This document shows positions 1 to 64,000 of a DNA stretch of 64,000 nt, in pieces. The stretch's first letter is position 1, and every line of letters starts with the position of its first letter. Source of the DNA: Rhodospirillaceae bacterium (GTDB lineage: Bacteria; Pseudomonadota; Alphaproteobacteria; MPNO01; UBA2964); contig PBIN01000014.1 in assembly GCA_002720855.1 (NCBI GenBank), positions 248,001-312,000 on the forward strand. The letters are read 5' to 3'. The notes below the pieces were generated by a model. The model was not told the origin of the DNA. It did not search any database and saw only the letters and a list, made by a program, of their open reading frames with translations. A program made the translations under genes and the position numbers.

Positions 1-1
1 T

Positions 2-1042
2 GATGTTCGGGCGAGTCTCGAAGAAAAGGTCAAAGAACTCGGTTTATGGATGTTCGATGTGCCTGAAGAGTACGGTGGCATGGGCATGAACCTGTTAGCG
101 CGATGTGTCGTGTGGGAAGAAATGGGCCGCACCATTGCCATTCCGACCCGTGGCGGACATATCTTTGGGCCCGCTGTAAGCCCGATCCTTTATTTTCTGA
201 ATGATGAACAAAAAGAAAAATATCTCTTTCCCGTTTTAAAGGGCGAAAAAAATTGCACCTTTGCGCAATCAGAACCGGATGCTGGTGGCGATCCCGGTGG
301 AATGCGCACAACCGCGGTTCGCGATGGTGACCATTACGTCATCAACGGCTACAAGCGATATATTACAGGTGCCGACAAAGCAGATTTCTTGCAACTTCAG
401 GCGGCCACCGATCGTACGAAAGGGTCACGTGGCGGCATCTCGACGTTCCTGGTTGACGTCGATACACCAGGTGTCGAGCTGGTTCGTTATCAACAGATGA
501 TGATGGATGACCGGCCGTGGGAAATTGCTCTCGAGGATGTTCGGGTTCCTGTTGAAAACATGGTCGGTGCTGAGGGTGAGGGTTTCAAATTTGGCCAGAC
601 CTGGATCACCGCAGGTCGGATACGGCATGCCGCGCGCGGCATCGGCGTCGCCGAACGCTGTATGGAATTAACAGGCGCCTACACCAACCAGCGCGAAACC
701 TTTGGAAAGAAACTTTCCGCACGCCAAGCCGTTCAGTTCGGTATGGTCGATAGCTGGATGGATACCAAAATGCTGCGCCTCTTCGTTCATAATGTTGCCG
801 CCAAAGCGGACGCGGGCGAAGACATCCGATATGAGTCCTACATGGCCAAGGTTAAGGGTGACGAGCACGCCTTTAGGGTTTGTGATTTGGCAATGCAGTA
901 TCACGGCGGCATGGGGCTGACGACTGACCTTCCAATCGAGAAGTTGTGGCGGGATAGTCGGTCGATGGTTATTACCGAAGGACCTCCCGAAATTCTGCGT
1001 ATGGTTATTGCGCGGGCGTTTTATCGCGAGTATGGCGATTAG
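2..1042 (+). CDS. Acyl-CoA dehydrogenase, 5' end outside the window
   Basis: The reading frame is open from base 2, so the gene starts upstream; 346 residues are visible, close to a whole family member of about 380-400. It should oxidise an acyl-CoA to the 2-enoyl-CoA with FAD, passing electrons to ETF in the cytoplasm. Seen: the first family signature in the form FAQSEPDAGGDPGG, and the C-terminal signature with QYHGGMGL, then RDSRSMVITEGPPEI, where the Glu of TEG matches the catalytic base of medium-chain enzymes. The downstream crotonase gene starts 48 bases after the stop, with GGAG before its ATG, so co-transcription is likely. The substrate cannot be told from sequence. Confidence 0.9.
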   Translation, partial: DVRASLEEKVKELGLWMFDVPEEYGGMGMNLLARCVVWEEMGRTIAIPTRGGHIFGPAVSPILYFLNDEQKEKYLFPVLKGEKNCTFAQSEPDAGGDPGGMRTTAVRDGDHYVINGYKRYITGADKADFLQLQAATDRTKGSRGGISTFLVDVDTPGVELVRYQQMMMDDRPWEIALEDVRVPVENMVGAEGEGFKFGQTWITAGRIRHAARGIGVAERCMELTGAYTNQRETFGKKLSARQAVQFGMVDSWMDTKMLRLFVHNVAAKADAGEDIRYESYMAKVKGDEHAFRVCDLAMQYHGGMGLTTDLPIEKLWRDSRSMVITEGPPEILRMVIARAFYREYGD

Positions 1043-1090
1043 AATATTTATCTGAACTATTCTTTCAATCTGAACTCTAGGAGACAGTTA

Positions 1091-2011
1091 ATGGCTGCGA
1101 AGAAGATGAAGTGTGTAAAAGTAGAGAAGAAGGGCGGTATTGCTTGGGTCTGGCTGAACAGGCCCGAAAAACGGAATGCGATGAGCCCGCAACTCCATTA
1201 TGAGATGGATGAAACGCTGAAGGTTCTGGAAACCGATCCGGCCACGCGTGTCGTTGTGATCGCGGGTGCGGGCGGATATTTCAGCGCCGGTCAGGACCTG
1301 AAGGAATTCTTTCGTGCTAATGAAAACAACCCTGCGGGCCGCAAGGCGGCAGCTGAAGCAGCGAACCGCTGGCGTTGGGAACGGCTTTACAAATACGACA
1401 AACCAACCATAGCGATGATCGAGGGTTACTGCGTTGGTGGTGCCTTTATGCAGCTATGTGCGGTTGATTTTGCTATTACCGCAGACGACACCGTATTTTC
1501 GCTGTCTGAAGTGAACTGGGGCATCCTGCCGGGCGCTTTGGTCTCCAAGGTCGTTTCCGACACGATTATGCCTCGCAAAGCTCTTTACTATTGCTGCCTT
1601 GGCGAGCCATTCGACGGTGTTGAAGCCGAGAAGATCGGTTTCGTCAATTTCTCGGTTCCGAAAGAAGAGCTCGTTGATAAAACGATTGAGCTAGCGCAGA
1701 AGCTCATGGCGAAAAGCCCTGCGGTGCTCCGTGCAACCAAGCATGCGGTTCGGCAGGTTCGCACCATGGATTTCGATCAGTCTTACGACTACCTCGCGGC
1801 GAAAGGGCAGGCGATCAAGGTCGGCGACGAGCAGGATTCCTATAATACTGGACTGAGCCAATTCCTCGACAAGAAAAGCTATAAACCAACCTTTGAGCCA
1901 TTCGCTCTTAAGAAGGGTAAGAAGGCAGCAAAGAAAAAAGCGGCGAAGAAAACCGCAAAGAAGAAGGCAACAAAAAAGAAGGCTGGTAAGAAAACAGCTC
2001 GCCGGAGATAA
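1091..2011 (+). CDS. Enoyl-CoA hydratase/isomerase (hydroxycinnamoyl-CoA hydratase-lyase-like) with lysine-rich tail
   Basis: A 306-residue crotonase-fold protein. Residues 1-272 follow the hydroxycinnamoyl-CoA hydratase-lyase (HCHL/FerB) group: NRPEKRNAMSP at 23-33, oxyanion-hole segments SAGQDLKEF near 65-73 and GYCVGGAF at 112-119, and Glu140 in SEVNWGILPG, equivalent to HCHL Glu143. Compared with the HCHL sequence as I remember it, Ser123, Tyr75 and Tyr239 appear as Met120, Phe73 and Ala236, so vanillin-type lyase activity is doubtful. Residues 274-306 are a low-complexity tail with 17 Lys and 3 Arg, like histone H1 tails; a normal crotonase ends before it. A clear GGAG ribosome site precedes the ATG. 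A strong terminator follows directly. Probable acyl-CoA hydratase; exact substrate unknown. Confidence 0.85.
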   Translation: MAAKKMKCVKVEKKGGIAWVWLNRPEKRNAMSPQLHYEMDETLKVLETDPATRVVVIAGAGGYFSAGQDLKEFFRANENNPAGRKAAAEAANRWRWERLYKYDKPTIAMIEGYCVGGAFMQLCAVDFAITADDTVFSLSEVNWGILPGALVSKVVSDTIMPRKALYYCCLGEPFDGVEAEKIGFVNFSVPKEELVDKTIELAQKLMAKSPAVLRATKHAVRQVRTMDFDQSYDYLAAKGQAIKVGDEQDSYNTGLSQFLDKKSYKPTFEPFALKKGKKAAKKKAAKKTAKKKATKKKAGKKTARRR

Positions 2012-2035
2012 CTCTCCATCTGAGTTGAAAGAACG

Positions 2036-2067
2036 AAAACGGCCTCTCGATCGAGAGGCCGTTTTTT
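2036..2067. terminator. Intrinsic terminator, probably bidirectional
   Basis: A perfect inverted repeat, GGCCTCTC-GATC-GAGAGGCC, lies at 2041-2060 and is extended by flanking AAAAC and GTTTTTT. It gives a long GC-rich stem followed by six T on the plus strand and four on the minus strand. It sits between two convergent genes (crotonase and acyl-CoA synthetase) and probably ends both transcripts. Confidence 0.9.
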
Positions 2068-4144
2068 ATTTCTTTACCGTTCGAATGTCGACGGCACAGA
2101 CACCATGCCCTTTGGGGCGAACCATCAGCGGGTTGATTTCGATATCGGAAAGCCAGGTCCGATGGTCCAGGAAAAACTCACTGAGCCCTTTGATGCTTGC
2201 GATGAGCGCGTCTTTGTCCGCGGGTCCGCTGCCGCGGAACCCGTCAAGCATCGACGACACTTTTAACTCTGCGAGCATATTGTTGATGTCATCCTCACTC
2301 GCTGGAAGGAGCCTGAGGGCGACGTCCTTGACGAGCTCCACCATTACGCCACCGGCGCCAACGATCAGAATGGGCCCGTACTGATCGTCTTCGCGCGCAC
2401 CAATCAGTAATTCAACGCCAGACACCATTTCCTGCGCGAGGAACCCTTCAATTGTGGCGTTGGCATCGATGGCATGAAGTTTTTTGGCCATGCTGTCAGC
2501 GGCGGCATTGGCTGCGGTCTCGTCCGTGATATTCAAGGCGACGCCACCGACCTCGGTTTTGTGGCTGGCTTCGGGGGAGATGATTTTGAGTGCCGCGGGA
2601 AAACCAACCTGTGACGCCGCTTTACCTGCCTCATCACTATTTGCTGCCCGCGCTGTTTTCGGCGAGGAGAGCCCTTTCACTTCCAAGGCGGCTTCCAACG
2701 CCTCACCGCTGCAATTCTCTTTCTTGCCATTTGGTGCAGGTGGCGTTGGCGTCTTTCTGCCTGCTCGCTCGGCATGGAACCAAAGCGCATTCATGGCCCG
2801 CACCCCAATACGTGTGCCCTGGATAAAGGGCATGTTCGCTGCCTCTTGGAACTCAAGCCCGCCATCTGGAATCTGATGTGGCATACGTGCAAAGGAAATG
2901 ACCGGCTTTTCGGTAAACTCGACCAGCTCTTTCACTTCACCCAACGCGCCCGCACTGCGCGCGGAACCGGGCATGTTATTGCACCAGGCGACCATGTCGA
3001 CGCCGGGATCTGCTGCAAAGGCTTTGCAGATTTCCGCCGGTGCCGATTTCCCCGAGACACCAACCGGCGCGCCTGTATCGATTGGGTTTGTGATGTGGCA
3101 GTCGGCAGGTACGAAAGGACGAATTGCTTCAACGGTTTCTGTAGCAAGGTCGGCGACGACCGTCTTTTCCTGTTCGCAATAATCATGTAACAGGTCCACC
3201 GTGCCGCCAGACGTTGTCATAAAAGCAATTCTTGGCCCTTTTGGGAGTCGGCCCTGCTGAAAGGTCAGGGTCATCTCAACCATCTCTTCCAGTGTTTCGC
3301 AGTTGATGATTCCGTAACGTTCGCACACCGCTTCATATGCAGCATAATCACCCGCGACCGCGCCAGAATGGGATTGAGCGGCTTCGCGAGACTTCTGCGA
3401 TCTGCCGGTTTTAATCGCGATCATTGGCTTGCCCGCTTCCAACGCACGCCCAGCAGCTTTCATAAACTCATCAGGTTTGCGGATACCCTCTACAAACAGG
3501 CAAATCTGTTTGGTTTCAGGATCGTCGATCACAAAATTCATATAGTCGGCGAGATCAAGACTCAGTTCGTTGCCCGAAGAAATGAGATATGAAAAGCGGA
3601 TGCCGCGTTCCTGGCCGGCCTTGGCGTAATAGCTGAGCGTGCCGCCCGATTGCGTGATGAGCGCCACGGGGCCGGGCTCCAGGCCGCTCACGTGCTCATG
3701 CGGATAACAATAAATATTCTCGCGAACGCCGACGAGACCCATGCAGTTTGGTCCGCACACCGGGACATTGATTTCTCCAAGCGCCTCTTTAAAAGCAGCC
3801 CCGCGTTTTATGGACTCTTCACGCCCGCCATCGCCGAATCCTGATGCGTAAATAACGGCTGCTTTTAATCCGTTCTCGGCACCGACGCGCAATGCGCCCT
3901 CTACCGCCGGAGCAGGAATGATCATCAGAGCGAGATCGGCGGGTTCAGGTAGGGATGCGAGGTCGGGGTAGCAGGGAACGCCAAAAATTTCATCGCGCTT
4001 TGGATTCACCGGAAAGACTTTGCCGCTATAGCCCGACTTTTCTAGGTTGGCAAAAATGTTGCGCGGCCAATGAGATTTTTCCGTGGCACCGACGATGGCA
4101 ATCGTCTTCGCGTTAAAAATTGCAGCGGCCGGACTGGTCATCAA
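2066..4144 (-). CDS. NDP-forming acyl-CoA synthetase (acetate-CoA ligase family, fused alpha/beta)
   Basis: A 692-residue fusion typical of ADP-forming acyl-CoA synthetases. An N-terminal CoA-binding Rossmann domain (about 10-140) is followed by succinyl-CoA-ligase-like domains with GPNCMG (131-136), TQSGG (164-168) and the phospho-accepting His259 in QSHSGA. The C-terminal ATP-grasp domain runs from about 475, with KIISPEASHKTEVGGV. It makes an acyl-CoA from an organic acid, CoA and ATP. The Sphingobium SYK-6 feruloyl-CoA synthetase FerA belongs to this superfamily and is paired with FerB, an HCHL-type crotonase. The convergent neighbour here is of that crotonase group, so a role in activating an aromatic or unsaturated acid is a reasonable inference. 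A generic acyl-CoA synthetase is equally possible. Confidence 0.85.
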   Translation of the reverse strand: MMTSPAAAIFNAKTIAIVGATEKSHWPRNIFANLEKSGYSGKVFPVNPKRDEIFGVPCYPDLASLPEPADLALMIIPAPAVEGALRVGAENGLKAAVIYASGFGDGGREESIKRGAAFKEALGEINVPVCGPNCMGLVGVRENIYCYPHEHVSGLEPGPVALITQSGGTLSYYAKAGQERGIRFSYLISSGNELSLDLADYMNFVIDDPETKQICLFVEGIRKPDEFMKAAGRALEAGKPMIAIKTGRSQKSREAAQSHSGAVAGDYAAYEAVCERYGIINCETLEEMVEMTLTFQQGRLPKGPRIAFMTTSGGTVDLLHDYCEQEKTVVADLATETVEAIRPFVPADCHITNPIDTGAPVGVSGKSAPAEICKAFAADPGVDMVAWCNNMPGSARSAGALGEVKELVEFTEKPVISFARMPHQIPDGGLEFQEAANMPFIQGTRIGVRAMNALWFHAERAGRKTPTPPAPNGKKENCSGEALEAALEVKGLSSPKTARAANSDEAGKAASQVGFPAALKIISPEASHKTEVGGVALNITDETAANAAADSMAKKLHAIDANATIEGFLAQEMVSGVELLIGAREDDQYGPILIVGAGGVMVELVKDVALRLLPASEDDINNMLAELKVSSMLDGFRGSGPADKDALIASIKGLSEFFLDHRTWLSDIEINPLMVRPKGHGVCAVDIRTVKK

Positions 4145-4185
4145 CGTCTCCCGGTTTACCTAAGATATTGTTTTCATTGATATAA

Positions 4186-5277
4186 TTACTGAACTCTGCC
4201 GCGCGCCGTGATGTTCCAGACATCGACGACCTCATCACCACTATAGGCAACAAACCGATCATAAAGGTTCACAGTTGTGTCGCAATGGGTCGGCACAAAT
4301 GTCACCTTGTCTCCGAGCTTTAGCGGACAATTCCCGTTTGCGAATGTTAGTTCGCTGTGTTCCTCACCAGCAAATTTAAACTCCGCTCCCGGCATGTCGA
4401 TCGGAGCCGGCGGTCCGCCATCGGTGCTGATTGCCTTCAACCCCATATCGAGAATGCAACGTCCCGGTTCCGGCAGGGAAATAACAGACGCCATCAAGGT
4501 CAGAGATTGCTCAAATGGAATGCTATTTCCATCATCCCATTCAATTTCGCGATAGCGGGAATCCATAAACAGGTAACCGCCCGGCTGTAGTTCGGTAAGG
4601 CCTGCCGAAGCGGCATCGATTACCGATGTACCGCTGCCGCCTCCGGTCAAATAGTCGAGCGGTAACCCCGCGCTCCGAATCAGGTCTGCTGTTTCGGTCA
4701 ATAGCCCGACGGCTTTCCGCGCTGCTGCGTCGCGCTCAGCGAAGGAGGCAGTCATCTGGATGGCACCCTGATATCCCTGTAGACCTTTGAAGTTGAGCCA
4801 GTCTGCATTCATCACTTCGTAAGCCAACTCAAGAACAGAATCACCAGGCGGGAGACCACAACGTCCCTGTCCGACATCTACCTCCAGGACGACATCCGGC
4901 CGCACGCCACAGGTTTGCGCAACCGCCGCCATTTCCGCAATATTGTCGGGATTATCGGCGACAACCGAGATCTTGGCTTTATTTGCGATCTGCATCATCC
5001 GGGTCAGCTTGGAAATGCCGATGACCGGCGTCGTAATGAGAATATCCTTGATGTCATGTGACGCGAGTACTTCGGCTTCGCCGAGTTTTGCGCAACAAAC
5101 GCCAACGGCACCGGCATCAAGCTGCATTTTGGTGATCTCCGGCGACTTATGGGCTTTGGCATGCGGACGATAGGCTATCCCCGCACCCGCAGCGATCTCT
5201 TGCATACGTTTCATATTGCGAAGAAAGGCATCTTCGTCGACGACCAGTACAGGCGTATCAAGCTGCTCCAATTTCAT
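4186..5277 (-). CDS. D-threonine aldolase / D-serine dehydratase family protein (fold type III PLP)
   Basis: A 363-residue member of the DSD1/D-threonine aldolase family: an N-terminal alanine-racemase-type barrel with RPHAKAHK (37-44), whose first Lys (Lys41) should carry PLP, and a C-terminal metal-binding domain. The metal motif is PTHCDTT, giving His331 and Asp333 in an HxD spacing. D-threonine aldolases use His/Asp, whereas D-serine dehydratases use HxC, so aldolase activity (D-threonine or D-beta-hydroxyamino acid to glycine plus aldehyde) is favoured. Its ATG overlaps the stop of the amidohydrolase gene by 4 bases (ATGA), indicating translational coupling. Last gene of a three-gene operon. 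Confidence 0.85.
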   Translation of the reverse strand: MKLEQLDTPVLVVDEDAFLRNMKRMQEIAAGAGIAYRPHAKAHKSPEITKMQLDAGAVGVCCAKLGEAEVLASHDIKDILITTPVIGISKLTRMMQIANKAKISVVADNPDNIAEMAAVAQTCGVRPDVVLEVDVGQGRCGLPPGDSVLELAYEVMNADWLNFKGLQGYQGAIQMTASFAERDAAARKAVGLLTETADLIRSAGLPLDYLTGGGSGTSVIDAASAGLTELQPGGYLFMDSRYREIEWDDGNSIPFEQSLTLMASVISLPEPGRCILDMGLKAISTDGGPPAPIDMPGAEFKFAGEEHSELTFANGNCPLKLGDKVTFVPTHCDTTVNLYDRFVAYSGDEVVDVWNITARGRVQ

Positions 5278-6950
5278 GACGATATTTGCTCAATTTTGCC
5301 GGTATCATGTACGACTTTTCCGCCGACAATTGTCATCTCGGCCGTGATGTCTTTGAGGTCATTTTCAGGACAGCTCAACGGGTCTTTATCGAGGATCGCA
5401 ATGTCGGCAAGCTTGCTGGATTCCAGCGTTCCCTTAACGTCTTCCTCTCCGGTTAGATAAGCACCATTGCGTGTAGCGCACTGAATAGCCTGTTCGCGCG
5501 TTAATGCCTGGTCTGGTGCTATCTGGTCATCGATAAACATGTTGTAGCGGGTTACCGTTTGCCACACCGGATACCACAGCGTTGTCGGAACATTATCGGT
5601 TGCCAGTGATATCGGAATGCCGGCCTCGATAACACTTCTGAGCGGTGCAATTTCATTTTCGCGGGCTTCACCAATCTCATCACGGACGATGTGACCGTAC
5701 TTGTATATGTAGCGGTTGGTATGGGACGTCATTGCCAGCTTGAGGTTTGCCATGCTTTCAATCTGGTATTCCGTTGCACGGTCTAAATGGCCCATTACCC
5801 AGCGTTTATCAGCTATAGGTATGATTTTATCCACAGCTTCGAAATGTTCCAGAAAGTCCATCCAGATAGCATTTGCGCGTATATTGTGTCGTGCAGCTGA
5901 CACCAAATAGTCCACTATTCCGTCTTCCGGGATACCACTGTCGTAATTGAAGCCCGACCAGCCCGTATAGGGGGCTGCACGGTTGCGAACGAGGTTGTCC
6001 GGGGTAACGCCAAAATCCGTGAATATCCCCGCAACCGCCAGCCAGTGATCGCCGTCACCACGCAATCCTCCGATCCAGTCGGACCATTCGGAGAACGCCT
6101 TTTCATATCCGTCTTTGTTGGCAAAGTGCCAGGAGGGACTATAGACCAGAGTGGCTCTTACCGATGCATTTCCTTCCGCATTTACGGCGCGGTAAGCCTC
6201 GATCAGTTCCTGGGCGCAACCGTGTTCTTCGTAGACGCTTGTTGTCCCGCTGGAGTTGTATTTCTTCATCGAGCGCTTGATGCCCTGGACCCTGTCGTCA
6301 TGACCAAACCGTGGCATCGTCCGAAGGTAGGCAAGCTCCACCACAGGGACAAATGTATGTTCGTGAATGATGCCATTTAGGGCACCATTGCCATCGGTTT
6401 CGAACTCAAGAATGTCCGGCAGGTCGCCCGGGTGGGATTCCAGACCGGCTTCCTTCAATGCCAGTGAGTTTGCTATTGAGGTTAGAGGTTGGATATGCCG
6501 CCAGTAGCCCCAAATCGGTCTGATATAGACGGGGTTGTTCGGAGATACGCGATCAAGTTCTTCACGGGTTGGCCAACGCTTTTCTTCAAGATTGTCTGGG
6601 ACATCAAAATAGTAGGGCGGCTCTCCGATTGGCATCGTGACGATCCAATCCCCTGGTTCGGCGGCCGCTGCAAGCGCTTCAATCCGCTCCAGTACGTCGT
6701 CAATCGACTTGCAGCCTGACAGAGTTGGAAAAATCGACTTCAGGCCCTCGCGATCAAGATGTGAATGGCCATCGATCATGCCCGGAATGATCGCCCGCCC
6801 GCCGGCATCGATTGTTTGGCTGGCTGTGTAGTCAGCGGCCAGTATTTCCGCCGGACCGACAGCCGCAATCTTGTCGCCTTCAATTGCTATCGCGTCATGT
6901 AGCGAAAACGAATCGTCGCAGGTAATTACTTTGGCGTTCCTAATCAGCAT
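5274..6950 (-). CDS. Amidohydrolase family 3 (YtcJ-like) metal-dependent hydrolase
   Basis: 558 residues, full length for the amidohydrolase-3/YtcJ group. The start shows the usual urease-superfamily beta sandwich, then IPGMIDGHSHLD with metal ligands His62 and His64. Later His residues lie in VMGHLDRAT and AMTSHTNRY, and the metal Asp is probably in LATDNVPT. The C-terminus returns to the sandwich (LADIAILDKDPL). Members hydrolyse amide or imide bonds on varied substrates; the specificity here is unknown. It lies 15 bases downstream of the gamma-glutamyltransferase-like gene and is coupled to the D-threonine-aldolase-like gene, suggesting stepwise breakdown of an N-substituted or D-amino-acid derivative. 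Confidence 0.85.
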   Translation of the reverse strand: MLIRNAKVITCDDSFSLHDAIAIEGDKIAAVGPAEILAADYTASQTIDAGGRAIIPGMIDGHSHLDREGLKSIFPTLSGCKSIDDVLERIEALAAAAEPGDWIVTMPIGEPPYYFDVPDNLEEKRWPTREELDRVSPNNPVYIRPIWGYWRHIQPLTSIANSLALKEAGLESHPGDLPDILEFETDGNGALNGIIHEHTFVPVVELAYLRTMPRFGHDDRVQGIKRSMKKYNSSGTTSVYEEHGCAQELIEAYRAVNAEGNASVRATLVYSPSWHFANKDGYEKAFSEWSDWIGGLRGDGDHWLAVAGIFTDFGVTPDNLVRNRAAPYTGWSGFNYDSGIPEDGIVDYLVSAARHNIRANAIWMDFLEHFEAVDKIIPIADKRWVMGHLDRATEYQIESMANLKLAMTSHTNRYIYKYGHIVRDEIGEARENEIAPLRSVIEAGIPISLATDNVPTTLWYPVWQTVTRYNMFIDDQIAPDQALTREQAIQCATRNGAYLTGEEDVKGTLESSKLADIAILDKDPLSCPENDLKDITAEMTIVGGKVVHDTGKIEQISS

Positions 6951-6965
6951 TGAAGGATCGCGATT

Positions 6966-8552
6966 TTAGCGGCCAGCCGCATAGGCCTCGCGCCGATGAT
7001 CGGCTGCACCAACGAGAACACCGTTATCGAGAACCTCAAGACATTTCGACGATCCAAAATAGGAGGCACCAGACGCACGGCCTATTTCAAAACCGCGCTC
7101 TGTAAGGGCGTCCTCCACAGAATCCGGAAACTCGTCATCGATCAGAATGTTGGCTTTTCCGTCGATAGACCAGCGCGGTGCTTCAATGGCGGCTGACATC
7201 TCCATACCCCGATCGACCATATTGGTCAGCATCTGAATGTTGGAGATAGTTTGCGCGGGTCCTCCAGGTGTCGTGAGCTGATACTTTACCTTACCGTTTT
7301 TAAACGCCATGACGGGATTTAACGTATGGCTCGGTTTTTTGTGCGGTGCCACGACATTGCGATGTTCAGGGTCTGTAACGAAGCCTGTCATCCTGTTGTT
7401 GAGCAGGATCCCTGTACCCGGATCGAGGAATGCGGAGCCGAAAACATGAAAAACGCTTTGGACGACTGAAATTGCATTGCCATCGCCGTCGGCCAGTGTA
7501 ATACAGCTGGTGCCCCCAACGCCCGACCGTTGATGTTGGCCGGGGGCTGCGGCGCGCACCGCTGCCTGAAGCTTGCTGGTCATTTGGCCGCCCAACAATT
7601 CATCGATCGGCGGCGGATGAACGGCGGGGTCACAAATATAGGGAATGCCCTCATCAAACGCTGCTCTCGCTGCCGCCATGAGGTAGGCCAGCCGCTCTTC
7701 ATCAGGGCCATTGAAGGCCTCCTGCGGAAGTTCCTTGATGGCATTGAGCTGCATCAGCATCAGGACACCGTAGGAATTGGGCGGCATGACGTGGACGTCG
7801 AGATCACGGTAATCCGTGTTTATCGTATCGACCCATTCCGGCTCATAACCTTCGAAGTCCGCTGCCGACAACAATCCTCCATTGGCTTGACAGTATTCGC
7901 CAAGTGATTTGGCGATGCGGCCCTCGTAGTAGACATCGCTGCCATTCTCAGCGATGTCGCGAATGGTTTCGGCCAGTGCTGGCTGTTTTACGATGTCGCC
8001 CGGATTCATCGGCACACCACCCGGCATGTATAGTGCCGCGCAGCCGGGGTCCTTGCCGACATGGTCGAACAACCGCAACGCGCTTGTCAGAACCCGTGAA
8101 ACCGGATGACCGTTCTCAGCAAGATCAATGGCGTCGGCGAACAAATCCTTCCACGGCATTTTGCCATGTTTCTGATGCAGCCTTTCCCAACCGCGCACGA
8201 TGCCGGGCACCGATGCTGCGTTAGGCCCATGCACCGTCATACCGTCTTTATAATATTCAGGTGTCGCACCGGCTGGTGCGTAACCGCTTGCATTCAGCCC
8301 CTGCGTTTTACCCACGCTTGCATCGTGATGAATGATGAATGCATCGCCACCGAACGATGTCGCATGCGGTAACACCGTGCACAAAACGGCCGAGGTTGAA
8401 ATCATCGCGTCGACAACGGAACCACCGCGTTCCAACATCCGCAGACCTGATGTCGAGGCCAGGGAATGACCTGAGACGACCATGCCTTTGGTGCCGTAGA
8501 CCGGCGAGCGCGGGAGTTTTACACCAGCAAATTCATCGACCTTTCCGGCCAT
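6966..8552 (-). CDS. Gamma-glutamyltransferase family protein
   Basis: 528 residues, similar to bacterial gamma-glutamyltransferases (Ntn hydrolases). The nucleophile at the autocleavage site is probably Thr348 in GVGGTSCITLAD, followed by the family signature GTGILLNNRMTGF (380-391). No N-terminal signal peptide is seen (MAGKVDEFAGVKLPRSP), unlike the classical periplasmic enzyme, so it is probably cytoplasmic, as in the YwrD-like group. First gene of the operon that continues with the amidohydrolase and the D-threonine-aldolase-like protein. A role as an amide or gamma-glutamyl hydrolase in amino-acid derivative catabolism is inferred. Confidence 0.85.
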   Translation of the reverse strand: MAGKVDEFAGVKLPRSPVYGTKGMVVSGHSLASTSGLRMLERGGSVVDAMISTSAVLCTVLPHATSFGGDAFIIHHDASVGKTQGLNASGYAPAGATPEYYKDGMTVHGPNAASVPGIVRGWERLHQKHGKMPWKDLFADAIDLAENGHPVSRVLTSALRLFDHVGKDPGCAALYMPGGVPMNPGDIVKQPALAETIRDIAENGSDVYYEGRIAKSLGEYCQANGGLLSAADFEGYEPEWVDTINTDYRDLDVHVMPPNSYGVLMLMQLNAIKELPQEAFNGPDEERLAYLMAAARAAFDEGIPYICDPAVHPPPIDELLGGQMTSKLQAAVRAAAPGQHQRSGVGGTSCITLADGDGNAISVVQSVFHVFGSAFLDPGTGILLNNRMTGFVTDPEHRNVVAPHKKPSHTLNPVMAFKNGKVKYQLTTPGGPAQTISNIQMLTNMVDRGMEMSAAIEAPRWSIDGKANILIDDEFPDSVEDALTERGFEIGRASGASYFGSSKCLEVLDNGVLVGAADHRREAYAAGR

Positions 8553-8613
8553 TATTGTCTCCTGAAGTCAAATCCGTTTGATTTGCTCCATCATGGCGGA
8601 CAAAGGCTTGTTG

Positions 8614-9342
8614 TCAATGTGAAGCGCTTCGTTGCGGCGCTATTCGGGCTATGACTGTAACCGCGGCAAATGCAAACACGATCACGGGCCCTGATGGTAA
8701 ATCCAACAACGCAGACAGGGCGATGCCACTAATGATCGACAGTACACTGAACGTGATAGCGATCTGCAGTGTCTTCGGTGTTGGACGGTTAACCGCCAGA
8801 GCAGGCAGGATCAGGCTGGCAAATACAACGTAAACCCCGACGAGTTGTACCGACGCCGCGACGACAATTGCAAACAACACAAAAAACCAGATGCCGAGAC
8901 GGATCGCGGGCACAACAAACCAGAGAATAAGCCCGGCGATATAAATTGGGGATGACGCAAGGATATGATCCCATGACACAAATAGAATTTGGCCGGAAAG
9001 GATATGCTGCACTTCTTCGCCTCCATGTGGGTGGTTGGCGAGTGCAAGTAGGACCCCTGCCGCCGCGACGATAAAGCTGCTACCGATGACCGCTTCCTGC
9101 TCTTTGGGTACCGTCTTTTCAATCCATCTGAAAAAGAACGCTGCGGTGAGGGCTGAGAGCATTGCAGCGCTTTGGGTAATAAACCAGGATGCTTCATGCG
9201 CCCAGAGATTAACCAGCACGACACACAGACCGGCGATCTGCGCGATGGCGAGATCGATGAAAATGATGCCTCTGCGAAGGACTTCGATGCCCAGCGGGAC
9301 ATGTAAAATTCCCACCATCAGCCCGGCAATCATTGCAGGCAA
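8614..9342 (-). CDS. znuB: Zinc/manganese ABC transporter permease, ZnuB-like
   Basis: 242 residues, almost entirely hydrophobic, with about seven membrane segments and the ABC-3 permease pattern: GIEVLRRGIIFIDLAIAQIAGL near the start, then VGVYVVFASLILPALAVNR. The frame has no ATG upstream of 9333. TTG at 9342 or ATG at 9333 must be used; the frame overlaps the end of the znuA-like gene, so translation is probably coupled. It forms the membrane channel for metal delivered by the ZnuA-like protein encoded just upstream. Unusually, no ATP-binding subunit gene is present on either side. Confidence 0.85.
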   Translation of the reverse strand: MPAMIAGLMVGILHVPLGIEVLRRGIIFIDLAIAQIAGLCVVLVNLWAHEASWFITQSAAMLSALTAAFFFRWIEKTVPKEQEAVIGSSFIVAAAGVLLALANHPHGGEEVQHILSGQILFVSWDHILASSPIYIAGLILWFVVPAIRLGIWFFVLFAIVVAASVQLVGVYVVFASLILPALAVNRPTPKTLQIAITFSVLSIISGIALSALLDLPSGPVIVFAFAAVTVIARIAPQRSASH

Positions 9343-9358
9343 AACGATTTCAAGGTTC

Positions 9359-10273
9359 TCAAGGATGACGATTGGCCTTTTCTAATTGTAAAAGAATGTC
9401 ATCAAAAAGGTTCTTTAGGGCTCCCGGTTTGGCATTCCGGGAAACTGTAAAGGGCAATACCAGCGCCTGAATATTGGTCTTGCCTGCCAACCAGTTCGAG
9501 GGGTCAGACTGATCGAAGGGCGTTCGCAAAATAGCCTTGGCCTTTGCAGCGGATGCTGTTTTCAGGAGGTTTCTTAAATGCGATACGGTCGGGGGAATAC
9601 CGGGTTTGGCTTCAAGTGATCCGACTTCATTCAGACCCAGCCAACCGATCAGATAACTCCAGGACTTATGATGCACGACAACAGGCATGTTCTTCAGGCC
9701 TGCCGCTTTGGCGTTCCAGCCCTCAATGTTTGCAGACCAACGACGCTCAAAGTTGCTAAAGTTTTGAACGTATGTGGGTTTGTTTTCAGAGTCGATCGCC
9801 GATAACCGTTTCGTGAGTTCACGGGCGAGAACGATAAGGTTTCTGGGGTCGAGATGAACATGCGGATTGCCCTCAGGGTGGACGTCACCCAAGCTGCGAT
9901 CGACGACGGCTGGTATCTCACGGACGGCCACGTGCTGGGCGGCCATAAAGTGTCCTGGTTTTCCGGGTCGAACGTTTGCTCGGGCACCTCGTTGCATCAA
10001 TAGCGGCAGCCAACCGACCTCAAGTCCCGCCCCTGAGCAGAAAACCATGTCGGCGCGGCGAACTTTGGCAATAAGGCTTGGCCGGGCACGAACATGATGA
10101 GCGTCTTGTTTTTCATGTGTTGCGGAATATGCGGAGACTTTATCGCCGCCAATTTCCTTTGCCAGAGCGGCCCATTCGGGTTCGCAGGCAAATACACGAA
10201 GATCGGCAATTGCCGGGGTGGGCAATGCCCACCCCGCCAATATTGCTGGAACAATACATAATTTCCTAAACAT
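9359..10273 (-). CDS. znuA: Periplasmic zinc-binding protein of an ABC transporter, ZnuA-like
   Basis: 304 residues with a Sec signal peptide (MFRKLCIVPAILAGWALP, cleavage after AIA). It belongs to the cluster A-I metal-binding proteins: likely ligands are His in QDAHHVRARPS, His in GNPHVHLDPRN, His in VVVHHKSWSY and Asp in TPFDQSDPS. The long His/Asp-rich loop of Escherichia coli ZnuA is absent. It captures Zn2+ (possibly Mn2+) in the periplasm for the ZnuB-like permease. It starts 10 bases after the outer-membrane protein gene, so the two are co-transcribed from the Zur-controlled promoter near 12030. Confidence 0.88.
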   Translation of the reverse strand: MFRKLCIVPAILAGWALPTPAIADLRVFACEPEWAALAKEIGGDKVSAYSATHEKQDAHHVRARPSLIAKVRRADMVFCSGAGLEVGWLPLLMQRGARANVRPGKPGHFMAAQHVAVREIPAVVDRSLGDVHPEGNPHVHLDPRNLIVLARELTKRLSAIDSENKPTYVQNFSNFERRWSANIEGWNAKAAGLKNMPVVVHHKSWSYLIGWLGLNEVGSLEAKPGIPPTVSHLRNLLKTASAAKAKAILRTPFDQSDPSNWLAGKTNIQALVLPFTVSRNAKPGALKNLFDDILLQLEKANRHP

Positions 10274-10283
10274 ACACGTCTCC

Positions 10284-11627
10284 TTAAAACGCGTGTGCAG
10301 AATGAGCGCCTATGCTCATGATGTATTGCAGGATGAATTGGTTGTCTTCCCGCCCGTCCGACAACTCTTCACGATTATATTGGACACGGATTCGACCGAA
10401 CTCGCTATTTGTCCAATCGCCCATTACCGACATGGTATAAGGGTCATGTCCGGCTGAATCGAGCGCGCTTCCCGTCAGCCCTGCAGGTGTATCAGCTGCC
10501 AGCAGTTGCGAGTACCGTGCACCAATACGCCAGGACGGCGCAAACTTGTACACCGCCTGCGCGTACCAACCCTGTGAACTGTCATCAAAATTTACGTTGC
10601 CAGTGCTGGCCTCGCTATCGCTATAGGTACCCTCTTCATTTCTGTTGAAATACTCAGCTTGAAGGATCAGCTCGCTATTTTTGGCATTGCCTGTCGGTGC
10701 CCAGGTATAGCGGAGATCAGCAGCATAGAGGTTCGATTTACCGATGAAGTTGACGTTGCCTTCATTTGTCGAGCGGCCATTAACGTCGGTATGCAGCGTG
10801 TACGCCCCTAAGCGCCAGGACTGATTGTCACCTATATCGCCACCAATTCGACCGTAGGCAGACCAGGCACCGAGTCCACTGACGGAATCGCCCGCCGGGA
10901 AATCATCGCCCCGGAAGACACCGCCGCCAAACTCGATGAAGAGATCCGCCGGAACCACGTAGGAAATTTCCACGCCATCATCATTAAATGCCTTGTTGAG
11001 GAACGCGCGATAGGGCAAAGGCCGGTCGGCGAAATCGTCGGCATGAGCATGATGCTCGTTGAGATAGCCGAGAGTCCAGAACGCCCGGCCTGCCTTTATA
11101 CGGAGGCCGTCCGGCAGTCCGGCATCGGGCAGTGTTTGCAAATAAGCTTCCTCTAGTTCGACCTTGTCTTCTCCTTCCTCGCGGACAATGGCGACCGTCG
11201 AGCTTGCGTAGAACTTGTCATCGACATTGGCCGAAAAGTTGATTTCGGATTCGTCAATTGCCAAACCCTCTCTGCCGCGTTCGCCTTCCTCGCCGATACC
11301 AAATCCGGCAATTTCAGAACTATTTTCCGAGTACGTCGAAGCACGGCCATTTAGGACGATACCGAGAGATGGATTAAAGGAGTTGTCCTTAATTGATTTT
11401 CCTGCGCTCGCCGGAGTCGCTTTTTTACCGGTAACGGCCTTCTTTTGTTCAAGGCTTTTTATTTTATTTTCTAATGTTGCAATTCGGTTTTCGTAGGCTT
11501 TTTTAAGGGCCTGAATTTCGCCGAGAATCCTATTTAGGTCTTGTTTGTCTGCTGCATACACAGGTGTGGCTGCCACAGATATCGGGACGGCAAGTGCCGC
11601 CACAGCACGTATGAAACGTGAAGTCAT
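10284..11627 (-). CDS. Outer-membrane porin-like beta-barrel, zinc operon
   Basis: 447 residues: signal peptide (cleavage after VYAA, about 25), a coiled coil at about 28-63 (heptads LNRILGEIQALKKAY, IATLENKIKSLEQ), a basic linker, then a region of alternating polar/aromatic strands typical of an outer-membrane barrel ending in an aromatic residue (AHSAHAF, final Phe). It carries a His cluster, YLNEHHAHADDF. The N-terminal coiled coil suggests a trimer. Position between a His-rich small protein and znuA behind a Zur box suggests passage of zinc across the outer membrane; this is inferred. I cannot assign it to a named family. Confidence 0.7.
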   Translation of the reverse strand: MTSRFIRAVAALAVPISVAATPVYAADKQDLNRILGEIQALKKAYENRIATLENKIKSLEQKKAVTGKKATPASAGKSIKDNSFNPSLGIVLNGRASTYSENSSEIAGFGIGEEGERGREGLAIDESEINFSANVDDKFYASSTVAIVREEGEDKVELEEAYLQTLPDAGLPDGLRIKAGRAFWTLGYLNEHHAHADDFADRPLPYRAFLNKAFNDDGVEISYVVPADLFIEFGGGVFRGDDFPAGDSVSGLGAWSAYGRIGGDIGDNQSWRLGAYTLHTDVNGRSTNEGNVNFIGKSNLYAADLRYTWAPTGNAKNSELILQAEYFNRNEEGTYSDSEASTGNVNFDDSSQGWYAQAVYKFAPSWRIGARYSQLLAADTPAGLTGSALDSAGHDPYTMSVMGDWTNSEFGRIRVQYNREELSDGREDNQFILQYIMSIGAHSAHAF

Positions 11628-11686
11628 GATCTTTTCCTTTTTTCTGGAGAAACAACAGGGCTGTTAAACGCCCCATTCTTGTTGAA

Positions 11687-11989
11687 TTAAATGCGAATGA
11701 TGGGAGGATCGCGGATGCCGTCGGCAACTCCGCTTTCTGGAATTACTTGTTGCGTGTTCTGGCGCAAAAATCGCACGGGCAAAACCGTGCCGTTCGCTCG
11801 AGGACCCAAACGTGCCGGGACATCCTGTCCAGAGTCACTCGATGTCTGAAAAACACATGGCACGCCATCATGCGAATGATCGATATCGCCATGGGCGGCA
11901 CTGTGGCTGAGGGCAAATATCTGAAGCGCGGCGATAATGGCCGCAAAAAGTACAATCTGGCTAACTGAAGCAGGTTTTGCTTTCAGCAT
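11687..11989 (-). CDS. Small His-rich exported protein (DUF2946-like)
   Basis: 100 residues. One hydrophobic N-terminal segment (IVLFAAIIAALQIFALS) is followed by a metal-ligand-rich stretch, HSAAHGDIDHSHDGVPC, and a C-terminus with RDPP. The layout (one membrane or signal segment, His/Cys cluster, late RxPP) recalls the small DUF2946-type proteins often found in copper or zinc loci. It is the first gene after the Zur box and is followed after about 60 bases by the outer-membrane protein gene. Probable periplasmic metal-binding accessory protein; the function is not established. Confidence 0.6.
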   Translation of the reverse strand: MLKAKPASVSQIVLFAAIIAALQIFALSHSAAHGDIDHSHDGVPCVFQTSSDSGQDVPARLGPRANGTVLPVRFLRQNTQQVIPESGVADGIRDPPIIRI

Positions 11990-12018
11990 GGCTGGTCTAA
12001 CCCCTCTTAGAAGAATGT

Positions 12019-12037
12019 TATGTTATATTATAACATT
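12019..12037. promoter_or_regulatory. Zur-type operator upstream of the zinc operon
   Basis: A perfect 17-base palindrome, ATGTTATATTATAACAT, occupies 12020-12036 in an AT-rich stretch. It matches the core of the gammaproteobacterial Zur consensus (ATGTTATAnTATAACAT). It lies 30 bases upstream of the ATG of the first zinc-operon gene on the minus strand, where a bound repressor would block transcription. Zinc repression of the whole operon is therefore expected. Confidence 0.85.
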
Positions 12038-12145
12038 TTAATTGCAAGGGGTCAGATGATCGCAGTTAGACTTATTTCCGTTACTTGATCGTGACCTATC
12101 AGCAGCGCATACTCCGCTCAAATTCCAGTCATGGAGGAGAATGCG

Positions 12146-12979
12146 ATGCCAGTTCCTGAGCTCAGAACCGTGGAAATCGGCGATGGCCGGACAATCTCAT
12201 ACCGCGAAGCGGGGAGTGGCACACCGGTTGTTATTTTACACGGTCTTGGCGGGCGTTCCGATAGCTGGGCCCCGCATTATGAAGGACTCTCTGACAGCTA
12301 TCGTGTGATCGGCTGGGATGCGCCGGGCTACAACGAGTCGTCTGAGATGCCGGAAGAAGAACCGTCAATCCGGGATTACACCATCGTTGCCAAACGTTTC
12401 TTCGACGCGCTGGGACTTGATCGGTTCCATCTTGTCGGGCATTCGGTGGGCACTTGCCTTTCGGCGCTTTTCCACAAAGCGCATCCCGAACGATTGACCA
12501 GCCTGACATTGGCGGAAGCCGTTATCGGAAATGGCGCGGATTCCAAGGAAGAGCAAGACGCTGCAATCGCAGCGCGCGCTAAAGATTTTGAAGAGCTGGG
12601 ACCGGAGGAGGTGGCAAAGAAGAAGACACCTAACTCACTCTCGCCAAACGCCGATCCGGCCGCTATCGAGGCGGCTATCGCATTTGCCGCGAAGGTAAAG
12701 GTACCAGGTCATCTAAAACTCGCGGGTGCCCTGATCCGCTGCAATATTTTTGATTTCGTTACGCCGCTCGCCTGTCCGGGCTTAATTATCGCTGGCACGG
12801 ATGATCGCTCAGCCCCGGCGGAATTTGTCAAACAAATCGCCGACGCGTACCCCGGTATCAACCATCAGATCATCGAAGGCATCGGGCATCAGATTGCCTT
12901 TGAGAAACCGGAAATGTTCGTGAATATGTTGCGCGATCATTTGTCGGCGGCGGAAAATGCTTCACAGGCGGCAGAGTAA
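12146..12979 (+). CDS. Alpha/beta hydrolase
   Basis: 277 residues from the ATG at 12146. An earlier in-frame ATG at 12131 exists, but the perfect ribosome site GGAGGAG (12133-12139) falls inside it and sits 6 bases before 12146, so 12146 is preferred. Seen: HGLGG oxyanion region, nucleophile Ser100 in VGHSVGT, acid in AGTDDRSAP and base His in GIGHQIAFE. This is the classic three-part triad of esterases and C-C hydrolases such as the MhpC/BphD type. Two bases separate it from the next hydrolase gene, so the pair forms an operon. Confidence 0.85.
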   Translation: MPVPELRTVEIGDGRTISYREAGSGTPVVILHGLGGRSDSWAPHYEGLSDSYRVIGWDAPGYNESSEMPEEEPSIRDYTIVAKRFFDALGLDRFHLVGHSVGTCLSALFHKAHPERLTSLTLAEAVIGNGADSKEEQDAAIAARAKDFEELGPEEVAKKKTPNSLSPNADPAAIEAAIAFAAKVKVPGHLKLAGALIRCNIFDFVTPLACPGLIIAGTDDRSAPAEFVKQIADAYPGINHQIIEGIGHQIAFEKPEMFVNMLRDHLSAAENASQAAE

Positions 12980-12981
12980 CG

Positions 12982-14169
12982 ATGACTGACGCCGCACCGG
13001 ATTCGATCCAAAAAGTACTCAGCGGATTAACTGGCGACGAGCTCCTCATCAAGCTCGATTGGGACGAATGGCTGGAAGTAAATGCACCGTACGATGAGGT
13101 AGCGTTCTCCCAGAAAGACGTCTTCACCCGCTTTAACCGAAATGGCTACGACTGGGATATTCAGGGCATCCTCTATACACCGTCGCTGGAAGTCGAACCT
13201 GATATTGCTATTGTCATGTTCCACGGCGGTGCGGGCAGCTCCTATGGCAAAGACCAGACCCCCGATGGTCGCCCGGGCTTGCCACGCGTATTGGCTTCAC
13301 AGGGTTTCAAAGTTCTCAACTTGACCTATCCAGGCCACTACCCACCCGGTGGGGTTTGGAAGGAAAGCGTTGCTGACCGGCAGCCCTGGTATTTGCTGGA
13401 TGAGAAGCTTTCGGACGAGGAAATTTACGATCGTAATTTAAAGTGCACGTTCAATGTAATTTTGCAGGGTTCAGCCCAACTGGTGGACGAACACCTGGCG
13501 GGCCGCAAAATTCTCGCCCACGGTCATTCGACCGGCGGACCGATGGCCGCGCATCTTTATCGTTTTACGAAAACAGCTTCGGTCATTGGTATTTTGGGAT
13601 GGGGCAGCGGTGGTCCGGACGGCTGGCGCAAGGAGTGGCGTGATGCTACCGGAGCGGAAGGCGATGGGCGTAAGGGCTTCGATGAAATGTCAAAAAGATC
13701 CGCCGAAGCATTTGCCAAAGCAGGCTATGTCAGCGATCCGGTACTATGTCCGTGGGGCGGTGCTGAAGGTTTTGTAAAATGGGCTGAGCCGGTTCGCTCT
13801 CAAATGAAAACGGGTTTATGTGATAACCAGCACATGGTCGTACCCGAACTTTTGGAGCAATACCCGCCGATCACCGGTTTGCCGCGGGATGAGTATTTCG
13901 ATCATCTCGACGATCCTGACCCCGAATGGCTAAAGTCGATCAACGTTCTCTTGATGGTTGGTGGCGATGATAAAGGTCATTGGGTTGCTGGCGACAACGA
14001 GGAAGACAAGCGAGAGGTCTTCATGGGCCGCAAATATGAAGCAGCTGGAACGCGCGCGCATGTCGTCTTTGTGCCGAAATACGGCCATTACGGCATGATG
14101 GAGTTGTACAACGAAAAAATCGCCTACACTTGGCTTTGGGCTTTTAAGAACGGTTATTTCCCGGGCTAA
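12982..14169 (+). CDS. Alpha/beta hydrolase superfamily protein, uncharacterised group
   Basis: 395 residues. Hydrolase features are FHGGAGSSYG (oxyanion loop), GHSTGGPMAAH with nucleophile Ser, an Asp-rich segment MVGGDDKGHW and a late His in PKYGHYGMME. It is longer than the compact esterases because of extra segments before and after the nucleophile. No signal peptide, so cytoplasmic. Only 2 bases follow the stop of the preceding hydrolase gene, so translation is coupled. Its stop codon overlaps the stop of the convergent small membrane protein gene. Substrate unknown. Confidence 0.75.
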   Translation: MTDAAPDSIQKVLSGLTGDELLIKLDWDEWLEVNAPYDEVAFSQKDVFTRFNRNGYDWDIQGILYTPSLEVEPDIAIVMFHGGAGSSYGKDQTPDGRPGLPRVLASQGFKVLNLTYPGHYPPGGVWKESVADRQPWYLLDEKLSDEEIYDRNLKCTFNVILQGSAQLVDEHLAGRKILAHGHSTGGPMAAHLYRFTKTASVIGILGWGSGGPDGWRKEWRDATGAEGDGRKGFDEMSKRSAEAFAKAGYVSDPVLCPWGGAEGFVKWAEPVRSQMKTGLCDNQHMVVPELLEQYPPITGLPRDEYFDHLDDPDPEWLKSINVLLMVGGDDKGHWVAGDNEEDKREVFMGRKYEAAGTRAHVVFVPKYGHYGMMELYNEKIAYTWLWAFKNGYFPG

Positions 14170-14459
14170 ATCTCGTCTTCAATAGAGGGGTGCCGCAAGC
14201 GCGGGCGTAGCAGTCTGAACATCACCGCAGCTACGATTCCGCCAGCGAAAACTGGCATCCACCATGGCGCTTCTCCGCGAAAAATAAAGATTGCGATGGC
14301 AGCCAGGATTCCGATCGCTACGGAAATTTTAGGCGCATGATGATAGAGCGGATGATCAATTTTGATATTGGTCAGCTCTTCCGCGGGATCCTGCCAGTCC
14401 TCAGATTCAGGAAATGTCTTGGCGAGACCTTTTCGTTTATGCCGCTCTTCGTCGAGCAT
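14166..14459 (-). CDS. Small membrane protein, hypothetical
   Basis: 97 residues: a charged N-terminal half (about 40 residues) followed by two membrane helices (ISVAIGILAAIAIFIF and PVFAGGIVAAVMFRLL) and a short basic and acidic tail. No recognised family. It begins 2 bases after the stop of the M20 peptidase gene, so it is probably the second gene of that operon. It overlaps the convergent hydrolase by 4 bases at the stops. Confidence 0.6.
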   Translation of the reverse strand: MLDEERHKRKGLAKTFPESEDWQDPAEELTNIKIDHPLYHHAPKISVAIGILAAIAIFIFRGEAPWWMPVFAGGIVAAVMFRLLRPRLRHPSIEDEI

Positions 14460-14461
14460 GT

Positions 14462-15637
14462 TTATGCGCCTTTTGCCAATCGCATTTCAGCAAGGCGTGC
14501 CCAATAGCTTGCACCGATTGGTAAAATCTCGTCGTTAAAATCGTATTGTGGATTGTGCAGATAGCATCCGCCTTCGCCCGGCCCATTGCCGACCCATATA
14601 TAACAGCCTGGATTTTCATTGAGCATGAAGGAAAAATCCTCAGCGCCCATTTTTGGTGGTAGATCGGTCAGGACATTTTCTTCACCGACGATATCCGCGG
14701 CAACGTGTGTGGCAAATTCACTTTCGGTCATGCTGTTGACGGTCGCCGGATATCCTCTGGTGTATGTGACTTCACCGGTCATTCCAAAGGCTGCTGCGAC
14801 ACCATCTGTCAGGCGGCGGATGGCATGTTCTGCGACATCCTGAACCTCCGTTTTGAATGAGCGGACAGTTCCTTTGAGGGTGATTTCCTCCGGTATGATG
14901 TTGTAAGTCTCGCCAGCGTGAATTTGCGTTATTGAAACCACGACGGATTCCATCGGATCCATGGTACGGCTCGACACCGTCTGAAGTGCGGTCACGAGTT
15001 GAGAGGCTGCGACCATGACATCAGTACCCTGATGTGGGAATGCTGCGTGTGTCCCCTTACCGCGGAGGACAATATCAATGGTATCGGCAGCGGCCATTGA
15101 TGGCCCAGGGCAGACGGCAAACGTGCCGACATCCTGTCCCGGAAAGTTATGCATGCCCCACACTGTCTCGCAGGGGAATTTTTCAAACAAACCTTCATTG
15201 ACCATTTCCCGTGCACCGCCAGCGAATTCTTCAGCGGGTTGAAAAATGAAATGGACGGTTCCGGCAAAATTTCTTGTCTCAGCCAAATATTTTGCCGCTC
15301 CCAATAGCATGGTTGTATGCCCGTCATGGCCGCAGGCATGCATTTTCCCGGGATTTTGCGAGGCGTAGTCGTGGGTTGAGGTTTCCTGAATATCAAGGGC
15401 GTCCATATCGGCGCGCAAACCGATGGCTGGGCCATCGCCATGATTCCCCTTCAATGTACCAACAACGCCCGTCTGTGCGAGCCCCCGGTCAATTTCAATA
15501 CCGAACTCTTCTAATTTTCCCGCGACAAACTCGGCTGTTTCGTGTTCTTCAAAGGCCGTTTCGGGGTGAGCATGGATATGACGTCGCCACTCCGTCAGCT
15601 CTTTGTGAAATTCCGCGATGCGATTAATGATCGGCAT
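14462..15637 (-). CDS. M20 family amidohydrolase (hippurate / N-acyl-amino-acid hydrolase type)
   Basis: 391 residues, normal for the M20D subfamily. Seen: RRHIHAHPETAFEE at the start, GLRADMDALDI (metal Asp region), HACGHDGHT with Cys and His ligands, QPAEEFAGGAREM with the catalytic Glu pair, and late KMGAEDFSFML. It cleaves an N-acyl group from an amino acid or similar amide with two metal ions, in the cytoplasm. It is divergent from the acyl-CoA dehydrogenase operon across a 125-base gap that probably holds both promoters. Substrate (N-acetyl, benzoyl or indole-acetyl conjugates) cannot be decided. Confidence 0.9.
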   Translation of the reverse strand: MPIINRIAEFHKELTEWRRHIHAHPETAFEEHETAEFVAGKLEEFGIEIDRGLAQTGVVGTLKGNHGDGPAIGLRADMDALDIQETSTHDYASQNPGKMHACGHDGHTTMLLGAAKYLAETRNFAGTVHFIFQPAEEFAGGAREMVNEGLFEKFPCETVWGMHNFPGQDVGTFAVCPGPSMAAADTIDIVLRGKGTHAAFPHQGTDVMVAASQLVTALQTVSSRTMDPMESVVVSITQIHAGETYNIIPEEITLKGTVRSFKTEVQDVAEHAIRRLTDGVAAAFGMTGEVTYTRGYPATVNSMTESEFATHVAADIVGEENVLTDLPPKMGAEDFSFMLNENPGCYIWVGNGPGEGGCYLHNPQYDFNDEILPIGASYWARLAEMRLAKGA

Positions 15638-15762
15638 GGATGTTTTCTCCCTTAGTCGCAGGGAGGGTTCCGCGCCTCGGCGCGAGAGTCAAGGTTCTTG
15701 GTAGCCTTGCAGGAACGCGTTGATCATGTACAAACAGCAGCAACAGGAATTGCGAGTGTCTG

Positions 15763-16917
15763 ATGGCTGAAAACTACGACGATATCCGAGATGCCGTTGC
15801 CAAACTATGCGCGGAATTTCCCGGTGAATACTGGCGCGAAACAGATCGCGAGCGCACCTATCCAACCGAGTTCGTAAAAGCGCTTACGGACAACGGATAT
15901 TTGTCCGTTTTAATTCCAGAGGAGTATGGCGGAAGCGGGCTCGGCATAACGGCCGCCGCCGCCATCATGGAGGAAATTCACAAATCAGGCTGCAACGGTG
16001 CGGCTTGTCATGCGCAGATGTACACGATGGGTTCTGTCCTTCGGCACGGCTCGGACGAACAGAAACAACAATATCTGCCAAAAATTGCGACGGGCGAGTT
16101 GCGGTTGCAGGCCTTCGGTGTAACCGAGCCGACCAGCGGAACCGATACGCTCAACCTAAGAACAACGGCAGTCAAGGACGGCAACGACTCCTATATCGTC
16201 AACGGGCAAAAGATTTGGACTTCCCGGGCAGAACATTCCGATCTCATGCTTCTGCTGGCGCGCACGACGCCGCGCGAGGAGGTTGAGAAACGCACTGACG
16301 GTCTCTCGGTTTTTCTTGTAGATATGCGCGAAGCGGTTGGCAATGGACTGGAGATCAAACCGATCCGGACCATGATTAATCATGCGACGACAGAAATCTT
16401 TTTTGACAATCTTCGTATTCCGGCAGACAGCCTCGTTGGCGAAGAAGGCAAAGGTTTTCGATATATTCTAAGCGGCATGAACGCCGAGCGAATTTTGATT
16501 GGCGCGGAATGTATCGGCGATGCGCGTTGGTTTATTCAAAAGGCTGCAGACTATGCCCGTGACCGGAACGTTTTTGGAAAACCAATTGGGCAGAACCAGG
16601 GCATACAGTTTCCAATTGCAGAAAGTTACGCCCAGACAGAGGCGGCCGATCTTATGGTGAAGCGGGCGGCGGAGCTTTATGAGGCGGGCGAACAATGTGG
16701 TGCAGAGGCTAACATGGCCAAATATCTGGCGGCCGAAGCGTCCTGGAAAGCAGCTGATATGTGTATGCAAACCCACGGCGGTTTCGCGTTCGCCGAGGAG
16801 TTTGATATTGAGCGCAAGTTCCGGGAAACACGACTTTATCGGATAGCACCGATTTCAACGAATTTAATTCTCAGTTTTCTGGCAGAACACGTTCTCGACC
16901 TGCCTCGTTCTTATTAA
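15763..16917 (+). CDS. Acyl-CoA dehydrogenase, atypical active site
   Basis: 384 residues with the full acyl-CoA dehydrogenase fold: FGVTEPTSGTD (signature 1) and QTHGGFAFAEEFDIERKFRETRLYRIAPISTNL (signature 2, quoted in two overlapping parts QTHGGFAFAEEF and ETRLYRIAPIS). At the usual catalytic Glu (the EGT of medium-chain enzymes) the sequence reads RIAPIS, so that Glu is missing. A Glu is present in GMNAERILIG, the position used by isovaleryl-CoA dehydrogenase Glu254. First gene of a tight operon with a CoA-transferase and a MaoC-type hydratase, which suggests oxidation of a branched or dicarboxylic acyl-CoA. Confidence 0.88.
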   Translation: MAENYDDIRDAVAKLCAEFPGEYWRETDRERTYPTEFVKALTDNGYLSVLIPEEYGGSGLGITAAAAIMEEIHKSGCNGAACHAQMYTMGSVLRHGSDEQKQQYLPKIATGELRLQAFGVTEPTSGTDTLNLRTTAVKDGNDSYIVNGQKIWTSRAEHSDLMLLLARTTPREEVEKRTDGLSVFLVDMREAVGNGLEIKPIRTMINHATTEIFFDNLRIPADSLVGEEGKGFRYILSGMNAERILIGAECIGDARWFIQKAADYARDRNVFGKPIGQNQGIQFPIAESYAQTEAADLMVKRAAELYEAGEQCGAEANMAKYLAAEASWKAADMCMQTHGGFAFAEEFDIERKFRETRLYRIAPISTNLILSFLAEHVLDLPRSY

Positions 16918-16929
16918 GGGGCCCGTCTT

Positions 16930-18054
16930 ATGAGCAAACCGCTTGACGGTGTTCTGGTTGTTTCGCTTGAGCAGGCGGTAGCCGCCCCTTACTGCTCGTC
17001 GCGTCTCGCCGACGCCGGGGCACGCGTTATCAAAATTGAGAGATCCGAAGGGGATTTTGCGCGTGGTTACGATAGCGTTGTCCACGGAGAAAGTGCGTAT
17101 TTCGTTTGGCTCAATCGTGGAAAGGAATCTCTCGTCCTCAATATCAAAGACGAAGCAGACGCGGAACTTCTACAAAACATTTTGAGCAAATCGGATGTGT
17201 TTATTCAAAACCTTGCGCCTGGTGCCGCAGCGCGTGCGGGTCTCGGCTCGGATGAGCTGCGCGCCAAATATCCCCGTATAATAACCGTCGATATCTCGGG
17301 TTATGGCGAAGAGGGACCCTATGCCGATATGAAGGCCTACGATTTGCTCGTTCAAGCCGAAACGGGCCTGTCTTCTGTAACTGGCCGACCGGAAGGGCCG
17401 GGACGCGTTGGTGTTTCTGCCTGCGATATATCTTGCGGCATGTATAGCTACATGGCGGTACTCGAGGCGCTTATCGAACGCGATCAAAAAGGTGAAGGAA
17501 GCGCTATCCGGACCTCGCTATTCGAAGGGATGGCTGATTGGATGAATGTCCCGCTGCTGACGTATGACTATGGCAACAAAATTCCTCCACGGGTCGGGCT
17601 AAATCATCCGTCGATTGCGCCCTATGGCGCCTATCCGACACAGGATGGCGGCGAGATATTGATTTCAATTCAGAACGAGCGTGAATTTGTACGGCTGGCA
17701 TCGGAAGTGCTTCAACGACCCGATATGCCCGAGGACAAAAAATTTCGCAGCAATGAGGCACGTTGCGCCAACAGGCCAGCGCTGGATGAAATTATTATAG
17801 GTGTTTTTACCGGTGTAGAACGCGGTGAACTGACAAAACGATTGCGCGACGCACAGATCGCGTTTGGTGAAATTAATGATGTTGCCGGTCTTTCTTCGCA
17901 TCCCGCATTGCGGCGTGTCGAAGTGCAAAGTCCAACGGGTCCGGTAGCGATGGCAGCACCCCCGGCAACAATCGATGGTACAGCGCGTGATCTTGGTCCG
18001 GTGCCTGGCATTGGCGAACATACTGACAAAATTCGCAAGGAGTTCTCTTCATGA
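16930..18054 (+). CDS. CaiB/BaiF family (class III) CoA-transferase
   Basis: 374 residues, typical length. Family features: PLDGVLVVSLEQAVAAPYC at the N-terminus, KIERSEGDFAR, DISGYGEEGPYA, and the catalytic Asp166 in GVSACDISCGMY, matching formyl-CoA transferase Asp169. It moves CoA between carboxylic acids without ATP. It sits 12 bases after the dehydrogenase gene and overlaps the hydratase gene by ATGA. The order transferase, dehydrogenase and C4-type hydratase fits activation and oxidation of a succinate-like or methyl-branched diacid; this is inferred. Confidence 0.9.
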   Translation: MSKPLDGVLVVSLEQAVAAPYCSSRLADAGARVIKIERSEGDFARGYDSVVHGESAYFVWLNRGKESLVLNIKDEADAELLQNILSKSDVFIQNLAPGAAARAGLGSDELRAKYPRIITVDISGYGEEGPYADMKAYDLLVQAETGLSSVTGRPEGPGRVGVSACDISCGMYSYMAVLEALIERDQKGEGSAIRTSLFEGMADWMNVPLLTYDYGNKIPPRVGLNHPSIAPYGAYPTQDGGEILISIQNEREFVRLASEVLQRPDMPEDKKFRSNEARCANRPALDEIIIGVFTGVERGELTKRLRDAQIAFGEINDVAGLSSHPALRRVEVQSPTGPVAMAAPPATIDGTARDLGPVPGIGEHTDKIRKEFSS

Positions 18055-18890
18055 GCGATCAATATGAAGCCTGGATCGGCAAACAATCTTCAACCGAAGC
18101 ACTGGTCACGGCTTATCAAGCGGATGCGCTAACGGCCACATTGGATCGCGATGACCCGGCCTATAAGGAGGGAGATGCCATTCCGCCGGGCTGGCATTTG
18201 TTTTATATCCGCGAAGTTGTGAAACTGCGGGATACCGCTGAGGACGGCCACCCCAAGCGAGGAGATTTTCTGCCACCAATCGATCTGCCCCGCCGGATGT
18301 GGGCCGGGACGCAGGCGACTTATCACAAGCCAATTCACGTTGGTGAGACAATTCGTAATGTGACGACGATTGAGTCGGTAACGCCGAAGGTTGGCAAAAC
18401 CGGACAGCTCGTATTTCTTAAGCTAAAGCACGAAATTTCAGGAGAGGACGGCATTGCCACAACAGAAATTCAGGATGTTGTCTATCGTGAAGAAGCCAAG
18501 CCGGATGCCGTAGCTCCGGAGCCCCCGCCTGCTCCGGGGGACGCTGTTTGGAAACGGACGATCCAGCCGTCGCCGGTTCTCCTTTTCCGCTATTCGGCGC
18601 TGACGATGAACAGCCATCGCATTCACTATGATCGCACTTACGTAACCGAGATTGAGAAATATCCCGGCCTCCTGGTTCATGGCCCGCTTACTTTTACGTT
18701 GCTGCTCGATTTGTTTCGGCGCGAGAATCCCGACTCAACACTGAAATCATTTTCCGTGCGGGCTGTATCGCCGATCTATGATACCCACGACTTTACAGTT
18801 GAAGGCACACCGGGCGAGGCTGGTGAAGCGACACTATGGGCCCTCAATCATGACGGTCGCCTGGCGATGTCTGCTAAAGCGACGTTCTAA
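18051..18890 (+). CDS. MaoC-like hydratase, mesaconyl-C4-CoA hydratase / HTD2 group
   Basis: 279 residues forming two hotdog halves: an N-terminal FAS1-like dehydratase domain and a C-terminal MaoC half. Strong group features: ATLDRDD, DGHPKRGDFLPP, LPRRMWAG, and the active-site region LLFRYSALTMNSHRIHYD followed by YPGLLVHGPL. The His and Asp of HRIHYD are the likely catalytic residues. Known relatives include mesaconyl-C4-CoA (3-methylfumaryl-CoA) hydratase of the 3-hydroxypropionate cycle. Its start overlaps the CoA-transferase stop by 4 bases. It is the last gene of the operon. Exact enoyl-CoA substrate unknown. Confidence 0.85.
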   Translation: MSDQYEAWIGKQSSTEALVTAYQADALTATLDRDDPAYKEGDAIPPGWHLFYIREVVKLRDTAEDGHPKRGDFLPPIDLPRRMWAGTQATYHKPIHVGETIRNVTTIESVTPKVGKTGQLVFLKLKHEISGEDGIATTEIQDVVYREEAKPDAVAPEPPPAPGDAVWKRTIQPSPVLLFRYSALTMNSHRIHYDRTYVTEIEKYPGLLVHGPLTFTLLLDLFRRENPDSTLKSFSVRAVSPIYDTHDFTVEGTPGEAGEATLWALNHDGRLAMSAKATF

Positions 18891-18893
18891 AAT

Positions 18894-19544
18894 TCACCGG
18901 TCATAGCGTTCAGCGAGCTGCTTGCGTTTTTTGTAGGCGTCGATGTCTTTTGCACGCCGCAACTTGTAATCCCGCACTCGTTCTTTCTTCCATAATATAC
19001 GCACCTTGCGCCAGTAGTGACGGCCGCGCCCCTGCCAGTTGCTTGAATGATACCGGCCGACAGCGTGTGCCCAAGACCCGGTGCGTCTACGCAAATTCTT
19101 TAAAAACTTGGCGGCATACTCGGTATTTACCGCTGGCGAAAATGCGTCTTCCAAGGATTTAAAAGCTGATTTGTGATGTCGGAGATTGATCTGCATGCAG
19201 CCGACATCAATGTTGTTGATGCCTTCCTTTTGCAGTTTTTTTACTGCGCGGATGGCAGTATTTCGATCCCGGTAAAATGTACCTTTTCCTTTGGCGGTTA
19301 CCGTCCACGGCCAGGCAATACTTGCCCGCTCTTTCCGGTGCCACCGCCCTGATTCTGCCAGCGAGACAGCGTGAAGCAGCATGTTGGGCATTCGATTTTC
19401 ACGTTCGGCCTGCTTGACGGCGGATTTACACAATTCCACAGGTGCGGCGGCGTGCAAGGGGTTTGCCGACAAAATACCGGCAATGCCAATGATGACACCA
19501 ATATTGACAGTATGTCCCAACCAGAACCTGACAACGGCTTGCAT
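18894..19544 (-). CDS. Lytic transglycosylase (SLT domain), exported
   Basis: 216 residues from the Met at 19544, which begins a plausible signal peptide (hydrophobic VNIGVIIGIAGILSA, cleavage near LHAAA). The frame also opens at 19592 with a polar leader that does not fit a signal. SLT features: LLHAVSLAESGRW with the catalytic Glu, NIDVGCMQINLRHH, and YAAKFLKNLRRRTGSWAHAVGRYHS. The last 50 residues are very basic. It should cleave peptidoglycan in the periplasm. It lies convergent to the hydratase operon, 3 bases between stops. Confidence 0.82.
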   Translation of the reverse strand: MQAVVRFWLGHTVNIGVIIGIAGILSANPLHAAAPVELCKSAVKQAERENRMPNMLLHAVSLAESGRWHRKERASIAWPWTVTAKGKGTFYRDRNTAIRAVKKLQKEGINNIDVGCMQINLRHHKSAFKSLEDAFSPAVNTEYAAKFLKNLRRRTGSWAHAVGRYHSSNWQGRGRHYWRKVRILWKKERVRDYKLRRAKDIDAYKKRKQLAERYDR

Positions 19545-19648
19545 CGCTGAATCCGCTCCGTATTCAAATTTGATACGGAAAGATTCCTGCAATTCACATG
19601 CCAGAATAGTAAACGGAATGTTAAGAGGACGGATGCGGTAGGGCGAAT

Positions 19649-20548
19649 TTACTCGGGTAACAGATCGTTCCGATCAATGCCCGACAGCTTCTCAATCACA
19701 CCGGTAATATCACTGGTCATTTTGTCCATACCGTCATTCTGCTTGATCTTCGCTTCGTCCATATAGAGCGCGCGGTTGATCTCAATTTGCAATGCGTGGC
19801 GTCCCTGCTGCGGATAACCGTAATGGCGTGTGGTAAACCCGCCGGCGAATGGTTTATTGCGGGAGACGTCATATCCTCGTGCTTTAAATATGCTCTCTAC
19901 GGTGCTGATAACCTTCTCATTACAGGCACTGGCAAAACAATCGCCGAGAACGACATCGGCACGTCGGCGCCCGGCATCGGGGTCGTGCGGCCCGCCAACA
20001 GACGGCATTGAATGACAATCAATCAGTAAATAGCAGCCGAACGTTTGACGGGTTTGATCCAGCAGTTCACGCAGTTCACGGTGGTAGGGGCGGTAGTTGG
20101 CATTGATCCGTTCTGCTGCTTCCTTGAAACGTAACTTGCCACCATAAATTTCCTGACCTGAACTCACCAGACGCGCGATGGTACCAAGCCCGGCATGAAC
20201 CCGGCTCGACTGGGTGTTGGCATAGTCCGGAAGGTCATCTTCGAACATGCCGGGATCGAGCTCAAAGGGTTCCCGATTGGGATCGATATAAGCGCGCGGA
20301 AACAATGCACGCAGTAGCGGCATGCCGTATTGCGGAGCTGCGGCAAATAGTTCGTCGACAAAAGAGTCCTCCGACCGCCTAAGTGCAGGCAAATCAAGCG
20401 GTGAACTGCCGACAAAATCGGGTGGATAATCTGTTCCGCTATGCGGCGAGGCAAAGACGACGGGTGCGATTTGCCGATCCGGCGCAAGTACCTCAAACGG
20501 GTCATTTTGCCCGGGATCAGATTTCGTTTGCTTCGCCATAGCAGTCAT
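19649..20548 (-). CDS. N-formylglutamate amidohydrolase family protein
   Basis: 299 residues. Family features: VVFASPHSGTDYPPDF near 33-48, RAYIDPNREPFELD, IDCHSMPSVGG with the metal-binding His, and late RHALQIEINRALYMDE. It hydrolyses an N-formyl or similar amide (N-formylglutamate in histidine breakdown) or acts on peptidoglycan-related amides in some bacteria. No hut genes are nearby. It is divergent from the CpdR-like gene, an arrangement I recall in several alphaproteobacteria, so it may have a housekeeping role. Confidence 0.88.
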   Translation of the reverse strand: MTAMAKQTKSDPGQNDPFEVLAPDRQIAPVVFASPHSGTDYPPDFVGSSPLDLPALRRSEDSFVDELFAAAPQYGMPLLRALFPRAYIDPNREPFELDPGMFEDDLPDYANTQSSRVHAGLGTIARLVSSGQEIYGGKLRFKEAAERINANYRPYHRELRELLDQTRQTFGCYLLIDCHSMPSVGGPHDPDAGRRRADVVLGDCFASACNEKVISTVESIFKARGYDVSRNKPFAGGFTTRHYGYPQQGRHALQIEINRALYMDEAKIKQNDGMDKMTSDITGVIEKLSGIDRNDLLPE

Positions 20549-20743
20549 TTACCCGTTTGCGGCGGCTCTGTCATCAATTTGCATTCTCAATATCGGCACG
20601 CCATAGTCCGGCGTCCCGATATGCGTTGATCTTAGTGTTTTTCGCAGCGAAATTTCTTGCGTCGGATTAACGTTTCGCAAGGAAAGCTCGACTAAGCTCT
20701 ACACTGTTCAGGAATTCGAGTTAGGTGACCAGGTATTTAGAGT

Positions 20744-21112
20744 ATGGCGCAAATTTTGCTCGCAGAAGATGACGATTCCCTTCGGCAGTTTCTTGCCAAG
20801 GCGCTGGTGCGTGCGGGGCACGCCGTTGTCGATTGCGCCGATGGCAATGACGCGATGGCGGAGATTATGGCGAAGACGCTCGATTTCGATCTACTGCTGG
20901 CGGACATCGTTATGCCGGGGCTCGATGGCATCGAGCTGGCACGTCGTGCTGGTGAAGAAATTCCCGGTCTGAAGGTCCTGTTTATTACCGGGTTTGCCGC
21001 AGTTGCATTGCATGCCAAACGGGCGGAGCCCAGTAACGACACCCGGGTGCTCTCGAAGCCGTTTCATCTCAAGGATTTGGTTGGTGAGGTCGACAAGATT
21101 CTCGCCGCCTGA
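20744..21112 (+). CDS. cpdR: Single-domain response regulator, CpdR-like
   Basis: 122 residues: one receiver domain and nothing else. Phosphorylation site Asp54 in LLLADIVMPG, acidic triad residues EDDD at 8-11, the Thr of LFITGF and Lys of LSKPF are all present. The start MAQILLAEDD and the length match Caulobacter CpdR, which delivers substrates to the ClpXP protease when unphosphorylated. The neighbourhood (divergent N-formylglutamate amidohydrolase upstream, tRNA-Val downstream) also supports CpdR. Phosphate would come from the CckA-ChpT relay encoded elsewhere; this is inferred. Confidence 0.82.
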   Translation: MAQILLAEDDDSLRQFLAKALVRAGHAVVDCADGNDAMAEIMAKTLDFDLLLADIVMPGLDGIELARRAGEEIPGLKVLFITGFAAVALHAKRAEPSNDTRVLSKPFHLKDLVGEVDKILAA

Positions 21113-21139
21113 AGGCCACTTCCGATAATTCCACATTTC

Positions 21140-21167
21140 TTGCAAACCGGCGCTTATTCAGTATAAA
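21140..21167 (+). promoter_or_regulatory. Putative sigma-70 promoter of tRNA-Val
   Basis: TTGCAA at 21140-21145 and TATAAA at 21162-21167 are separated by 16 bases. The DNA just after the -10 is very GC-rich (GACGCCCCGCCC), as in stringently controlled stable-RNA promoters. Transcription should start near 21174, about 47 bases before the mature tRNA. Confidence 0.55.
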
Positions 21168-21220
21168 AGACGCCCCGCCCGGCAAAGACTAATCACATGC
21201 CGGGTATCGAAAATGGTGAC

Positions 21221-21295
21221 GGGCGCGTAGCTCAGCGGGAGAGCACTACGTTGACATCGTAGGGGTCGCTGGTTCAATCCCAGCCGCGCCCACCA
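21221..21295 (+). tRNA. tRNA-Val (anticodon GAC)
   Basis: A complete cloverleaf: acceptor GGGCGCG pairs with CGCGCCC (21285-21291), D-stem GCTC/GAGC, anticodon stem CTACG/CGTAG with loop TTGACAT giving anticodon GAC at 21253-21255, variable loop GGGTC, T-stem GCTGG/CCAGC with loop TTCAATC, then discriminator A and an encoded CCA. It reads valine codons GUC and GUU. Confidence 0.97.
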
Positions 21296-21490
21296 TTAAA
21301 ATTTCAATATAAACATTGAGATCTACGTTGCAGTTTCGCCAAACTCCAACCGATCACTGTTGACTAGATACGTCGTTATGATTATCGCGAGGTGTTCACC
21401 GCGCCTTTCTCCGCGGGGACCTGTAGGGGCTCAATTGATGATTGACGCGAAACCGCAAATGGCCGGCGCGGCTAAGCCAAGGTTGTTCTA

Positions 21491-22750
21491 ATGGCGTATG
21501 CTTTAATTTTGGGTGCCGGGATGGTCGGTGTCGGGACGGCATTGGCGCTCCAGGCCGAAGGCAAAGATGTCATTCTGGTAGATAAATCCGCTCCTGGAAC
21601 AGAAACCAGCTACGGCAATGCAGGCGCCATACAGGCTGAGGCTGTGGAGCCTTATCCAATACCGTTGGATATTGCGACGCTGTTTAAAATCGCCATCGGT
21701 GCCGACAATAACGTTCACTATCATCTTGATGCGCTGCCCTCGAACTTCGGGCCGCTCTATCGCTACTTCCGGAATTCTTTCCCCGCGCGCCACAAGATTC
21801 TCTCAAGGGAATATGCACAACTGATTGAGCAATCCATACCGGATCATTCCAAACTGATTGAAGAGAGCAAAAGCGAGCATCTGATTAGGCGAACAGGTAT
21901 GCGTCGGGCGCATCGGTCTCAAGAGAGTCTGGATGCAGCGGCAATGCATGCGGAGTACATACATCGCGAATACGGCGTTGGCGTTCGCATCGAAGACAAG
22001 GTGGCGTTACATGAAGCAGAACCGGAATTAAAACCCGGTCTGGTCGGATCCATTCATTGGACCGATACCTGGTCGGTTCGAGACCCCGGCGGTCTGGTCA
22101 AAACGTATGCGGCACTATTTGTCGAGAGGGGCGGGGTGATTGTTGAAGGGGATGCGCGGACGCTCTCCAAATCATCCTCGGATTGGTCCGTTCAGAGTTC
22201 GGAGGGACCACTAAGCGCTGAGCACGCGGTGATCGCACTTGGACCGTGGGCTTCGGACATGCTTCCACTGCTCGGCTATAAAAACCCGCTTTTCCATAAG
22301 CGGGGGTATCATCTTCATTTTGCTGCACCGGAAGGTGGAAATCGCTCTTTTCCGCGGGCGCCTATGATGGATGTTGCCTACGCCGTCGTTGTTACGGCGA
22401 CTGAATTAGGAATCCGGGTTTGCTCCGGTGCTGAAATCGCCCGCCAGAACGCACCGCCTGATCCGCGACAACTCTATAAAGGCGTCGAAGCCGTGAAAGA
22501 ACTATTCGATCTCGGACCGGTTGTGGAGGGCACCCCCTGGGTTGGAAACCGCCCCTGCATGCCGGATATGCTGCCGGTTGTCGGCAAGGCGCCCGCCCAC
22601 GAAAACCTGTGGTTCAACTTTGGTCACGGTCATCAAGGATTTACGATGGGTCCGACGACGGGCCGCATGCTTGCAGAAGAAATGATTTCCGGTCTTGCGC
22701 CGCAACCGGCATTGGCACCTTTAGGTCGCGTAAGACCTCTGCGGAAGTAG
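21491..22750 (+). CDS. FAD-dependent oxidoreductase, D-amino-acid dehydrogenase (DadA) type
   Basis: 419 residues. The dinucleotide-binding motif GAGMVGVGTA (8-17) lies at the very start, then a D-amino-acid-dehydrogenase-like sequence: TSYGNAGAIQAE, a substrate domain, GPWASDMLPLLGY, and a C-terminal flavin loop GHGHQGFTMGPTTGRMLAE. It likely oxidises D-amino acids to 2-oxo acids, passing electrons to the respiratory chain. DadA enzymes are normally 410-435 residues, so it is full length. It stands alone after the tRNA, with 195 bases between them and no clear operator. It could complement the D-threonine-aldolase-like enzyme in D-amino-acid use, but nothing links them directly. Confidence 0.85.
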   Translation: MAYALILGAGMVGVGTALALQAEGKDVILVDKSAPGTETSYGNAGAIQAEAVEPYPIPLDIATLFKIAIGADNNVHYHLDALPSNFGPLYRYFRNSFPARHKILSREYAQLIEQSIPDHSKLIEESKSEHLIRRTGMRRAHRSQESLDAAAMHAEYIHREYGVGVRIEDKVALHEAEPELKPGLVGSIHWTDTWSVRDPGGLVKTYAALFVERGGVIVEGDARTLSKSSSDWSVQSSEGPLSAEHAVIALGPWASDMLPLLGYKNPLFHKRGYHLHFAAPEGGNRSFPRAPMMDVAYAVVVTATELGIRVCSGAEIARQNAPPDPRQLYKGVEAVKELFDLGPVVEGTPWVGNRPCMPDMLPVVGKAPAHENLWFNFGHGHQGFTMGPTTGRMLAEEMISGLAPQPALAPLGRVRPLRK

Positions 22751-22997
22751 ATACGAGCTGCATGAGAATTTTCGGATTATCCCCAACTCATTCTGACCAT
22801 AATCTTACCACACTTGTTTTTTAAACCTAACTTCAAAAAAGGTTGGTTTTGTTGGGGGTTGAGTAGTTCAGCCCTTGATGTGTTTGAAATTGGAATCGGG
22901 TTGGCGCTCTTCAAGATAGACAAATTTTTTCTCAAATCGATCATTTGATTTGTTGAATGGCTACGACCCGCCCGCATTATCAAAAGGGTGGAGCAGG

Positions 22998-23363
22998 ATG
23001 GTTGGGACTTTAGCGGTTGGCACGGGACGAAATTTTTTCGCGTCAAACTTTCTTCAAATTGTAGCGTCGCGATTTAGAATTCTTTTCTATGCGCTTCTGA
23101 TAACGGGTATGACTGTTGGGACTGCACCTTCTTCTGAAGCCGCTATAAAAGACCTGAAACTCACTGACAAAAAGATCACCAAGACGTTTCAGCTCGGAAA
23201 ACTCCAGCACAAAAACAGAAATATTACAGCGATTAGCTACAAACCGGCCAACATCGCCAAACCCATTGTCGCGATGGTGTTCGACAAATTCAGTCTCGCC
23301 GAATATGTGTCCGACCCTATCGAAAAGGCGTTGCTCTACAATTTCCAATTCCCAATGCCGTGA
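22998..23363 (+). CDS. Small exported protein, probably C-terminally truncated
   Basis: 121 residues from the ATG at 22998, chosen because GGAG precedes it; the frame itself opens at 22950. It has a hydrophobic export segment (ILFYALLITGMTVGT, cleavage near SEAA) and a short periplasmic part with DPIEKALLYN, then FQFPMP and stop. A DPIxKALL pattern resembles the start of the first conserved region in small YajG-like envelope proteins, where more sequence would follow. The last codons run into the antisense strand of another truncated gene, so this is probably the 5' remnant of a longer gene. Confidence 0.4.
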   Translation: MVGTLAVGTGRNFFASNFLQIVASRFRILFYALLITGMTVGTAPSSEAAIKDLKLTDKKITKTFQLGKLQHKNRNITAISYKPANIAKPIVAMVFDKFSLAEYVSDPIEKALLYNFQFPMP

Positions 23364-23490
23364 ATGAGGCTGCTGCAGTGGGATCACCAGCCGTTGCATT
23401 TTCAAAGGCCCATTCTGCCAGGACAAGTGCGTTGGAGGGTGTTGATAGAGTTGCGATCGATATTCCCGCGCCTAATGCGATCACGCGCAT
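23317..23490 (-). pseudogene. 5' remnant of a secreted, PEP-CTERM-style protein gene
   Basis: The frame reads a signal peptide (MRVIALGAGISIATLSTPSNA) followed by LVLAEWAFENATAGDPTAAASFTALGIGN, a start seen in many PEP-CTERM extracellular proteins (quoted here in part: WAFENATAGDP, AAASFTALGIGN). It then continues CRATPFR and stops, with no globular domain and no PEP-CTERM anchor. The open frame could start at 23532 (GTG) or 23490 (ATG). It overlaps the convergent exported-protein remnant by 47 bases, and both lose their expected sequence at about 23340, suggesting a deletion joined two genes there. Confidence 0.45.
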
Positions 23491-23532
23491 AATTTGCAAT
23501 GGATTGAATACTCTTCCAATGTAATTAGTCAC

Positions 23533-23873
23533 TGTTGCGTTCCTATATTATTGAAAAGTCAAATGCCGAATGAGCACGGCGATGTGAACTGACACGTAAA
23601 AAATCGGCCGTCGAAAAAATGCCGGAGCCGTCAATAGACTGCGCCTCACGAACAAACCGGGCGAGCAACGTCAGAATACAAACAGGCGTTATTTGGTGAG
23701 GTCGGGCCATGACAATTTTACAGTCATATTTGTTGAAACAGGCGCCAACCCAACATAGTTTTTTTATCACAGTTGAGAAATTCGTAAAGTAAAAACCGGT
23801 ACTTGCGAAGTACCAAATGGTTGTGATCGGTGGCGAGTTTTTGAACTCAAGAGTTCGGCGAATGGAATTATAG
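23533..23873. other. Intergenic region without a recognised gene
   Basis: 341 bases between the remnant pair and the histidine-phosphatase gene. Open frames here on the minus strand are antisense to the phosphatase gene and show no family features. No tRNA, clear hairpin or repeat was seen. It may hold decayed sequence from the gene broken at about 23340, but I cannot demonstrate this. Confidence 0.4.
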
Positions 23874-24473
23874 ATGGAACGGAAAATCACTTTTAACAAA
23901 TCAGCCATTTTTGTCTTGGCGATAACATTGACGTTTCTTTCCGTTGGGGCCGCGATTGCAGATGGAGCAATCGGTTGGGCGGCGCTCAAGTCAAGTGGAC
24001 ATGTCGCGTTGCTTCGGCATGCGATCGCGCCCGGCACCGGCGATCCCGAAGAATTCGACGTCAAAGATTGCGCGACACAAAGGAATCTCTCCGCCGAAGG
24101 CCGCCTGCAAGCAAAGCGCATTGGCGATCGGCTGCGTGCGAACGGGATAGATAGGCCTGCGGTGTTCTCCAGCCAGTGGTGCCGGTGTTTGGAAACAGCA
24201 CGCCTTTTGTCGTTGGGGCCGGTAACCGAATTAACAGCATTAAATTCTTTTTTTCGAGATTTCGAGCAGCGTGAATCCCGGACGGTGGCCTTAACCACAT
24301 GGATAAAGGAACGGGATTTACGCTATCCGGTTATTCTCGTGACTCATCAGGTAAATATCACCGCGCTTACGGGCGTCTATCCGAGCTCGGGAGAGTTGAT
24401 AATTGTTCGACGCTCAGAAAATGGAAAACTGAAGGTTGTTGATACGATAGAAACGCGCATTGAAACCAATTAA
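23874..24473 (+). CDS. Exported histidine phosphatase superfamily protein (branch 1)
   Basis: 199 residues. The N-terminus is a signal peptide (SAIFVLAITLTFLSVGAAIA, cleavage near ADG). The catalytic core follows: VALLRHAIAPGTGDP with the phospho-accepting His of the RH motif, the Arg-containing SSQWCRCLETARLL, and the second catalytic His in LVTHQVNITALTG. This is the normal order for the family at reduced size. It should act as a phosphatase in the periplasm; substrate unknown. It is monocistronic and convergent with the acyl-CoA ligase gene, 55 bases apart. Confidence 0.85.
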   Translation: MERKITFNKSAIFVLAITLTFLSVGAAIADGAIGWAALKSSGHVALLRHAIAPGTGDPEEFDVKDCATQRNLSAEGRLQAKRIGDRLRANGIDRPAVFSSQWCRCLETARLLSLGPVTELTALNSFFRDFEQRESRTVALTTWIKERDLRYPVILVTHQVNITALTGVYPSSGELIIVRRSENGKLKVVDTIETRIETN

Positions 24474-24528
24474 TGGCGTCACCTGTGGTAGCGCTTTATC
24501 GGAAGACCAGATCTGGCAATAATTTTGA

Positions 24529-26154
24529 TCAGGATGATGCTTCCTGCCGGAGCTGCGATCGGAGAATTTTGCCGTTTATGGTTTTCGGCAATTCGGCCCT
24601 GAACTCCACGACACGTGGATACAGATATGGCGCGGCGACTTTTTTTACATGGTCCTGAAGTGTTTTCACCAGCTCGTCGTCCTCAACAGATCCATCGCCT
24701 GTAACAATATACGCCTTGACGACTGTCTCGCGGCGGCCGGTGGGGTCGGGTGCCGGTACACATGCACATTCCATAACCGAAGAGTGACTTGTTAGTGCTT
24801 CTTCAACCTGAACCGGCGAAATATTGTAACCCGATGAGATAATCATATCGTCGTGCCTGGAGACGTAATGGTGGTTTCCCTTATCGTCAGCCCAGACGAG
24901 ATCCTGAAAAATACTCCAGCCGTTTCGTACCGCCTTTTGTTGCTGCTCAGGCATATTCCAGTAGACCGTCCCTGTTGGTCCCCTTGTGGCCAGTAATCCC
25001 TGCTCACCCGCCGGAAGCGGCTCGAAGCTGTCCGCGTCCAAAACGGCGACTTCGTAGCCGGGTACGGTGTGTCCGAGAGTTGCCGGGTGAGGAGGGTCTG
25101 ACGGGTTACTCGAAGATAAAAAGACATGGAGCATTTCGGTGGTGCCAAAAAACTGCTCCAGCGGTATCCCGGTTCGTTCAAGCCATTTCCGCTCGTTTGC
25201 CTCGGTTAACGGTTCACCGCCAACCATGACGCGGCGAAGCGAGGATATGTCAGCCTTATTTTCCTGCGCCAGGTGCGCAAGATTATTCACATATGAAACA
25301 ACGCCTGCGAAGATCGTCACGCCATAGCGTTCGATCTGTGCCAATGCTGTTTCGGGTGATTTATCGGCTTCAAGTACCGCGGCATGGCCGAGACGCAGAG
25401 GAAAGTAGATGAACAATCCAAAACCGAGCGCGAACGCGATTGAGGGCGGTCCAGCTAATACATCGTTTGGGCCTGGTGCAATTGAATACCGCCAATAGCT
25501 GTCGGCGATGGCCAGCATATCACGGTGACAATGGCACGTGCCCTTTGGTTCACCGGTGCTGCCTGACGTATAGAGCAGCAAACAAAGATCCTCGCCATCC
25601 ATATCCGCATACACAAACGGCGCATCTTCACTTGGCATTGCTTCAGCGAACCCGCGAAATTGTCCGGCCGGGTCAGCCGGAAAAACTACAATTTCGGTTT
25701 TGCCGTCGCGGGCATCCGCAACTGGTTTAGCCTCTTCCAGCAATTCCTCTGAAACCAGAATGAGCTTCGCTTCCGCATCTTCCGAGCGATAAATCAAATC
25801 CTTTGACCGAAGCTGAACATAGGTCGGCACCGCGATGGCACCTATCGCCTGAATCGCCAGGAGGGCAGAGACCAATTCAATACTATCGGGCATCCGAAGT
25901 ATCACGGTATCGCCAGTGTCGATGCCCAGGCTCCGAAATGCACCAGCAAATTTGTGCACCTCGCGCCGGACCTGATCGAATGTATAGGTGGTGTCATTTG
26001 CGTAGAACGCCGGTCGGTCTGACCACCCCGCCCGGACGGCTTCTTCGAGAACGCACTCAACAGCATTCAGCCTATCCGGATACTGGAGCTCCGGTAGATC
26101 GAATGTAAGTTGAGGTGCCGCATCGGCCGGGCACAGATCGGCATATTTACGCAT
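24529..26154 (-). CDS. AMP-forming acyl-CoA ligase, benzoate/2-aminobenzoate-CoA ligase-like
   Basis: 541 residues, full length for the ANL superfamily. Seen: P-loop-like LLLYTSGSTGEPKGT, acyl-pocket GTTEM, hinge region YVSRHDDMIISSGYNISP, and the C-terminal catalytic Lys in PKTINGKILR. Overall organisation and the N-terminal ADLCPADAAPQLTFDLPELQYPDRLNA (beginning ADLCPADAAPQ) resemble benzoate- and 2-aminobenzoate-CoA ligases. It activates a carboxylic acid with ATP and CoA. It lies 10 bases downstream of the luciferase-like monooxygenase gene, so the two probably treat the same aromatic or cyclic acid. The acid itself is not identified. Confidence 0.85.
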   Translation of the reverse strand: MRKYADLCPADAAPQLTFDLPELQYPDRLNAVECVLEEAVRAGWSDRPAFYANDTTYTFDQVRREVHKFAGAFRSLGIDTGDTVILRMPDSIELVSALLAIQAIGAIAVPTYVQLRSKDLIYRSEDAEAKLILVSEELLEEAKPVADARDGKTEIVVFPADPAGQFRGFAEAMPSEDAPFVYADMDGEDLCLLLYTSGSTGEPKGTCHCHRDMLAIADSYWRYSIAPGPNDVLAGPPSIAFALGFGLFIYFPLRLGHAAVLEADKSPETALAQIERYGVTIFAGVVSYVNNLAHLAQENKADISSLRRVMVGGEPLTEANERKWLERTGIPLEQFFGTTEMLHVFLSSSNPSDPPHPATLGHTVPGYEVAVLDADSFEPLPAGEQGLLATRGPTGTVYWNMPEQQQKAVRNGWSIFQDLVWADDKGNHHYVSRHDDMIISSGYNISPVQVEEALTSHSSVMECACVPAPDPTGRRETVVKAYIVTGDGSVEDDELVKTLQDHVKKVAAPYLYPRVVEFRAELPKTINGKILRSQLRQEASS

Positions 26155-26164
26155 ATTTCAGGGC

Positions 26165-27232
26165 CTAACGCTTGAGCAGCGGTAAAACTTCATCAGCGAT
26201 ACGGCGCATCTGGCCAAACTGATCTGGCGACCCAATAACAAACTGGAAGACGCTCACGCCAACATCCATGTATTCTTGGATTCGTGCGGCTACCTGCTCA
26301 GGAGGACCTGTAACGGCCCAGCGATCAACGACATCATCGCGTATCGGCGGCCCATGGAAATCTTCCAGGTGGTCGCGGATGCCTTCCCAGCCTTTGCGCG
26401 GATCGTCATTGACGTTCATGAAACAGTTGAATGCCTGAATAAATTTCTTGTCAGGGTGCTTCTCCGCACCCATGGCTTCGATCTTTTTCCAGTTTTCGGC
26501 ATATTCTTCGGGCGTTAGATGAACGGTGATCCAACCGTCGCCGTAATCGACGACCCTGTTAAGTTTCCCGGGCAGCCATCTGCCGGCGAGCTCTTCGCGC
26601 CAGGCATGATGGACCGGGCCGCCCGGCTCCGTCGGAAAATAGATACCCGAGGAAACAATGACCGTTGGCATCTCAGCGGGTATTGCCGCGCCAAGGGTAA
26701 TTTCGTTGAAGTCGAAATAGTCGCCGTGATAGGCGATCTTGTCGTTCGACCAAAGCTGTCTCATTACATCGAGACATTCATCGAACACTTTTCCGCGTTT
26801 GCCATAGAGTTTTGCAGGGCTAATTTCCTGCCCCTGTTTGAGCGCGGCGAGCCCCTCGAATTCGCGTTTTATCAGGGTAGGCGTTCCGGCACCCATACCA
26901 ACGCCCATGATCGCCCTTCCTTCGGAAATCTCATAAAGAGTCGCCCATTGATTGGCGAGCTGCACGGGATTGCGGACCTGCGGCGTCAAAATGCCGGTAC
27001 ACAAGCGAATTCGCTTGGTGCGTCCTGCTATTGTCGACAGGGCGGTAACGGGACAGTAGGCGGCGGTTGTACGGCGGCCCATCATGGCGTCATGCACCCA
27101 GACGGCATCAAAACCCATAGCCTCAGCTTCATCTGCCGCATGAATGAGGTCCGACATAGCGTACGCTTTGCCGGTTATGCCGGTGACGTTGTTAATCGAA
27201 ACACCAATAATCAGTTCATCTGCTCGTAAAAT
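26165..27232 (-). CDS. Luciferase-like (LLM class) flavin-dependent oxidoreductase, probable ATT start
   Basis: The first ATG (27157) would give 330 residues, but the frame stays open upstream and encodes family-like sequence before it (RADELIIGVSINN, the expected first beta strand). The only good start after the strong ribosome site TAGGAGGA (27240-27247, read on the minus strand) is ATT at 27232, about 7 bases away, giving 355 residues. No ATG, GTG or TTG exists there. Core features: GFDAVWVHDAMMGRR, RLCTGILTPQVRNPVQLANQWATL (in part, LTPQVRNPVQLA) and the late GPPEQVAARI. It uses reduced FMN or F420. Likely a monooxygenase co-transcribed with the acyl-CoA ligase. Confidence 0.8.
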   Translation of the reverse strand: MLRADELIIGVSINNVTGITGKAYAMSDLIHAADEAEAMGFDAVWVHDAMMGRRTTAAYCPVTALSTIAGRTKRIRLCTGILTPQVRNPVQLANQWATLYEISEGRAIMGVGMGAGTPTLIKREFEGLAALKQGQEISPAKLYGKRGKVFDECLDVMRQLWSNDKIAYHGDYFDFNEITLGAAIPAEMPTVIVSSGIYFPTEPGGPVHHAWREELAGRWLPGKLNRVVDYGDGWITVHLTPEEYAENWKKIEAMGAEKHPDKKFIQAFNCFMNVNDDPRKGWEGIRDHLEDFHGPPIRDDVVDRWAVTGPPEQVAARIQEYMDVGVSVFQFVIGSPDQFGQMRRIADEVLPLLKR

Positions 27233-27440
27233 TTTCCTGTCCTCCTATGAAGCCCATCGCTCAGCATTCCAGCTCTACTTCTCTGATTTGCGCTATACCG
27301 TTTGCTGAATTCGATAAACCAGCACCGTATCGCTGACCGTGTCATGGCCAAAACTCGGCGCGATAGTAAGGCGGTATTGCCCGTTAGAAAACCCAACCAA
27401 AGACATGCGAAAGCAGGTCATAAAACTACCATGGGAAATG

Positions 27441-28145
27441 TTATGACACCTTTGCGCCCGCTTTCCCCATGCTCGAATTCTGGCGCCGGGCTGCGCCAAT
27501 CCGGCCCATCGCGTCGGGGTCCGCACTGGCTGATATATGGGTGCCGGATGCGATATCAGCCGTAAAATTTGCCGAATTGATATCGACCGATGAATTGCCG
27601 TCGATATCAAACAGAAGGAATCCAAAGCCAGCGGAGGCCGTGGAGGTGAGTGGGCCAAAGAAATTGTCGTAATCTGCAGTGAGAATATAGCCGGTAGCGA
27701 GAACGCCAACTGGAAGACTGCTGAGGGCGGTGTAATTTACGTTGAAGGTGTTTACCCCGTCAGAAAACTCCCAATCGCTGGTTTTAAAAGGAAAGGGTGC
27801 TCCCTGGCCATCGAAGGCGATAAAATCAGCCTGGTTTACGACGGCTTCGCTGACGCCAAGAAGCGTGGCGAGAGATGCCGAATCTGTAGTGGTTTTGTCA
27901 CCGGTGCCAAAGCCGCCAAACGTCGCTGACTCTGCGATACCATCGGACCCTGCTCCGCCTTCATGAAGGCCGGAGGCAATGCCGTCGGGCGTGCCCAGCA
28001 CCACTGCCGGATCAAAAGGCCCACCATTGGTCACGACGTTTGAAAACGAATTTGCCCAATTTATATCAAGCGGCACCGCCTGTAATGGCAGCGCGTGCAC
28101 GCAGGATATCAAAAGGCTGAAAACGGCTAATCTTATAAATTTCAT
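27441..28145 (-). CDS. Secreted protein, PEP-CTERM-like but without the anchor
   Basis: 234 residues from the Met at 28145, which begins a good signal peptide (MKFIRLAVFSLLISC, cleavage near LQA); the frame also opens at 28193. The mature part is Gly, Thr, Ser and Asp rich with beta character and has FLLFDIDGNSSVDINS. The end reads ADPDAMGRIGAARRQN, recalling a PEP-CTERM tail (PxPxAMGLIGxxxxARRR) that has lost its membrane helix. It is divergent from the intact PEP-CTERM gene at 28393. Probably a relative with a degenerate or deleted anchor; function unknown. Confidence 0.55.
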   Translation of the reverse strand: MKFIRLAVFSLLISCVHALPLQAVPLDINWANSFSNVVTNGGPFDPAVVLGTPDGIASGLHEGGAGSDGIAESATFGGFGTGDKTTTDSASLATLLGVSEAVVNQADFIAFDGQGAPFPFKTSDWEFSDGVNTFNVNYTALSSLPVGVLATGYILTADYDNFFGPLTSTASAGFGFLLFDIDGNSSVDINSANFTADIASGTHISASADPDAMGRIGAARRQNSSMGKAGAKVS

Positions 28146-28392
28146 GGCTTCTTGATCATTTCTTTTGATTTCAAGATCAATCCACCAACCCAAGACATTT
28201 TTACAAAAATTTTGTGTTTTTTTTCAATCTAAACCGATGTTCATGGTGATAATTCGAAAATCCGATAAGCAGTCGTAATCACTCAAGAGGAGCGCGCTTA
28301 TGGTTAATTTTTGCGACAATTCTGCAATTTCAATTGTTGGAGATTTTTAGTAGATTGGGTGGGGGTTGGCGTGACAAATTAAGGTTACGCAT

Positions 28393-29088
28393 ATGTTCCG
28401 ACTGCTAAGAATTCTCAGCTTATCCGGTATGTTTGGTATGCTTTTCGCAGGGCTTCCGGCGCATGCCACGTTGCTCGGCCCAACGCCTTATTTGCAGGCC
28501 TCGGATAGCCCGTGGGCCAGCACGTCATTTTCGTATTTTCACCTTGAGGATTTTGAAGACGGTTTATTGAACACCCCCGGTGTTTCAGTTAATTCGGGTG
28601 CCGCTGTATCCTTGCCAAATCCCAATAACGTTTCTGTTGACGCTGATGATGGTTCAATAGACGGCTCGGGTACAGCAGGTCATTCCATGGCTCACGGCAG
28701 TGGATTTACCGGAATCACATTTACGTTCGATGAGCTCGCATTGGGTGCGTTGCCTACTCACGCCGGACTTGTTTGGACTGATGGCGTCAACGATGTAATT
28801 TTTGAAGTCTTCGACGGTATAGGAACACTGATCGGTACAAGCGGTCCTCAGACCATCGCTCAAAGTGGCTTCAACGGCGGCACGGCGGAAGACAGTTTTT
28901 TTGGCTTTGAACATTCAGGCGGCATAGGCAGCATCAGCATCCGCCACACCCATTCGTTTTTTGGCATTGAAGTCGACCATCTTCAGTACGGGTTAGCAGC
29001 ATCGGTGCCTGAACCGGGGGCGCTGGCTGTGTTTAGTCTTGGGCTAATTGGATTTGTCATCATCCGACGGCGGCGCGCCATCCGCTAA
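28393..29088 (+). CDS. PEP-CTERM sorting domain protein
   Basis: 231 residues: signal peptide (MFRLLRILSLSGMFGMLFAG, cleavage near AHA), an extracellular beta-rich domain with a GxGxxGITFTFDE segment typical of this group, and a C-terminal anchor made of VPEPGALAVF, a short membrane helix (SLGLIGFVII) and RRRRAIR. This is the textbook PEP-CTERM signal recognised by exosortase, which would process it for release with exopolysaccharide. The exosortase gene is not in the window. Function of the extracellular domain unknown. Confidence 0.9.
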   Translation: MFRLLRILSLSGMFGMLFAGLPAHATLLGPTPYLQASDSPWASTSFSYFHLEDFEDGLLNTPGVSVNSGAAVSLPNPNNVSVDADDGSIDGSGTAGHSMAHGSGFTGITFTFDELALGALPTHAGLVWTDGVNDVIFEVFDGIGTLIGTSGPQTIAQSGFNGGTAEDSFFGFEHSGGIGSISIRHTHSFFGIEVDHLQYGLAASVPEPGALAVFSLGLIGFVIIRRRRAIR

Positions 29089-29152
29089 CACTATCTTTCC
29101 AAATCTCACTGCTCCCAATAAGTTAGCGCCTCCACGAAAGGGGTAGTTGGAT

Positions 29153-30796
29153 ATGACAGTTATCGGGGGCTTTGATTACATCATCGTTGGTGCGGGGTCG
29201 GCAGGCTGCACGTTAGCCGGGCGGCTCACGGAGGATCCGGAAAAGAAGGTTCTGCTGCTCGAAGCAGGCGGATGGGATCGTGATCCGTGGATTCATATTC
29301 CCCTTGGCTGGGGACGTATTCTCCAGCGTCGCGATCACGACTGGATGTATTTCGCTGAGCCATCAGAATCTATGGACGGACGCGCAATAGAATGCGCGCG
29401 CGGCAAGATTATCGGCGGTTCAAGTACCATCAACGCAATGGCGTATTACCACGGCCATCCTTGCGATTATGACCGTTGGGCATCAAACGGATTACCGGGA
29501 TGGTCCTATGCAGATGTGCTGCCGTATTTCCGTCGATCCGAGGATTGGGAGGGAGGCGAAGATACCTATCGCGGTGCCGGCGGCCCTCTAACATCCTGCT
29601 ATACAACATTTGAAGACCCGCTTTGCGATGCGTTTATTGAAGCCGGAAAGCGGATGGGAATTTCCTATACCAAAGATTACAACGGCGCGGATCCGAACGG
29701 ATTCGCCCACATCCAGGCGACACTTCGCAAGGGGAGGCGATGGAGTGCTGCTGCTGCGTATGTTCATCCCGCCAAAAAGCGCGCAAATCTTCGAATTGAA
29801 ACCAATGCGTTGGCAGAGAAAATCATTTTCGACGGCAACCGTGCTGTCGGCGTGACATTCAAACAGGGCAGCAGGACGATTACTGCGATGGCCGATGCAG
29901 AAGTCCTGCTTGCGGGTGGATCAATAAACTCGCCACAGTTGCTGATGCTTTCGGGTGTTGGTGACCCGGCGCATCTCAAACAGCATGGCATTGAAGTCAC
30001 GGCTGACCTGGAGGGCGTTGGCCAAAATCTTTGCGATCATACGTCTTCGGCCTTTGTATTTCGTCGTAATGATGGCGGGCCGTTCCAGCAAAACATGCGT
30101 CTTGACCGCGTCGGGCTATCTCTGATTCGCTCCTATCTGGGGTTGGGCGGGTTCGCATCGGATCTGCCCTTTGGCATTACGGCATTTGTGAAATCGCGGG
30201 AGGAAGAACCGGTTCCTGATCTTCAGCTATTATTCTGGATGGGAGCAACAACGACGGCGGCCCCCTGGTTGCCACCCTTCAAGAAAGCCTTCGCGGATTC
30301 TTTTTCTGTGCGGGCCATGCCAATGCGTCCTGAAAGTCGTGGTCATCTGTCACTGACTTCCTCTGACCCGAATGAGGCGCCGAAAATCCATCAGGCATTT
30401 TTGGAGACTGAAGAAGAATGGCGCGTCATGCGGGCTGGCTTGCGGAAAATCCGCGAGCTTGTTGGTCAGGAACCTCTGTCGGCATTCGGCGGTGAAGAGT
30501 TGATCCCAGGTGCGGATAACACTTCGGACGAGGCGATCGATGCACACGTACGAAAGACCATGATCACCGTTCATCATCCAATAGGCACCTGCAAGATGGG
30601 GGGTGAAGATGACCCGATGGCGGTTGTTGATGCGGAGTTGCGGGTTCGGGGCGTCGAGAATCTACGCGTGATCGATACGTCGGTAATGCCCGATCTCATC
30701 GGCGGCGCGACGAACGCGCCTATCATAATGATGGCAGAAAAGGCCGCAGATATGATCCTTGGCAAGCCGCCGTTGCCGCCTGCGGAGCTTCCCTGA
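29153..30796 (+). CDS. GMC family oxidoreductase (choline/alcohol dehydrogenase type)
   Basis: 547 residues from ATG 29153; a TTG two codons earlier is less likely because the purine-rich GAAAGGGG sits correctly for the ATG. FAD motif IIVGAGSAGCTLAGRL at the start, GMC signature GGSSTINAMAYYHG, and the C-terminal catalytic region with HHPIGTCKMG and TNAPIIMMAEKAAD. The His of VHHPIGT is the likely active-site base. It oxidises a primary alcohol or sugar with FAD. A similar but not identical gene lies at 43040-44680. Stands alone between the PEP-CTERM gene and the DUF3179 gene. Confidence 0.9.
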   Translation: MTVIGGFDYIIVGAGSAGCTLAGRLTEDPEKKVLLLEAGGWDRDPWIHIPLGWGRILQRRDHDWMYFAEPSESMDGRAIECARGKIIGGSSTINAMAYYHGHPCDYDRWASNGLPGWSYADVLPYFRRSEDWEGGEDTYRGAGGPLTSCYTTFEDPLCDAFIEAGKRMGISYTKDYNGADPNGFAHIQATLRKGRRWSAAAAYVHPAKKRANLRIETNALAEKIIFDGNRAVGVTFKQGSRTITAMADAEVLLAGGSINSPQLLMLSGVGDPAHLKQHGIEVTADLEGVGQNLCDHTSSAFVFRRNDGGPFQQNMRLDRVGLSLIRSYLGLGGFASDLPFGITAFVKSREEEPVPDLQLLFWMGATTTAAPWLPPFKKAFADSFSVRAMPMRPESRGHLSLTSSDPNEAPKIHQAFLETEEEWRVMRAGLRKIRELVGQEPLSAFGGEELIPGADNTSDEAIDAHVRKTMITVHHPIGTCKMGGEDDPMAVVDAELRVRGVENLRVIDTSVMPDLIGGATNAPIIMMAEKAADMILGKPPLPPAELP

Positions 30797-30903
30797 AAGC
30801 TCTTCCGTTCAACTCTCTACACGGGATTGTGAAGCATTTTCTATAGCTTGATAGCACACCTATGTCTTAGGAGAAGCCTTTATCAAGACTGTAGCGAGGG
30901 GCA

Positions 30904-32289
30904 ATGTTACGAAAATTTATTTTTGCGGGTACGATTGCAACGGCAATTTATTTGCCGGTTGTTACCCCCGTAAACTCCGCGCCCCTAAGTGACGAAGTCG
31001 TTGATGAACTAAGTCGCGATATTGCTTTTTCGCGTCTGAGCAATATTCAGCGTTCCCTGGATCAGCTTGTTAATCGCGGCAAGACGGATGTCGTCGCGGC
31101 AATGATTATTGGCCTGCGGTACAGCCGGTATCAGGCACAGATCAGCACCGCGATCAGCGCTTTGACGGGTGCAAAAATTCGCGACTGGAGAGAGGCTATG
31201 CTTTGGCAGCAGGCAAATCCCGATGTCGTGCCGCACATTAGCTACCGCGATATCAAGTTTACGCTTCTTCGCGTAATTGATCTCAAGTTTATGCGGTTCC
31301 TCGGCGGGAAACGCAGCAATCGAAAAAGCATGAAGATCAGGCTCGAGGAAATCTCCTGGGGTGGCGTCAAGGTGGACGGCATCCCAGCACTTGATGACCC
31401 CAAGCGCATACCGGCGAATGAGGCCGATTACCTTCTCGATTCAGATTTGGTCTTTGGCGTCAAAATTAATGGCGATGCTCGGGCATATCCTTTGCGCATC
31501 ATGGGGTGGCACGAGATGTTCAACGACACTATTGGCGGCGTGCCGGTAGCGCTCGCCTATTGCACCCTTTGCGGCGCCGGAATCCTGTTTGAGACAAAGC
31601 TTCCAGACCGTGAGGAGCCGTTCGTTTTTGGGTCGTCGGGCTTTTTATATCGTTCGAACAAATTAATGTTTGATCGCGAAACAGATAGCCTGTGGAATCA
31701 GTTTACGGGAGAGCCGGTTAGCGGTCCCTTGGTAAACTCCGGAATCACACTGAAAATTCGGCCGGTAGTTATAACCTCATGGGGCAAGTGGAAAGCGCAG
31801 CACCCGAATACGGATGTTCTGTCGCTCGATACGGGTCATCAGCGAAATTACAGTTCCGGGTTCGTATACAAGGAATATTTTGCAAGTCCCAACTTGATGT
31901 TTCCGGCGATCGTTCGCAGCGAAAAACATGTGAAACGAAAAGACTATGTATTTGGTATTCGTGACGTGGGTGCAGCAAAGGCGTGGCCGCTCGCTGCATT
32001 TTCAAAGCAACCGGTCATCAATGATTCCGTTGGAAACCGTAGTGTGGTTCTGATTGGCGATACAAAGACACGAACCGTAAGGGCTTACGAACGAAATGAT
32101 CTCCAATTTTCTGCAAGTAACGAGCTTGGATCGATTGTCGGGCCCAATGGCACATGGAAAATAACCGAGAGTGCGCTCGTCGGTCCAAAAGGCCAGAAAC
32201 TTGCTCGTGTTCCTGGCCACATTAGCTTTTGGTTCGCATGGGATGGCTATCTAGGTGTCGATAGCGCGCTCTACAAAATTCCGCGCTAG
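30904..32289 (+). CDS. Exported DUF3179 domain protein
   Basis: 461 residues with a signal peptide (FIFAGTIATAIYLPVV, cleavage after NSA). The DUF3179 core is clear: ALDDPKRIPANEADYLLDSDLVFGVKINGDARAYP (in part, FGVKINGDARAYPLRIM), WHEMFNDTIGGVPVALAYCTLCGAG with the conserved CxxC, GSSGFLYRSNKLMFDRETDSLWNQ (in part, YRSNKLMFDR). The conserved Cys and His suggest a metal or redox site. The family is widespread in marine bacteria and has no settled function. Single gene, convergent with the binding-protein gene at 32317. Confidence 0.85.
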   Translation: MLRKFIFAGTIATAIYLPVVTPVNSAPLSDEVVDELSRDIAFSRLSNIQRSLDQLVNRGKTDVVAAMIIGLRYSRYQAQISTAISALTGAKIRDWREAMLWQQANPDVVPHISYRDIKFTLLRVIDLKFMRFLGGKRSNRKSMKIRLEEISWGGVKVDGIPALDDPKRIPANEADYLLDSDLVFGVKINGDARAYPLRIMGWHEMFNDTIGGVPVALAYCTLCGAGILFETKLPDREEPFVFGSSGFLYRSNKLMFDRETDSLWNQFTGEPVSGPLVNSGITLKIRPVVITSWGKWKAQHPNTDVLSLDTGHQRNYSSGFVYKEYFASPNLMFPAIVRSEKHVKRKDYVFGIRDVGAAKAWPLAAFSKQPVINDSVGNRSVVLIGDTKTRTVRAYERNDLQFSASNELGSIVGPNGTWKITESALVGPKGQKLARVPGHISFWFAWDGYLGVDSALYKIPR

Positions 32290-32316
32290 GTCTCAACAGC
32301 TAGACACCATTGGCAC

Positions 32317-33318
32317 CTAACTGCCTCTCACTGACTCAACAAACAGATCATCGACCGAGAGCGGTCTGTCCATTAAACCCTGATCGTCGCAATATCCAAG
32401 GAAGGCCTCAAGATTTGCGCGGTTGGCGTCAACACCGGATGGCCAAAGATCGGAACCCATCCGTTTTTGTTGCGCTTTATAAATATTGGAAGTCCAGGCG
32501 AGCAGGGCGTAGGCGGGGTCTTCGTAATATTGATAGGCTATGTCCTTCGACCGTTTCCACATATCGATCAGGGCCTTGGGAAGTTCCGGTGCCTTTTCAA
32601 ATGCATCGCGACGCATCGCAAGCAAATGCATGACTGGAAAATAGCCGTATTTTTTAAAATATCGCTCGTCTTCGGCCTCGGGGTCGGTAAAGAGTCGATG
32701 GATAGAATCGCCTGCCGCAGCTAGCGACTGCAATGATCTCGCCGGGGGTTGCGGACAAATCATTGCATCAATATCACCCTCGACCAGCATCTCGCCAATT
32801 TCGACACCGTCGGGCATACGCTCTACAGAAACGCCGTCGGGAAATTCGACAGGCAACTGTTCCGGGCGCATGCAGTGCCAGTTGATGTCGCGCCAGTCGA
32901 CACCGTAATCCCGTTTCAGATCCCCTTTGGCCAAAACGGAAAGCGTGACCTGAAAGGCTGTGATACCAACGTTTCGGCCGACTAAATCTTGCGGTGTTTT
33001 AATGCCGCTTTTGGCATTCACGTAAATCTGGCTCATGGAGAAATACCGGCGCGGAAAAACCGGTATGCCGACCATTGGAAAATCAGGGTCGCGCGACAGG
33101 CCCAAAATGTATGAGCCCAGCGACATCTCGCAGATATCGAACTCTAGGTCTTTCAGCATTCTGTGATGCCGATCGAGCCCGTGACGCCGTTCCAGAGTTT
33201 CACCGATTTCGAGAACCTTTAGATCAATACCGTTGGGCGCTTCGATTTGCCCCGTAAAAAACGGCATGTGACGCTCGTAAAGCTCCAACGCGATGGACAG
33301 TTCCAACCTAGCCTCCAT
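32317..33318 (-). CDS. Substrate-binding-fold protein, 4,5-dihydroxyphthalate-decarboxylase-like
   Basis: 333 residues without a signal peptide. It has the two-lobed periplasmic-binding-protein fold of the NMT1/Pht5 group: DICEMSLGSYILGLSRD, FSMSQIYVNAKSGIKTPQDLVGRNVGI (in part, YVNAKSGIKTPQDLVG), and DAMICPQPPAR. 4,5-dihydroxyphthalate decarboxylase (Pht5) is a cytoplasmic enzyme on this fold and a common annotation for relatives; whether this one is an enzyme or a ligand-binding protein cannot be told. It has no neighbouring transporter genes, which slightly favours an enzyme. Confidence 0.75.
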   Translation of the reverse strand: MEARLELSIALELYERHMPFFTGQIEAPNGIDLKVLEIGETLERRHGLDRHHRMLKDLEFDICEMSLGSYILGLSRDPDFPMVGIPVFPRRYFSMSQIYVNAKSGIKTPQDLVGRNVGITAFQVTLSVLAKGDLKRDYGVDWRDINWHCMRPEQLPVEFPDGVSVERMPDGVEIGEMLVEGDIDAMICPQPPARSLQSLAAAGDSIHRLFTDPEAEDERYFKKYGYFPVMHLLAMRRDAFEKAPELPKALIDMWKRSKDIAYQYYEDPAYALLAWTSNIYKAQQKRMGSDLWPSGVDANRANLEAFLGYCDDQGLMDRPLSVDDLFVESVRGS

Positions 33319-33409
33319 AATTCGAAAAGGCAGAATGAGGCCCGGTTCGCGACGTGTAAAGGCACAGCGCGACGGGCCGTATCTGTCTTGAAAATAAGTG
33401 AGCTAGGTT

Positions 33410-33895
33410 TTAGGCGGCAGCTTGCGCCTCTGTTTGCGATTGGAGATAGTTTTCCAAACCCATCTTGTCGATCAGACCAAGCTGTTTTTCCAACCAGTAG
33501 GCGTGATCCTCTTCAGTGTCCTGAAGCAGCTCAATCAAGAGGTCACGTGTTACATAGTCCTGTTGTTTCTCGCAAACCGCAATTGCCTTCTTTAAGTCTT
33601 TTACTACGGCAATTTCGTAAGCAAGATCGTTCTTGAGCATTTGCGGAACGGTCTTGCCAATCTTGAGCCTGTTGCGGGACGCAATGTCGGGAGTGCCCTC
33701 GAGAAACAGAATACGTTCTACAAGCTGGGACGCATGTAACAGCTCGTCTTCCTGCTCATGTTTAATACGTTCATAGAGAGCATCGAAGCCCCAGTCGTGA
33801 TACATGCGCGAGTGCACGAAGTACTGATCCGCTGAAGAAAGTTCTCCGGTTAGGAGAGCATTCAATGTGTCGATGACGATCTTTTTGCCTTTCAT
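33410..33895 (-). CDS. bfr: Bacterioferritin, ferroxidase subunit without heme ligand
   Basis: 161 residues, a four-helix ferritin subunit. Aligned to Escherichia coli Bfr, all ferroxidase ligands are present: Glu18, Glu51, His54, Glu94, then Glu128 and His131 (one-residue shift). The axial heme ligand Met52 is replaced by Leu52 (EDELLHAS). It oxidises and stores iron in a 24-mer. The gene starts 10 bases after its paralogue, so both subunits are made together and probably assemble into one shell, this one carrying the catalytic centre. Confidence 0.93.
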   Translation of the reverse strand: MKGKKIVIDTLNALLTGELSSADQYFVHSRMYHDWGFDALYERIKHEQEDELLHASQLVERILFLEGTPDIASRNRLKIGKTVPQMLKNDLAYEIAVVKDLKKAIAVCEKQQDYVTRDLLIELLQDTEEDHAYWLEKQLGLIDKMGLENYLQSQTEAQAAA

Positions 33896-33905
33896 GATCG
33901 GTTCC

Positions 33906-34397
33906 TTAGCTTTGTGATTGTATATAATTTTGCATTCCGGTGCTTTCGATCAGGCTCTGCTGTTCGCCGAGCCAGTCGATATAGTTTTCCTCGTCTTCAA
34001 GAATGCCGACGAGCATAAGACGGGAAACATAGTCTTCATGGTCCTCGCAGAGATGAATTGCGTTGCTCAACGTGCGACATACGTCTTGCGTCAGCGCCAA
34101 TTCAACTTCGACGATATCCGCCGCATTTTCACCAATACGCAAACGGCCGAGCTGTTGCATATTAGGAAGCCCTTCCAAAAACAAAATTCGCGCGATCAGC
34201 TGATCGGCCTGTTTCATGTCTTTGATAGACTTCTTGTACTCATAGCCGCCAAAGCGCTCGATTCCCCAATCGTTCAACATTCGTGAATGGAGAAACGTCT
34301 GATTGATCGAAATAAGCTCATTGGCGAGAGCGCCGTTTAGCGCCTGAATGATTTTGCGTTCGCCTTTCAACTCTTGTCTCCATTGGTCAGATTTCAA
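33906..34397 (-). CDS. bfr: Bacterioferritin, heme-binding subunit with lost ferroxidase centre
   Basis: 163 residues. The heme ligand is kept (Met61, Escherichia coli Met52, in KDMKQAD), but four ferroxidase ligands are changed: Glu51 to Asp60, His54 to Gln63, Glu94 to Thr103 and His130 to Tyr139. It keeps the family signature ILFLEGLPN. It must rely on the catalytic partner encoded directly downstream. This division of labour is known for paired Bfr subunits in Magnetospirillum and Neisseria. The three iterated putative Fur-type sites lie 69-134 bases upstream of the ATG. Confidence 0.93.
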   Translation of the reverse strand: MKSDQWRQELKGERKIIQALNGALANELISINQTFLHSRMLNDWGIERFGGYEYKKSIKDMKQADQLIARILFLEGLPNMQQLGRLRIGENAADIVEVELALTQDVCRTLSNAIHLCEDHEDYVSRLMLVGILEDEENYIDWLGEQQSLIESTGMQNYIQSQS

Positions 34398-34465
34398 CTG
34401 GAAACAAGATAGGATATTTTATTGAAAAAGTCTATAAGTTATTGAAAAAAAAGGACTTTTGAGAT

Positions 34466-34531
34466 TGATTATCATTCGCATCGATAGTAATAATCATTCG
34501 CATTGAGAGTGATTATCGTTCGCTTAAAACG
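34466..34531. repeat. Three 22-bp direct repeats, putative Fur-type operator array
   Basis: Three copies start at 34466, 34488 and 34510, spaced exactly 22 bases (about two helical turns). Each begins T(G/A)AT(T/A)ATC(A/G)TTCGC; the second halves diverge. The core resembles a Fur half-site (GATAATnATTCGC type, read on the other strand as GCGAATGATAAT). The array lies between the bfd stop and the bfr operon start, on the bfr side. It is best read as several protein monomers or dimers on one DNA face regulating iron storage; Irr or RirA are alternatives. Confidence 0.75.
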
Positions 34532-34537
34532 CACCGA

Positions 34538-34717
34538 TTAATTTGCGGCAGATTTCAGTAGTTCGTCATCGATAACGAATTGTGCATGGTCGCGACATTG
34601 CGCGCAGGCAAAATCAATTCCCAGATGGGCGTAACCGTCTTCGGCGCTTCGTGCACCTTTCTGAACGGTCTCACGCAGTTCCATTTCCCGAACCGCATTG
34701 CAAATGCAAACGTACAT
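34538..34717 (-). CDS. bfd: Bacterioferritin-associated ferredoxin
   Basis: 59 residues from the Met at 34717; the frame opens ten codons earlier at 34747, but family members begin MYVCICNAV. The four [2Fe-2S] ligands are CIC near the start and CAQC later, in the Bfd order CxC...CxxC. It reduces the heme of bacterioferritin so that stored iron can leave. It is transcribed in the same direction as the bfr pair, and the repeat array between them suggests separate control of bfr. Confidence 0.88.
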   Translation of the reverse strand: MYVCICNAVREMELRETVQKGARSAEDGYAHLGIDFACAQCRDHAQFVIDDELLKSAAN

Positions 34718-34849
34718 ATCGAACTTCTCGACTTTCAGTCCGTCCAATTACTCTGCGGCAGACTTAATCGCAAGCCCGCCATCGTTTCCCTCCTCCAAAA
34801 ATTCTGTAATTATTATAGGCCGATTGCGCGCAGCGCTGGAGAATAAAAA

Positions 34850-35713
34850 ATGCCGATGCAGATTGCGCCTTATTCAACTGCTCTTGGTGCAGAGATCACT
34901 GGTGTGAGCCTGTCAGCGACCTGCGACGACGAACTGATTGCCGAGATCAAGGCTGCGCTGCATGAACATCTGGTTTTGGTCATTCGCGATCAGGACCTGT
35001 CGCCCGGTGAACAGGTAGCGTTCAGTGAAAGGTTTGGCGATTTGGTGGTTCGGGTGTCGGGTGAGTTTCTGCATCCCGAATATCCGCCCGTGCTTATCCT
35101 GTCGAACCGGGTGATCGATGGCAAATCCGAAGGGGCGACCGACGCCTATGCCGGTTCTCACTGGCATTCCGACCTGACCTATGCCGAACGGCCGAGTTTC
35201 GGCTCAATGCTGCATGCACTCGAAGTGGCGGAAGAAGGTGGTGATACCGCCTGGGGAAACATGTATGCCGCCTATGATGCGCTACCTGATGAAACCAAAA
35301 TCCGGATCGACGATCTCAAGGCTATCCATGTGCGGGATCGCCGCCGCAATCCGCGTGCCGGGATACCGGGCGATTTCGATCGCGACGTAAATGCCTATTA
35401 CAACATTAAAGTACCTGACTCGCGGCATCCGATGGTTCGCACTCATCCGGTAACAGGGCGCAAAACTCTATATGTATCGCCGCGCTTCACGGTCGCCATA
35501 GAAGGGATGGATGATGCGGAAGGCCAGCCACTTCTCGACGAACTGTTCGAGCATCAAAAGAAACCGGAATTTATCTTCCAGCATAAATGGCGGGTCGGTG
35601 ATCTGGTGTTTTGGGACAACAGCGCGACCATCCATCTTGCCTGTGGCGGGATCAAGCCGCCCGGCGTGCGAAAACTCCATCGAACGTCCATTGCCGGAGA
35701 AGTGCCTTATTGA
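34850..35713 (+). CDS. TauD/TfdA family 2-oxoglutarate dioxygenase
   Basis: 287 residues. Iron ligands: His and Asp in GSHWHSDLTY and a distal His in DNSATIHLACGG; the 2-oxoglutarate Arg follows in RKLHRTS. It has TauD-type features (GAEITGVSLS at the start, EFIFQHKWRVGDLVFWDN before the distal His, in part KWRVGDLVFWDN). It oxidises a substrate with O2 and 2-oxoglutarate, giving succinate. It lacks the SNIREDGxPIG...LPDG block shared by the five other dioxygenases of this window, so it belongs to a different branch. Monocistronic. Confidence 0.88.
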   Translation: MPMQIAPYSTALGAEITGVSLSATCDDELIAEIKAALHEHLVLVIRDQDLSPGEQVAFSERFGDLVVRVSGEFLHPEYPPVLILSNRVIDGKSEGATDAYAGSHWHSDLTYAERPSFGSMLHALEVAEEGGDTAWGNMYAAYDALPDETKIRIDDLKAIHVRDRRRNPRAGIPGDFDRDVNAYYNIKVPDSRHPMVRTHPVTGRKTLYVSPRFTVAIEGMDDAEGQPLLDELFEHQKKPEFIFQHKWRVGDLVFWDNSATIHLACGGIKPPGVRKLHRTSIAGEVPY

Positions 35714-35860
35714 GCGAAGAGCGCGCGGTCACATATTTGTGGTGGAAATTTAGCGAAATGCCTATTGAGCGAACGGCTTCAATTCCTATACTCGAAACCA
35801 AGAGAGGCGGGGGTTAAGAATTTGTCCGCTTCTCGATCACAAATTTAAATTTGCGAGGCA

Positions 35861-36607
35861 ATGATGAAAAGGTTGGTTACATTACTGGTTGCCGCGCTAT
35901 TTTCATACAGTGCTATGGCGGGGAACGTCGTTGAATACACCGTTGGCGGTGAAAAATTCGTTGGCTACAGCGCAAAAGCGTACGACGGTAAGTCTAAGGG
36001 GTTGGTACTCGTCATCCATGATTGGGACGGGTTGACCAAGTATGAAGAACAACGGGTCGAAATGCTTGCTGGCATGGGGTATGACGCTTTTGCTGTCGAT
36101 CTCTATGGCAAAGGCAACCGGCCGGTTGAGACCAAAGCCAAGAAGGCCGAAACCGGAAAACTCTACAAGAACCGGGAGCGCATGCGGTCATTGATCCTGG
36201 GTGGTTTGCAACAGGCACGCAAATTGAACTCTGGCAAAGCGGTTGTCATGGGCTATTGCTTTGGCGGCGCTGCAGCGTTGGAACTTGCCCGCTCCGGCAA
36301 AGCCAATGACATCGCAGGCTACGCCTCATTTCATGGCGGGTTGAAGACACCCAAAGGACAAAGCTATGCGAAAAACACGCCGCCTATTCTGATTGCCCAT
36401 GGCGGCGCGGACCGGGCGATTAAGATTAGTCAGGTCGCTGACCTTTCAACGCAGCTTGAGGCGGCGAAGGTACCTTATGAGATTCAAGTCTATTCCGGTG
36501 CTCCGCACGCCTTTACCGTTTTCGGTTCAAAGCGGTATCGCGAAACAGCGGACAAGCAGTCCTGGGGCGCATTCTCCGATTTTCTGTCCAAGAATCTCGG
36601 CGGCTAA
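35861..36607 (+). CDS. Exported dienelactone-hydrolase family protein
   Basis: 248 residues with a signal peptide (LVTLLVAALFSYSAMA). Starts are possible at 35861 or, with better spacing from GAGG, at 35864. Triad: Cys in MGYCFGGAA, Asp in HGGADRAI, His in GAPHAFTV, the Cys-Asp-His set of dienelactone hydrolases rather than Ser esterases. Location in the periplasm is unusual for an enzyme of aromatic breakdown, so the substrate may be an extracellular ester or lactone. A strong terminator follows the gene. Confidence 0.88.
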   Translation: MMKRLVTLLVAALFSYSAMAGNVVEYTVGGEKFVGYSAKAYDGKSKGLVLVIHDWDGLTKYEEQRVEMLAGMGYDAFAVDLYGKGNRPVETKAKKAETGKLYKNRERMRSLILGGLQQARKLNSGKAVVMGYCFGGAAALELARSGKANDIAGYASFHGGLKTPKGQSYAKNTPPILIAHGGADRAIKISQVADLSTQLEAAKVPYEIQVYSGAPHAFTVFGSKRYRETADKQSWGAFSDFLSKNLGG

Positions 36608-36630
36608 CTAGGCCACAGTTTGAGTCGAGA

Positions 36631-36662
36631 AACGGCGGTTCCTCGGAGCCGCCGTTTTTTTC
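36631..36662 (+). terminator. Intrinsic terminator after the dienelactone-hydrolase gene
   Basis: AACGGCGG at 36631-36638 pairs with CCGCCGTT at 36649-36656, with further pairing inside (TTCC/GGAG, one wobble) around a small loop, followed by seven T. It starts about 24 bases after the stop codon. Confidence 0.85.
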
Positions 36663-36889
36663 TGTAAGGCTGTCCGTTTTTAGGCAACATGTGTTCTTTC
36701 CGCTACCGATGCAGGAAATTGTCAAATTCAGTATAGTACGAGATTGGAGACCGGAGTCGATTTGTTTCGTGATACACGAGGCACAAGCTAAGCGAATTGG
36801 AAAACATTCGGGCGCAGTAGACCACCCTCCAAAACCCTCTAATATCCGGTCTCATCGATAAATCACAGATTTCTACGGAGACCATCGTT

Positions 36890-37960
36890 ATGGCTGTTCA
36901 TTTTAATAATGTGCATGAGATGTTGCTTTTGGCGCGGCGCAATCTGAGCCAGGACAATTGGGATTACATCAACGGTGCGGCGGAAACGGAGACCAGTTTG
37001 CGGCGCAATCGCATGGCCATCGATAGTCTCGCATTTCGCCCGCGCGTGTGCCGCGATGTGCGCGAGATTGACATGAGTGCCACCTTTCTCGGCGACAAGA
37101 TCCGCATCCCGGTTTTGCTGGCACCGATGGGCAGCATCCACCGCTGGACACCGAAAGGCGCGCTGGAGGTTGATACGGCGGCTGAGGAATTCGGAACGAT
37201 TAATTTTATCAGTACGGTGACGGAACCGAGTCTGGAGGAGATCGCCGCCAATAGTCCGCATCCCAAGTCATTCCAGATTTATGTCAGGGGCGATTATGAC
37301 TGGATAAAGGCGCTGGCGAAACGTGCCGTCGATGCGGGGTACAAATCGATAACGCTGACTGTGGACTCCTCATTTTACGGCAACCGCGAGCGCTTGAGCC
37401 CGACGCAGCTTGCCCTGCGCAATGTGCCCGAGCGCGATTTCCAGAAAGGCATTACCTGGGACACCGTCAAAATGGTTCAGGACACGATTGGCGACGTGCC
37501 GTTTATCGTCAAAGGCATCATGACTTCGGAGGATGCGGCAATCGCGGCAGAGCATGACGTCAATTGTATTTACATCTCTAACCACGGCGGGCGGCAACTC
37601 GATCACGTTTACGGCAATATCGACACCTTGCCTGAAATTGTAGAAGCCGTGGATGGCAAGTGTGAGGTTATTATTGATGGCGGATTTACGCGCGCTGGCG
37701 ACATGCTGAAAGCCATCGCCTTGGGGGCCGATGCCGTCGCGATTGGGCGTCTTCAGGCCTGGGCGTTAGGCGCCGGGGAAGCCGACGGCCTGGTTAAATG
37801 TCTTGAATTGCTGGAGATAGAGATAGAACGCACGATGGGGCTTTTAGGCGTTACCAGCCTTGATCAGCTCGATCCATCTTATGTTGGGCCCGCCATGCCG
37901 GTACGCCTGCCGCACGAGCATAGCGCCTTTCCGCATCTTCCGGATGGTAGAATCCCTTGA
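36890..37960 (+). CDS. FMN-dependent alpha-hydroxy-acid dehydrogenase/oxidase
   Basis: 356 residues of the L-lactate dehydrogenase / glycolate oxidase family: WDYINGAAETE with the active-site Tyr, PVLLAPMGSIH, FQIYVRGDYDW, VKGIMTSEDA with the FMN Lys, and YISNHGGRQLDH with the catalytic His and substrate Arg, then IIDGGFTRAGDMLKAIALGADAVAIGR (in part, DGGFTRAGDMLKAIALGA). It oxidises an L-2-hydroxy acid to the 2-oxo acid. Substrate could be lactate, glycolate or a longer acid. The N-terminus shows no signal, so cytoplasmic. Followed 46 bases later by the amidohydrolase gene. Confidence 0.9.
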   Translation: MAVHFNNVHEMLLLARRNLSQDNWDYINGAAETETSLRRNRMAIDSLAFRPRVCRDVREIDMSATFLGDKIRIPVLLAPMGSIHRWTPKGALEVDTAAEEFGTINFISTVTEPSLEEIAANSPHPKSFQIYVRGDYDWIKALAKRAVDAGYKSITLTVDSSFYGNRERLSPTQLALRNVPERDFQKGITWDTVKMVQDTIGDVPFIVKGIMTSEDAAIAAEHDVNCIYISNHGGRQLDHVYGNIDTLPEIVEAVDGKCEVIIDGGFTRAGDMLKAIALGADAVAIGRLQAWALGAGEADGLVKCLELLEIEIERTMGLLGVTSLDQLDPSYVGPAMPVRLPHEHSAFPHLPDGRIP

Positions 37961-38006
37961 TATAGAATAGGATTGCACAACAAAAACAAGGTTAAAGAGG
38001 TGCGGA

Positions 38007-39233
38007 ATGGAACTACCGAGTAGCGATAAGTTCTACTCGATGAGTGTCGAGTCGATGGACACTAGCAAGCTGATGAGAAATGCAGCTCGCCAGCGTGATG
38101 TCCGGAAGTTCGACACATTTCCGATCATCGATTGCGATTCTCATCATTATGAAAGCGAGTCAGCTGCGGAGATTATCGAGTTCCTCGATGACCCCGTGAT
38201 CAAGCAGCTCGCCGAAAGTGAGAAATCGCGTGGCAAACCGGCCGGTATTTTCGGCGGCGGCCGAATTGGCTATCAGGATCGCGGTGGTAGAATTACGCGC
38301 TATCCGTTACGCCGGACAGAGCAAACGCCGGGAGATGGAGAACACCGCACATCACACATCACGCATCGCTGGATGGATGCGATGGGCGTGGATTACACCT
38401 GTCTGTTTCCGGGCCCGATGCTGGGTTTGGGGTTGCATCCCGAGCCCGAAATCGAATACCGGCTCGCCAAGGCTTACAATCGTTGGCTTGTAGAAACCGT
38501 TTTACCCAACTCGCCACGGATCAAAGCGCTAATCTGTTTGCCGTTTAATCATCATCGCGGTTCCTATGAGATTATCCAGGAGTTCGGTGATCACAAAGAC
38601 GTCGGCGGTTTCTGTGTCGCGTCGGTTCGCGATACGGCCGTGCATTCTGACGATCTGATGAAATGTTATTCCCTGATGGAAGAGATCGGCAAACCGCTAT
38701 CATTCCATTCGGGTACCAACTGGAGCGGGTCACATCTGCGTCACTCCAGCCGGTTTATCGCTGTCCATTCGCTGTCTTTCCCGTGGTACGTCATGGTCCA
38801 TATCGCCAATTGGGTGACGAATGGTCTCAATGTACGTTTCCCAAAACTGAAAGTGATATGGGCGGAAGGTGGCCTCGCCTGGATTCCGTTCCTGATGCAG
38901 CGGCTCGATCATGAATATATGATGCGAACCTCTGAGGCTGCAGCCCTTGAAAAGCTGCCATCGGAATATATGAAGGATATGTATTACAGCACGCAGCCTT
39001 GCGAAGCGATGCATCCGGAGCAGCTGGAACACACATTCGAACTTATCGATGCTGAGAACACGCTCCTGTACGCATCGGACTATCCGCATTGGGATATGGA
39101 TGTGCCGAGTGTGATATACGATCTACCGTTCCTCGATGAACGTCAAAAACGTAAAATTCTTGCAGAAAATTCGGCGGAACTATTCGATATCGATTACAGT
39201 GATCGTTACCCTGATTACAAACCGCTGTCCTGA
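38007..39233 (+). CDS. Amidohydrolase family 2 protein (ACMSD-like metal-dependent decarboxylase/hydrolase)
   Basis: 408 residues of the amidohydrolase-2 group, which holds ACMSD, 5-carboxyvanillate and gamma-resorcylate decarboxylases. Metal region at the start is IIDCDSHHYE rather than the commoner VDxHxH. Later family marks are LSFHSGTNWSGS (ligand His), VIWAEGGLAWIPFLMQRLDHE (in part, GGLAWIPFLMQRLD), and LYASDYPHWDMD with the conserved Asp. The aromatic acid or amide substrate is unknown. It may be co-transcribed with the alpha-hydroxy-acid oxidase gene; the gap is 46 bases. Confidence 0.85.
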   Translation: MELPSSDKFYSMSVESMDTSKLMRNAARQRDVRKFDTFPIIDCDSHHYESESAAEIIEFLDDPVIKQLAESEKSRGKPAGIFGGGRIGYQDRGGRITRYPLRRTEQTPGDGEHRTSHITHRWMDAMGVDYTCLFPGPMLGLGLHPEPEIEYRLAKAYNRWLVETVLPNSPRIKALICLPFNHHRGSYEIIQEFGDHKDVGGFCVASVRDTAVHSDDLMKCYSLMEEIGKPLSFHSGTNWSGSHLRHSSRFIAVHSLSFPWYVMVHIANWVTNGLNVRFPKLKVIWAEGGLAWIPFLMQRLDHEYMMRTSEAAALEKLPSEYMKDMYYSTQPCEAMHPEQLEHTFELIDAENTLLYASDYPHWDMDVPSVIYDLPFLDERQKRKILAENSAELFDIDYSDRYPDYKPLS

Positions 39234-39506
39234 ACAGAATGTTGGTCAAAAAAACGGGCGCCACAGGACCTGTGCTACAGCCCTAGTTATTTATGGCGCG
39301 GTCATCTCGCTGCCACTTTCTGGTGCAGTGGTATGCAGATAATAGGCTGACCTATTGCCACCAAGGTCGCCGAATCACTAATGTTTCGTGACTTGGAACC
39401 CTGCCTCTATATTTGTATGTCGTGATAGACGAACTTTTATTGTTATCTGTATATTCTATGACCATATTTTTAAATCCGGTAGCTGTGGCATCAATCGATT
39501 AGTATT

Positions 39507-40004
39507 ATGGTTTGGTTTAGGCACATATTGGTTCCCAGCTTGGCAGCGATCGTTTTTCTCCCGTTGCCAAGTTCCCTGTTGGCGCAGGAGCAAGACAATC
39601 AATATCTTGCGCAATCGACAAAAGGGCCTGTGTGGTGTCTGGACGTCAAACGCAATCACGTTCGCCGGTTGCCCGCGTGGCGCTGTAAGGGAAAAGTCGT
39701 CAGCGAAGAAGAAGCGAAGCGGATCAAGGTATCCCGTTTTCAACGAATAAGGCGCACTGTAAACGCTCCGACCAAAAAACTTTTTCCCCGTTTGCGTCAG
39801 CGCGGCTCAGGTACCGGATTTTTTGTCAGTAAAACCGGCCATGTGCTGACAAATGAACATGTCATCAAAAGCTGCAAAGCGTATAGTGTCAGCCCTAGCG
39901 GCGGCGCTGCGTTAGCCGCAAAATTGATCGCAAAAGATGCCAATCTTGACCTGGCCATTTTAAAGGTCGCGAGGGCACCGGGTGCCGTTGCGCGTTTTCG
40001 GCAA
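39507..40004 (+). pseudogene. Trypsin-like serine protease gene, 3' part lost
   Basis: The frame has a signal peptide (ILVPSLAAIVFLPLPSSLLA) and the first half of a trypsin-like/HtrA fold: GSGTGFFVSKTGHVLTNEHVI with His118 and DANLDLAILK with Asp148. The third triad residue (Ser of GNSGGP) is missing. After about residue 160-166 the frame turns into unrelated sequence and runs on to a stop at 40175. At the same point another reading frame takes up a dioxygenase remnant. A dead protease truncated by a deletion; it might still produce a 222-residue secreted protein. Confidence 0.7.
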
Positions 40005-40312
40005 CCACTGAATTTATTACCCGCAGAACCCATCGCCGAACGAATGATACACAACCGAAGACAGCCTATTTTGATCCCGAAGTTCCCAAGGGTTCTTGCA
40101 TACTCTTTGACAGCCGCGTGCGACATCGAGGGCTCGCGAACAGGTCGGGTGATCTTAGGCCTGTTCTCTACATAATCTATGCCCGGCCCTGGTTCCGCGA
40201 CTACGTAAATTATGATTTCGAAAAAGCACTGCGATTATCTTACGAGGAATTTGAAAAGGTTCGCCCTAAATACCAGCATCTTTTTGCCTGCAATATGGAA
40301 ACCGAACTCTAA
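39998..40312 (+). pseudogene. C-terminal remnant of a phytanoyl-CoA-dioxygenase (PhyH) family gene
   Basis: In the plus frame that ends at 40312, translation gives EFITRRTHRRTND, then FDPEVPKGSCILFDSRVRHRG, LANRSGDLRPVLYI and YARPWFRDYVNY. (Each is a separate stretch of one frame.) The distal His of RHRGLANRS and the Arg of LRPVLYI are the usual PhyH iron and 2-oxoglutarate ligands. There is no N-terminal half, no start codon and no first HxD pair; the frame is joined to the broken protease at about 39990-40005. Thus it is a remnant left after a deletion that fused two genes in different frames. Confidence 0.65.
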
Positions 40313-40318
40313 GCGGAA

Positions 40319-41500
40319 TTACTCACCTGCAGCAGCTTTCGGAGGCACCATCGGCGGCCGGTTTGGCTCGTTGGTGGTGAGGTTGCTTGGACGACCACCG
40401 GTGTCCCGTTCAATTCTCCCATCCTTCGTTTTCGCCTGGATCTTGTCCCATTCGCTATGCAAGGTCGTGTTGTAGCCTTGGAACCGCGGCATAACGTAGC
40501 GCGCGAACATCTCCATTGAACGTTCCCACTTATGCCGATCCGTCCATTCGGGGCAATGCAGCAGCATGCCGCCGAACCCACCGGTTTCTTCAATTTTTGC
40601 TTCGAGCCAGGCAATTGCATCATCCGGTGTTCCGATCACCCAGTCCCGTCGATCGACACAGCTTTCGGGGGAGAATTCGGAAAATGGCTGACCTTCGTAT
40701 TCGGCGTAATGACCTTGTAACCCGATAGCCGAAAAATATTCCGCTTCACGCATGATACCGTCACGGACTTCGTCCCAGGCCTGTTCAGCGGTGTCTGCGA
40801 GATACATATAAGTTGCAATGCGCCAGTTATCGCGGTTTGCAACCTTGCCTGCTTCGCGTGCACCCTTTTCAACGATCTCCCAATTCTTGCGGGCGTCTGG
40901 TCTGTTCTTGCCGGTCGGTGACAACCAGATCATATCGTTGCGGCCGATCATCTCCAGATTGGCAGGTGTTGCGGCTGACGGCATGGCAAGCGGCAGGCGG
41001 GGTTTTTGGAAAGAACGCAGCTGCAGTTGCATATCGTCAAACTGCCAATATTCTCCGTGATGGCTGACCGGTTCATCAGACTCCAGCAAGCGGACAATCA
41101 CATCCACCGCTTCATGAAGCATTGGGTACAGCGCCGCCTCTTCCATGTTGAACAACATCTTGTCGGTAACAAGGCTACAGGGTCCAACACCAAGAATTGC
41201 GCGGCCACGGGTCAGGTGGTCAAGAAAAGCCATCCGTTCCGCGAGATAAAATGGGTGATGGAAGGGTGCACTGAAAACGGAAGTCCCCAAGCGAATACGT
41301 TGTGCTTTGGCCGCAGCCATTGAAAGCGCCATTTCAGGAGCGGGCATCGTTTCCCAACCGCCGGAATGATGTTCGCCGATATAGGCTTCGTCGAATCCTA
41401 ACTCATCCGCCAGATGGATCAGCCCGATGTCCCTTTGGAAGGCCAGGGCAGGATTTTCTGTCGGATGATGACATGGCATCATAAACAGCGAAAATTTCAT
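40319..41500 (-). CDS. LLM class flavin-dependent oxidoreductase (alkanal monooxygenase type)
   Basis: 393 residues, full length. Luciferase-like barrel: MKFSLFMMPCHHP at the start, GFDEAYIGEHHSGGWE, RIRLGTSVFSAPFHHPFYLAERMAFLD (in part, GTSVFSAPFHHPFYLAER), GRAILGVGPCSLVTD. The last 35 residues are polar and Pro-rich. It resembles limonene and alkanal monooxygenases that use reduced FMN. The partner flavin reductase is not in the window. It faces the broken protease/dioxygenase remnant (6 bases between stops) and is not in an operon. Confidence 0.88.
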   Translation of the reverse strand: MKFSLFMMPCHHPTENPALAFQRDIGLIHLADELGFDEAYIGEHHSGGWETMPAPEMALSMAAAKAQRIRLGTSVFSAPFHHPFYLAERMAFLDHLTRGRAILGVGPCSLVTDKMLFNMEEAALYPMLHEAVDVIVRLLESDEPVSHHGEYWQFDDMQLQLRSFQKPRLPLAMPSAATPANLEMIGRNDMIWLSPTGKNRPDARKNWEIVEKGAREAGKVANRDNWRIATYMYLADTAEQAWDEVRDGIMREAEYFSAIGLQGHYAEYEGQPFSEFSPESCVDRRDWVIGTPDDAIAWLEAKIEETGGFGGMLLHCPEWTDRHKWERSMEMFARYVMPRFQGYNTTLHSEWDKIQAKTKDGRIERDTGGRPSNLTTNEPNRPPMVPPKAAAGE

Positions 41501-41645
41501 CGGAATCGTCCTCTGTACTGCCGAAACCGCTATTTGTTCAGCTTATCCTCACATCTTGCACATGGAAGGCGGTTTGCGCCACCCAAGATACTTGCCAGCG
41601 CATCGAAGGCTGGACAGGTCTAAACTCCGTCCCTAGCTTCGAATA

Positions 41646-43043
41646 ATGAGTGAAAACGAAATCCGCCAGGTTGGACTTGTCGGCCTGGGTACCATGGGGC
41701 GTGCCCTTGCTGGTGCGTTGGCGCGCGAAGAATTCGACGTATTTGCCGTTGAGCCGCTCGCGTCCGATGTAAAGGAAGTTCCGTCGGGAGTTACTTTGGA
41801 AGGCGATATTTCATCGATGGTGGCGGCTTTGCTACCGCCGCGTCGGATCTTACTCATGGTAACGGCGGGCGAACCGGTTGATGGTGTTCTTGATCAGCTT
41901 GGGCCAATTCTCGAAACGGGTGACGTGGTGATCGACGGAGGAAATTCCAATTTTATCGATACTGATCGCCGGTCTACGGCAATGGAAGGCGAGGGAATCG
42001 GATATGTCGGTGCGGGAATTTCGGGCGGTGAAGAAGGCGCGCGGAACGGTGCGTCTGTCATGACCGGTGGTTCCGATGAGGCTTTCGCAGTAGTTTCAGA
42101 AATTCTCGAAGCAATTTCGGCTAAATCAGAAGGAAAAGTTTGTTGTGCTCTTCTAGGTTCTGGTGGTGCCGGACATTTCGTCAAAATGGTTCACAACGGA
42201 ATCGAATACGGGTTGATGCAGGCGATTGGCGAAGCCTACCTGCTTCTGAAAAATGGATTGAAACTGGCTCCCAATGAATGTGCATCAATTTTTGAGCATT
42301 GGAATACGGGTGCGTTGAATTCTTTTCTCGTCGGAATCACCGCCGACATCTTACGAAAACCTGATGACCAGAGTGGCGAGTCCCTTATCGAGTTAATTGA
42401 TGATGCCGCGGCGCAGACTGGCACCGGCCGTTGGATGGTCAGCGAAGCCATGGCGCTTGGTGTCGCCGTGCCGACAATTGCTGAAGCCGTTGCCGCCAGG
42501 AGCCTGTCCGGTGATCGCGACGTGCGAGACGCTGTTCGACATAATTTGTCGCCGAAGACAGATGAACGCGAATTTTCGGCCGACAATGTCCGGGATGCTC
42601 TGTTGTCGTCATTTCTGGCCTGTTACGCGCAGGGCTTTGCGGTGCTTTCCGCCGGATCTGAAAAATATGATTGGCCGCATAGTGAGAAAGAAATTGCCGC
42701 CATTTGGCAGCACGGCTGTATTATCCGATCGGCGATTCTGGGAACGATAGAACAGGCGTATGATGAACAGCCAGACTTGCCACATCTCTTTGCTTCAGAG
42801 GGTATCGTCGATCCTTTAAATGAGGCGCAGCAAGGGACGCGTGAAACGGTTACCGCTGCTGTGCAGAATGGGGTGCCTGTTCCAGCCCTTTCATCCGCTC
42901 TGGCTTATCTCGACGGTTTCGCGGCAGATCGCTTATGGACGTCTCTTACCCAGGCACAGCGCGACTATTTCGGTGCGCATCGCTATCGTCGCACGGACCG
43001 AGATGGATCATTCCATAGCGATTGGCCGGGTGGAGGTGACTAG
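41646..43043 (+). CDS. gnd: 6-phosphogluconate dehydrogenase (decarboxylating), probably NAD-preferring
   Basis: 465 residues, full length. NAD(P) motif VGLGTMGRALA (12-22), catalytic Lys and Glu in GHFVKMVHNGIEYG, and the second domain with EHWNTGALNSFLV. It converts 6-phosphogluconate to ribulose 5-phosphate, CO2 and a reduced coenzyme. At the 2'-phosphate site, where NADP enzymes have Asn-Arg-Thr, this protein has Glu36-Pro37-Leu38 (FAVEPLAS), and an acidic residue there normally selects NAD. No other pentose-phosphate genes are close. Its stop overlaps the convergent GMC gene by 4 bases. Confidence 0.92.
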   Translation: MSENEIRQVGLVGLGTMGRALAGALAREEFDVFAVEPLASDVKEVPSGVTLEGDISSMVAALLPPRRILLMVTAGEPVDGVLDQLGPILETGDVVIDGGNSNFIDTDRRSTAMEGEGIGYVGAGISGGEEGARNGASVMTGGSDEAFAVVSEILEAISAKSEGKVCCALLGSGGAGHFVKMVHNGIEYGLMQAIGEAYLLLKNGLKLAPNECASIFEHWNTGALNSFLVGITADILRKPDDQSGESLIELIDDAAAQTGTGRWMVSEAMALGVAVPTIAEAVAARSLSGDRDVRDAVRHNLSPKTDEREFSADNVRDALLSSFLACYAQGFAVLSAGSEKYDWPHSEKEIAAIWQHGCIIRSAILGTIEQAYDEQPDLPHLFASEGIVDPLNEAQQGTRETVTAAVQNGVPVPALSSALAYLDGFAADRLWTSLTQAQRDYFGAHRYRRTDRDGSFHSDWPGGGD

Positions 43044-44680
43044 ACCCCTTCGGCTGCCGGAAGCGGATCAACGCCCTTGATCATATCAACAGCCTTCTCC
43101 GCGATCATCAGCACCGCGGCATTGATGTTCCCTGAAACCAAATCCGGCATGGCCGCCGCGTCCACTACGCGGAGATTTTCAACGCCACGGACTTTCAGTT
43201 CCGGATCAAGTACAGCCTCTTCGCCAGTACCCATGGGACAGGTGCAGGACGGGTGATGGGCTGTCACCGTGGTGCGGCGAATCCAGTCATCGATCTGATC
43301 GTCCGTTTTGACGTCAGGACCCGGCGCAAGTTCGACACCGCGCCACTTGTCAAGTGCAGGCTGTGTCATGATATCGCGAATACGTTTAACACCATCGCGC
43401 AGCTTCGGTAGATCGTTTGGACTGGAGAAGAAATTCTGAATGATCCGCGGCTTGTCACGTGGGTCGGATGACCGGAGTAGCACCTCGCCACGGCTTTCCG
43501 GATGAAGTAGAACCGGCCGCATGCCAAAACCATCCGTGTAAGGCTTTTTAATTCCCGGGAACCAGAGATGGGCCCCTGGAGGTGCACCCCGGAACATAAA
43601 CTGGAGATCAGGAACCACCGATTCCGGACGCGTCTTGATAAAGCCGTGCAATCCACCGGGGAGTACAGTCGCGCGTCCACTCTTAAAGAAATAAGCCTGC
43701 AGCATGGCAAGTGCCATTCTGTCAAACCGCATGAGATCGCGGAATTTGCCGTAGTTCGGGCGGGTGTAATGTACAAGACAGGCCATGTGGTCCTGAAGGT
43801 TCTTGCCAACGCCCTTTAGATCGACAACCGGCTCAATACCAACATCTTTCAAGTGATCGGCGGGGCCTATTCCTGAGAGCATCATCAATTGGGGCGACCC
43901 GAACACCCCGCCTGACAGCAGGACTTCACGATCGGCGTGGGCTTTTATCATCTTGCCATTCTGCGAATATTCCACGCCGACGGCTTTGGTGCCTTCCATG
44001 ATGATTTGGGTGGCATAGGCTTTCTTGGCAATTGTTAAATTGTGACGGGACTTTGCGGGGTGCAGATAAGCCACCGCAGCCGAACAACGCTCGCCGCCGC
44101 GCTGCGTTGATTGCGAGACGCCAATCCCCTCAGAGTCGCCGCCGTTGTAATCATCTGTGAGCTTATAGCCCGCATCGACACAGGCTTTTTTCCAGTCGTC
44201 CAGCAATGGATCGTCATTCTTGGCCCACTGCGTCTGCATCGGACCGCCCTTGCCACGATATTCGTTTTCCTCGCCTTCCCAGTCTTCGCCCCGTTTCATG
44301 TAGGGCAGGATGTCTGCGTAGGACCAGCCTACCGCCCCTTTTTGTGCCCAGCGGTCGTAATCCCCGCGATGTCCGCGGACATAGGCCATGACATTGATTG
44401 AGCTTGAACCGCCAATAACTTTGCCGCGCATGGCTTCGATTTCGCGGCCAGCGACGCTATCTTCCGCTTCAGCATCGAAGCCCCAGTCATGCATGCGATG
44501 CTCGTGCATTTTACCCATGCCGAGCGGTATCTGGATGAGGGGGTCTTTATCGCTGCCGCCCGCTTCAAGAATGAGGACATTTACGCTGGGATCCTCGCTC
44601 AAGCGTCCCGCCAAAATGCAGCCGGCTGATCCTGCGCCTACGATTATGTAGTCATATTTCTTACCGTCACTCATCCCCAA
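43040..44680 (-). CDS. GMC family oxidoreductase
   Basis: 546 residues, related to the GMC protein at 29153: IIVGAGSAGCILAGRLSED at the start, GGSSSINVMAYVRGHRGDYD, and the C-terminal TAHHPSCTCPMG with the active-site His and SGNINAAVLMIAEKAVD. FAD-dependent alcohol oxidation is expected. Its substrate may differ from the 29153 enzyme because the substrate domains diverge. Alone, reading toward gnd; it shares a 157-base divergent promoter region with the UbiD operon. Confidence 0.9.
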   Translation of the reverse strand: MGMSDGKKYDYIIVGAGSAGCILAGRLSEDPSVNVLILEAGGSDKDPLIQIPLGMGKMHEHRMHDWGFDAEAEDSVAGREIEAMRGKVIGGSSSINVMAYVRGHRGDYDRWAQKGAVGWSYADILPYMKRGEDWEGEENEYRGKGGPMQTQWAKNDDPLLDDWKKACVDAGYKLTDDYNGGDSEGIGVSQSTQRGGERCSAAVAYLHPAKSRHNLTIAKKAYATQIIMEGTKAVGVEYSQNGKMIKAHADREVLLSGGVFGSPQLMMLSGIGPADHLKDVGIEPVVDLKGVGKNLQDHMACLVHYTRPNYGKFRDLMRFDRMALAMLQAYFFKSGRATVLPGGLHGFIKTRPESVVPDLQFMFRGAPPGAHLWFPGIKKPYTDGFGMRPVLLHPESRGEVLLRSSDPRDKPRIIQNFFSSPNDLPKLRDGVKRIRDIMTQPALDKWRGVELAPGPDVKTDDQIDDWIRRTTVTAHHPSCTCPMGTGEEAVLDPELKVRGVENLRVVDAAAMPDLVSGNINAAVLMIAEKAVDMIKGVDPLPAAEGV

Positions 44681-44837
44681 TTCCTTTGCCTTTAATTCTC
44701 AAAAAATCGTCATATTCGGTAGGGTCTGTGTACACCGAAGCCGGGCATGCGAAAACCCCCATCACCTTATGCATCCTGCCGTTGACAGGACCGTTCTGGT
44801 TCCGCAATCTGGCGGTCAAATCAAGGAGATATAAAAG

Positions 44838-46244
44838 ATGCCGCATACACTCAGGTCATTTCTGGAAAACATCGACAATCGTATTCTGAACATCCATGAC
44901 GAAGTCGATCCGGTCAATCAGATCGGTTACCTCTGCTCGGAAAGTCGGCATCCCTTAATGTTCCATAATTTGGAAGGATTCGATGGCTGGAAACTAACCG
45001 ATATCCTGATTAAAGACCGCAAGGGTCAGGCGGCCGCACTTGGTCTGGAAAAAGACAACGAGGTCTGTCCGTTTCTCGCCAAGCAAATGGCAGCGGGTAG
45101 CGGAAATTCGGTCATGGTCGATGATGGTCCGGTCAAGGAGGTAAAGCTGATCGGAAAGGATGCAGATCTTCGAAAACTGCCGATCCCGATCCATAGTCAT
45201 GGTGATGCCGGACGTTATCTGGGATCCGGCGTTACGATCACCCGCGATCCCGAAACCGGTATTCGGAATGAGTCGATCCTGCGTGTTCAGTTGACGGACG
45301 ACCCACACAAGGCACCGTTCTGGATGGCAGCGCGGCACAACTACCAGCATTATCTCAAATATGTTGAACGGGATGAGCCAATGCCAATGGCCTTTGCGAT
45401 AGGGCTGCACCCTGTCTACGAGATCATGTCCAACTGGTCGGGTATCCATAAGGATTTCGATGAGCTCGAATATGCCGCGGGCGTTCTTGGTGAAGATGTT
45501 GAGATGATCAAATGCGAGACGATTGATCTTGAAGTTCCAGCGCATGCCGAAGTGGTCATTGAGGGCACCGTTCATCCGACGGAGCGGATGATGGAGGGAC
45601 CTTTTGGCGAGTTCACCAATTTCGGCTTTGGGGCTGAAGGTCCGGCGCCGGTCTTTACCTGTTCAGCCATTACCCATCGCAAGGATCCGATATTCCGTCA
45701 TATGCAGGCGACCTGGTTTACAGATCACCAGCCTCTTATCACGCTTCCGATGGAAGCGACCTATTACAACCGTCTGCGCGACACACAGGGAAATACCAAT
45801 GTGCTTGATGTCTTTGTACCGCCCTGGGCATCGCAGTTTCTGATGATCGTTCAGGTTGAAGCTAAGTGGGACGGGCAGGTCAACGATATGCTGATGGCTG
45901 CACTTTCCGGTCCGAACCTGCACGTTAAAACCGTGATCGCAGTCGACGAAGATGTCGATATTTATAATGCAGAAGATATCCTTTGGGCGATGACCACACG
46001 CGTTGATCCTGCTCAGCACGTGAAAATTCAGCCTGGCTCGCGTTTGCATCCGCTGGATGCCGTTATTCCGGAAGTCGGCGATGAATACACGGTCATGCGG
46101 ATCGGTGGTAAGATGGGTATTGATGCGACCAAGCCCGCCACCTGGCGCGCCAAAGACCGCGAGAAATTCCAGCGTGTGGATCCGATGGGCAAAGGCGATG
46201 ATGCTATTGCCAAGCTTCTCGAGATGGTTCGCCAGCCGGTATAG
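44838..46244 (+). CDS. UbiD family decarboxylase (prenyl-FMN dependent)
   Basis: 468 residues. A good ribosome site (AAGGAGAT) precedes the ATG. UbiD features: SESRHPLMFHN, KLPIPIHSHGDAGRYLGSGVTITRD (in part, SHGDAGRYLGSGVTI), and the metal/prFMN-binding EGPFGEFTNFG with the catalytic Glu set of Fdc1/AroY-type enzymes. It reversibly decarboxylates an aromatic or unsaturated acid. The prenyl-transferase UbiX needed to make the cofactor is not in the window. First gene of a putative operon with a 2-oxoglutarate dioxygenase (9 bases on) and a molybdenum hydroxylase large subunit. Confidence 0.92.
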   Translation: MPHTLRSFLENIDNRILNIHDEVDPVNQIGYLCSESRHPLMFHNLEGFDGWKLTDILIKDRKGQAAALGLEKDNEVCPFLAKQMAAGSGNSVMVDDGPVKEVKLIGKDADLRKLPIPIHSHGDAGRYLGSGVTITRDPETGIRNESILRVQLTDDPHKAPFWMAARHNYQHYLKYVERDEPMPMAFAIGLHPVYEIMSNWSGIHKDFDELEYAAGVLGEDVEMIKCETIDLEVPAHAEVVIEGTVHPTERMMEGPFGEFTNFGFGAEGPAPVFTCSAITHRKDPIFRHMQATWFTDHQPLITLPMEATYYNRLRDTQGNTNVLDVFVPPWASQFLMIVQVEAKWDGQVNDMLMAALSGPNLHVKTVIAVDEDVDIYNAEDILWAMTTRVDPAQHVKIQPGSRLHPLDAVIPEVGDEYTVMRIGGKMGIDATKPATWRAKDREKFQRVDPMGKGDDAIAKLLEMVRQPV

Positions 46245-46253
46245 GAGGCAGCG

Positions 46254-47114
46254 ATGACGACAGACACAATACCGTTCCAGCTTGAAAAACTGACACCGCA
46301 TATCGGCGCGGAGGTAAAAGGTATTGATCTAAACGTCGAGCAGGACGAAGAGACAATGGCCGCGCTTAAACAGGCGTGGCTCGAGAACATTGTGTTGCTG
46401 TTTCGGGGGCAGGAGCTGACGCAAGAGGCACAGCTCCGCGCCACAGAATTCTTTGGTGAAATCGGATATCTGGCGCGGCCCGCCAATGAATATCCTGTCG
46501 GGTATGACAAGTTGTTGCCCAACGTCATGTTAATTTCCAACATTCGTGAAAATGGTGAGCCGATCGGTGCGTTGCCGGATGGCGAGATGATGTTTCACCA
46601 CGATATGTTGCACGCTGAGATCCCGCATAAAGGAACGATGCTCTACTCGGTCGAAATTCCGAGTAAAGGTGGTCATACGCTATTTGCTAGCGGATATGCC
46701 GCCTACGAGTCGTTGCCGGATGATATCCGTGAGCCACTCGAAGGTCGCACGGCAAAACACCATTACAATTACGGATCGACGAAAAAGGGTGACGGCAAGG
46801 GCACCAAAGCGTTTTCAGATTCCGAACATCCGGTTTTCCGTACTCATGAAGAGACCGGCCGCAAGGCGATTTATGTCAACCGCCTTATGACTGAAGAGAT
46901 TGTCGGTCTACCAAAAGAGGAAAGTGATCGGCTTTTGGATGCTCTATTCGACCAAACAGAAAAACCCGAATTCGTCTATGAGCATATCTGGAATGTTGGC
47001 GACGTACTTCTGTGGGATAATCGTTGCTCATCGCATGCGCGTACTGACTTTCCGGACGGCGAAAGACGCCTCATGTTGCGGACCACAATAGAGGGTGACA
47101 CCAAGCCCTACTAA
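46254..47114 (+). CDS. TauD/TfdA family 2-oxoglutarate dioxygenase
   Basis: 286 residues, nearest relative in this window of the four-gene array at 52210-55699. It shares SNIREnGxPIG...LPDG...MMFHxD, with His115 and Asp117 as iron ligands, the distal His in WDNRCSSHARTD and the 2-oxoglutarate Arg in GERRLMLRTT. Good GGAGGCAGCG before the ATG. It starts 9 bases after the UbiD stop, and the Mo-hydroxylase gene starts 28 bases after it, so the three are co-transcribed. Substrate unknown; a demethylation or hydroxylation in the same pathway as the decarboxylase is inferred. Confidence 0.9.
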   Translation: MTTDTIPFQLEKLTPHIGAEVKGIDLNVEQDEETMAALKQAWLENIVLLFRGQELTQEAQLRATEFFGEIGYLARPANEYPVGYDKLLPNVMLISNIRENGEPIGALPDGEMMFHHDMLHAEIPHKGTMLYSVEIPSKGGHTLFASGYAAYESLPDDIREPLEGRTAKHHYNYGSTKKGDGKGTKAFSDSEHPVFRTHEETGRKAIYVNRLMTEEIVGLPKEESDRLLDALFDQTEKPEFVYEHIWNVGDVLLWDNRCSSHARTDFPDGERRLMLRTTIEGDTKPY

Positions 47115-47142
47115 CAAGGGCCTGCTGAAAAGTTACCGGCCT

Positions 47143-49500
47143 ATGGCTGAAAACCCATTTGGAATTGGACAGCCTGTTCGGCGCAAAGAAGATGTTCGAC
47201 TTCTGACAGGCGCCGGAAATTACACCGATGATACACGCCTTCCTGGCCAGCTATACGGTTATTTCGTGCGCAGCCCGCACGCCCATGCAAGTGTCGATGC
47301 GATTGACGTAAGCGCTGCAGAAAAGATGCAGGGCGTGATCGCGGTTCTTACCGCAACAGATTATTTTGCCGATGAACTGGGGCCGCTGCCGCATGTTCCA
47401 AATCCAGCCCACATAACGCGCCCAAAAACGCCTGCATTTGAAAATGCGGATGGGTCAAAGGTGTTTCAGGGGGAACATTTTCCACTGGCGCAGGACAAGG
47501 TACGTCATGTTGGTGAGCCCGTTGCAATTGTGTTAGCTGAAACCGAGGCTCAGGCAATTGACGCGGCAGAATGCGTTGAGGTCCAGTATACACCACTAGC
47601 AGCGGTTACCGATGTCAAACGCGCAATAACGGCGAGCGCGCCACAGATTTGGGAAGACGCACCGGGCAATGTCTGTTTTGACTCCGAACTTGGTGATCCT
47701 GGTGCAGTAGAGGCGGCATTCGCTGACGCATCGCAAATCGTTGCAATGACGCTGAGCAACAATCGCGTGACTGCGGTGTCTATGGAGCCCCGCAGTGCGA
47801 TTGGTAAGTACTTTCCAGATAGAGATCACTACACATTAATATCCGGTAGTCAGGGTTCGCACAGAATTAAGGACCCTCTGGTCGCGCTACTTGGCTGTGA
47901 GGCTGATCAGGTGCGCGTGGTCTGTGACGATGTTGGTGGCGGATTTGGCATGCGCAACTGGCTCTTTCCAGAGCTGGCGCTGGTAGCTTGGGCGGCGAAA
48001 CGTAGCGGTCAGCCGGTAAGGTGGGTTTCGACCCGATCAGAGGCATTCCTAAGTGATATGCAGGCCCGGGATCTTGTGACAACCGCCGAACTCGCACTGG
48101 ATGAGGCAGGAAAATTTCTCGCCATTCGGCTCGATCACCTGGGTAATATCGGTGCCCATACCATGTCATTCGTACCGCTGGCCAACGGCGTTCGACTGGT
48201 CACCAGTATCTACGATATTCCGGCTGCCTATGTCCGGGTACGAGGGGTCCTAACCAATACCCTGCCGACCGGGCCGTATCGTGGCGCGGGGCGCCCGGAA
48301 GCGATGTTCAATATCGAACGGTTGATTGATGAAGCTGCGACCCAAATCGGGATGGATCGCATCGACCTCCGGAGGAGGAACCTGATTCCACAAGAGAAGC
48401 TGCCCTATGAAAACCCTGTTGAGCTGACATATGAATGTGGGGCGTTTGCCGAGAATATGGAAGCGTCTCTGGCCTTGGCGGACTGGAACGGATTTGCTCG
48501 ACGACGCAAGAAAGCGGCCTCTGGCGGATTGCTCCGTGGCATCGGACTATCCAACTATGTCGAAACCCCTGTCGGTTTTCCACGTGAGGTTTGCGATATA
48601 TCCATCGAGCCCAAGGGGCGTGTGACGGTTGCCGTTGGCACACAGAGCCACGGTCAGGGACATGAGACGAGTTTCGCACAGGTGATCGCCGAGGAGCTTG
48701 GCGTACCCTTTGACCAAATCGATATTATTTTTGGCGATACGGACGTTGTTCCTGATGGCGGAGGGACGCATTCCAATCGCTCGATGCGGATTGCAGGAAC
48801 GCTGATGGTACAAGGTTGCCAGACGATCATTCGACGCGGAAAGGCGTTGGCGGCAGAATTTCTCGAAGCGGCTGAGGACGATATTGATTATTCCGCAGGT
48901 TTATTTTTCGTTACCGGAACTGATCGCAACATCAGTTTGTTCTCCTTGGCGGAGAAAGCGCGGAACAGCGGAGACAGCTTTATTGCCGAGGAACGCTTTC
49001 AGGGCCGTATACCAGCCTATCCGACAGGGTGTGCCGTCGCCGAAGTCGAAATTGATCCAGAAACCGGTACCGTAAGGGTTTGCAGTTGGACGGCGATAGA
49101 TGACGTGGGTCGCGTGATCAACCCTATGATCGTCGAAGGCCAAACACATGGTGGTATCGCGCAAGGTATTGGTCAGGCTTTGCTTGAAGACATCGCCTAT
49201 GACGATGAAACAGGTCAGCTTACTGGGGGGTCATTTCTTGACTATTGCATGCCCCGGGCCGACGACCTGCCTTTTTTCACTACAGAAACTGTCAATAACG
49301 CGCCGACGCAGGGTAACCCCCTCGGTGTAAAAGGCGGCGGTGAAGGTGGTACAACGCCGGCGCCAGCGGCGCTGATCAACGCTATTGTTGACGCGCTTAG
49401 GCCGGTTGGGGTTAATGACCTTGAAATGCCGACGACGCCGCTACGAGTATGGCAGGCAATTCAGGATGCCAAGCGCGATCGACCGCTAAACCGAAATTAG
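47143..49500 (+). CDS. Xanthine-dehydrogenase family molybdopterin-binding subunit (aldehyde oxidase/CoxL type II)
   Basis: 785 residues from ATG 47143; a GTG at 47095 lies inside the preceding gene and is less likely. Mo-hydroxylase large subunit: FGIGQPVRRKEDVRLLTGAG at the start, PYRGAGRPEA, the GAG-type active-site loop of type II enzymes rather than the AYRCSFR of true CO dehydrogenase, and the catalytic Glu in KGGGEGGTTPA. It hydroxylates an aldehyde or N-heterocycle with water. Neither the [2Fe-2S] small subunit nor the FAD subunit is encoded next to it; they must come from elsewhere. Confidence 0.9.
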   Translation: MAENPFGIGQPVRRKEDVRLLTGAGNYTDDTRLPGQLYGYFVRSPHAHASVDAIDVSAAEKMQGVIAVLTATDYFADELGPLPHVPNPAHITRPKTPAFENADGSKVFQGEHFPLAQDKVRHVGEPVAIVLAETEAQAIDAAECVEVQYTPLAAVTDVKRAITASAPQIWEDAPGNVCFDSELGDPGAVEAAFADASQIVAMTLSNNRVTAVSMEPRSAIGKYFPDRDHYTLISGSQGSHRIKDPLVALLGCEADQVRVVCDDVGGGFGMRNWLFPELALVAWAAKRSGQPVRWVSTRSEAFLSDMQARDLVTTAELALDEAGKFLAIRLDHLGNIGAHTMSFVPLANGVRLVTSIYDIPAAYVRVRGVLTNTLPTGPYRGAGRPEAMFNIERLIDEAATQIGMDRIDLRRRNLIPQEKLPYENPVELTYECGAFAENMEASLALADWNGFARRRKKAASGGLLRGIGLSNYVETPVGFPREVCDISIEPKGRVTVAVGTQSHGQGHETSFAQVIAEELGVPFDQIDIIFGDTDVVPDGGGTHSNRSMRIAGTLMVQGCQTIIRRGKALAAEFLEAAEDDIDYSAGLFFVTGTDRNISLFSLAEKARNSGDSFIAEERFQGRIPAYPTGCAVAEVEIDPETGTVRVCSWTAIDDVGRVINPMIVEGQTHGGIAQGIGQALLEDIAYDDETGQLTGGSFLDYCMPRADDLPFFTTETVNNAPTQGNPLGVKGGGEGGTTPAPAALINAIVDALRPVGVNDLEMPTTPLRVWQAIQDAKRDRPLNRN

Positions 49501-50292
49501 CTGGCGTGCTCCTTTGAAAACCAGGACGGCGGCTCCGGCCAGCAGCAAAATCTGAAGCGCCACATAAAACCGCCGATCACTCGTTACTTTGAAAGCATGG
49601 GCGCCAAGCCAGGTTGCCAAATAGACAATCGGTGCAAGTACAAGGCCTTCCAGCATAAGCATGGGCGTTATTAGTCCTGCGGTAGCAAGCGCAAATGCGC
49701 GCATGAACATCGTCATAGCGGAGAGTATTACATTGGTGCCGCGCAGTGCTTCTGGCGTGGGACAGGCATGCTTCAGATAGACGACCAGAAAATAAAATGC
49801 TCCGGCACCGCTGAGCCCTCCCATAATTCCGCCAACGACGGAAAACCCTCCAGTAATGGCTTTCGAGCGGACGTCCATGTTCTCAAGCAGCCTTTCGACG
49901 AGTTTAATCGCGTCCATCAAAATAATGAGAACGATCAACGACCCGAGAATGATCTGTAACGCTACACCGGACAGGATGGTGAAGACCCAGGTGCCGAACA
50001 GTGTTCCTGCAGTCATGCCAAGAATGAGGGGTTTGGTTACCTGCCAGTCAGCAGTTTTAAAGCCTGAAGGCAGGAGATGTAGCTGCGCGACGATTGTGGT
50101 CATCAATGCAAGAAGGATGGCGTGATGAGGGCCCAGAATAAATGTTGTGGCCACAACAATTGGCATGTTGGATCCAAAGCCAAAAGCACCGCGAATAAAG
50201 CAACCGGCTGCATGTGCCAACGCAACCATAGAAATTGCAAACCAGGAAAGATTTTCGAAGGGCGTCAGACCCGGGGAAAGCCAATCAAACAT
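49486..50292 (-). CDS. TauE/SafE family membrane exporter
   Basis: 268 residues, about eight membrane helices with the DUF81 pattern: a Gly-rich first half (GAFGFGSNMPIVVATTFILG, in part FGFGSNMPIV) and a related second half with GGFSVVGGIMGGLSGAGAFY (in part, GGIMGGLSGAGA). It is expected to move a sulfonate, sulfite or other organic anion across the inner membrane. Its 3' end overlaps the convergent Mo-hydroxylase gene by 15 bases. Position beside the decarboxylase/oxygenase block suggests transport of a substrate or product; this is inferred. Confidence 0.85.
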   Translation of the reverse strand: MFDWLSPGLTPFENLSWFAISMVALAHAAGCFIRGAFGFGSNMPIVVATTFILGPHHAILLALMTTIVAQLHLLPSGFKTADWQVTKPLILGMTAGTLFGTWVFTILSGVALQIILGSLIVLIILMDAIKLVERLLENMDVRSKAITGGFSVVGGIMGGLSGAGAFYFLVVYLKHACPTPEALRGTNVILSAMTMFMRAFALATAGLITPMLMLEGLVLAPIVYLATWLGAHAFKVTSDRRFYVALQILLLAGAAVLVFKGARQLISV

Positions 50293-50514
50293 CTACTGGT
50301 GTCTCAATAGTCCAACTAAGGGTTGTATGTGATTTATATCATAGAAGAGCAGGGCGCCAAAATTCGGTGCCACTATCTACTTAAACGAGAAATGATCGTT
50401 TTAATAGAAAAAATACCAGTATGAAGCGTGTTGTTCTCGTTATGTGCCGATTTTCTTACAGTTTATACAATTTTAAGAAGAATTTTCGTGATTCGGCGCG
50501 AAGCGAAATTTCGT

Positions 50515-50961
50515 TCAACCATTCATTTTTTCAACATGGGCGATCAGTTTATCCAGCGATTTATGAAGGGCTCCCAATTCGCGGCGCGTTAGTGTGGACA
50601 CCAGCGCCTGATATCGCTCATTGGCCACAGGCAATATTCTTTCATACAGATCCTGACCGTTTGCCGTTAGCGAAAGACGATAGCTGCGACGGTCATCAGG
50701 GTTACGTTTGCGCTGAATCGTGCCGGACTTTTCCAGACGCTGAATTGCCCGGCTAATGGCCATTTTGTCCATTGCCCACCGGTCAGTGATTTCCGTCGCG
50801 GTTGATCTTGGATAGCGGGCAAGCGTCAATACCACACGCCATTCGGGCACGGTAATACCTGCATCATCAAGATGATCGCCGTAGGCGCCGCCAATCATAT
50901 TCGCCAGAACATGAATAGCGGAAAGAATATCGTCGGCAGATTTTACGGTGTCGAGTGGCAT
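50515..50961 (-). CDS. MarR family transcriptional regulator
   Basis: 148 residues with the MarR winged helix: ITVPEWRVVLTLARYP, STATEITDRWAMDKMAISRAIQRLEKSG (in part, DKMAISRAIQRLEKSG as the recognition helix), and the wing RKRNPDDRRSYRLSLT. It lies 29 bases downstream of the cyclodeaminase-like gene and so is probably in the same operon. It could control this operon and the divergent dioxygenase array across the 124-base gap at 52086-52209; the ligand is probably an aromatic or amino-acid derivative. The only clear DNA-binding regulator in the window. Confidence 0.9.
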   Translation of the reverse strand: MPLDTVKSADDILSAIHVLANMIGGAYGDHLDDAGITVPEWRVVLTLARYPRSTATEITDRWAMDKMAISRAIQRLEKSGTIQRKRNPDDRRSYRLSLTANGQDLYERILPVANERYQALVSTLTRRELGALHKSLDKLIAHVEKMNG

Positions 50962-50990
50962 TTCTTTGTCTTTGTTCGTCCCGGTACAAA

Positions 50991-52085
50991 TTACTGCGTG
51001 CCGGGCACGGGAATATCCATCTCCGTTCCGCGACCTTGCTCTTTGGCGCGGTCGAACACAATTTTGGCAAGCGCCATATCGGCTGCTGCTGTCCCGTTAT
51101 TATTGAAGTGATAGGTAATCTGCTCGTCGGATGTACGGCCGGGATGAGCACCGGCGAGAACCGAACCCAATGAATTAATGTCATCTTCAGTAATGATGCC
51201 TTGCTGCATTGGATCGTAGAGCCCAGCCTGTTTTTCCATGGTTACAGACTCGAGATGGTTCACCACAATGACATCGGCGCGCCGGACAGTTTCATCGTCA
51301 TTTTCGCGGCGCCCGCTTTTTAACCATCCACCTTCAACCAATGCGCTATTGGAACCCACCACCGTTACAACGTGCTGTCCGGGTTCCAGCAACGATCCAT
51401 CGAAAACAGGAACGTTTGAATCTGTTGCGGAAATGACAACATCGGAATCTTTGATAACTTCTTCCGGTGTTTCGACGGGCACGACTTCTTTTTCGATTAG
51501 CGGCGCCATCTTGTCGCAAAACGCCACGCGGTTTTCCGGATTACGACTATAGACTTTAACTTTCTCGATATCGCGAACGGCGTCTATCGCAAGAATTTTG
51601 TTTACGGCCTGGCCGCCCGAGCCGAACAAACCGAAGACTTTCGCATCCTTGCGGGCAAGCGCATCGACGCCAACTCCTGTTGTTGCACCCGTACGGAATG
51701 CCATGATGCTGGTAAAGCCAGTGCGATCATCGAAAATCTCGCCCATCATCATGCCGTCGAGCTTTGCGGTTTCAGAATTCCACAGCAGATAAACGGGATG
51801 TTCACGGTAGGGATATGACTGGTTACTCCCTTCGTGAGAGACCATTTCACCGCGGGTCAATGAACCGATGACACCAAGACCCGGAATGCCGCCGGGGAAG
51901 TTTGATACCCGCACGCCGTCGGGTGAATGAACTCGCCGCCGTGGTGCATTTCCGATGGGAAACTCGTCGGCTTCCTTATATCCTTGGGCGATTGCGGCAA
52001 CCGCTTCTTCCATATTGATGAGACCCTTGATCTCTTCTGGCCCCAAAATAAGGACCGCGTTCCGATTTGGTCGGTCGGTAGTCAT
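50991..52085 (-). CDS. Ornithine cyclodeaminase / mu-crystallin family protein
   Basis: 364 residues. Family features: GPEEIKGLINMEEAVAAIAQGY (in part, MEEAVAAIAQGYKEAD), FRTGATTGVGVDALARKDAKVFGLFGSGGQA (in part, KVFGLFGSGGQA, the NAD motif), and VVISATDSNVPVFDG. Members act as cyclodeaminases, imine reductases or dehydrogenases on amino-acid-like substrates. It is divergent from the dioxygenase array and heads an operon with marR. It could release ammonia or reduce an imine formed by the array; the reaction cannot be chosen from sequence. Confidence 0.88.
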   Translation of the reverse strand: MTTDRPNRNAVLILGPEEIKGLINMEEAVAAIAQGYKEADEFPIGNAPRRRVHSPDGVRVSNFPGGIPGLGVIGSLTRGEMVSHEGSNQSYPYREHPVYLLWNSETAKLDGMMMGEIFDDRTGFTSIMAFRTGATTGVGVDALARKDAKVFGLFGSGGQAVNKILAIDAVRDIEKVKVYSRNPENRVAFCDKMAPLIEKEVVPVETPEEVIKDSDVVISATDSNVPVFDGSLLEPGQHVVTVVGSNSALVEGGWLKSGRRENDDETVRRADVIVVNHLESVTMEKQAGLYDPMQQGIITEDDINSLGSVLAGAHPGRTSDEQITYHFNNNGTAAADMALAKIVFDRAKEQGRGTEMDIPVPGTQ

Positions 52086-52172
52086 TGAATTAGCCCTGTT
52101 TACTGTTGTTTGCCGGTTTATTGATGCATCCTATTTATGCGTTGCCCCACAGGCAAGGAGCGCCAGCAATCT

Positions 52173-52201
52173 TTGAAGAAATGCGTCAATTCGCCTATAA
52201 T
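52173..52201 (+). promoter_or_regulatory. Strong sigma-70 promoter of the dioxygenase array, giving a near-leaderless mRNA
   Basis: TTGAAG at 52173-52178 and a perfect TATAAT at 52196-52201 are separated by 17 bases. Transcription should begin at about 52208-52209, one or two bases before the ATG at 52210. No ribosome site precedes that ATG, while the next genes of the array have them. The start is secure because all four paralogues align from the same Met. Confidence 0.6.
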
Positions 52202-52209
52202 CCCGACCC

Positions 52210-53082
52210 ATGAGCATAAAAGTAGAACCACTTGATGCCCCAACCGGCGCGCGCATAACCGGTGTCGATATTGGTAGCGAACTCGATGCCGATACCTACG
52301 CGGCGATTCACAGTGCCTGGCTCGAATATCAGGTTCTGGTTTTTCCGGATCAGGACATGACGGAAGAGGATCAGATTCGTTTCACCAAGCATTGGGGGGA
52401 AATGCCACAGCGCAAACGCTATGCAGGGCGGCGCGAAGAAAATCGACGCGCGCATGAGTCGGTTATGCTAATCAGCAACATCCGCGAAGACGGTGAGCCG
52501 ATAGGCTCGCTGCCGGATGGCGACATGATGTTTCATTCCGACGGCCAGTATGACGAGCACCCCTATCGCTACACTATGCTCTATGCGCTTGAGGTGCCGA
52601 AAATCGGCGGCGATACACTTTTTGCTGATTTGTACAAAGCCTACGAAACCTTACCGAGTAGCTTGAAAAACCGGCTGCAAAATGTCGAGGCTCAACACGG
52701 ATATTATGCCGGGCGCCATGTGACACCTGAAATTCTTGCAACGCTTGGTATTGAACGTGTTGCTGATAGTTGGGCTCATCCCGTATTTACGGCCCACGAA
52801 GAGACAGGCCGGCCTGTTCTGTATGTTAGCCGTTTGCTAACGTTAGGGTTGCAAGGATTGCCCGAAGAAGAAGGCAATGACATCCTGGATCAGCTGCTAG
52901 ATCATGTCGAACGCGAAGAATTCGTGTATGGACATGACTGGTCGCCGGGCGATTTTGTAATTTGGGACAATCGTTGTCTTAACCACGCGCGAACAGATTT
53001 TTCGGGTGGGGAAAGGCGGCTTCTTCGCAGAACAACCGTGCAGGGTGTAAGGCCCGAAGCGGCAATCGCGAAGGCGGCATAG
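52210..53082 (+). CDS. TauD/TfdA dioxygenase, array member 1
   Basis: 290 residues. Complete active site: His109 and Asp111 (MMFHSDG), distal His259 in NRCLNHARTD, and the 2-oxoglutarate residues Arg270 and Arg274 in GERRLLRRTT, at the TauD spacings of +11 and +15 from the distal His. Shared block SNIREDGEPIGSLPDGD. Divergent from the cyclodeaminase operon and first of four paralogues in one direction. No ribosome site; see the promoter entry. Substrate unknown. Confidence 0.9.
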   Translation: MSIKVEPLDAPTGARITGVDIGSELDADTYAAIHSAWLEYQVLVFPDQDMTEEDQIRFTKHWGEMPQRKRYAGRREENRRAHESVMLISNIREDGEPIGSLPDGDMMFHSDGQYDEHPYRYTMLYALEVPKIGGDTLFADLYKAYETLPSSLKNRLQNVEAQHGYYAGRHVTPEILATLGIERVADSWAHPVFTAHEETGRPVLYVSRLLTLGLQGLPEEEGNDILDQLLDHVEREEFVYGHDWSPGDFVIWDNRCLNHARTDFSGGERRLLRRTTVQGVRPEAAIAKAA

Positions 53083-53104
53083 AGAAATCGAAGGAGAATA
53101 GACC

Positions 53105-53956
53105 ATGCAAATTGAAAAGCTGACCGACGTTGTCGGTGCGCGCATTACCGGTCTCGATCTTTCGCAGGAACTTGATGCAGAAACGCACGGCAAATTGCAT
53201 CAGGCCTGGCTCGATCATCTGGTGCTGGTCATTCCGGACCAGGATTTAACGCAGGAAGAACAAATTCGCTTTGCCCGCACATGGGGAGAGTTTCCCAAAA
53301 GAGAGCGATACAAGAAGCGTGCCGAGAAGGACACAGCCGACAAATCTGTCATGCTGGTTAGCAATATCCGCAAAGACGGCAAACCCATCGGTTCTCTGCC
53401 GGATGGCGAGATGATGTTCCACACTGACGGTGCCTACGACGAACATCCCTATAACTACACTATGCTCTATGCCATTGAGTTGCCGAGCACGGGTGGCAAT
53501 ACACAATTCGCGAATATGTATGCTGCCTACGAAACTTTGTCGGACGATCTGAAACGCAAACTCGCGAACTGCACGGCGCATCACGGTTATTATTCGGGAA
53601 CGGTGCAGCGTGGAGCGCCGCAAGGGCATTTTAATGGAGAGTATTCTCATCCCGTATTTATCGAGCACAATGAAACCGGCCGGACAGCCCTTTTCATCAG
53701 CCGCTTGCTGACGCTGCGGATAAATGAGCTTTCGCAGGAAGAAAGCGACGAGATCCTGACCTTTCTCTTCGATCATTCCGAAAAGCGCGACTTCATCTAC
53801 GAACATGAATGGACTGTCGGTGATCTCGTGATGTGGGATAATCGCTGTTTAAATCATGCCCGGACCGATTTTCCGCGAAGCGAACGGCGGTTGTTGCGGC
53901 GGAACGTTATTCAGGGTGTGCGCCCCGAACGCGGCCGCGTCGATGTCGCTGCCTGA
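53105..53956 (+). CDS. TauD/TfdA dioxygenase, array member 2
   Basis: 283 residues, 22 bases after member 1, with AAGGAG before the ATG. Iron ligands His106, Asp108 (MMFHTDG) and the distal His in NRCLNHARTD; ERRLLRRN keeps both Arg. Compared with member 1 it has a different loop after the first iron ligands (YYSGTVQRGAPQGHFNGE region, in part), which usually lines the substrate pocket, so a different substrate is likely. It starts a run of genes with normal ribosome sites, in contrast to member 1. Confidence 0.9.
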   Translation: MQIEKLTDVVGARITGLDLSQELDAETHGKLHQAWLDHLVLVIPDQDLTQEEQIRFARTWGEFPKRERYKKRAEKDTADKSVMLVSNIRKDGKPIGSLPDGEMMFHTDGAYDEHPYNYTMLYAIELPSTGGNTQFANMYAAYETLSDDLKRKLANCTAHHGYYSGTVQRGAPQGHFNGEYSHPVFIEHNETGRTALFISRLLTLRINELSQEESDEILTFLFDHSEKRDFIYEHEWTVGDLVMWDNRCLNHARTDFPRSERRLLRRNVIQGVRPERGRVDVAA

Positions 53957-53965
53957 GGAGCCATT

Positions 53966-54823
53966 ATGAGCATTACAGTCGAGTCTATTTCGAATGCCAT
54001 CGGCGCACGTGTCACCGATATCGATCTTCGCGAAGAAATGTCGGAAGAGACAGTCAAAGCGGTTCATCAGGCCTGGATGGACTATCAGGTGCTGGTCTTC
54101 CCTGGTCAGGACCTAAGCGAAGAGGATCAGGTACGGTTCACAGCGCACTTTGGCGAAATCGGCGGACGAAACCGCAAGGTCCCGACGGCGGAGGGCGACC
54201 GGGTAAAACACCGCGGTGTTATGCTGGTCAGCAATATTCGTGAAGACGGCAAACCTATCGGGTCGTTGCCCGATGGCGAAATGATGTTCCACTCAGACGG
54301 TGCGTATGCCAGACGTCCGTTTCGCTACACTCTGCTCTATGCAATCGAGGTTCCCTCGGTTGGTGGCAACACAAAGTTTGCCAATATGTATAAAGCCTAT
54401 GACGCGCTGCCCGATGAATTGAAAGCCAAACTCGCCAACTGTCAGGCCGAGCATGTTTATTACGCCGGTAGTGTTCAAAAGGATGCGCCATCAAAATCGC
54501 TTACCGGCGCGCGCCTCCGCCCGGTTTTTATCAAGCATGAAGAGACCGGCCGAACGGCACTCTATGTCAGCCGCCTTCTGACCACGCGCATCGAAGGTAT
54601 GGATGAGGCTGAAAGCGATGCCATCCTTGAGCAATTGTTTGATATTTCAGAGCGCGACGATTTTGTGTACGAACATAAGTGGACGCCTGGTGATTTTGTG
54701 ATGTGGGACAATCGGTGCAGCAATCATGCGCGGACAGATTTCTCCGAAGGGGAGCGCCGCCTGTTGCGCCGGACAACGGTTTTTGGCACTGACCTCATTC
54801 CAGCGTTCGCTGCGGCGGCATAG
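53966..54823 (+). CDS. TauD/TfdA dioxygenase, array member 3
   Basis: 285 residues, 9 bases after member 2, with GAGGAG before the ATG. His109 and Asp111 (MMFHSDG), distal His in NRCSNHARTD and GERRLLRRTT are intact. The stretch after the first ligands reads AYARRPFRYTLLYA, shared more closely with member 4 (FAKQPYRYTLLYA) than with members 1 and 2, so members 3 and 4 look like a later duplication. Cytoplasmic enzyme; substrate unknown. Confidence 0.9.
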   Translation: MSITVESISNAIGARVTDIDLREEMSEETVKAVHQAWMDYQVLVFPGQDLSEEDQVRFTAHFGEIGGRNRKVPTAEGDRVKHRGVMLVSNIREDGKPIGSLPDGEMMFHSDGAYARRPFRYTLLYAIEVPSVGGNTKFANMYKAYDALPDELKAKLANCQAEHVYYAGSVQKDAPSKSLTGARLRPVFIKHEETGRTALYVSRLLTTRIEGMDEAESDAILEQLFDISERDDFVYEHKWTPGDFVMWDNRCSNHARTDFSEGERRLLRRTTVFGTDLIPAFAAAA

Positions 54824-54844
54824 CGGCCGGGTACAGGTGACGTA

Positions 54845-55699
54845 ATGACAATTAAAATTGAGCCAATATCAGACGCTGTGGGCGTAAGTATCACCGGGAT
54901 CGATCTCGGTACCGAACTGGATGAAGCAAGCTATCAGGCGGTACACCGCGCCTGGCTTGACCATCATGTGCTGGTCTTTCCCGGTCAGGATTTAGCCGAA
55001 GAAGACCAGGTCCGCTTTACAGGGTGGTTTGGCGAGGTCGGTCAGCGAATTCGAAAAATAGACTCGCCGGAAGGCAGCCGGGTCTCCCACCCCGGTACCA
55101 TGTTGATCAGCAATATTCGTGAAGACGGCAAACCCATCGGCTCACTGCCGGATGGCGAAATGATGTACCACTCAGATGGTGCGTTCGCCAAGCAACCCTA
55201 TCGATACACTCTGCTCTATGCCCTTGAAGTGCCTTCAGTTGGGGGCAACACGCTGTTTGCCAATTTGCACAAGGCCTATGACGAGTTACCGGCGGCACTG
55301 AAGAATAAGCTTCAGGGCTGTCACGGCGAGCATATTTACTATGCCAATAACGGCATGACCGGCCCGAAGAAGTCACTTAGTGGAATTCGGCAACACCCGA
55401 TTTTTATCGCTCATGAAGAAACCGGGCGCACCGCGATCTACGCCAATCGGCTGATGACGCACAAAATTGTCGAATTGCCCGAAGACGAAAGCGATGATGT
55501 TCTGGCGCAGCTGCTAGATCACATTGAGAAGCCGGAATTCATTTACGATCATAAATGGACGCCGGGCGATTTTGTGATCTGGGACAATCGCTGTCTCAAC
55601 CACGCACGCAGCGACTTTTCTGCCGGCGAGCGCCGTCTGCTGCGCCGCACAACGGTGGTTGGAGTTGACCCTCTTCCTGCACAGGCAGAAGCGGCTTAG
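54845..55699 (+). CDS. TauD/TfdA dioxygenase, array member 4
   Basis: 284 residues, 21 bases after member 3. Only a weak ribosome site (AGGTGACG) precedes the ATG. Active site complete: His109, Asp111 (MMYHSDG, Tyr replacing Phe), distal His in NRCLNHARSD and GERRLLRRTT. The substrate loop contains YYANNGMTGPKKSLSG, related to the YYAGSVQKDAPSKSLTG of member 3. Last gene of the array; no clear terminator was seen, and the next gene is convergent about 90 bases away. Confidence 0.9.
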   Translation: MTIKIEPISDAVGVSITGIDLGTELDEASYQAVHRAWLDHHVLVFPGQDLAEEDQVRFTGWFGEVGQRIRKIDSPEGSRVSHPGTMLISNIREDGKPIGSLPDGEMMYHSDGAFAKQPYRYTLLYALEVPSVGGNTLFANLHKAYDELPAALKNKLQGCHGEHIYYANNGMTGPKKSLSGIRQHPIFIAHEETGRTAIYANRLMTHKIVELPEDESDDVLAQLLDHIEKPEFIYDHKWTPGDFVIWDNRCLNHARSDFSAGERRLLRRTTVVGVDPLPAQAEAA

Positions 55700-55789
55700 C
55701 ACTCAATACAGTTGGTGGAAGGGACTCTGCGCATTTTATGTGGGTGTCGGCAACGTAGTTCGCGTTTTTTGCAGCCGCCGCTACCGGAA

Positions 55790-56308
55790 TTAAAACTCTG
55801 GATTTCGGAAAACCGCAATCAGCCAGAACGACAGACCAAGAGTTGCGCCATAAATTCCGACGTCGATGACCATATCAGTGCTATCCTGCATGATCTCCCA
55901 GATTCCTACCTTTTCGAACTGATCGGCTAAATTAGCGGGCAAATTTCTAATGACGTATATATTAGAACCATAAAAAAGAGCTAGATTGAATGCGATACTC
56001 ACAAGTCCGCCAACGCTCACAAAGTACGTGACCGAGAGACGGTTAAATTTCTTCATGAGAAGGATGATTGGCAGACCGATTATCCACGCCAATAGGTAGT
56101 CTGTTCCAATTGTAGGTTCGAGCCACGAGGGAAAAATAGATTCGCCGCAATGACGTGGTAAGTGACACCAAAATTTGTCGTACCAAGAATTGTTTCCACA
56201 TCCGACATAAAAGCTATATGGGCGCCAAATGTTGTCGATTAGGGCGCTAACAAGTATCGCCAGAAAAGGCGCGAATATAAACCCGGCCAGAACTCGAAGA
56301 TTTGGCAT
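55790..56308 (-). CDS. Hypothetical membrane protein
   Basis: 172 residues from the Met at 56308 (MPNLRVLAGF), chosen because it begins directly before the first membrane segment; the frame opens at 56347. Four likely membrane helices: AGFIFAPFLAILVSALI, YLLAWIIGLPIILLM, FVSVGGLVSIAFNLALFYG, and VGIYGATLGLSFWLIAVF. A Cys-containing periplasmic loop lies between helices 1 and 2 (GCGNNSWYDKFWCHLPRHCG, in part). No family recognised. Convergent with the dioxygenase array; its own neighbours give no hint of function. Confidence 0.55.
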   Translation of the reverse strand: MPNLRVLAGFIFAPFLAILVSALIDNIWRPYSFYVGCGNNSWYDKFWCHLPRHCGESIFPSWLEPTIGTDYLLAWIIGLPIILLMKKFNRLSVTYFVSVGGLVSIAFNLALFYGSNIYVIRNLPANLADQFEKVGIWEIMQDSTDMVIDVGIYGATLGLSFWLIAVFRNPEF

Positions 56309-56652
56309 CACTACCGCATCCCAAAACGAATTACACCTTCCGTCCATAGTTGAACCATGGGGATCAAAACCTTTGTCAAAAGCCTATCCTTTTGGAGAGT
56401 GATTTCCGCGGTATCGTGATGCGCTTGCTCATCCTTAATGATTTCTGAAACAAAGAGATGGGCTTCAGAATCAACTTATGCAAGGTATTCGATCTGGTCC
56501 TCTCAATGTTTAAGGACCCTACCCTCTACAGCATGTCGTCGCTGCAATCGCGTTCGGCCGCATCAGATCGGTGGCAAAGCCGCCGATACTGCACGGTTGA
56601 CGTTACTGGCTTTGATTTATGGCATCGTCTCGGCTTGGCGACACCGTTTAGG
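56309..56652. other. Intergenic region, no confident gene
   Basis: 344 bases. A short plus-strand frame, 56438-56659, ends in KAADTARLTLLALIYGIVSAW, which reads like protein but has no start site, no homologue I recognise and no continuation. It may be a decayed gene. No RNA gene or repeat seen. Confidence 0.3.
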
Positions 56653-57330
56653 TCATTGAGTCAGCACGCGCCGGAATCTTTCCGCCCACCATTTGAAGGC
56701 TTGTTTGGCGCCACTCAGCGAGTCCGCGATTTTGTTCAGATCTTTTGACCCAGGTTGCCGGTCAATGGCCGCAAACAGCGCTTTTCCGCTCTGGGCGTCG
56801 GTCACGAGCGCTTCCATAGAGGCACCTCCGACATTCGAATGTTCCCCGGTTGTAAGCTTTTTGATCGTGCTGATGCCAAGGCCAAAAGGGCTAAATGTGC
56901 TCGTTGCTGCCAGAAGCCGGTTAGGACTTTCAACACCTGTTAAAGCGATCGCAATTCGCAGAACTCCATTACCGGGATGAGAGACGATCTGATAGCGGGA
57001 CCCAAGCGCTGACGCAATTTCCTGGCGAAAATGGCTGGCCAATTCGTTGAGCTTTTTTTGTTCAACTCCATCGAAGTTTTTCTTGTCCTTGGTCGAAATC
57101 CAAACGGGGTCGATCATCACCGCACGATAACTGCGAATGGAGGCCTTAAACGCGGCCTCCGATTTTATTTCCGGTGGTGCCCAGAACCAATCAACGCCAC
57201 CTTTGGGTCCAGATCGAAATCCGTCATAGCTTGTTAAAAACCCGGACGGGCCGGTGTTTGAGGTGCATGCGGTTAGTGTCAATATACAAGTTAGAAGGAT
57301 TGAACGACTGTAAGTGCCGATTGGTGACAT
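56653..57330 (-). CDS. DUF3313 family lipoprotein
   Basis: 225 residues with a lipoprotein signal: hydrophobic ILLTCILTLTAC, lipobox LTAC, so the mature protein starts at Cys and is anchored to a membrane. The body fits DUF3313: SGFLTSYDGFRSG, YRAVMIDPVWIS, FRQEIASALGSRYQIV, and a late GKALFAAIDRQPGSKDL. These proteins are found in the periplasm of many proteobacteria with no settled role. Single gene. Confidence 0.8.
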   Translation of the reverse strand: MSPIGTYSRSILLTCILTLTACTSNTGPSGFLTSYDGFRSGPKGGVDWFWAPPEIKSEAAFKASIRSYRAVMIDPVWISTKDKKNFDGVEQKKLNELASHFRQEIASALGSRYQIVSHPGNGVLRIAIALTGVESPNRLLAATSTFSPFGLGISTIKKLTTGEHSNVGGASMEALVTDAQSGKALFAAIDRQPGSKDLNKIADSLSGAKQAFKWWAERFRRVLTQ

Positions 57331-57503
57331 ATTATTTCCCCTTGTTGTTTTGTGAATAGATGGGGGTTTCAGAAATTATCATAATAAAGCAGAAATCGAC
57401 GCTTGGCCTATGTCACTGGATCGTGAACCAATCGTCGCTCTGTTAGCCCTTTGGTCGGGTCTAAAGGGACGCCTTTTTCGTGATGTCTAACGAGGAATTG
57501 CGA

Positions 57504-57927
57504 TTAGATTCCGCAATTCTTAAGCTTGGCGCATTTTTGCGTCTTCTTGTCTTTTTCCTGGTGATAGCCGTGAGAAACCGCGTAGCCATATACTCTTGAC
57601 GCTGCATAGGCGAACGACCAGGAAATTTCCTTGGGATAATAGCCGACTACCAGATATTCGCTTTCGAGATCGCGGATATATTCCTTGTAGCAGAAGCTGC
57701 CAATTCCGCGTTTGGCTTCGCATTCATGCCGTTTCTTGCAAATCTCGTCCCACTTATCGATGGTCTTTGGGTTCGACTGGTCTTCTGGCCGATCATAACC
57801 GCACCAATTGCCGTATCTCGCCTCAAGCTTGGCGTATTTATTGCCATACCACCAATCAGTAGGTGCAGCCAGAAATGACGAAAGCCATACAAATAACGGT
57901 TAAAATACGCGCCATTTTTCCACTCAT
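57504..57927 (-). pseudogene. Small cysteine-rich exported protein, broken by one extra base in the signal-peptide region
   Basis: On the minus strand, MARILTVICMAFVI is read from 57915 (a further ATG lies at 57927), then a frame change near 57873-57875 is needed to enter a 120-codon open frame that starts LAAPTDWWYGNKYAKL and ends at the TAA of 57504. Deleting one T from the TTT there restores a single gene of about 136 residues with a perfect signal peptide. The body has six Cys in CGYD, ICKK, HECE, FCYK, KCAK and NCGI, and many Tyr, Trp and Lys. No family recognised. Could be a true frameshift, a phase-variable tract or a sequencing error. Confidence 0.6.
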
Positions 57928-58146
57928 TTTCTTAGAAGTTCCCACGGAACATTCAAATTTGATGCCCCTTATATACATAAATCGTAACAAAATACATAAT
58001 TTTTAATGACTTACTAAGCTGAGTCTGGTGTCAGCTCGACATCCGAATGGGGCATGTTTCCATGCAAATTCGCTCATTCGCGGAGCGTTAACCCTAGTTG
58101 GAGCATGAGCACCGTTTTTTAACGTCTCAAGTCCAATTCAAATCGC

Positions 58147-59010
58147 TCAAAGGGGAAAGAATTTATCGACCCAGCTTTTGACGATCTCGCGAACGCGTGT
58201 GTTGTTTTCGGCGAACATGAAATGATCTGTTTCGGCAAAGAGATGTAAATCGCAGGGCTCTCCGGCCTTATCAAATAACGCCACGGATTGTTCCGTTGGG
58301 GTCACTGAGTCATCTGAGCTGTGGAGGAGCAAAAGGGGCCGTGGTGCAATATTGCCAACGACATCCTCAGCGCAAAAATTATACATGCTCTGCGGGACTT
58401 CGGCCGGGAACTGCTGCACCGACTGTTGCGCCAGATTGTTCCGAAGATGTTCCGGGATCGGCACGATGTCATAGCGATCGACCATCAGCGACTCGCCGGT
58501 TTTTTCGCGGTGGCGTCGGCCTTCCTCCAGCATTTTTGTGAACTTAAGCCAGCCCTTCCTGGTTGGGTGTTGACCACGGAACTTTCGTTCACCGTGACCC
58601 CACCCCCCTGAGGAGATAACACAGGCAAACCTGTCATCGACGCCCGCCGTAAAAATTGCCACTGCGGCGCCAAACGAGGAACCGAGCACGCCCACACGCG
58701 AGCCATCAACCTCTTCGCGGGTTTGCAGATAGTCCATGGCGGCCTGTGTGTCTTCGACCTGCTCCTGACAAATAACGCGGCCAAATTCGCCTTCGCTGTC
58801 ACCGCATCCGCGCATCGAAAAGCGGAAGGCCGCATAGCCCCAGTCATTGAGCATTTTGCACGGACCCATCACGTTGTTACTCGTGCAGTTGCTGCCAAAT
58901 CCATGCAGAACGATGATGCAGGGGAGTTTTTTGCCCTCGCTACCTTCTGGCGTATGCAGGGCGCCGGAGAGTGTCAGTTCCCCTGATTTAAATGTGACTG
59001 GATCTTCCAT
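58147..59010 (-). CDS. Alpha/beta hydrolase, dienelactone-hydrolase/esterase type
   Basis: 287 residues. Oxyanion region VLHGFGSN, nucleophile Ser in VGVLGSSFGAAVA, Asp in LHSSDDSVTP and His in AETDHFMFAEN make a complete triad. The N-terminal VTFKSGELTLSGALHTPEG matches the bacterial acyl-peptidase/esterase group that acts on small esters. Cytoplasmic, no signal peptide. It is divergent from the malate/lactate-type dehydrogenase gene. Confidence 0.85.
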   Translation of the reverse strand: MEDPVTFKSGELTLSGALHTPEGSEGKKLPCIIVLHGFGSNCTSNNVMGPCKMLNDWGYAAFRFSMRGCGDSEGEFGRVICQEQVEDTQAAMDYLQTREEVDGSRVGVLGSSFGAAVAIFTAGVDDRFACVISSGGWGHGERKFRGQHPTRKGWLKFTKMLEEGRRHREKTGESLMVDRYDIVPIPEHLRNNLAQQSVQQFPAEVPQSMYNFCAEDVVGNIAPRPLLLLHSSDDSVTPTEQSVALFDKAGEPCDLHLFAETDHFMFAENNTRVREIVKSWVDKFFPL

Positions 59011-59130
59011 AACAGGCTCCCGAAATATTAGTTGCCTAGGTTATACGAGTGGGACGGGGGCGTAGGCAAGGCGAGGTGGACGTAATCACGGCGTGTCGCC
59101 AAAATGCGATTGTTCAATACGGAGTCGATG

Positions 59131-60174
59131 ATGTCGGAGGGTGTAAGAATAACGCGGGAAGCGGCAACCGCGTTACTGACCGGAATTTTTGAGGCAAGGG
59201 ATTTGCCCCCGGATGAGGCGAAACTCGTTGCCGACGGGTTGGTCTGGGCCGATCTAATGGGGATTGAATCGCATGGGCTCGTGCGTGTTCCGCAATATAT
59301 GCTGCGGCTTGATCGCGGCGTCGTAAATCCGCGACCGGAAATGAAAATCATCAAAGAGACGCCGGCTGCGGTAGTGATTGATGGTGATCACAGCCACGGC
59401 CAGATCGCACTCAATCTAGCCATTGAAAAAGCACTCGAAAAGGCGAAACAGGTAAGCATTGGATGGGTCATTGTTGGCGATACCACCCACACCGGTGCGG
59501 TTGGCATGTATACCCGTCGTGTCGCTAGCGACGGAATGGCTGCTCTCTATATGGGCGCCTCTCAACCCAACATGGCTTATTACGGCGCAAAGGCAGGCGG
59601 TGTCTCAACCAGCCCCATCGCTATGGCGGTGCCCCGTGCCAATGGTAAAGTCCTGTCGCTGGACTTATCTACCGCGATTGCAGGTATCGGCAAGCTCCTG
59701 CAACACAAAGTAAGCAACGAGCCACTTGGTGAAGGGTGGGCGCTGGATGAAGAGGGAAATCCGACGACTGATCCACAGAAAGCAATCCTGCCGACGCCGC
59801 TTGGCGGACCCAAAGGGTCAGGGCTATCGCTCTTGTTCGAGTGCATGACGAGTTTGATTGCCGGCAGCGCCATTCTCGAACCCTGGATTAAAGGAGAGAA
59901 CCAGCGTCATCACCAAAGTGCACTGATCGCCGCCATTGATATAGCGCAGTTTGTCGATCTTGATGAATATCGAGATCAGGTGGAGGCACTTGCAAATGTC
60001 GTGAAAACCTTACCCAAGGCTGATGATGTCGATGAAATTCTTATGCCTGGCGAACGCAGCGACGCAATCTTTGAGGAGCGCGTGCGGAACGGATACATCG
60101 TACCGGGCAAAGTCTGGGAAAAAGTCGTTGAGGTGGCGGAAAAATACTCGGTTCCGTTGCCAGCCGTAAATTAG
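59131..60174 (+). CDS. Malate/L-lactate dehydrogenase family protein (Ldh_2)
   Basis: 347 residues from ATG 59131 (GGAG at 59121-59124); starts at 59128 or 59104 are possible. Ldh_2 features: GLVWADLMGIESHGLVRVPQY with the conserved His, DGDHSHGQIALNLAI, VGDTTHTGAVGMYT and the C-terminal part with LPTPLGGPKGSGLSLLFECM. This family uses NAD(P) to interconvert 2-hydroxy and 2-oxo acids (malate, sulfolactate, ureidoglycolate). Its stop overlaps that of the convergent flavin monooxygenase by 4 bases. Confidence 0.87.
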   Translation: MSEGVRITREAATALLTGIFEARDLPPDEAKLVADGLVWADLMGIESHGLVRVPQYMLRLDRGVVNPRPEMKIIKETPAAVVIDGDHSHGQIALNLAIEKALEKAKQVSIGWVIVGDTTHTGAVGMYTRRVASDGMAALYMGASQPNMAYYGAKAGGVSTSPIAMAVPRANGKVLSLDLSTAIAGIGKLLQHKVSNEPLGEGWALDEEGNPTTDPQKAILPTPLGGPKGSGLSLLFECMTSLIAGSAILEPWIKGENQRHHQSALIAAIDIAQFVDLDEYRDQVEALANVVKTLPKADDVDEILMPGERSDAIFEERVRNGYIVPGKVWEKVVEVAEKYSVPLPAVN

Positions 60175-61394
60175 GTAATCGCTGCTGCTGCCTTGACGCT
60201 ATCGATCAGTTGGGCGCGCCGCATATAGGCTTTGGCTTTTTCAGGATCTTCACTGGTCGCGCGCATCTCATCCAGTCGCTTTTGCCGTTGCACTGGGTCG
60301 CGTTCTTCCAGCTGTTTTTTATTGGCAATCGTCTGTGCCTGCGTGAAATCAGTCGAGGCTTTGTGGCGTTGACGGGTGTAAAGCTCGAGCAGGTCGGGAT
60401 CAGCATCGCCTTTCCAGACGGGCGCGAGTTTATCTGCGAGATTGACGGCATCGTGAATGCCGCCGTTGAGACCCATCCCGCCAATCGGATTGTTGACATG
60501 TGCACTGTCACCGGCAAGCAGAACCCGGCCCTTATTAAAAGTCTCCGCAACAAGCTGACTTACGGTGTAAACGTTCGCGTAAGCGATTTCGAAATCGTCG
60601 TCGCGCGGAAAGAAGCGTTTCAGCCGCTCCTGCATGGCTTCTTCGGCTTTGGCTTCCTCTTCAGTTTCGCCGACACGCATCGGGACAACGAAACGCCAAA
60701 TATCCGGTTTGTCCGGCTCACCGCGTACGCGAAATAAATTGCACCATTCTTCCGGATGCGAGAAATAGTTTCGGATCGCGATACGGTCGTCATATTTCAT
60801 CAAATCAAAATACGTTCCGATCTTGATGAATTTTTCGGGATAGGTGAAACCCTCGAAATCGATGCCGGCGGCTTTTCGCACGGTTGAACGTCCGCCATCG
60901 CACCCCACGAGATAGGATCCGCGAAACTTTTCGATAGTGCCGTCCGACAACTCGACAAAGACGATTACGTGGTCATCGAATTGCTCGAAGCCGGTGACGT
61001 TGTGGGAAAATCGAACGTCGAAAGCGGGATCGTCACCGAAGAGTTCGATCACCTTCCGCACCAGCTTGTACTGCTCGTATTGGACAACAAAAGGAAATTC
61101 GACCTCATCGGCAAGCAGACCCAAATCGAACTCGGCAATCATGTCGTGTGTCACCCTGTCGTGAAATCGATAAACAGGCGATTTGAGGCCTTCCGCTATC
61201 ATATGTTCAGCGAGACCAAGCTTATCGAGCATTTCAACCGTGGGCGGGTGATGCGAAGCGGCGCGTTGATCGACGAAAGGTTCGTCCAATTGCTCAAGCA
61301 CAATGAACGGTACTTCCTGCCGGTATAGCGCCAGCGCCAATACCATCGCTACCGGTCCACCGCCGGAAATGATTATGGGGTCACGCTCAGCCAT
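60171..61394 (-). CDS. FAD-dependent aromatic hydroxylase (group A flavoprotein monooxygenase)
   Basis: 407 residues, near the length of 3-(3-hydroxyphenyl)propionate or phenol hydroxylase relatives. FAD motif SGGGPVAMVLAL at the start, DG motif VGCDGGRSTVRKAAG, GD motif LLAGDSAHVNNPIGGMGLNGGIHD (in part, GDSAHVNNPIGGMGLN). NAD(P)H gives the electrons and O2 hydroxylates an aromatic ring. Its C-terminal domain is short compared with MhpA. Substrate unknown; other aromatic-type genes of the window may act on the product. Confidence 0.88.
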   Translation of the reverse strand: MAERDPIIISGGGPVAMVLALALYRQEVPFIVLEQLDEPFVDQRAASHHPPTVEMLDKLGLAEHMIAEGLKSPVYRFHDRVTHDMIAEFDLGLLADEVEFPFVVQYEQYKLVRKVIELFGDDPAFDVRFSHNVTGFEQFDDHVIVFVELSDGTIEKFRGSYLVGCDGGRSTVRKAAGIDFEGFTYPEKFIKIGTYFDLMKYDDRIAIRNYFSHPEEWCNLFRVRGEPDKPDIWRFVVPMRVGETEEEAKAEEAMQERLKRFFPRDDDFEIAYANVYTVSQLVAETFNKGRVLLAGDSAHVNNPIGGMGLNGGIHDAVNLADKLAPVWKGDADPDLLELYTRQRHKASTDFTQAQTIANKKQLEERDPVQRQKRLDEMRATSEDPEKAKAYMRRAQLIDSVKAAAAIT

Positions 61395-61634
61395 GAAGTA
61401 GGTCCGTCAGAATTTGAAATAGTATCCGGACATTAAACATAACGGTCAATGCGGGTTCTATTCTGGCTTAACCCTTCCAATGCCCGTGAGAAGAACGAAT
61501 TTTCTAACGTCAGAATTTTGACGGTCTTACCGTTGTGGAAAATTCCATGATTACGGGTGAATTCCAAAATTTTGTGTGGTTATATTGAACCGTCGATCCA
61601 CAAAAAAATGGGATCATCAATTAGGGAGACTAAA

Positions 61635-63164
61635 ATGTTGCAACGACTCTTAAAACGTAGCGTGGTTGCGTTGGCTGGGGCGGTTCTGCTCACCGGTACC
61701 TTGGCGGTACCTGCAGAAGCGCAAAAGAAGTCACGCGTAACCGTTGGCGTTACCGAAACCGTTGGCGCCTATAACCCACATTCTGACAGTGTCGCGCTGA
61801 TGTATGCCGTATGGTGTCAGGTTTATGGCTGCCTTGGTTCGTGGAATTTCCAGAAGGCCAAAGATGTTGGCATGCTGGCTGAAAGCTGGACGATTCCGGA
61901 TCCCAATACCTGGGTCTTTAAACTGAAAAAAGGCCTGATGCGGCATGACGGCAAAGCCGAGCTAACGGCCGCCGATGTTGTCCATTCGATCAAACGTATT
62001 GGCACCGATAAACGCAGTAGTCAGCGCCAGAACGTCAAAAAGATTAAATCCGCGGAAGCGCTGGACAAATACACCGTGAAGATCACGACAAAACAGCCGA
62101 CAGCACCTTTGCTTGGTTATGTTTTTGATCGGGTAATGATTACCAGTAAAGCATTGTTCGATAAGCACGGTTCTCGAAACGCCGATCGTAAACATCACCA
62201 TGGTTACGGGCCTTATATGCTCAAGCGTCTCCGGACTGGTGAATCGGTAATCATCGAAAAGAATAAAAGATGGCCAGGCGTTAAGAAGGAATGGCCTGAT
62301 GAAGTAATCTTCCGCATCATGCGTGAGCCTGAACAGCGTGTAACGGCATTGCTTAATGGCGAAATTCAGATTGCACAGTTCGTGCCGCCTCATCTGCTTG
62401 ATAAAGTCCGCAAGTCAAAAAATGCGCGGATCGAGGAGATGGGTTCGGTTGAGTTGATGATGTTGTTGATGAATCCCGCCTTCAAGCCGTGGGACAATAT
62501 TTTGCTGCGCAAAGCGGTCGCTCACGCCATTGATCGTGATTCGATCATCAAGAACGTTCTCAAAGGCGAAGCAATCAAGCTGAAAGGTCCTATCGGTCCA
62601 TTACAGTTTGGCTATAGCAAGAACGTCAAACCAACCTATGAATACAATCCGGCGAAAGCTCGGGAGTTGGTAAAAAAGGCGGGCTATCCGAACGGAATCG
62701 ATGTTGAGCTTTATACGCCTGTCGGACGTTATGTGAATGATAAGCAGGTCACGCAGGCAATGATTCCGATGTTGGCGGCTGTTGGCATTCGCGCCAAGCT
62801 CAAAACACCGGAATGGTCGACGCTTTGGTCTAATGTCCGGAAAGGTAAGGTTCCTTTCTACTATATGGGCCGTGGCGGCATGGTCGATCCATCTGCCGCA
62901 TTGTCGCAGTACTTTGAAACCGGTATCGCACCGCGTATCAAATTCTCAAGCAAGAAGGTCGATTCTTTGCTGCAGAAAGAACGCCAGACTTTCGATCTTG
63001 CGAAGCGTAAGAAGTACATGAACGACGCAATCAACGCCTTGATGGAAGAGGTGCCCGCGCATTTCCTGTGGCATCAGAAAATTCATTATGGTGTTGCAAA
63101 TAATGTCAATATCGCCATTCGTCCTGACAAACGGATTCATGGCTATGAGATTTCGGTGAAATAA
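61635..63164 (+). CDS. ABC transporter substrate-binding protein, family 5 (peptide/nickel type)
   Basis: 509 residues from ATG 61635, selected because AGGGAG precedes it and a signal peptide follows (SVVALAGAVLLTGTLA, cleavage after AEA); the frame opens at 61557. Two-lobed SBP_bac_5 protein: NPHSDSVALMYAVWCQVYGCL region, TWVFKLKKGLMRHDG, AHAIDRDSIIKNVLKG, YNPAKARELVKKAGYPNG. The mature protein is very basic and the transporter permease and ATPase genes are not next to it. It captures a peptide or other organic ligand in the periplasm. A strong terminator follows. Confidence 0.9.
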   Translation: MLQRLLKRSVVALAGAVLLTGTLAVPAEAQKKSRVTVGVTETVGAYNPHSDSVALMYAVWCQVYGCLGSWNFQKAKDVGMLAESWTIPDPNTWVFKLKKGLMRHDGKAELTAADVVHSIKRIGTDKRSSQRQNVKKIKSAEALDKYTVKITTKQPTAPLLGYVFDRVMITSKALFDKHGSRNADRKHHHGYGPYMLKRLRTGESVIIEKNKRWPGVKKEWPDEVIFRIMREPEQRVTALLNGEIQIAQFVPPHLLDKVRKSKNARIEEMGSVELMMLLMNPAFKPWDNILLRKAVAHAIDRDSIIKNVLKGEAIKLKGPIGPLQFGYSKNVKPTYEYNPAKARELVKKAGYPNGIDVELYTPVGRYVNDKQVTQAMIPMLAAVGIRAKLKTPEWSTLWSNVRKGKVPFYYMGRGGMVDPSAALSQYFETGIAPRIKFSSKKVDSLLQKERQTFDLAKRKKYMNDAINALMEEVPAHFLWHQKIHYGVANNVNIAIRPDKRIHGYEISVK

Positions 63165-63188
63165 CCGGAACGAAAAAGTAAAAATCAG

Positions 63189-63218
63189 AACCCCGTCCGG
63201 GAAACCGGGCGGGGTTTT
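63189..63218 (+). terminator. Intrinsic terminator after the binding-protein gene
   Basis: AACCCCGTCCGG (63189-63200) pairs with CCGGGCGGGGTT (63205-63216) with one wobble pair and a GAAA tetraloop, then a T run. Twelve-pair stem, 24 bases after the stop. It may also serve the convergent cyclase gene. Confidence 0.92.
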
Positions 63219-63255
63219 CATTTTCCGGAATTTGTTTGATGCGTTTTGCCCCGAA

Positions 63256-64000
63256 CTACAGCAAGTCTTTCAAGAGAAAGACCTCGACAGGCTGGGCAAT
63301 CCCTTTTAGGGAGACCTCGCCTGCGGAAGCAGCATCAACGTCACTTTCAACTTCGCCATGGCACCGCCGGCTTATGAGGATTTCACCATCTTTTGCCTGA
63401 TCGCTGATGCGTGCCGCAAGATTGACCGCATTGCCGATCGGCGTGTAATCAAACCGGCCTTCGACGCCAATGACACCCATCGTCGCGTAACCGCTCGCAA
63501 TACCAACACCCAAACCGACATCTGCATCAAGTTTGCGCCAGGATTCGCAAAGCACATTAAACGAGGCTCTTAAGTCCAGCGCCAGTTTAACGGCCCGCAT
63601 GTCGGGATCGTCGCAGGGGATCGGGTCATTGAAAAACACCATGACACCATCGCCAGCACGATAGCCAATCGTTCCCTGATATTTGACGGTGAGTTTACCG
63701 ACTTCCTCGTGGAAACCGCGAAGGACAGACATTACATCTTCAGGTTCCATACTCTCTGTCATAGAGGTGAAACGCCTGATGTCGCAAAAAAGGCAGGCGA
63801 TGTAGCGCCGGTGACTTTCGAGTAGCGACTCTTTGTCTTCATCCGTAATGAGGTCAGCGACCTCACCGGGCAGGAACCGTTTGAGGCGTGCGAGCTTTTC
63901 GATCTCTTCAACTTGGTCATTGACCCTCCGTTCCAGCGAGTGATTCACGCTGGCAAGTTCAGCGGCTTGCGCCTGTACCTGCCGGTTAAGAAAGGCGAGG
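63256..64000 (-). CDS. Adenylate/guanylate cyclase domain protein (class III), 5' end outside the window
   Basis: The minus frame is open through the last base, so the start lies beyond 64000; a GTG at 63948 is an internal codon. The visible C-terminal 247 residues begin with a coiled-coil linker (RQVQAQAAELASVN, RRVNDQVEEIEKLARL), typical between a sensor domain and the cyclase. Catalytic domain: CLFCDIRRFTSMTE with the metal Asp, GYRAGDGVMVFF with the second Asp, and DYTPIGNAVNLAARI with the transition-state Asn. It makes cAMP (or cGMP) in response to the upstream sensor, which cannot be seen here. Confidence 0.9.
   Translation of the reverse strand, partial: LAFLNRQVQAQAAELASVNHSLERRVNDQVEEIEKLARLKRFLPGEVADLITDEDKESLLESHRRYIACLFCDIRRFTSMTESMEPEDVMSVLRGFHEEVGKLTVKYQGTIGYRAGDGVMVFFNDPIPCDDPDMRAVKLALDLRASFNVLCESWRKLDADVGLGVGIASGYATMGVIGVEGRFDYTPIGNAVNLAARISDQAKDGEILISRRCHGEVESDVDAASAGEVSLKGIAQPVEVFLLKDLL

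Follow-up and report, generated by a model that had tools for sequence, protein, structure and literature searches.

Why does a bacterial genome keep four dioxygenase genes of one family side by side, and are they successive steps of one pathway, spare copies, or enzymes with separate tasks? In the 64,000-nucleotide stretch of alphaproteobacterial DNA analyzed here (the window), the genes D1-D4 run head to tail on one strand over positions 52210-55699, intervals of 22, 9 and 21 bp lying between them (Table 1), so that the open reading frame coordinates bear out the preliminary description of four consecutive, same-strand TauD-type genes of 283-290 residues separated by 9-22 bases. Their scores against the Pfam TauD domain (PF02668), 210-227 bits, or 210-229 bits with the nearby D5 included, place them in the family, the gathering cut-off being 27 bits. 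We consider it probable that D1-D4 form one operon of working 2-oxoglutarate (2OG)/Fe(II) oxygenases, duplicated before the genera of the bacterial family split and each kept for a substrate of its own. The best reading of the sequences is a catabolic operon whose enzymes would act on diverged small acidic substrates; the enzymes themselves are of a known kind.

Table 1. Features of the dioxygenase array and its surroundings, with positions in the window
Feature	Position	Strand	Remarks
TauE/SafE-family anion exporter (predicted)	49486-50292	-	syntenic in genus
MarR-family regulator	50515-50961	-	syntenic in G001, G002, G003, G007, G010
Ornithine cyclodeaminase/mu-crystallin-family (imine reductase-like) gene	50991-52085	-	divergent from array
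Sigma-70-type promoter-like site TTGAAG-17-TATAAT	52173-52201	+	pattern scan; -10 ends 8 nt before D1 ATG
D1, TauD/TfdA-family 2OG/Fe(II) dioxygenase	52210-53082	+	290 aa; TPEIL, a 5-residue insertion found in D1 orthologues only
D2, TauD/TfdA-family dioxygenase	53105-53956	+	283 aa
D3, TauD/TfdA-family dioxygenase	53966-54823	+	285 aa; H109, D111, H254, R265, R269
D4, TauD/TfdA-family dioxygenase	54845-55699	+	284 aa; sister of D3
D5, TauD-family dioxygenase of another clade	46254-47114	+	downstream of UbiD; outside array

The mutual identity of the four proteins is 53-65%. The closest pair is members 3 and 4, as had been noticed beforehand, with 64.8% identity against 53-60% for the remaining pairs. 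All four, and D5, carry the block SNIR-DG-PIG-LPDG, which is missing from the dioxygenase encoded at 34850-35713, again in agreement with the preliminary description. In its strict form the block occurs in 6 of the 44 core TauD proteins of the genome, with degenerate forms in many more, and it is widespread in Alphaproteobacteria, where 282 confirmed relatives were found in the genome collection.

Alignment to TauD identified the HxD motif, the distal His and the equivalents of T126, R266 and R270 in D1-D4, and the iron-ligand and 2OG columns H99, D101, H255 and R266 are occupied in D1-D5. The HxD...H iron site had been described as complete in all four, which it is; the accompanying claim of both 2-oxoglutarate arginines holds for one residue only, the equivalent of R266, the 2OG Arg of E. 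coli TauD, while the other corresponds to R270, which binds the sulfonate (an anion) of the TauD substrate. The AlphaFold model of D3 (mean pLDDT 91.4) has the double-stranded beta-helix fold of the TauD/TfdA family, and its best matches among solved structures are the phenoxypropionate dioxygenases 5bk9 and 6d0o (5bk9: E 1.9e-27, TM 0.84). The nearest solved relatives of the array are TfdA/RdpA aryloxyalkanoate dioxygenases (AAD-1, AAD-2; PDB 5bke, 5bk9, 6d0o), with which it has the fold, the HxD...H iron site and both C-terminal arginines in common; identity in the structure alignments is 27-31%. D1-D4 do not group with TfdA itself (2,4-D dioxygenase), which pairs in the tree with another paralogue of the same genome, C15:57297 (local support 0.94).

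D1-D4 do not look like taurine dioxygenase either. TauD of E. coli and Pseudomonas (PDB 1gqw, 3pvj) resembles the array in the PF02668 domain, the iron site and the R266 and R270 equivalents, but the array lacks the residues of the taurine pocket and stays below the cut-off of the taurine dioxygenase equivalog (NF007104), with 146-163 bits for D1-D4 against 313. The pocket residues H70, Y73, F159 and F206 are replaced in D1-D4 by R, Y/K, a gap and L/M, respectively, the alignment of the loop being uncertain, and neither H70, F206 nor the S158-F159 loop is conserved. Because Arg occupies both the TauD H70 column and the R270 position in D1-D4, an anionic substrate is suggested. These two arginines, together with the TauE/SafE-family gene that keeps synteny with the array within the genus, could also be taken to indicate sulfonate scavenging, i.e. 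TauD-like desulfonation followed by export of sulfite through the TauE-type protein. We regard this as unlikely in view of the shortfall against the equivalog cut-off, the altered taurine pocket and the aryloxyalkanoate dioxygenases as nearest solved relatives.

In the mechanism that we propose for the operon of separately specialized oxygenases, each enzyme would use 2OG and O2 to form an Fe(IV)-oxo species by which a carbon adjacent to O, N or S is hydroxylated. The substrate, a small anionic molecule, would be bound by two arginines, R269 in D3 numbering and the one in the position of TauD H70. Once hydroxylated, the product would break down by O-, N- or S-dealkylation or by desulfonation, in the manner of TfdA/RdpA and TauD. 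The products might then pass to the neighboring imine-reductase- and decarboxylase-type enzymes.

How old the array is was assessed with an IQ-TREE phylogeny of 64 sequences (LG+G4, 1000 UFBoot). A scattering of the four genes over unrelated groups, raised beforehand as a possible objection, was not seen, as D1-D4 fall with their close relatives into a single clade (UFBoot 99), in which D3 and D4 are sisters (UFBoot 100). Each of the four genes has a separate orthologue clade in related genomes (UFBoot 96-100), and mean identity is 73-81% within orthologue groups as compared to 54-65% between paralogues. The recent duplication that the preliminary description proposed is thereby ruled out: both genus-mates and a second genus of the family carry the genes as distinct orthologue groups, and paralogues are not closer to each other than orthologues are. 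Instead, the separate groups and the higher identity within than between them indicate duplications that predate the genus, and tandem duplication would have given rise to D1-D4 ahead of the split between the genera of the family.

The array itself could be followed through these relatives. All four genes occur in the same order in this genome (G000), in G008 of the same genus and in G010 of another genus of the family, while an array of genes 1-3 is found in G001, G002, G007 and TMED123, and also in G003, with a frameshifted third gene. D4 lies outside the array in G001, G002 and G003, and the search of G007 (98% complete) yielded no D4 orthologue. No strong match to the array was seen in G005 and G006, which are about 70% complete. 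Gene-1-type relatives were found further out, in G021, G023 and G025, which belong to a different family of the same order, at loci where, as far as read, the other three genes are lacking. In G003 (isolate A_MB73), the frameshifts of D3 and D4 (L141:8901-9737 and L146:5805-6632) fall in a similar region of the protein and stem from decay or assembly error.

This distribution bears on the idea that D1-D4 act in turn on one molecule, in a four-step oxidation pathway. The close, operon-like spacing of the genes (9-22 bp), a single conserved promoter-like site and the four-gene order retained as far as another genus (G008 and G010) would all suit such a pathway. Yet the displacement or loss from view of D4 in several relatives (G001-G003 and the nearly complete G007, respectively) argues against an obligatory sequence of four steps, as do the D1-type genes standing alone at the loci read in another family, so that action in sequence on one molecule, offered earlier as one option, is disfavored and appears improbable.

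Purifying selection on each of D1-D4 is supported by dN/dS values against orthologues of about 0.02-0.10 where dS was measurable, many dS values being saturated. Pseudogenes were ruled out in the window by intact genes and low dN/dS, frameshifts being confined to D3 and D4 of G003. Furthermore, 35 alignment columns are conserved inside each orthologue group and different between the groups. Among them are columns 66-71 and 114, column 110, which lies between the iron ligands, and the 167-186 loop, where gene 1 has its five-residue insertion; they lie partly near the active site. Such positions support the view that D1-D4 hold different specificities that have been kept. The suggested divergence to different substrates therefore agrees with the paralogue-specific conserved substitutions and the purifying selection, though its description as recent does not. 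That D1-D4 are redundant copies with overlapping function, kept for dosage or still drifting, would fit the frameshifted copies in G003 and the three-gene TauD runs elsewhere in the order (G014, G015, G017 and G023), whose recurrence implies that duplication is frequent, but is hardly probable for paralogues just 53-65% identical that each have low dN/dS and conserved positions of their own.

The surroundings add further detail to the predicted operon. The preliminary description had suggested looking for the array and its flanking genes in other genomes, and besides the four-gene arrays of G008 and G010 this recovered cyclodeaminase-type and MarR genes in synteny in relatives. The cyclodeaminase-type gene is among the best-conserved neighbors, being 90-95% identical in relatives and retained even in G010; the nearest solved relatives of its product are pyrroline-2-carboxylate reductase and alanine dehydrogenase. 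Elsewhere in the genome there is another divergent OCD-TauD pair, resembling that at 50991/52210 (G000:C8:8367-9353, minus strand, and 9463-10242, plus strand). The MarR protein is a candidate regulator of the divergent promoters. A pattern scan gave no more promoter hits in the region than in shuffles, and comparison of seven close genomes showed that six relatives have TTTGA[AT]-18-TAnAnT in this position, with a divergent sequence in G010. The -10 box is conserved 6-8 nt upstream of the start codon in most of the seven, and its closeness to the D1 ATG predicts that D1-D4 are expressed as one, nearly leaderless transcript. A homologue of 4,5-dihydroxyphthalate decarboxylase is the next same-strand gene after gene 3 in G001, G002 and G007 (the G007 copy matches PDB 9jp7, E 2e-55), and follows gene 4 after 3 bp in G010; in the window it is absent after the array, and the nearest copy in this genome, 51% identical, lies elsewhere. 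Points against the operon reading are the frameshifted D3 and D4 in G003 and the inconstant neighbors, with the decarboxylase absent here and D4 displaced in relatives.

The array is set in a genome of 3.58 Mb with about 50 TauD-family genes, a number that ranks fourth among 289 sampled Alphaproteobacteria, after two genus-mates and G077, by first-look candidate counts. Homologues of UbiD (36), LLM (25), OCD (17) and dihydroxyphthalate decarboxylase (14) are also numerous, i.e. several families have expanded by paralogues in this genome. Its other tandem TauD runs comprise two or three genes; among further TauD-rich Alphaproteobacteria, G077 with its 67 genes has pairs only, and in G093 (36 genes) no tandem runs were seen. 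TauD genes are no nearer UbiD, OCD, decarboxylase or LLM genes than expected by chance (genome-wide contig-rotation test, P 0.08-0.72), and when 88 genes in the vicinity of TauD genes were surveyed with Pfam, no partner family dominated. Since TauD genes do not co-cluster with these families genome-wide, neighbors are weak guides to function, and we draw nothing from them beyond the conserved locus.

Within this expansion, the array may be one module for substrate range. Marine SAR202 bacteria carry old, retained oxygenase paralogues, which have been read as widening their range of recalcitrant organic matter (PMC6946804). The present genome is similar in belonging to a marine lineage with such paralogues, whereas the families differ, with FMNO, enolase and ring-hydroxylating dioxygenases expanded in SAR202 (PMC6946804) and TauD, plus many UbiD, OCD and LLM, here. 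A search of the open-access literature found no published description of such an operon, array or expansion. It is possible, though doubtful, that D1-D4 represent a catabolic operon new to the literature, in which four old paralogues for distinct acids work alongside an imine-reductase-type enzyme and, in relatives, one of the dihydroxyphthalate-decarboxylase type. If so, it would be the biggest tandem group in a TauD expansion (about 50 genes, beside 36 UbiD) that opens a broad range of dissolved organic acids to these bacteria. The usual annotation of TauD-family genes is taurine dioxygenase. As the array members are unlike the taurine enzymes and the lineage has some 50 TauD genes, this annotation would hide a large unexplored set of oxygenases, for which the array, with four old paralogues in one putative operon, offers a compact set to study the divergence of specificity and the organic acids targeted in the sea.

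Lastly, D5 had been taken for a fifth gene of the same branch. It does have the shared block, but belongs to another clade, together with genes of soil Rhizobiales (UFBoot 100), and this grouping rules it out as a member of the array. Its identity is 62-68% with most of the Rhizobiales genes and 48-51% with D1-D4. At least ten of these Rhizobiales relatives lie near a GMC oxidoreductase gene whose product is 57-63% identical to that encoded at 43040. To judge from these sequences, D5 and the GMC oxidoreductase (window positions 43040-47114) are a separate, widespread and unnamed gene pair.
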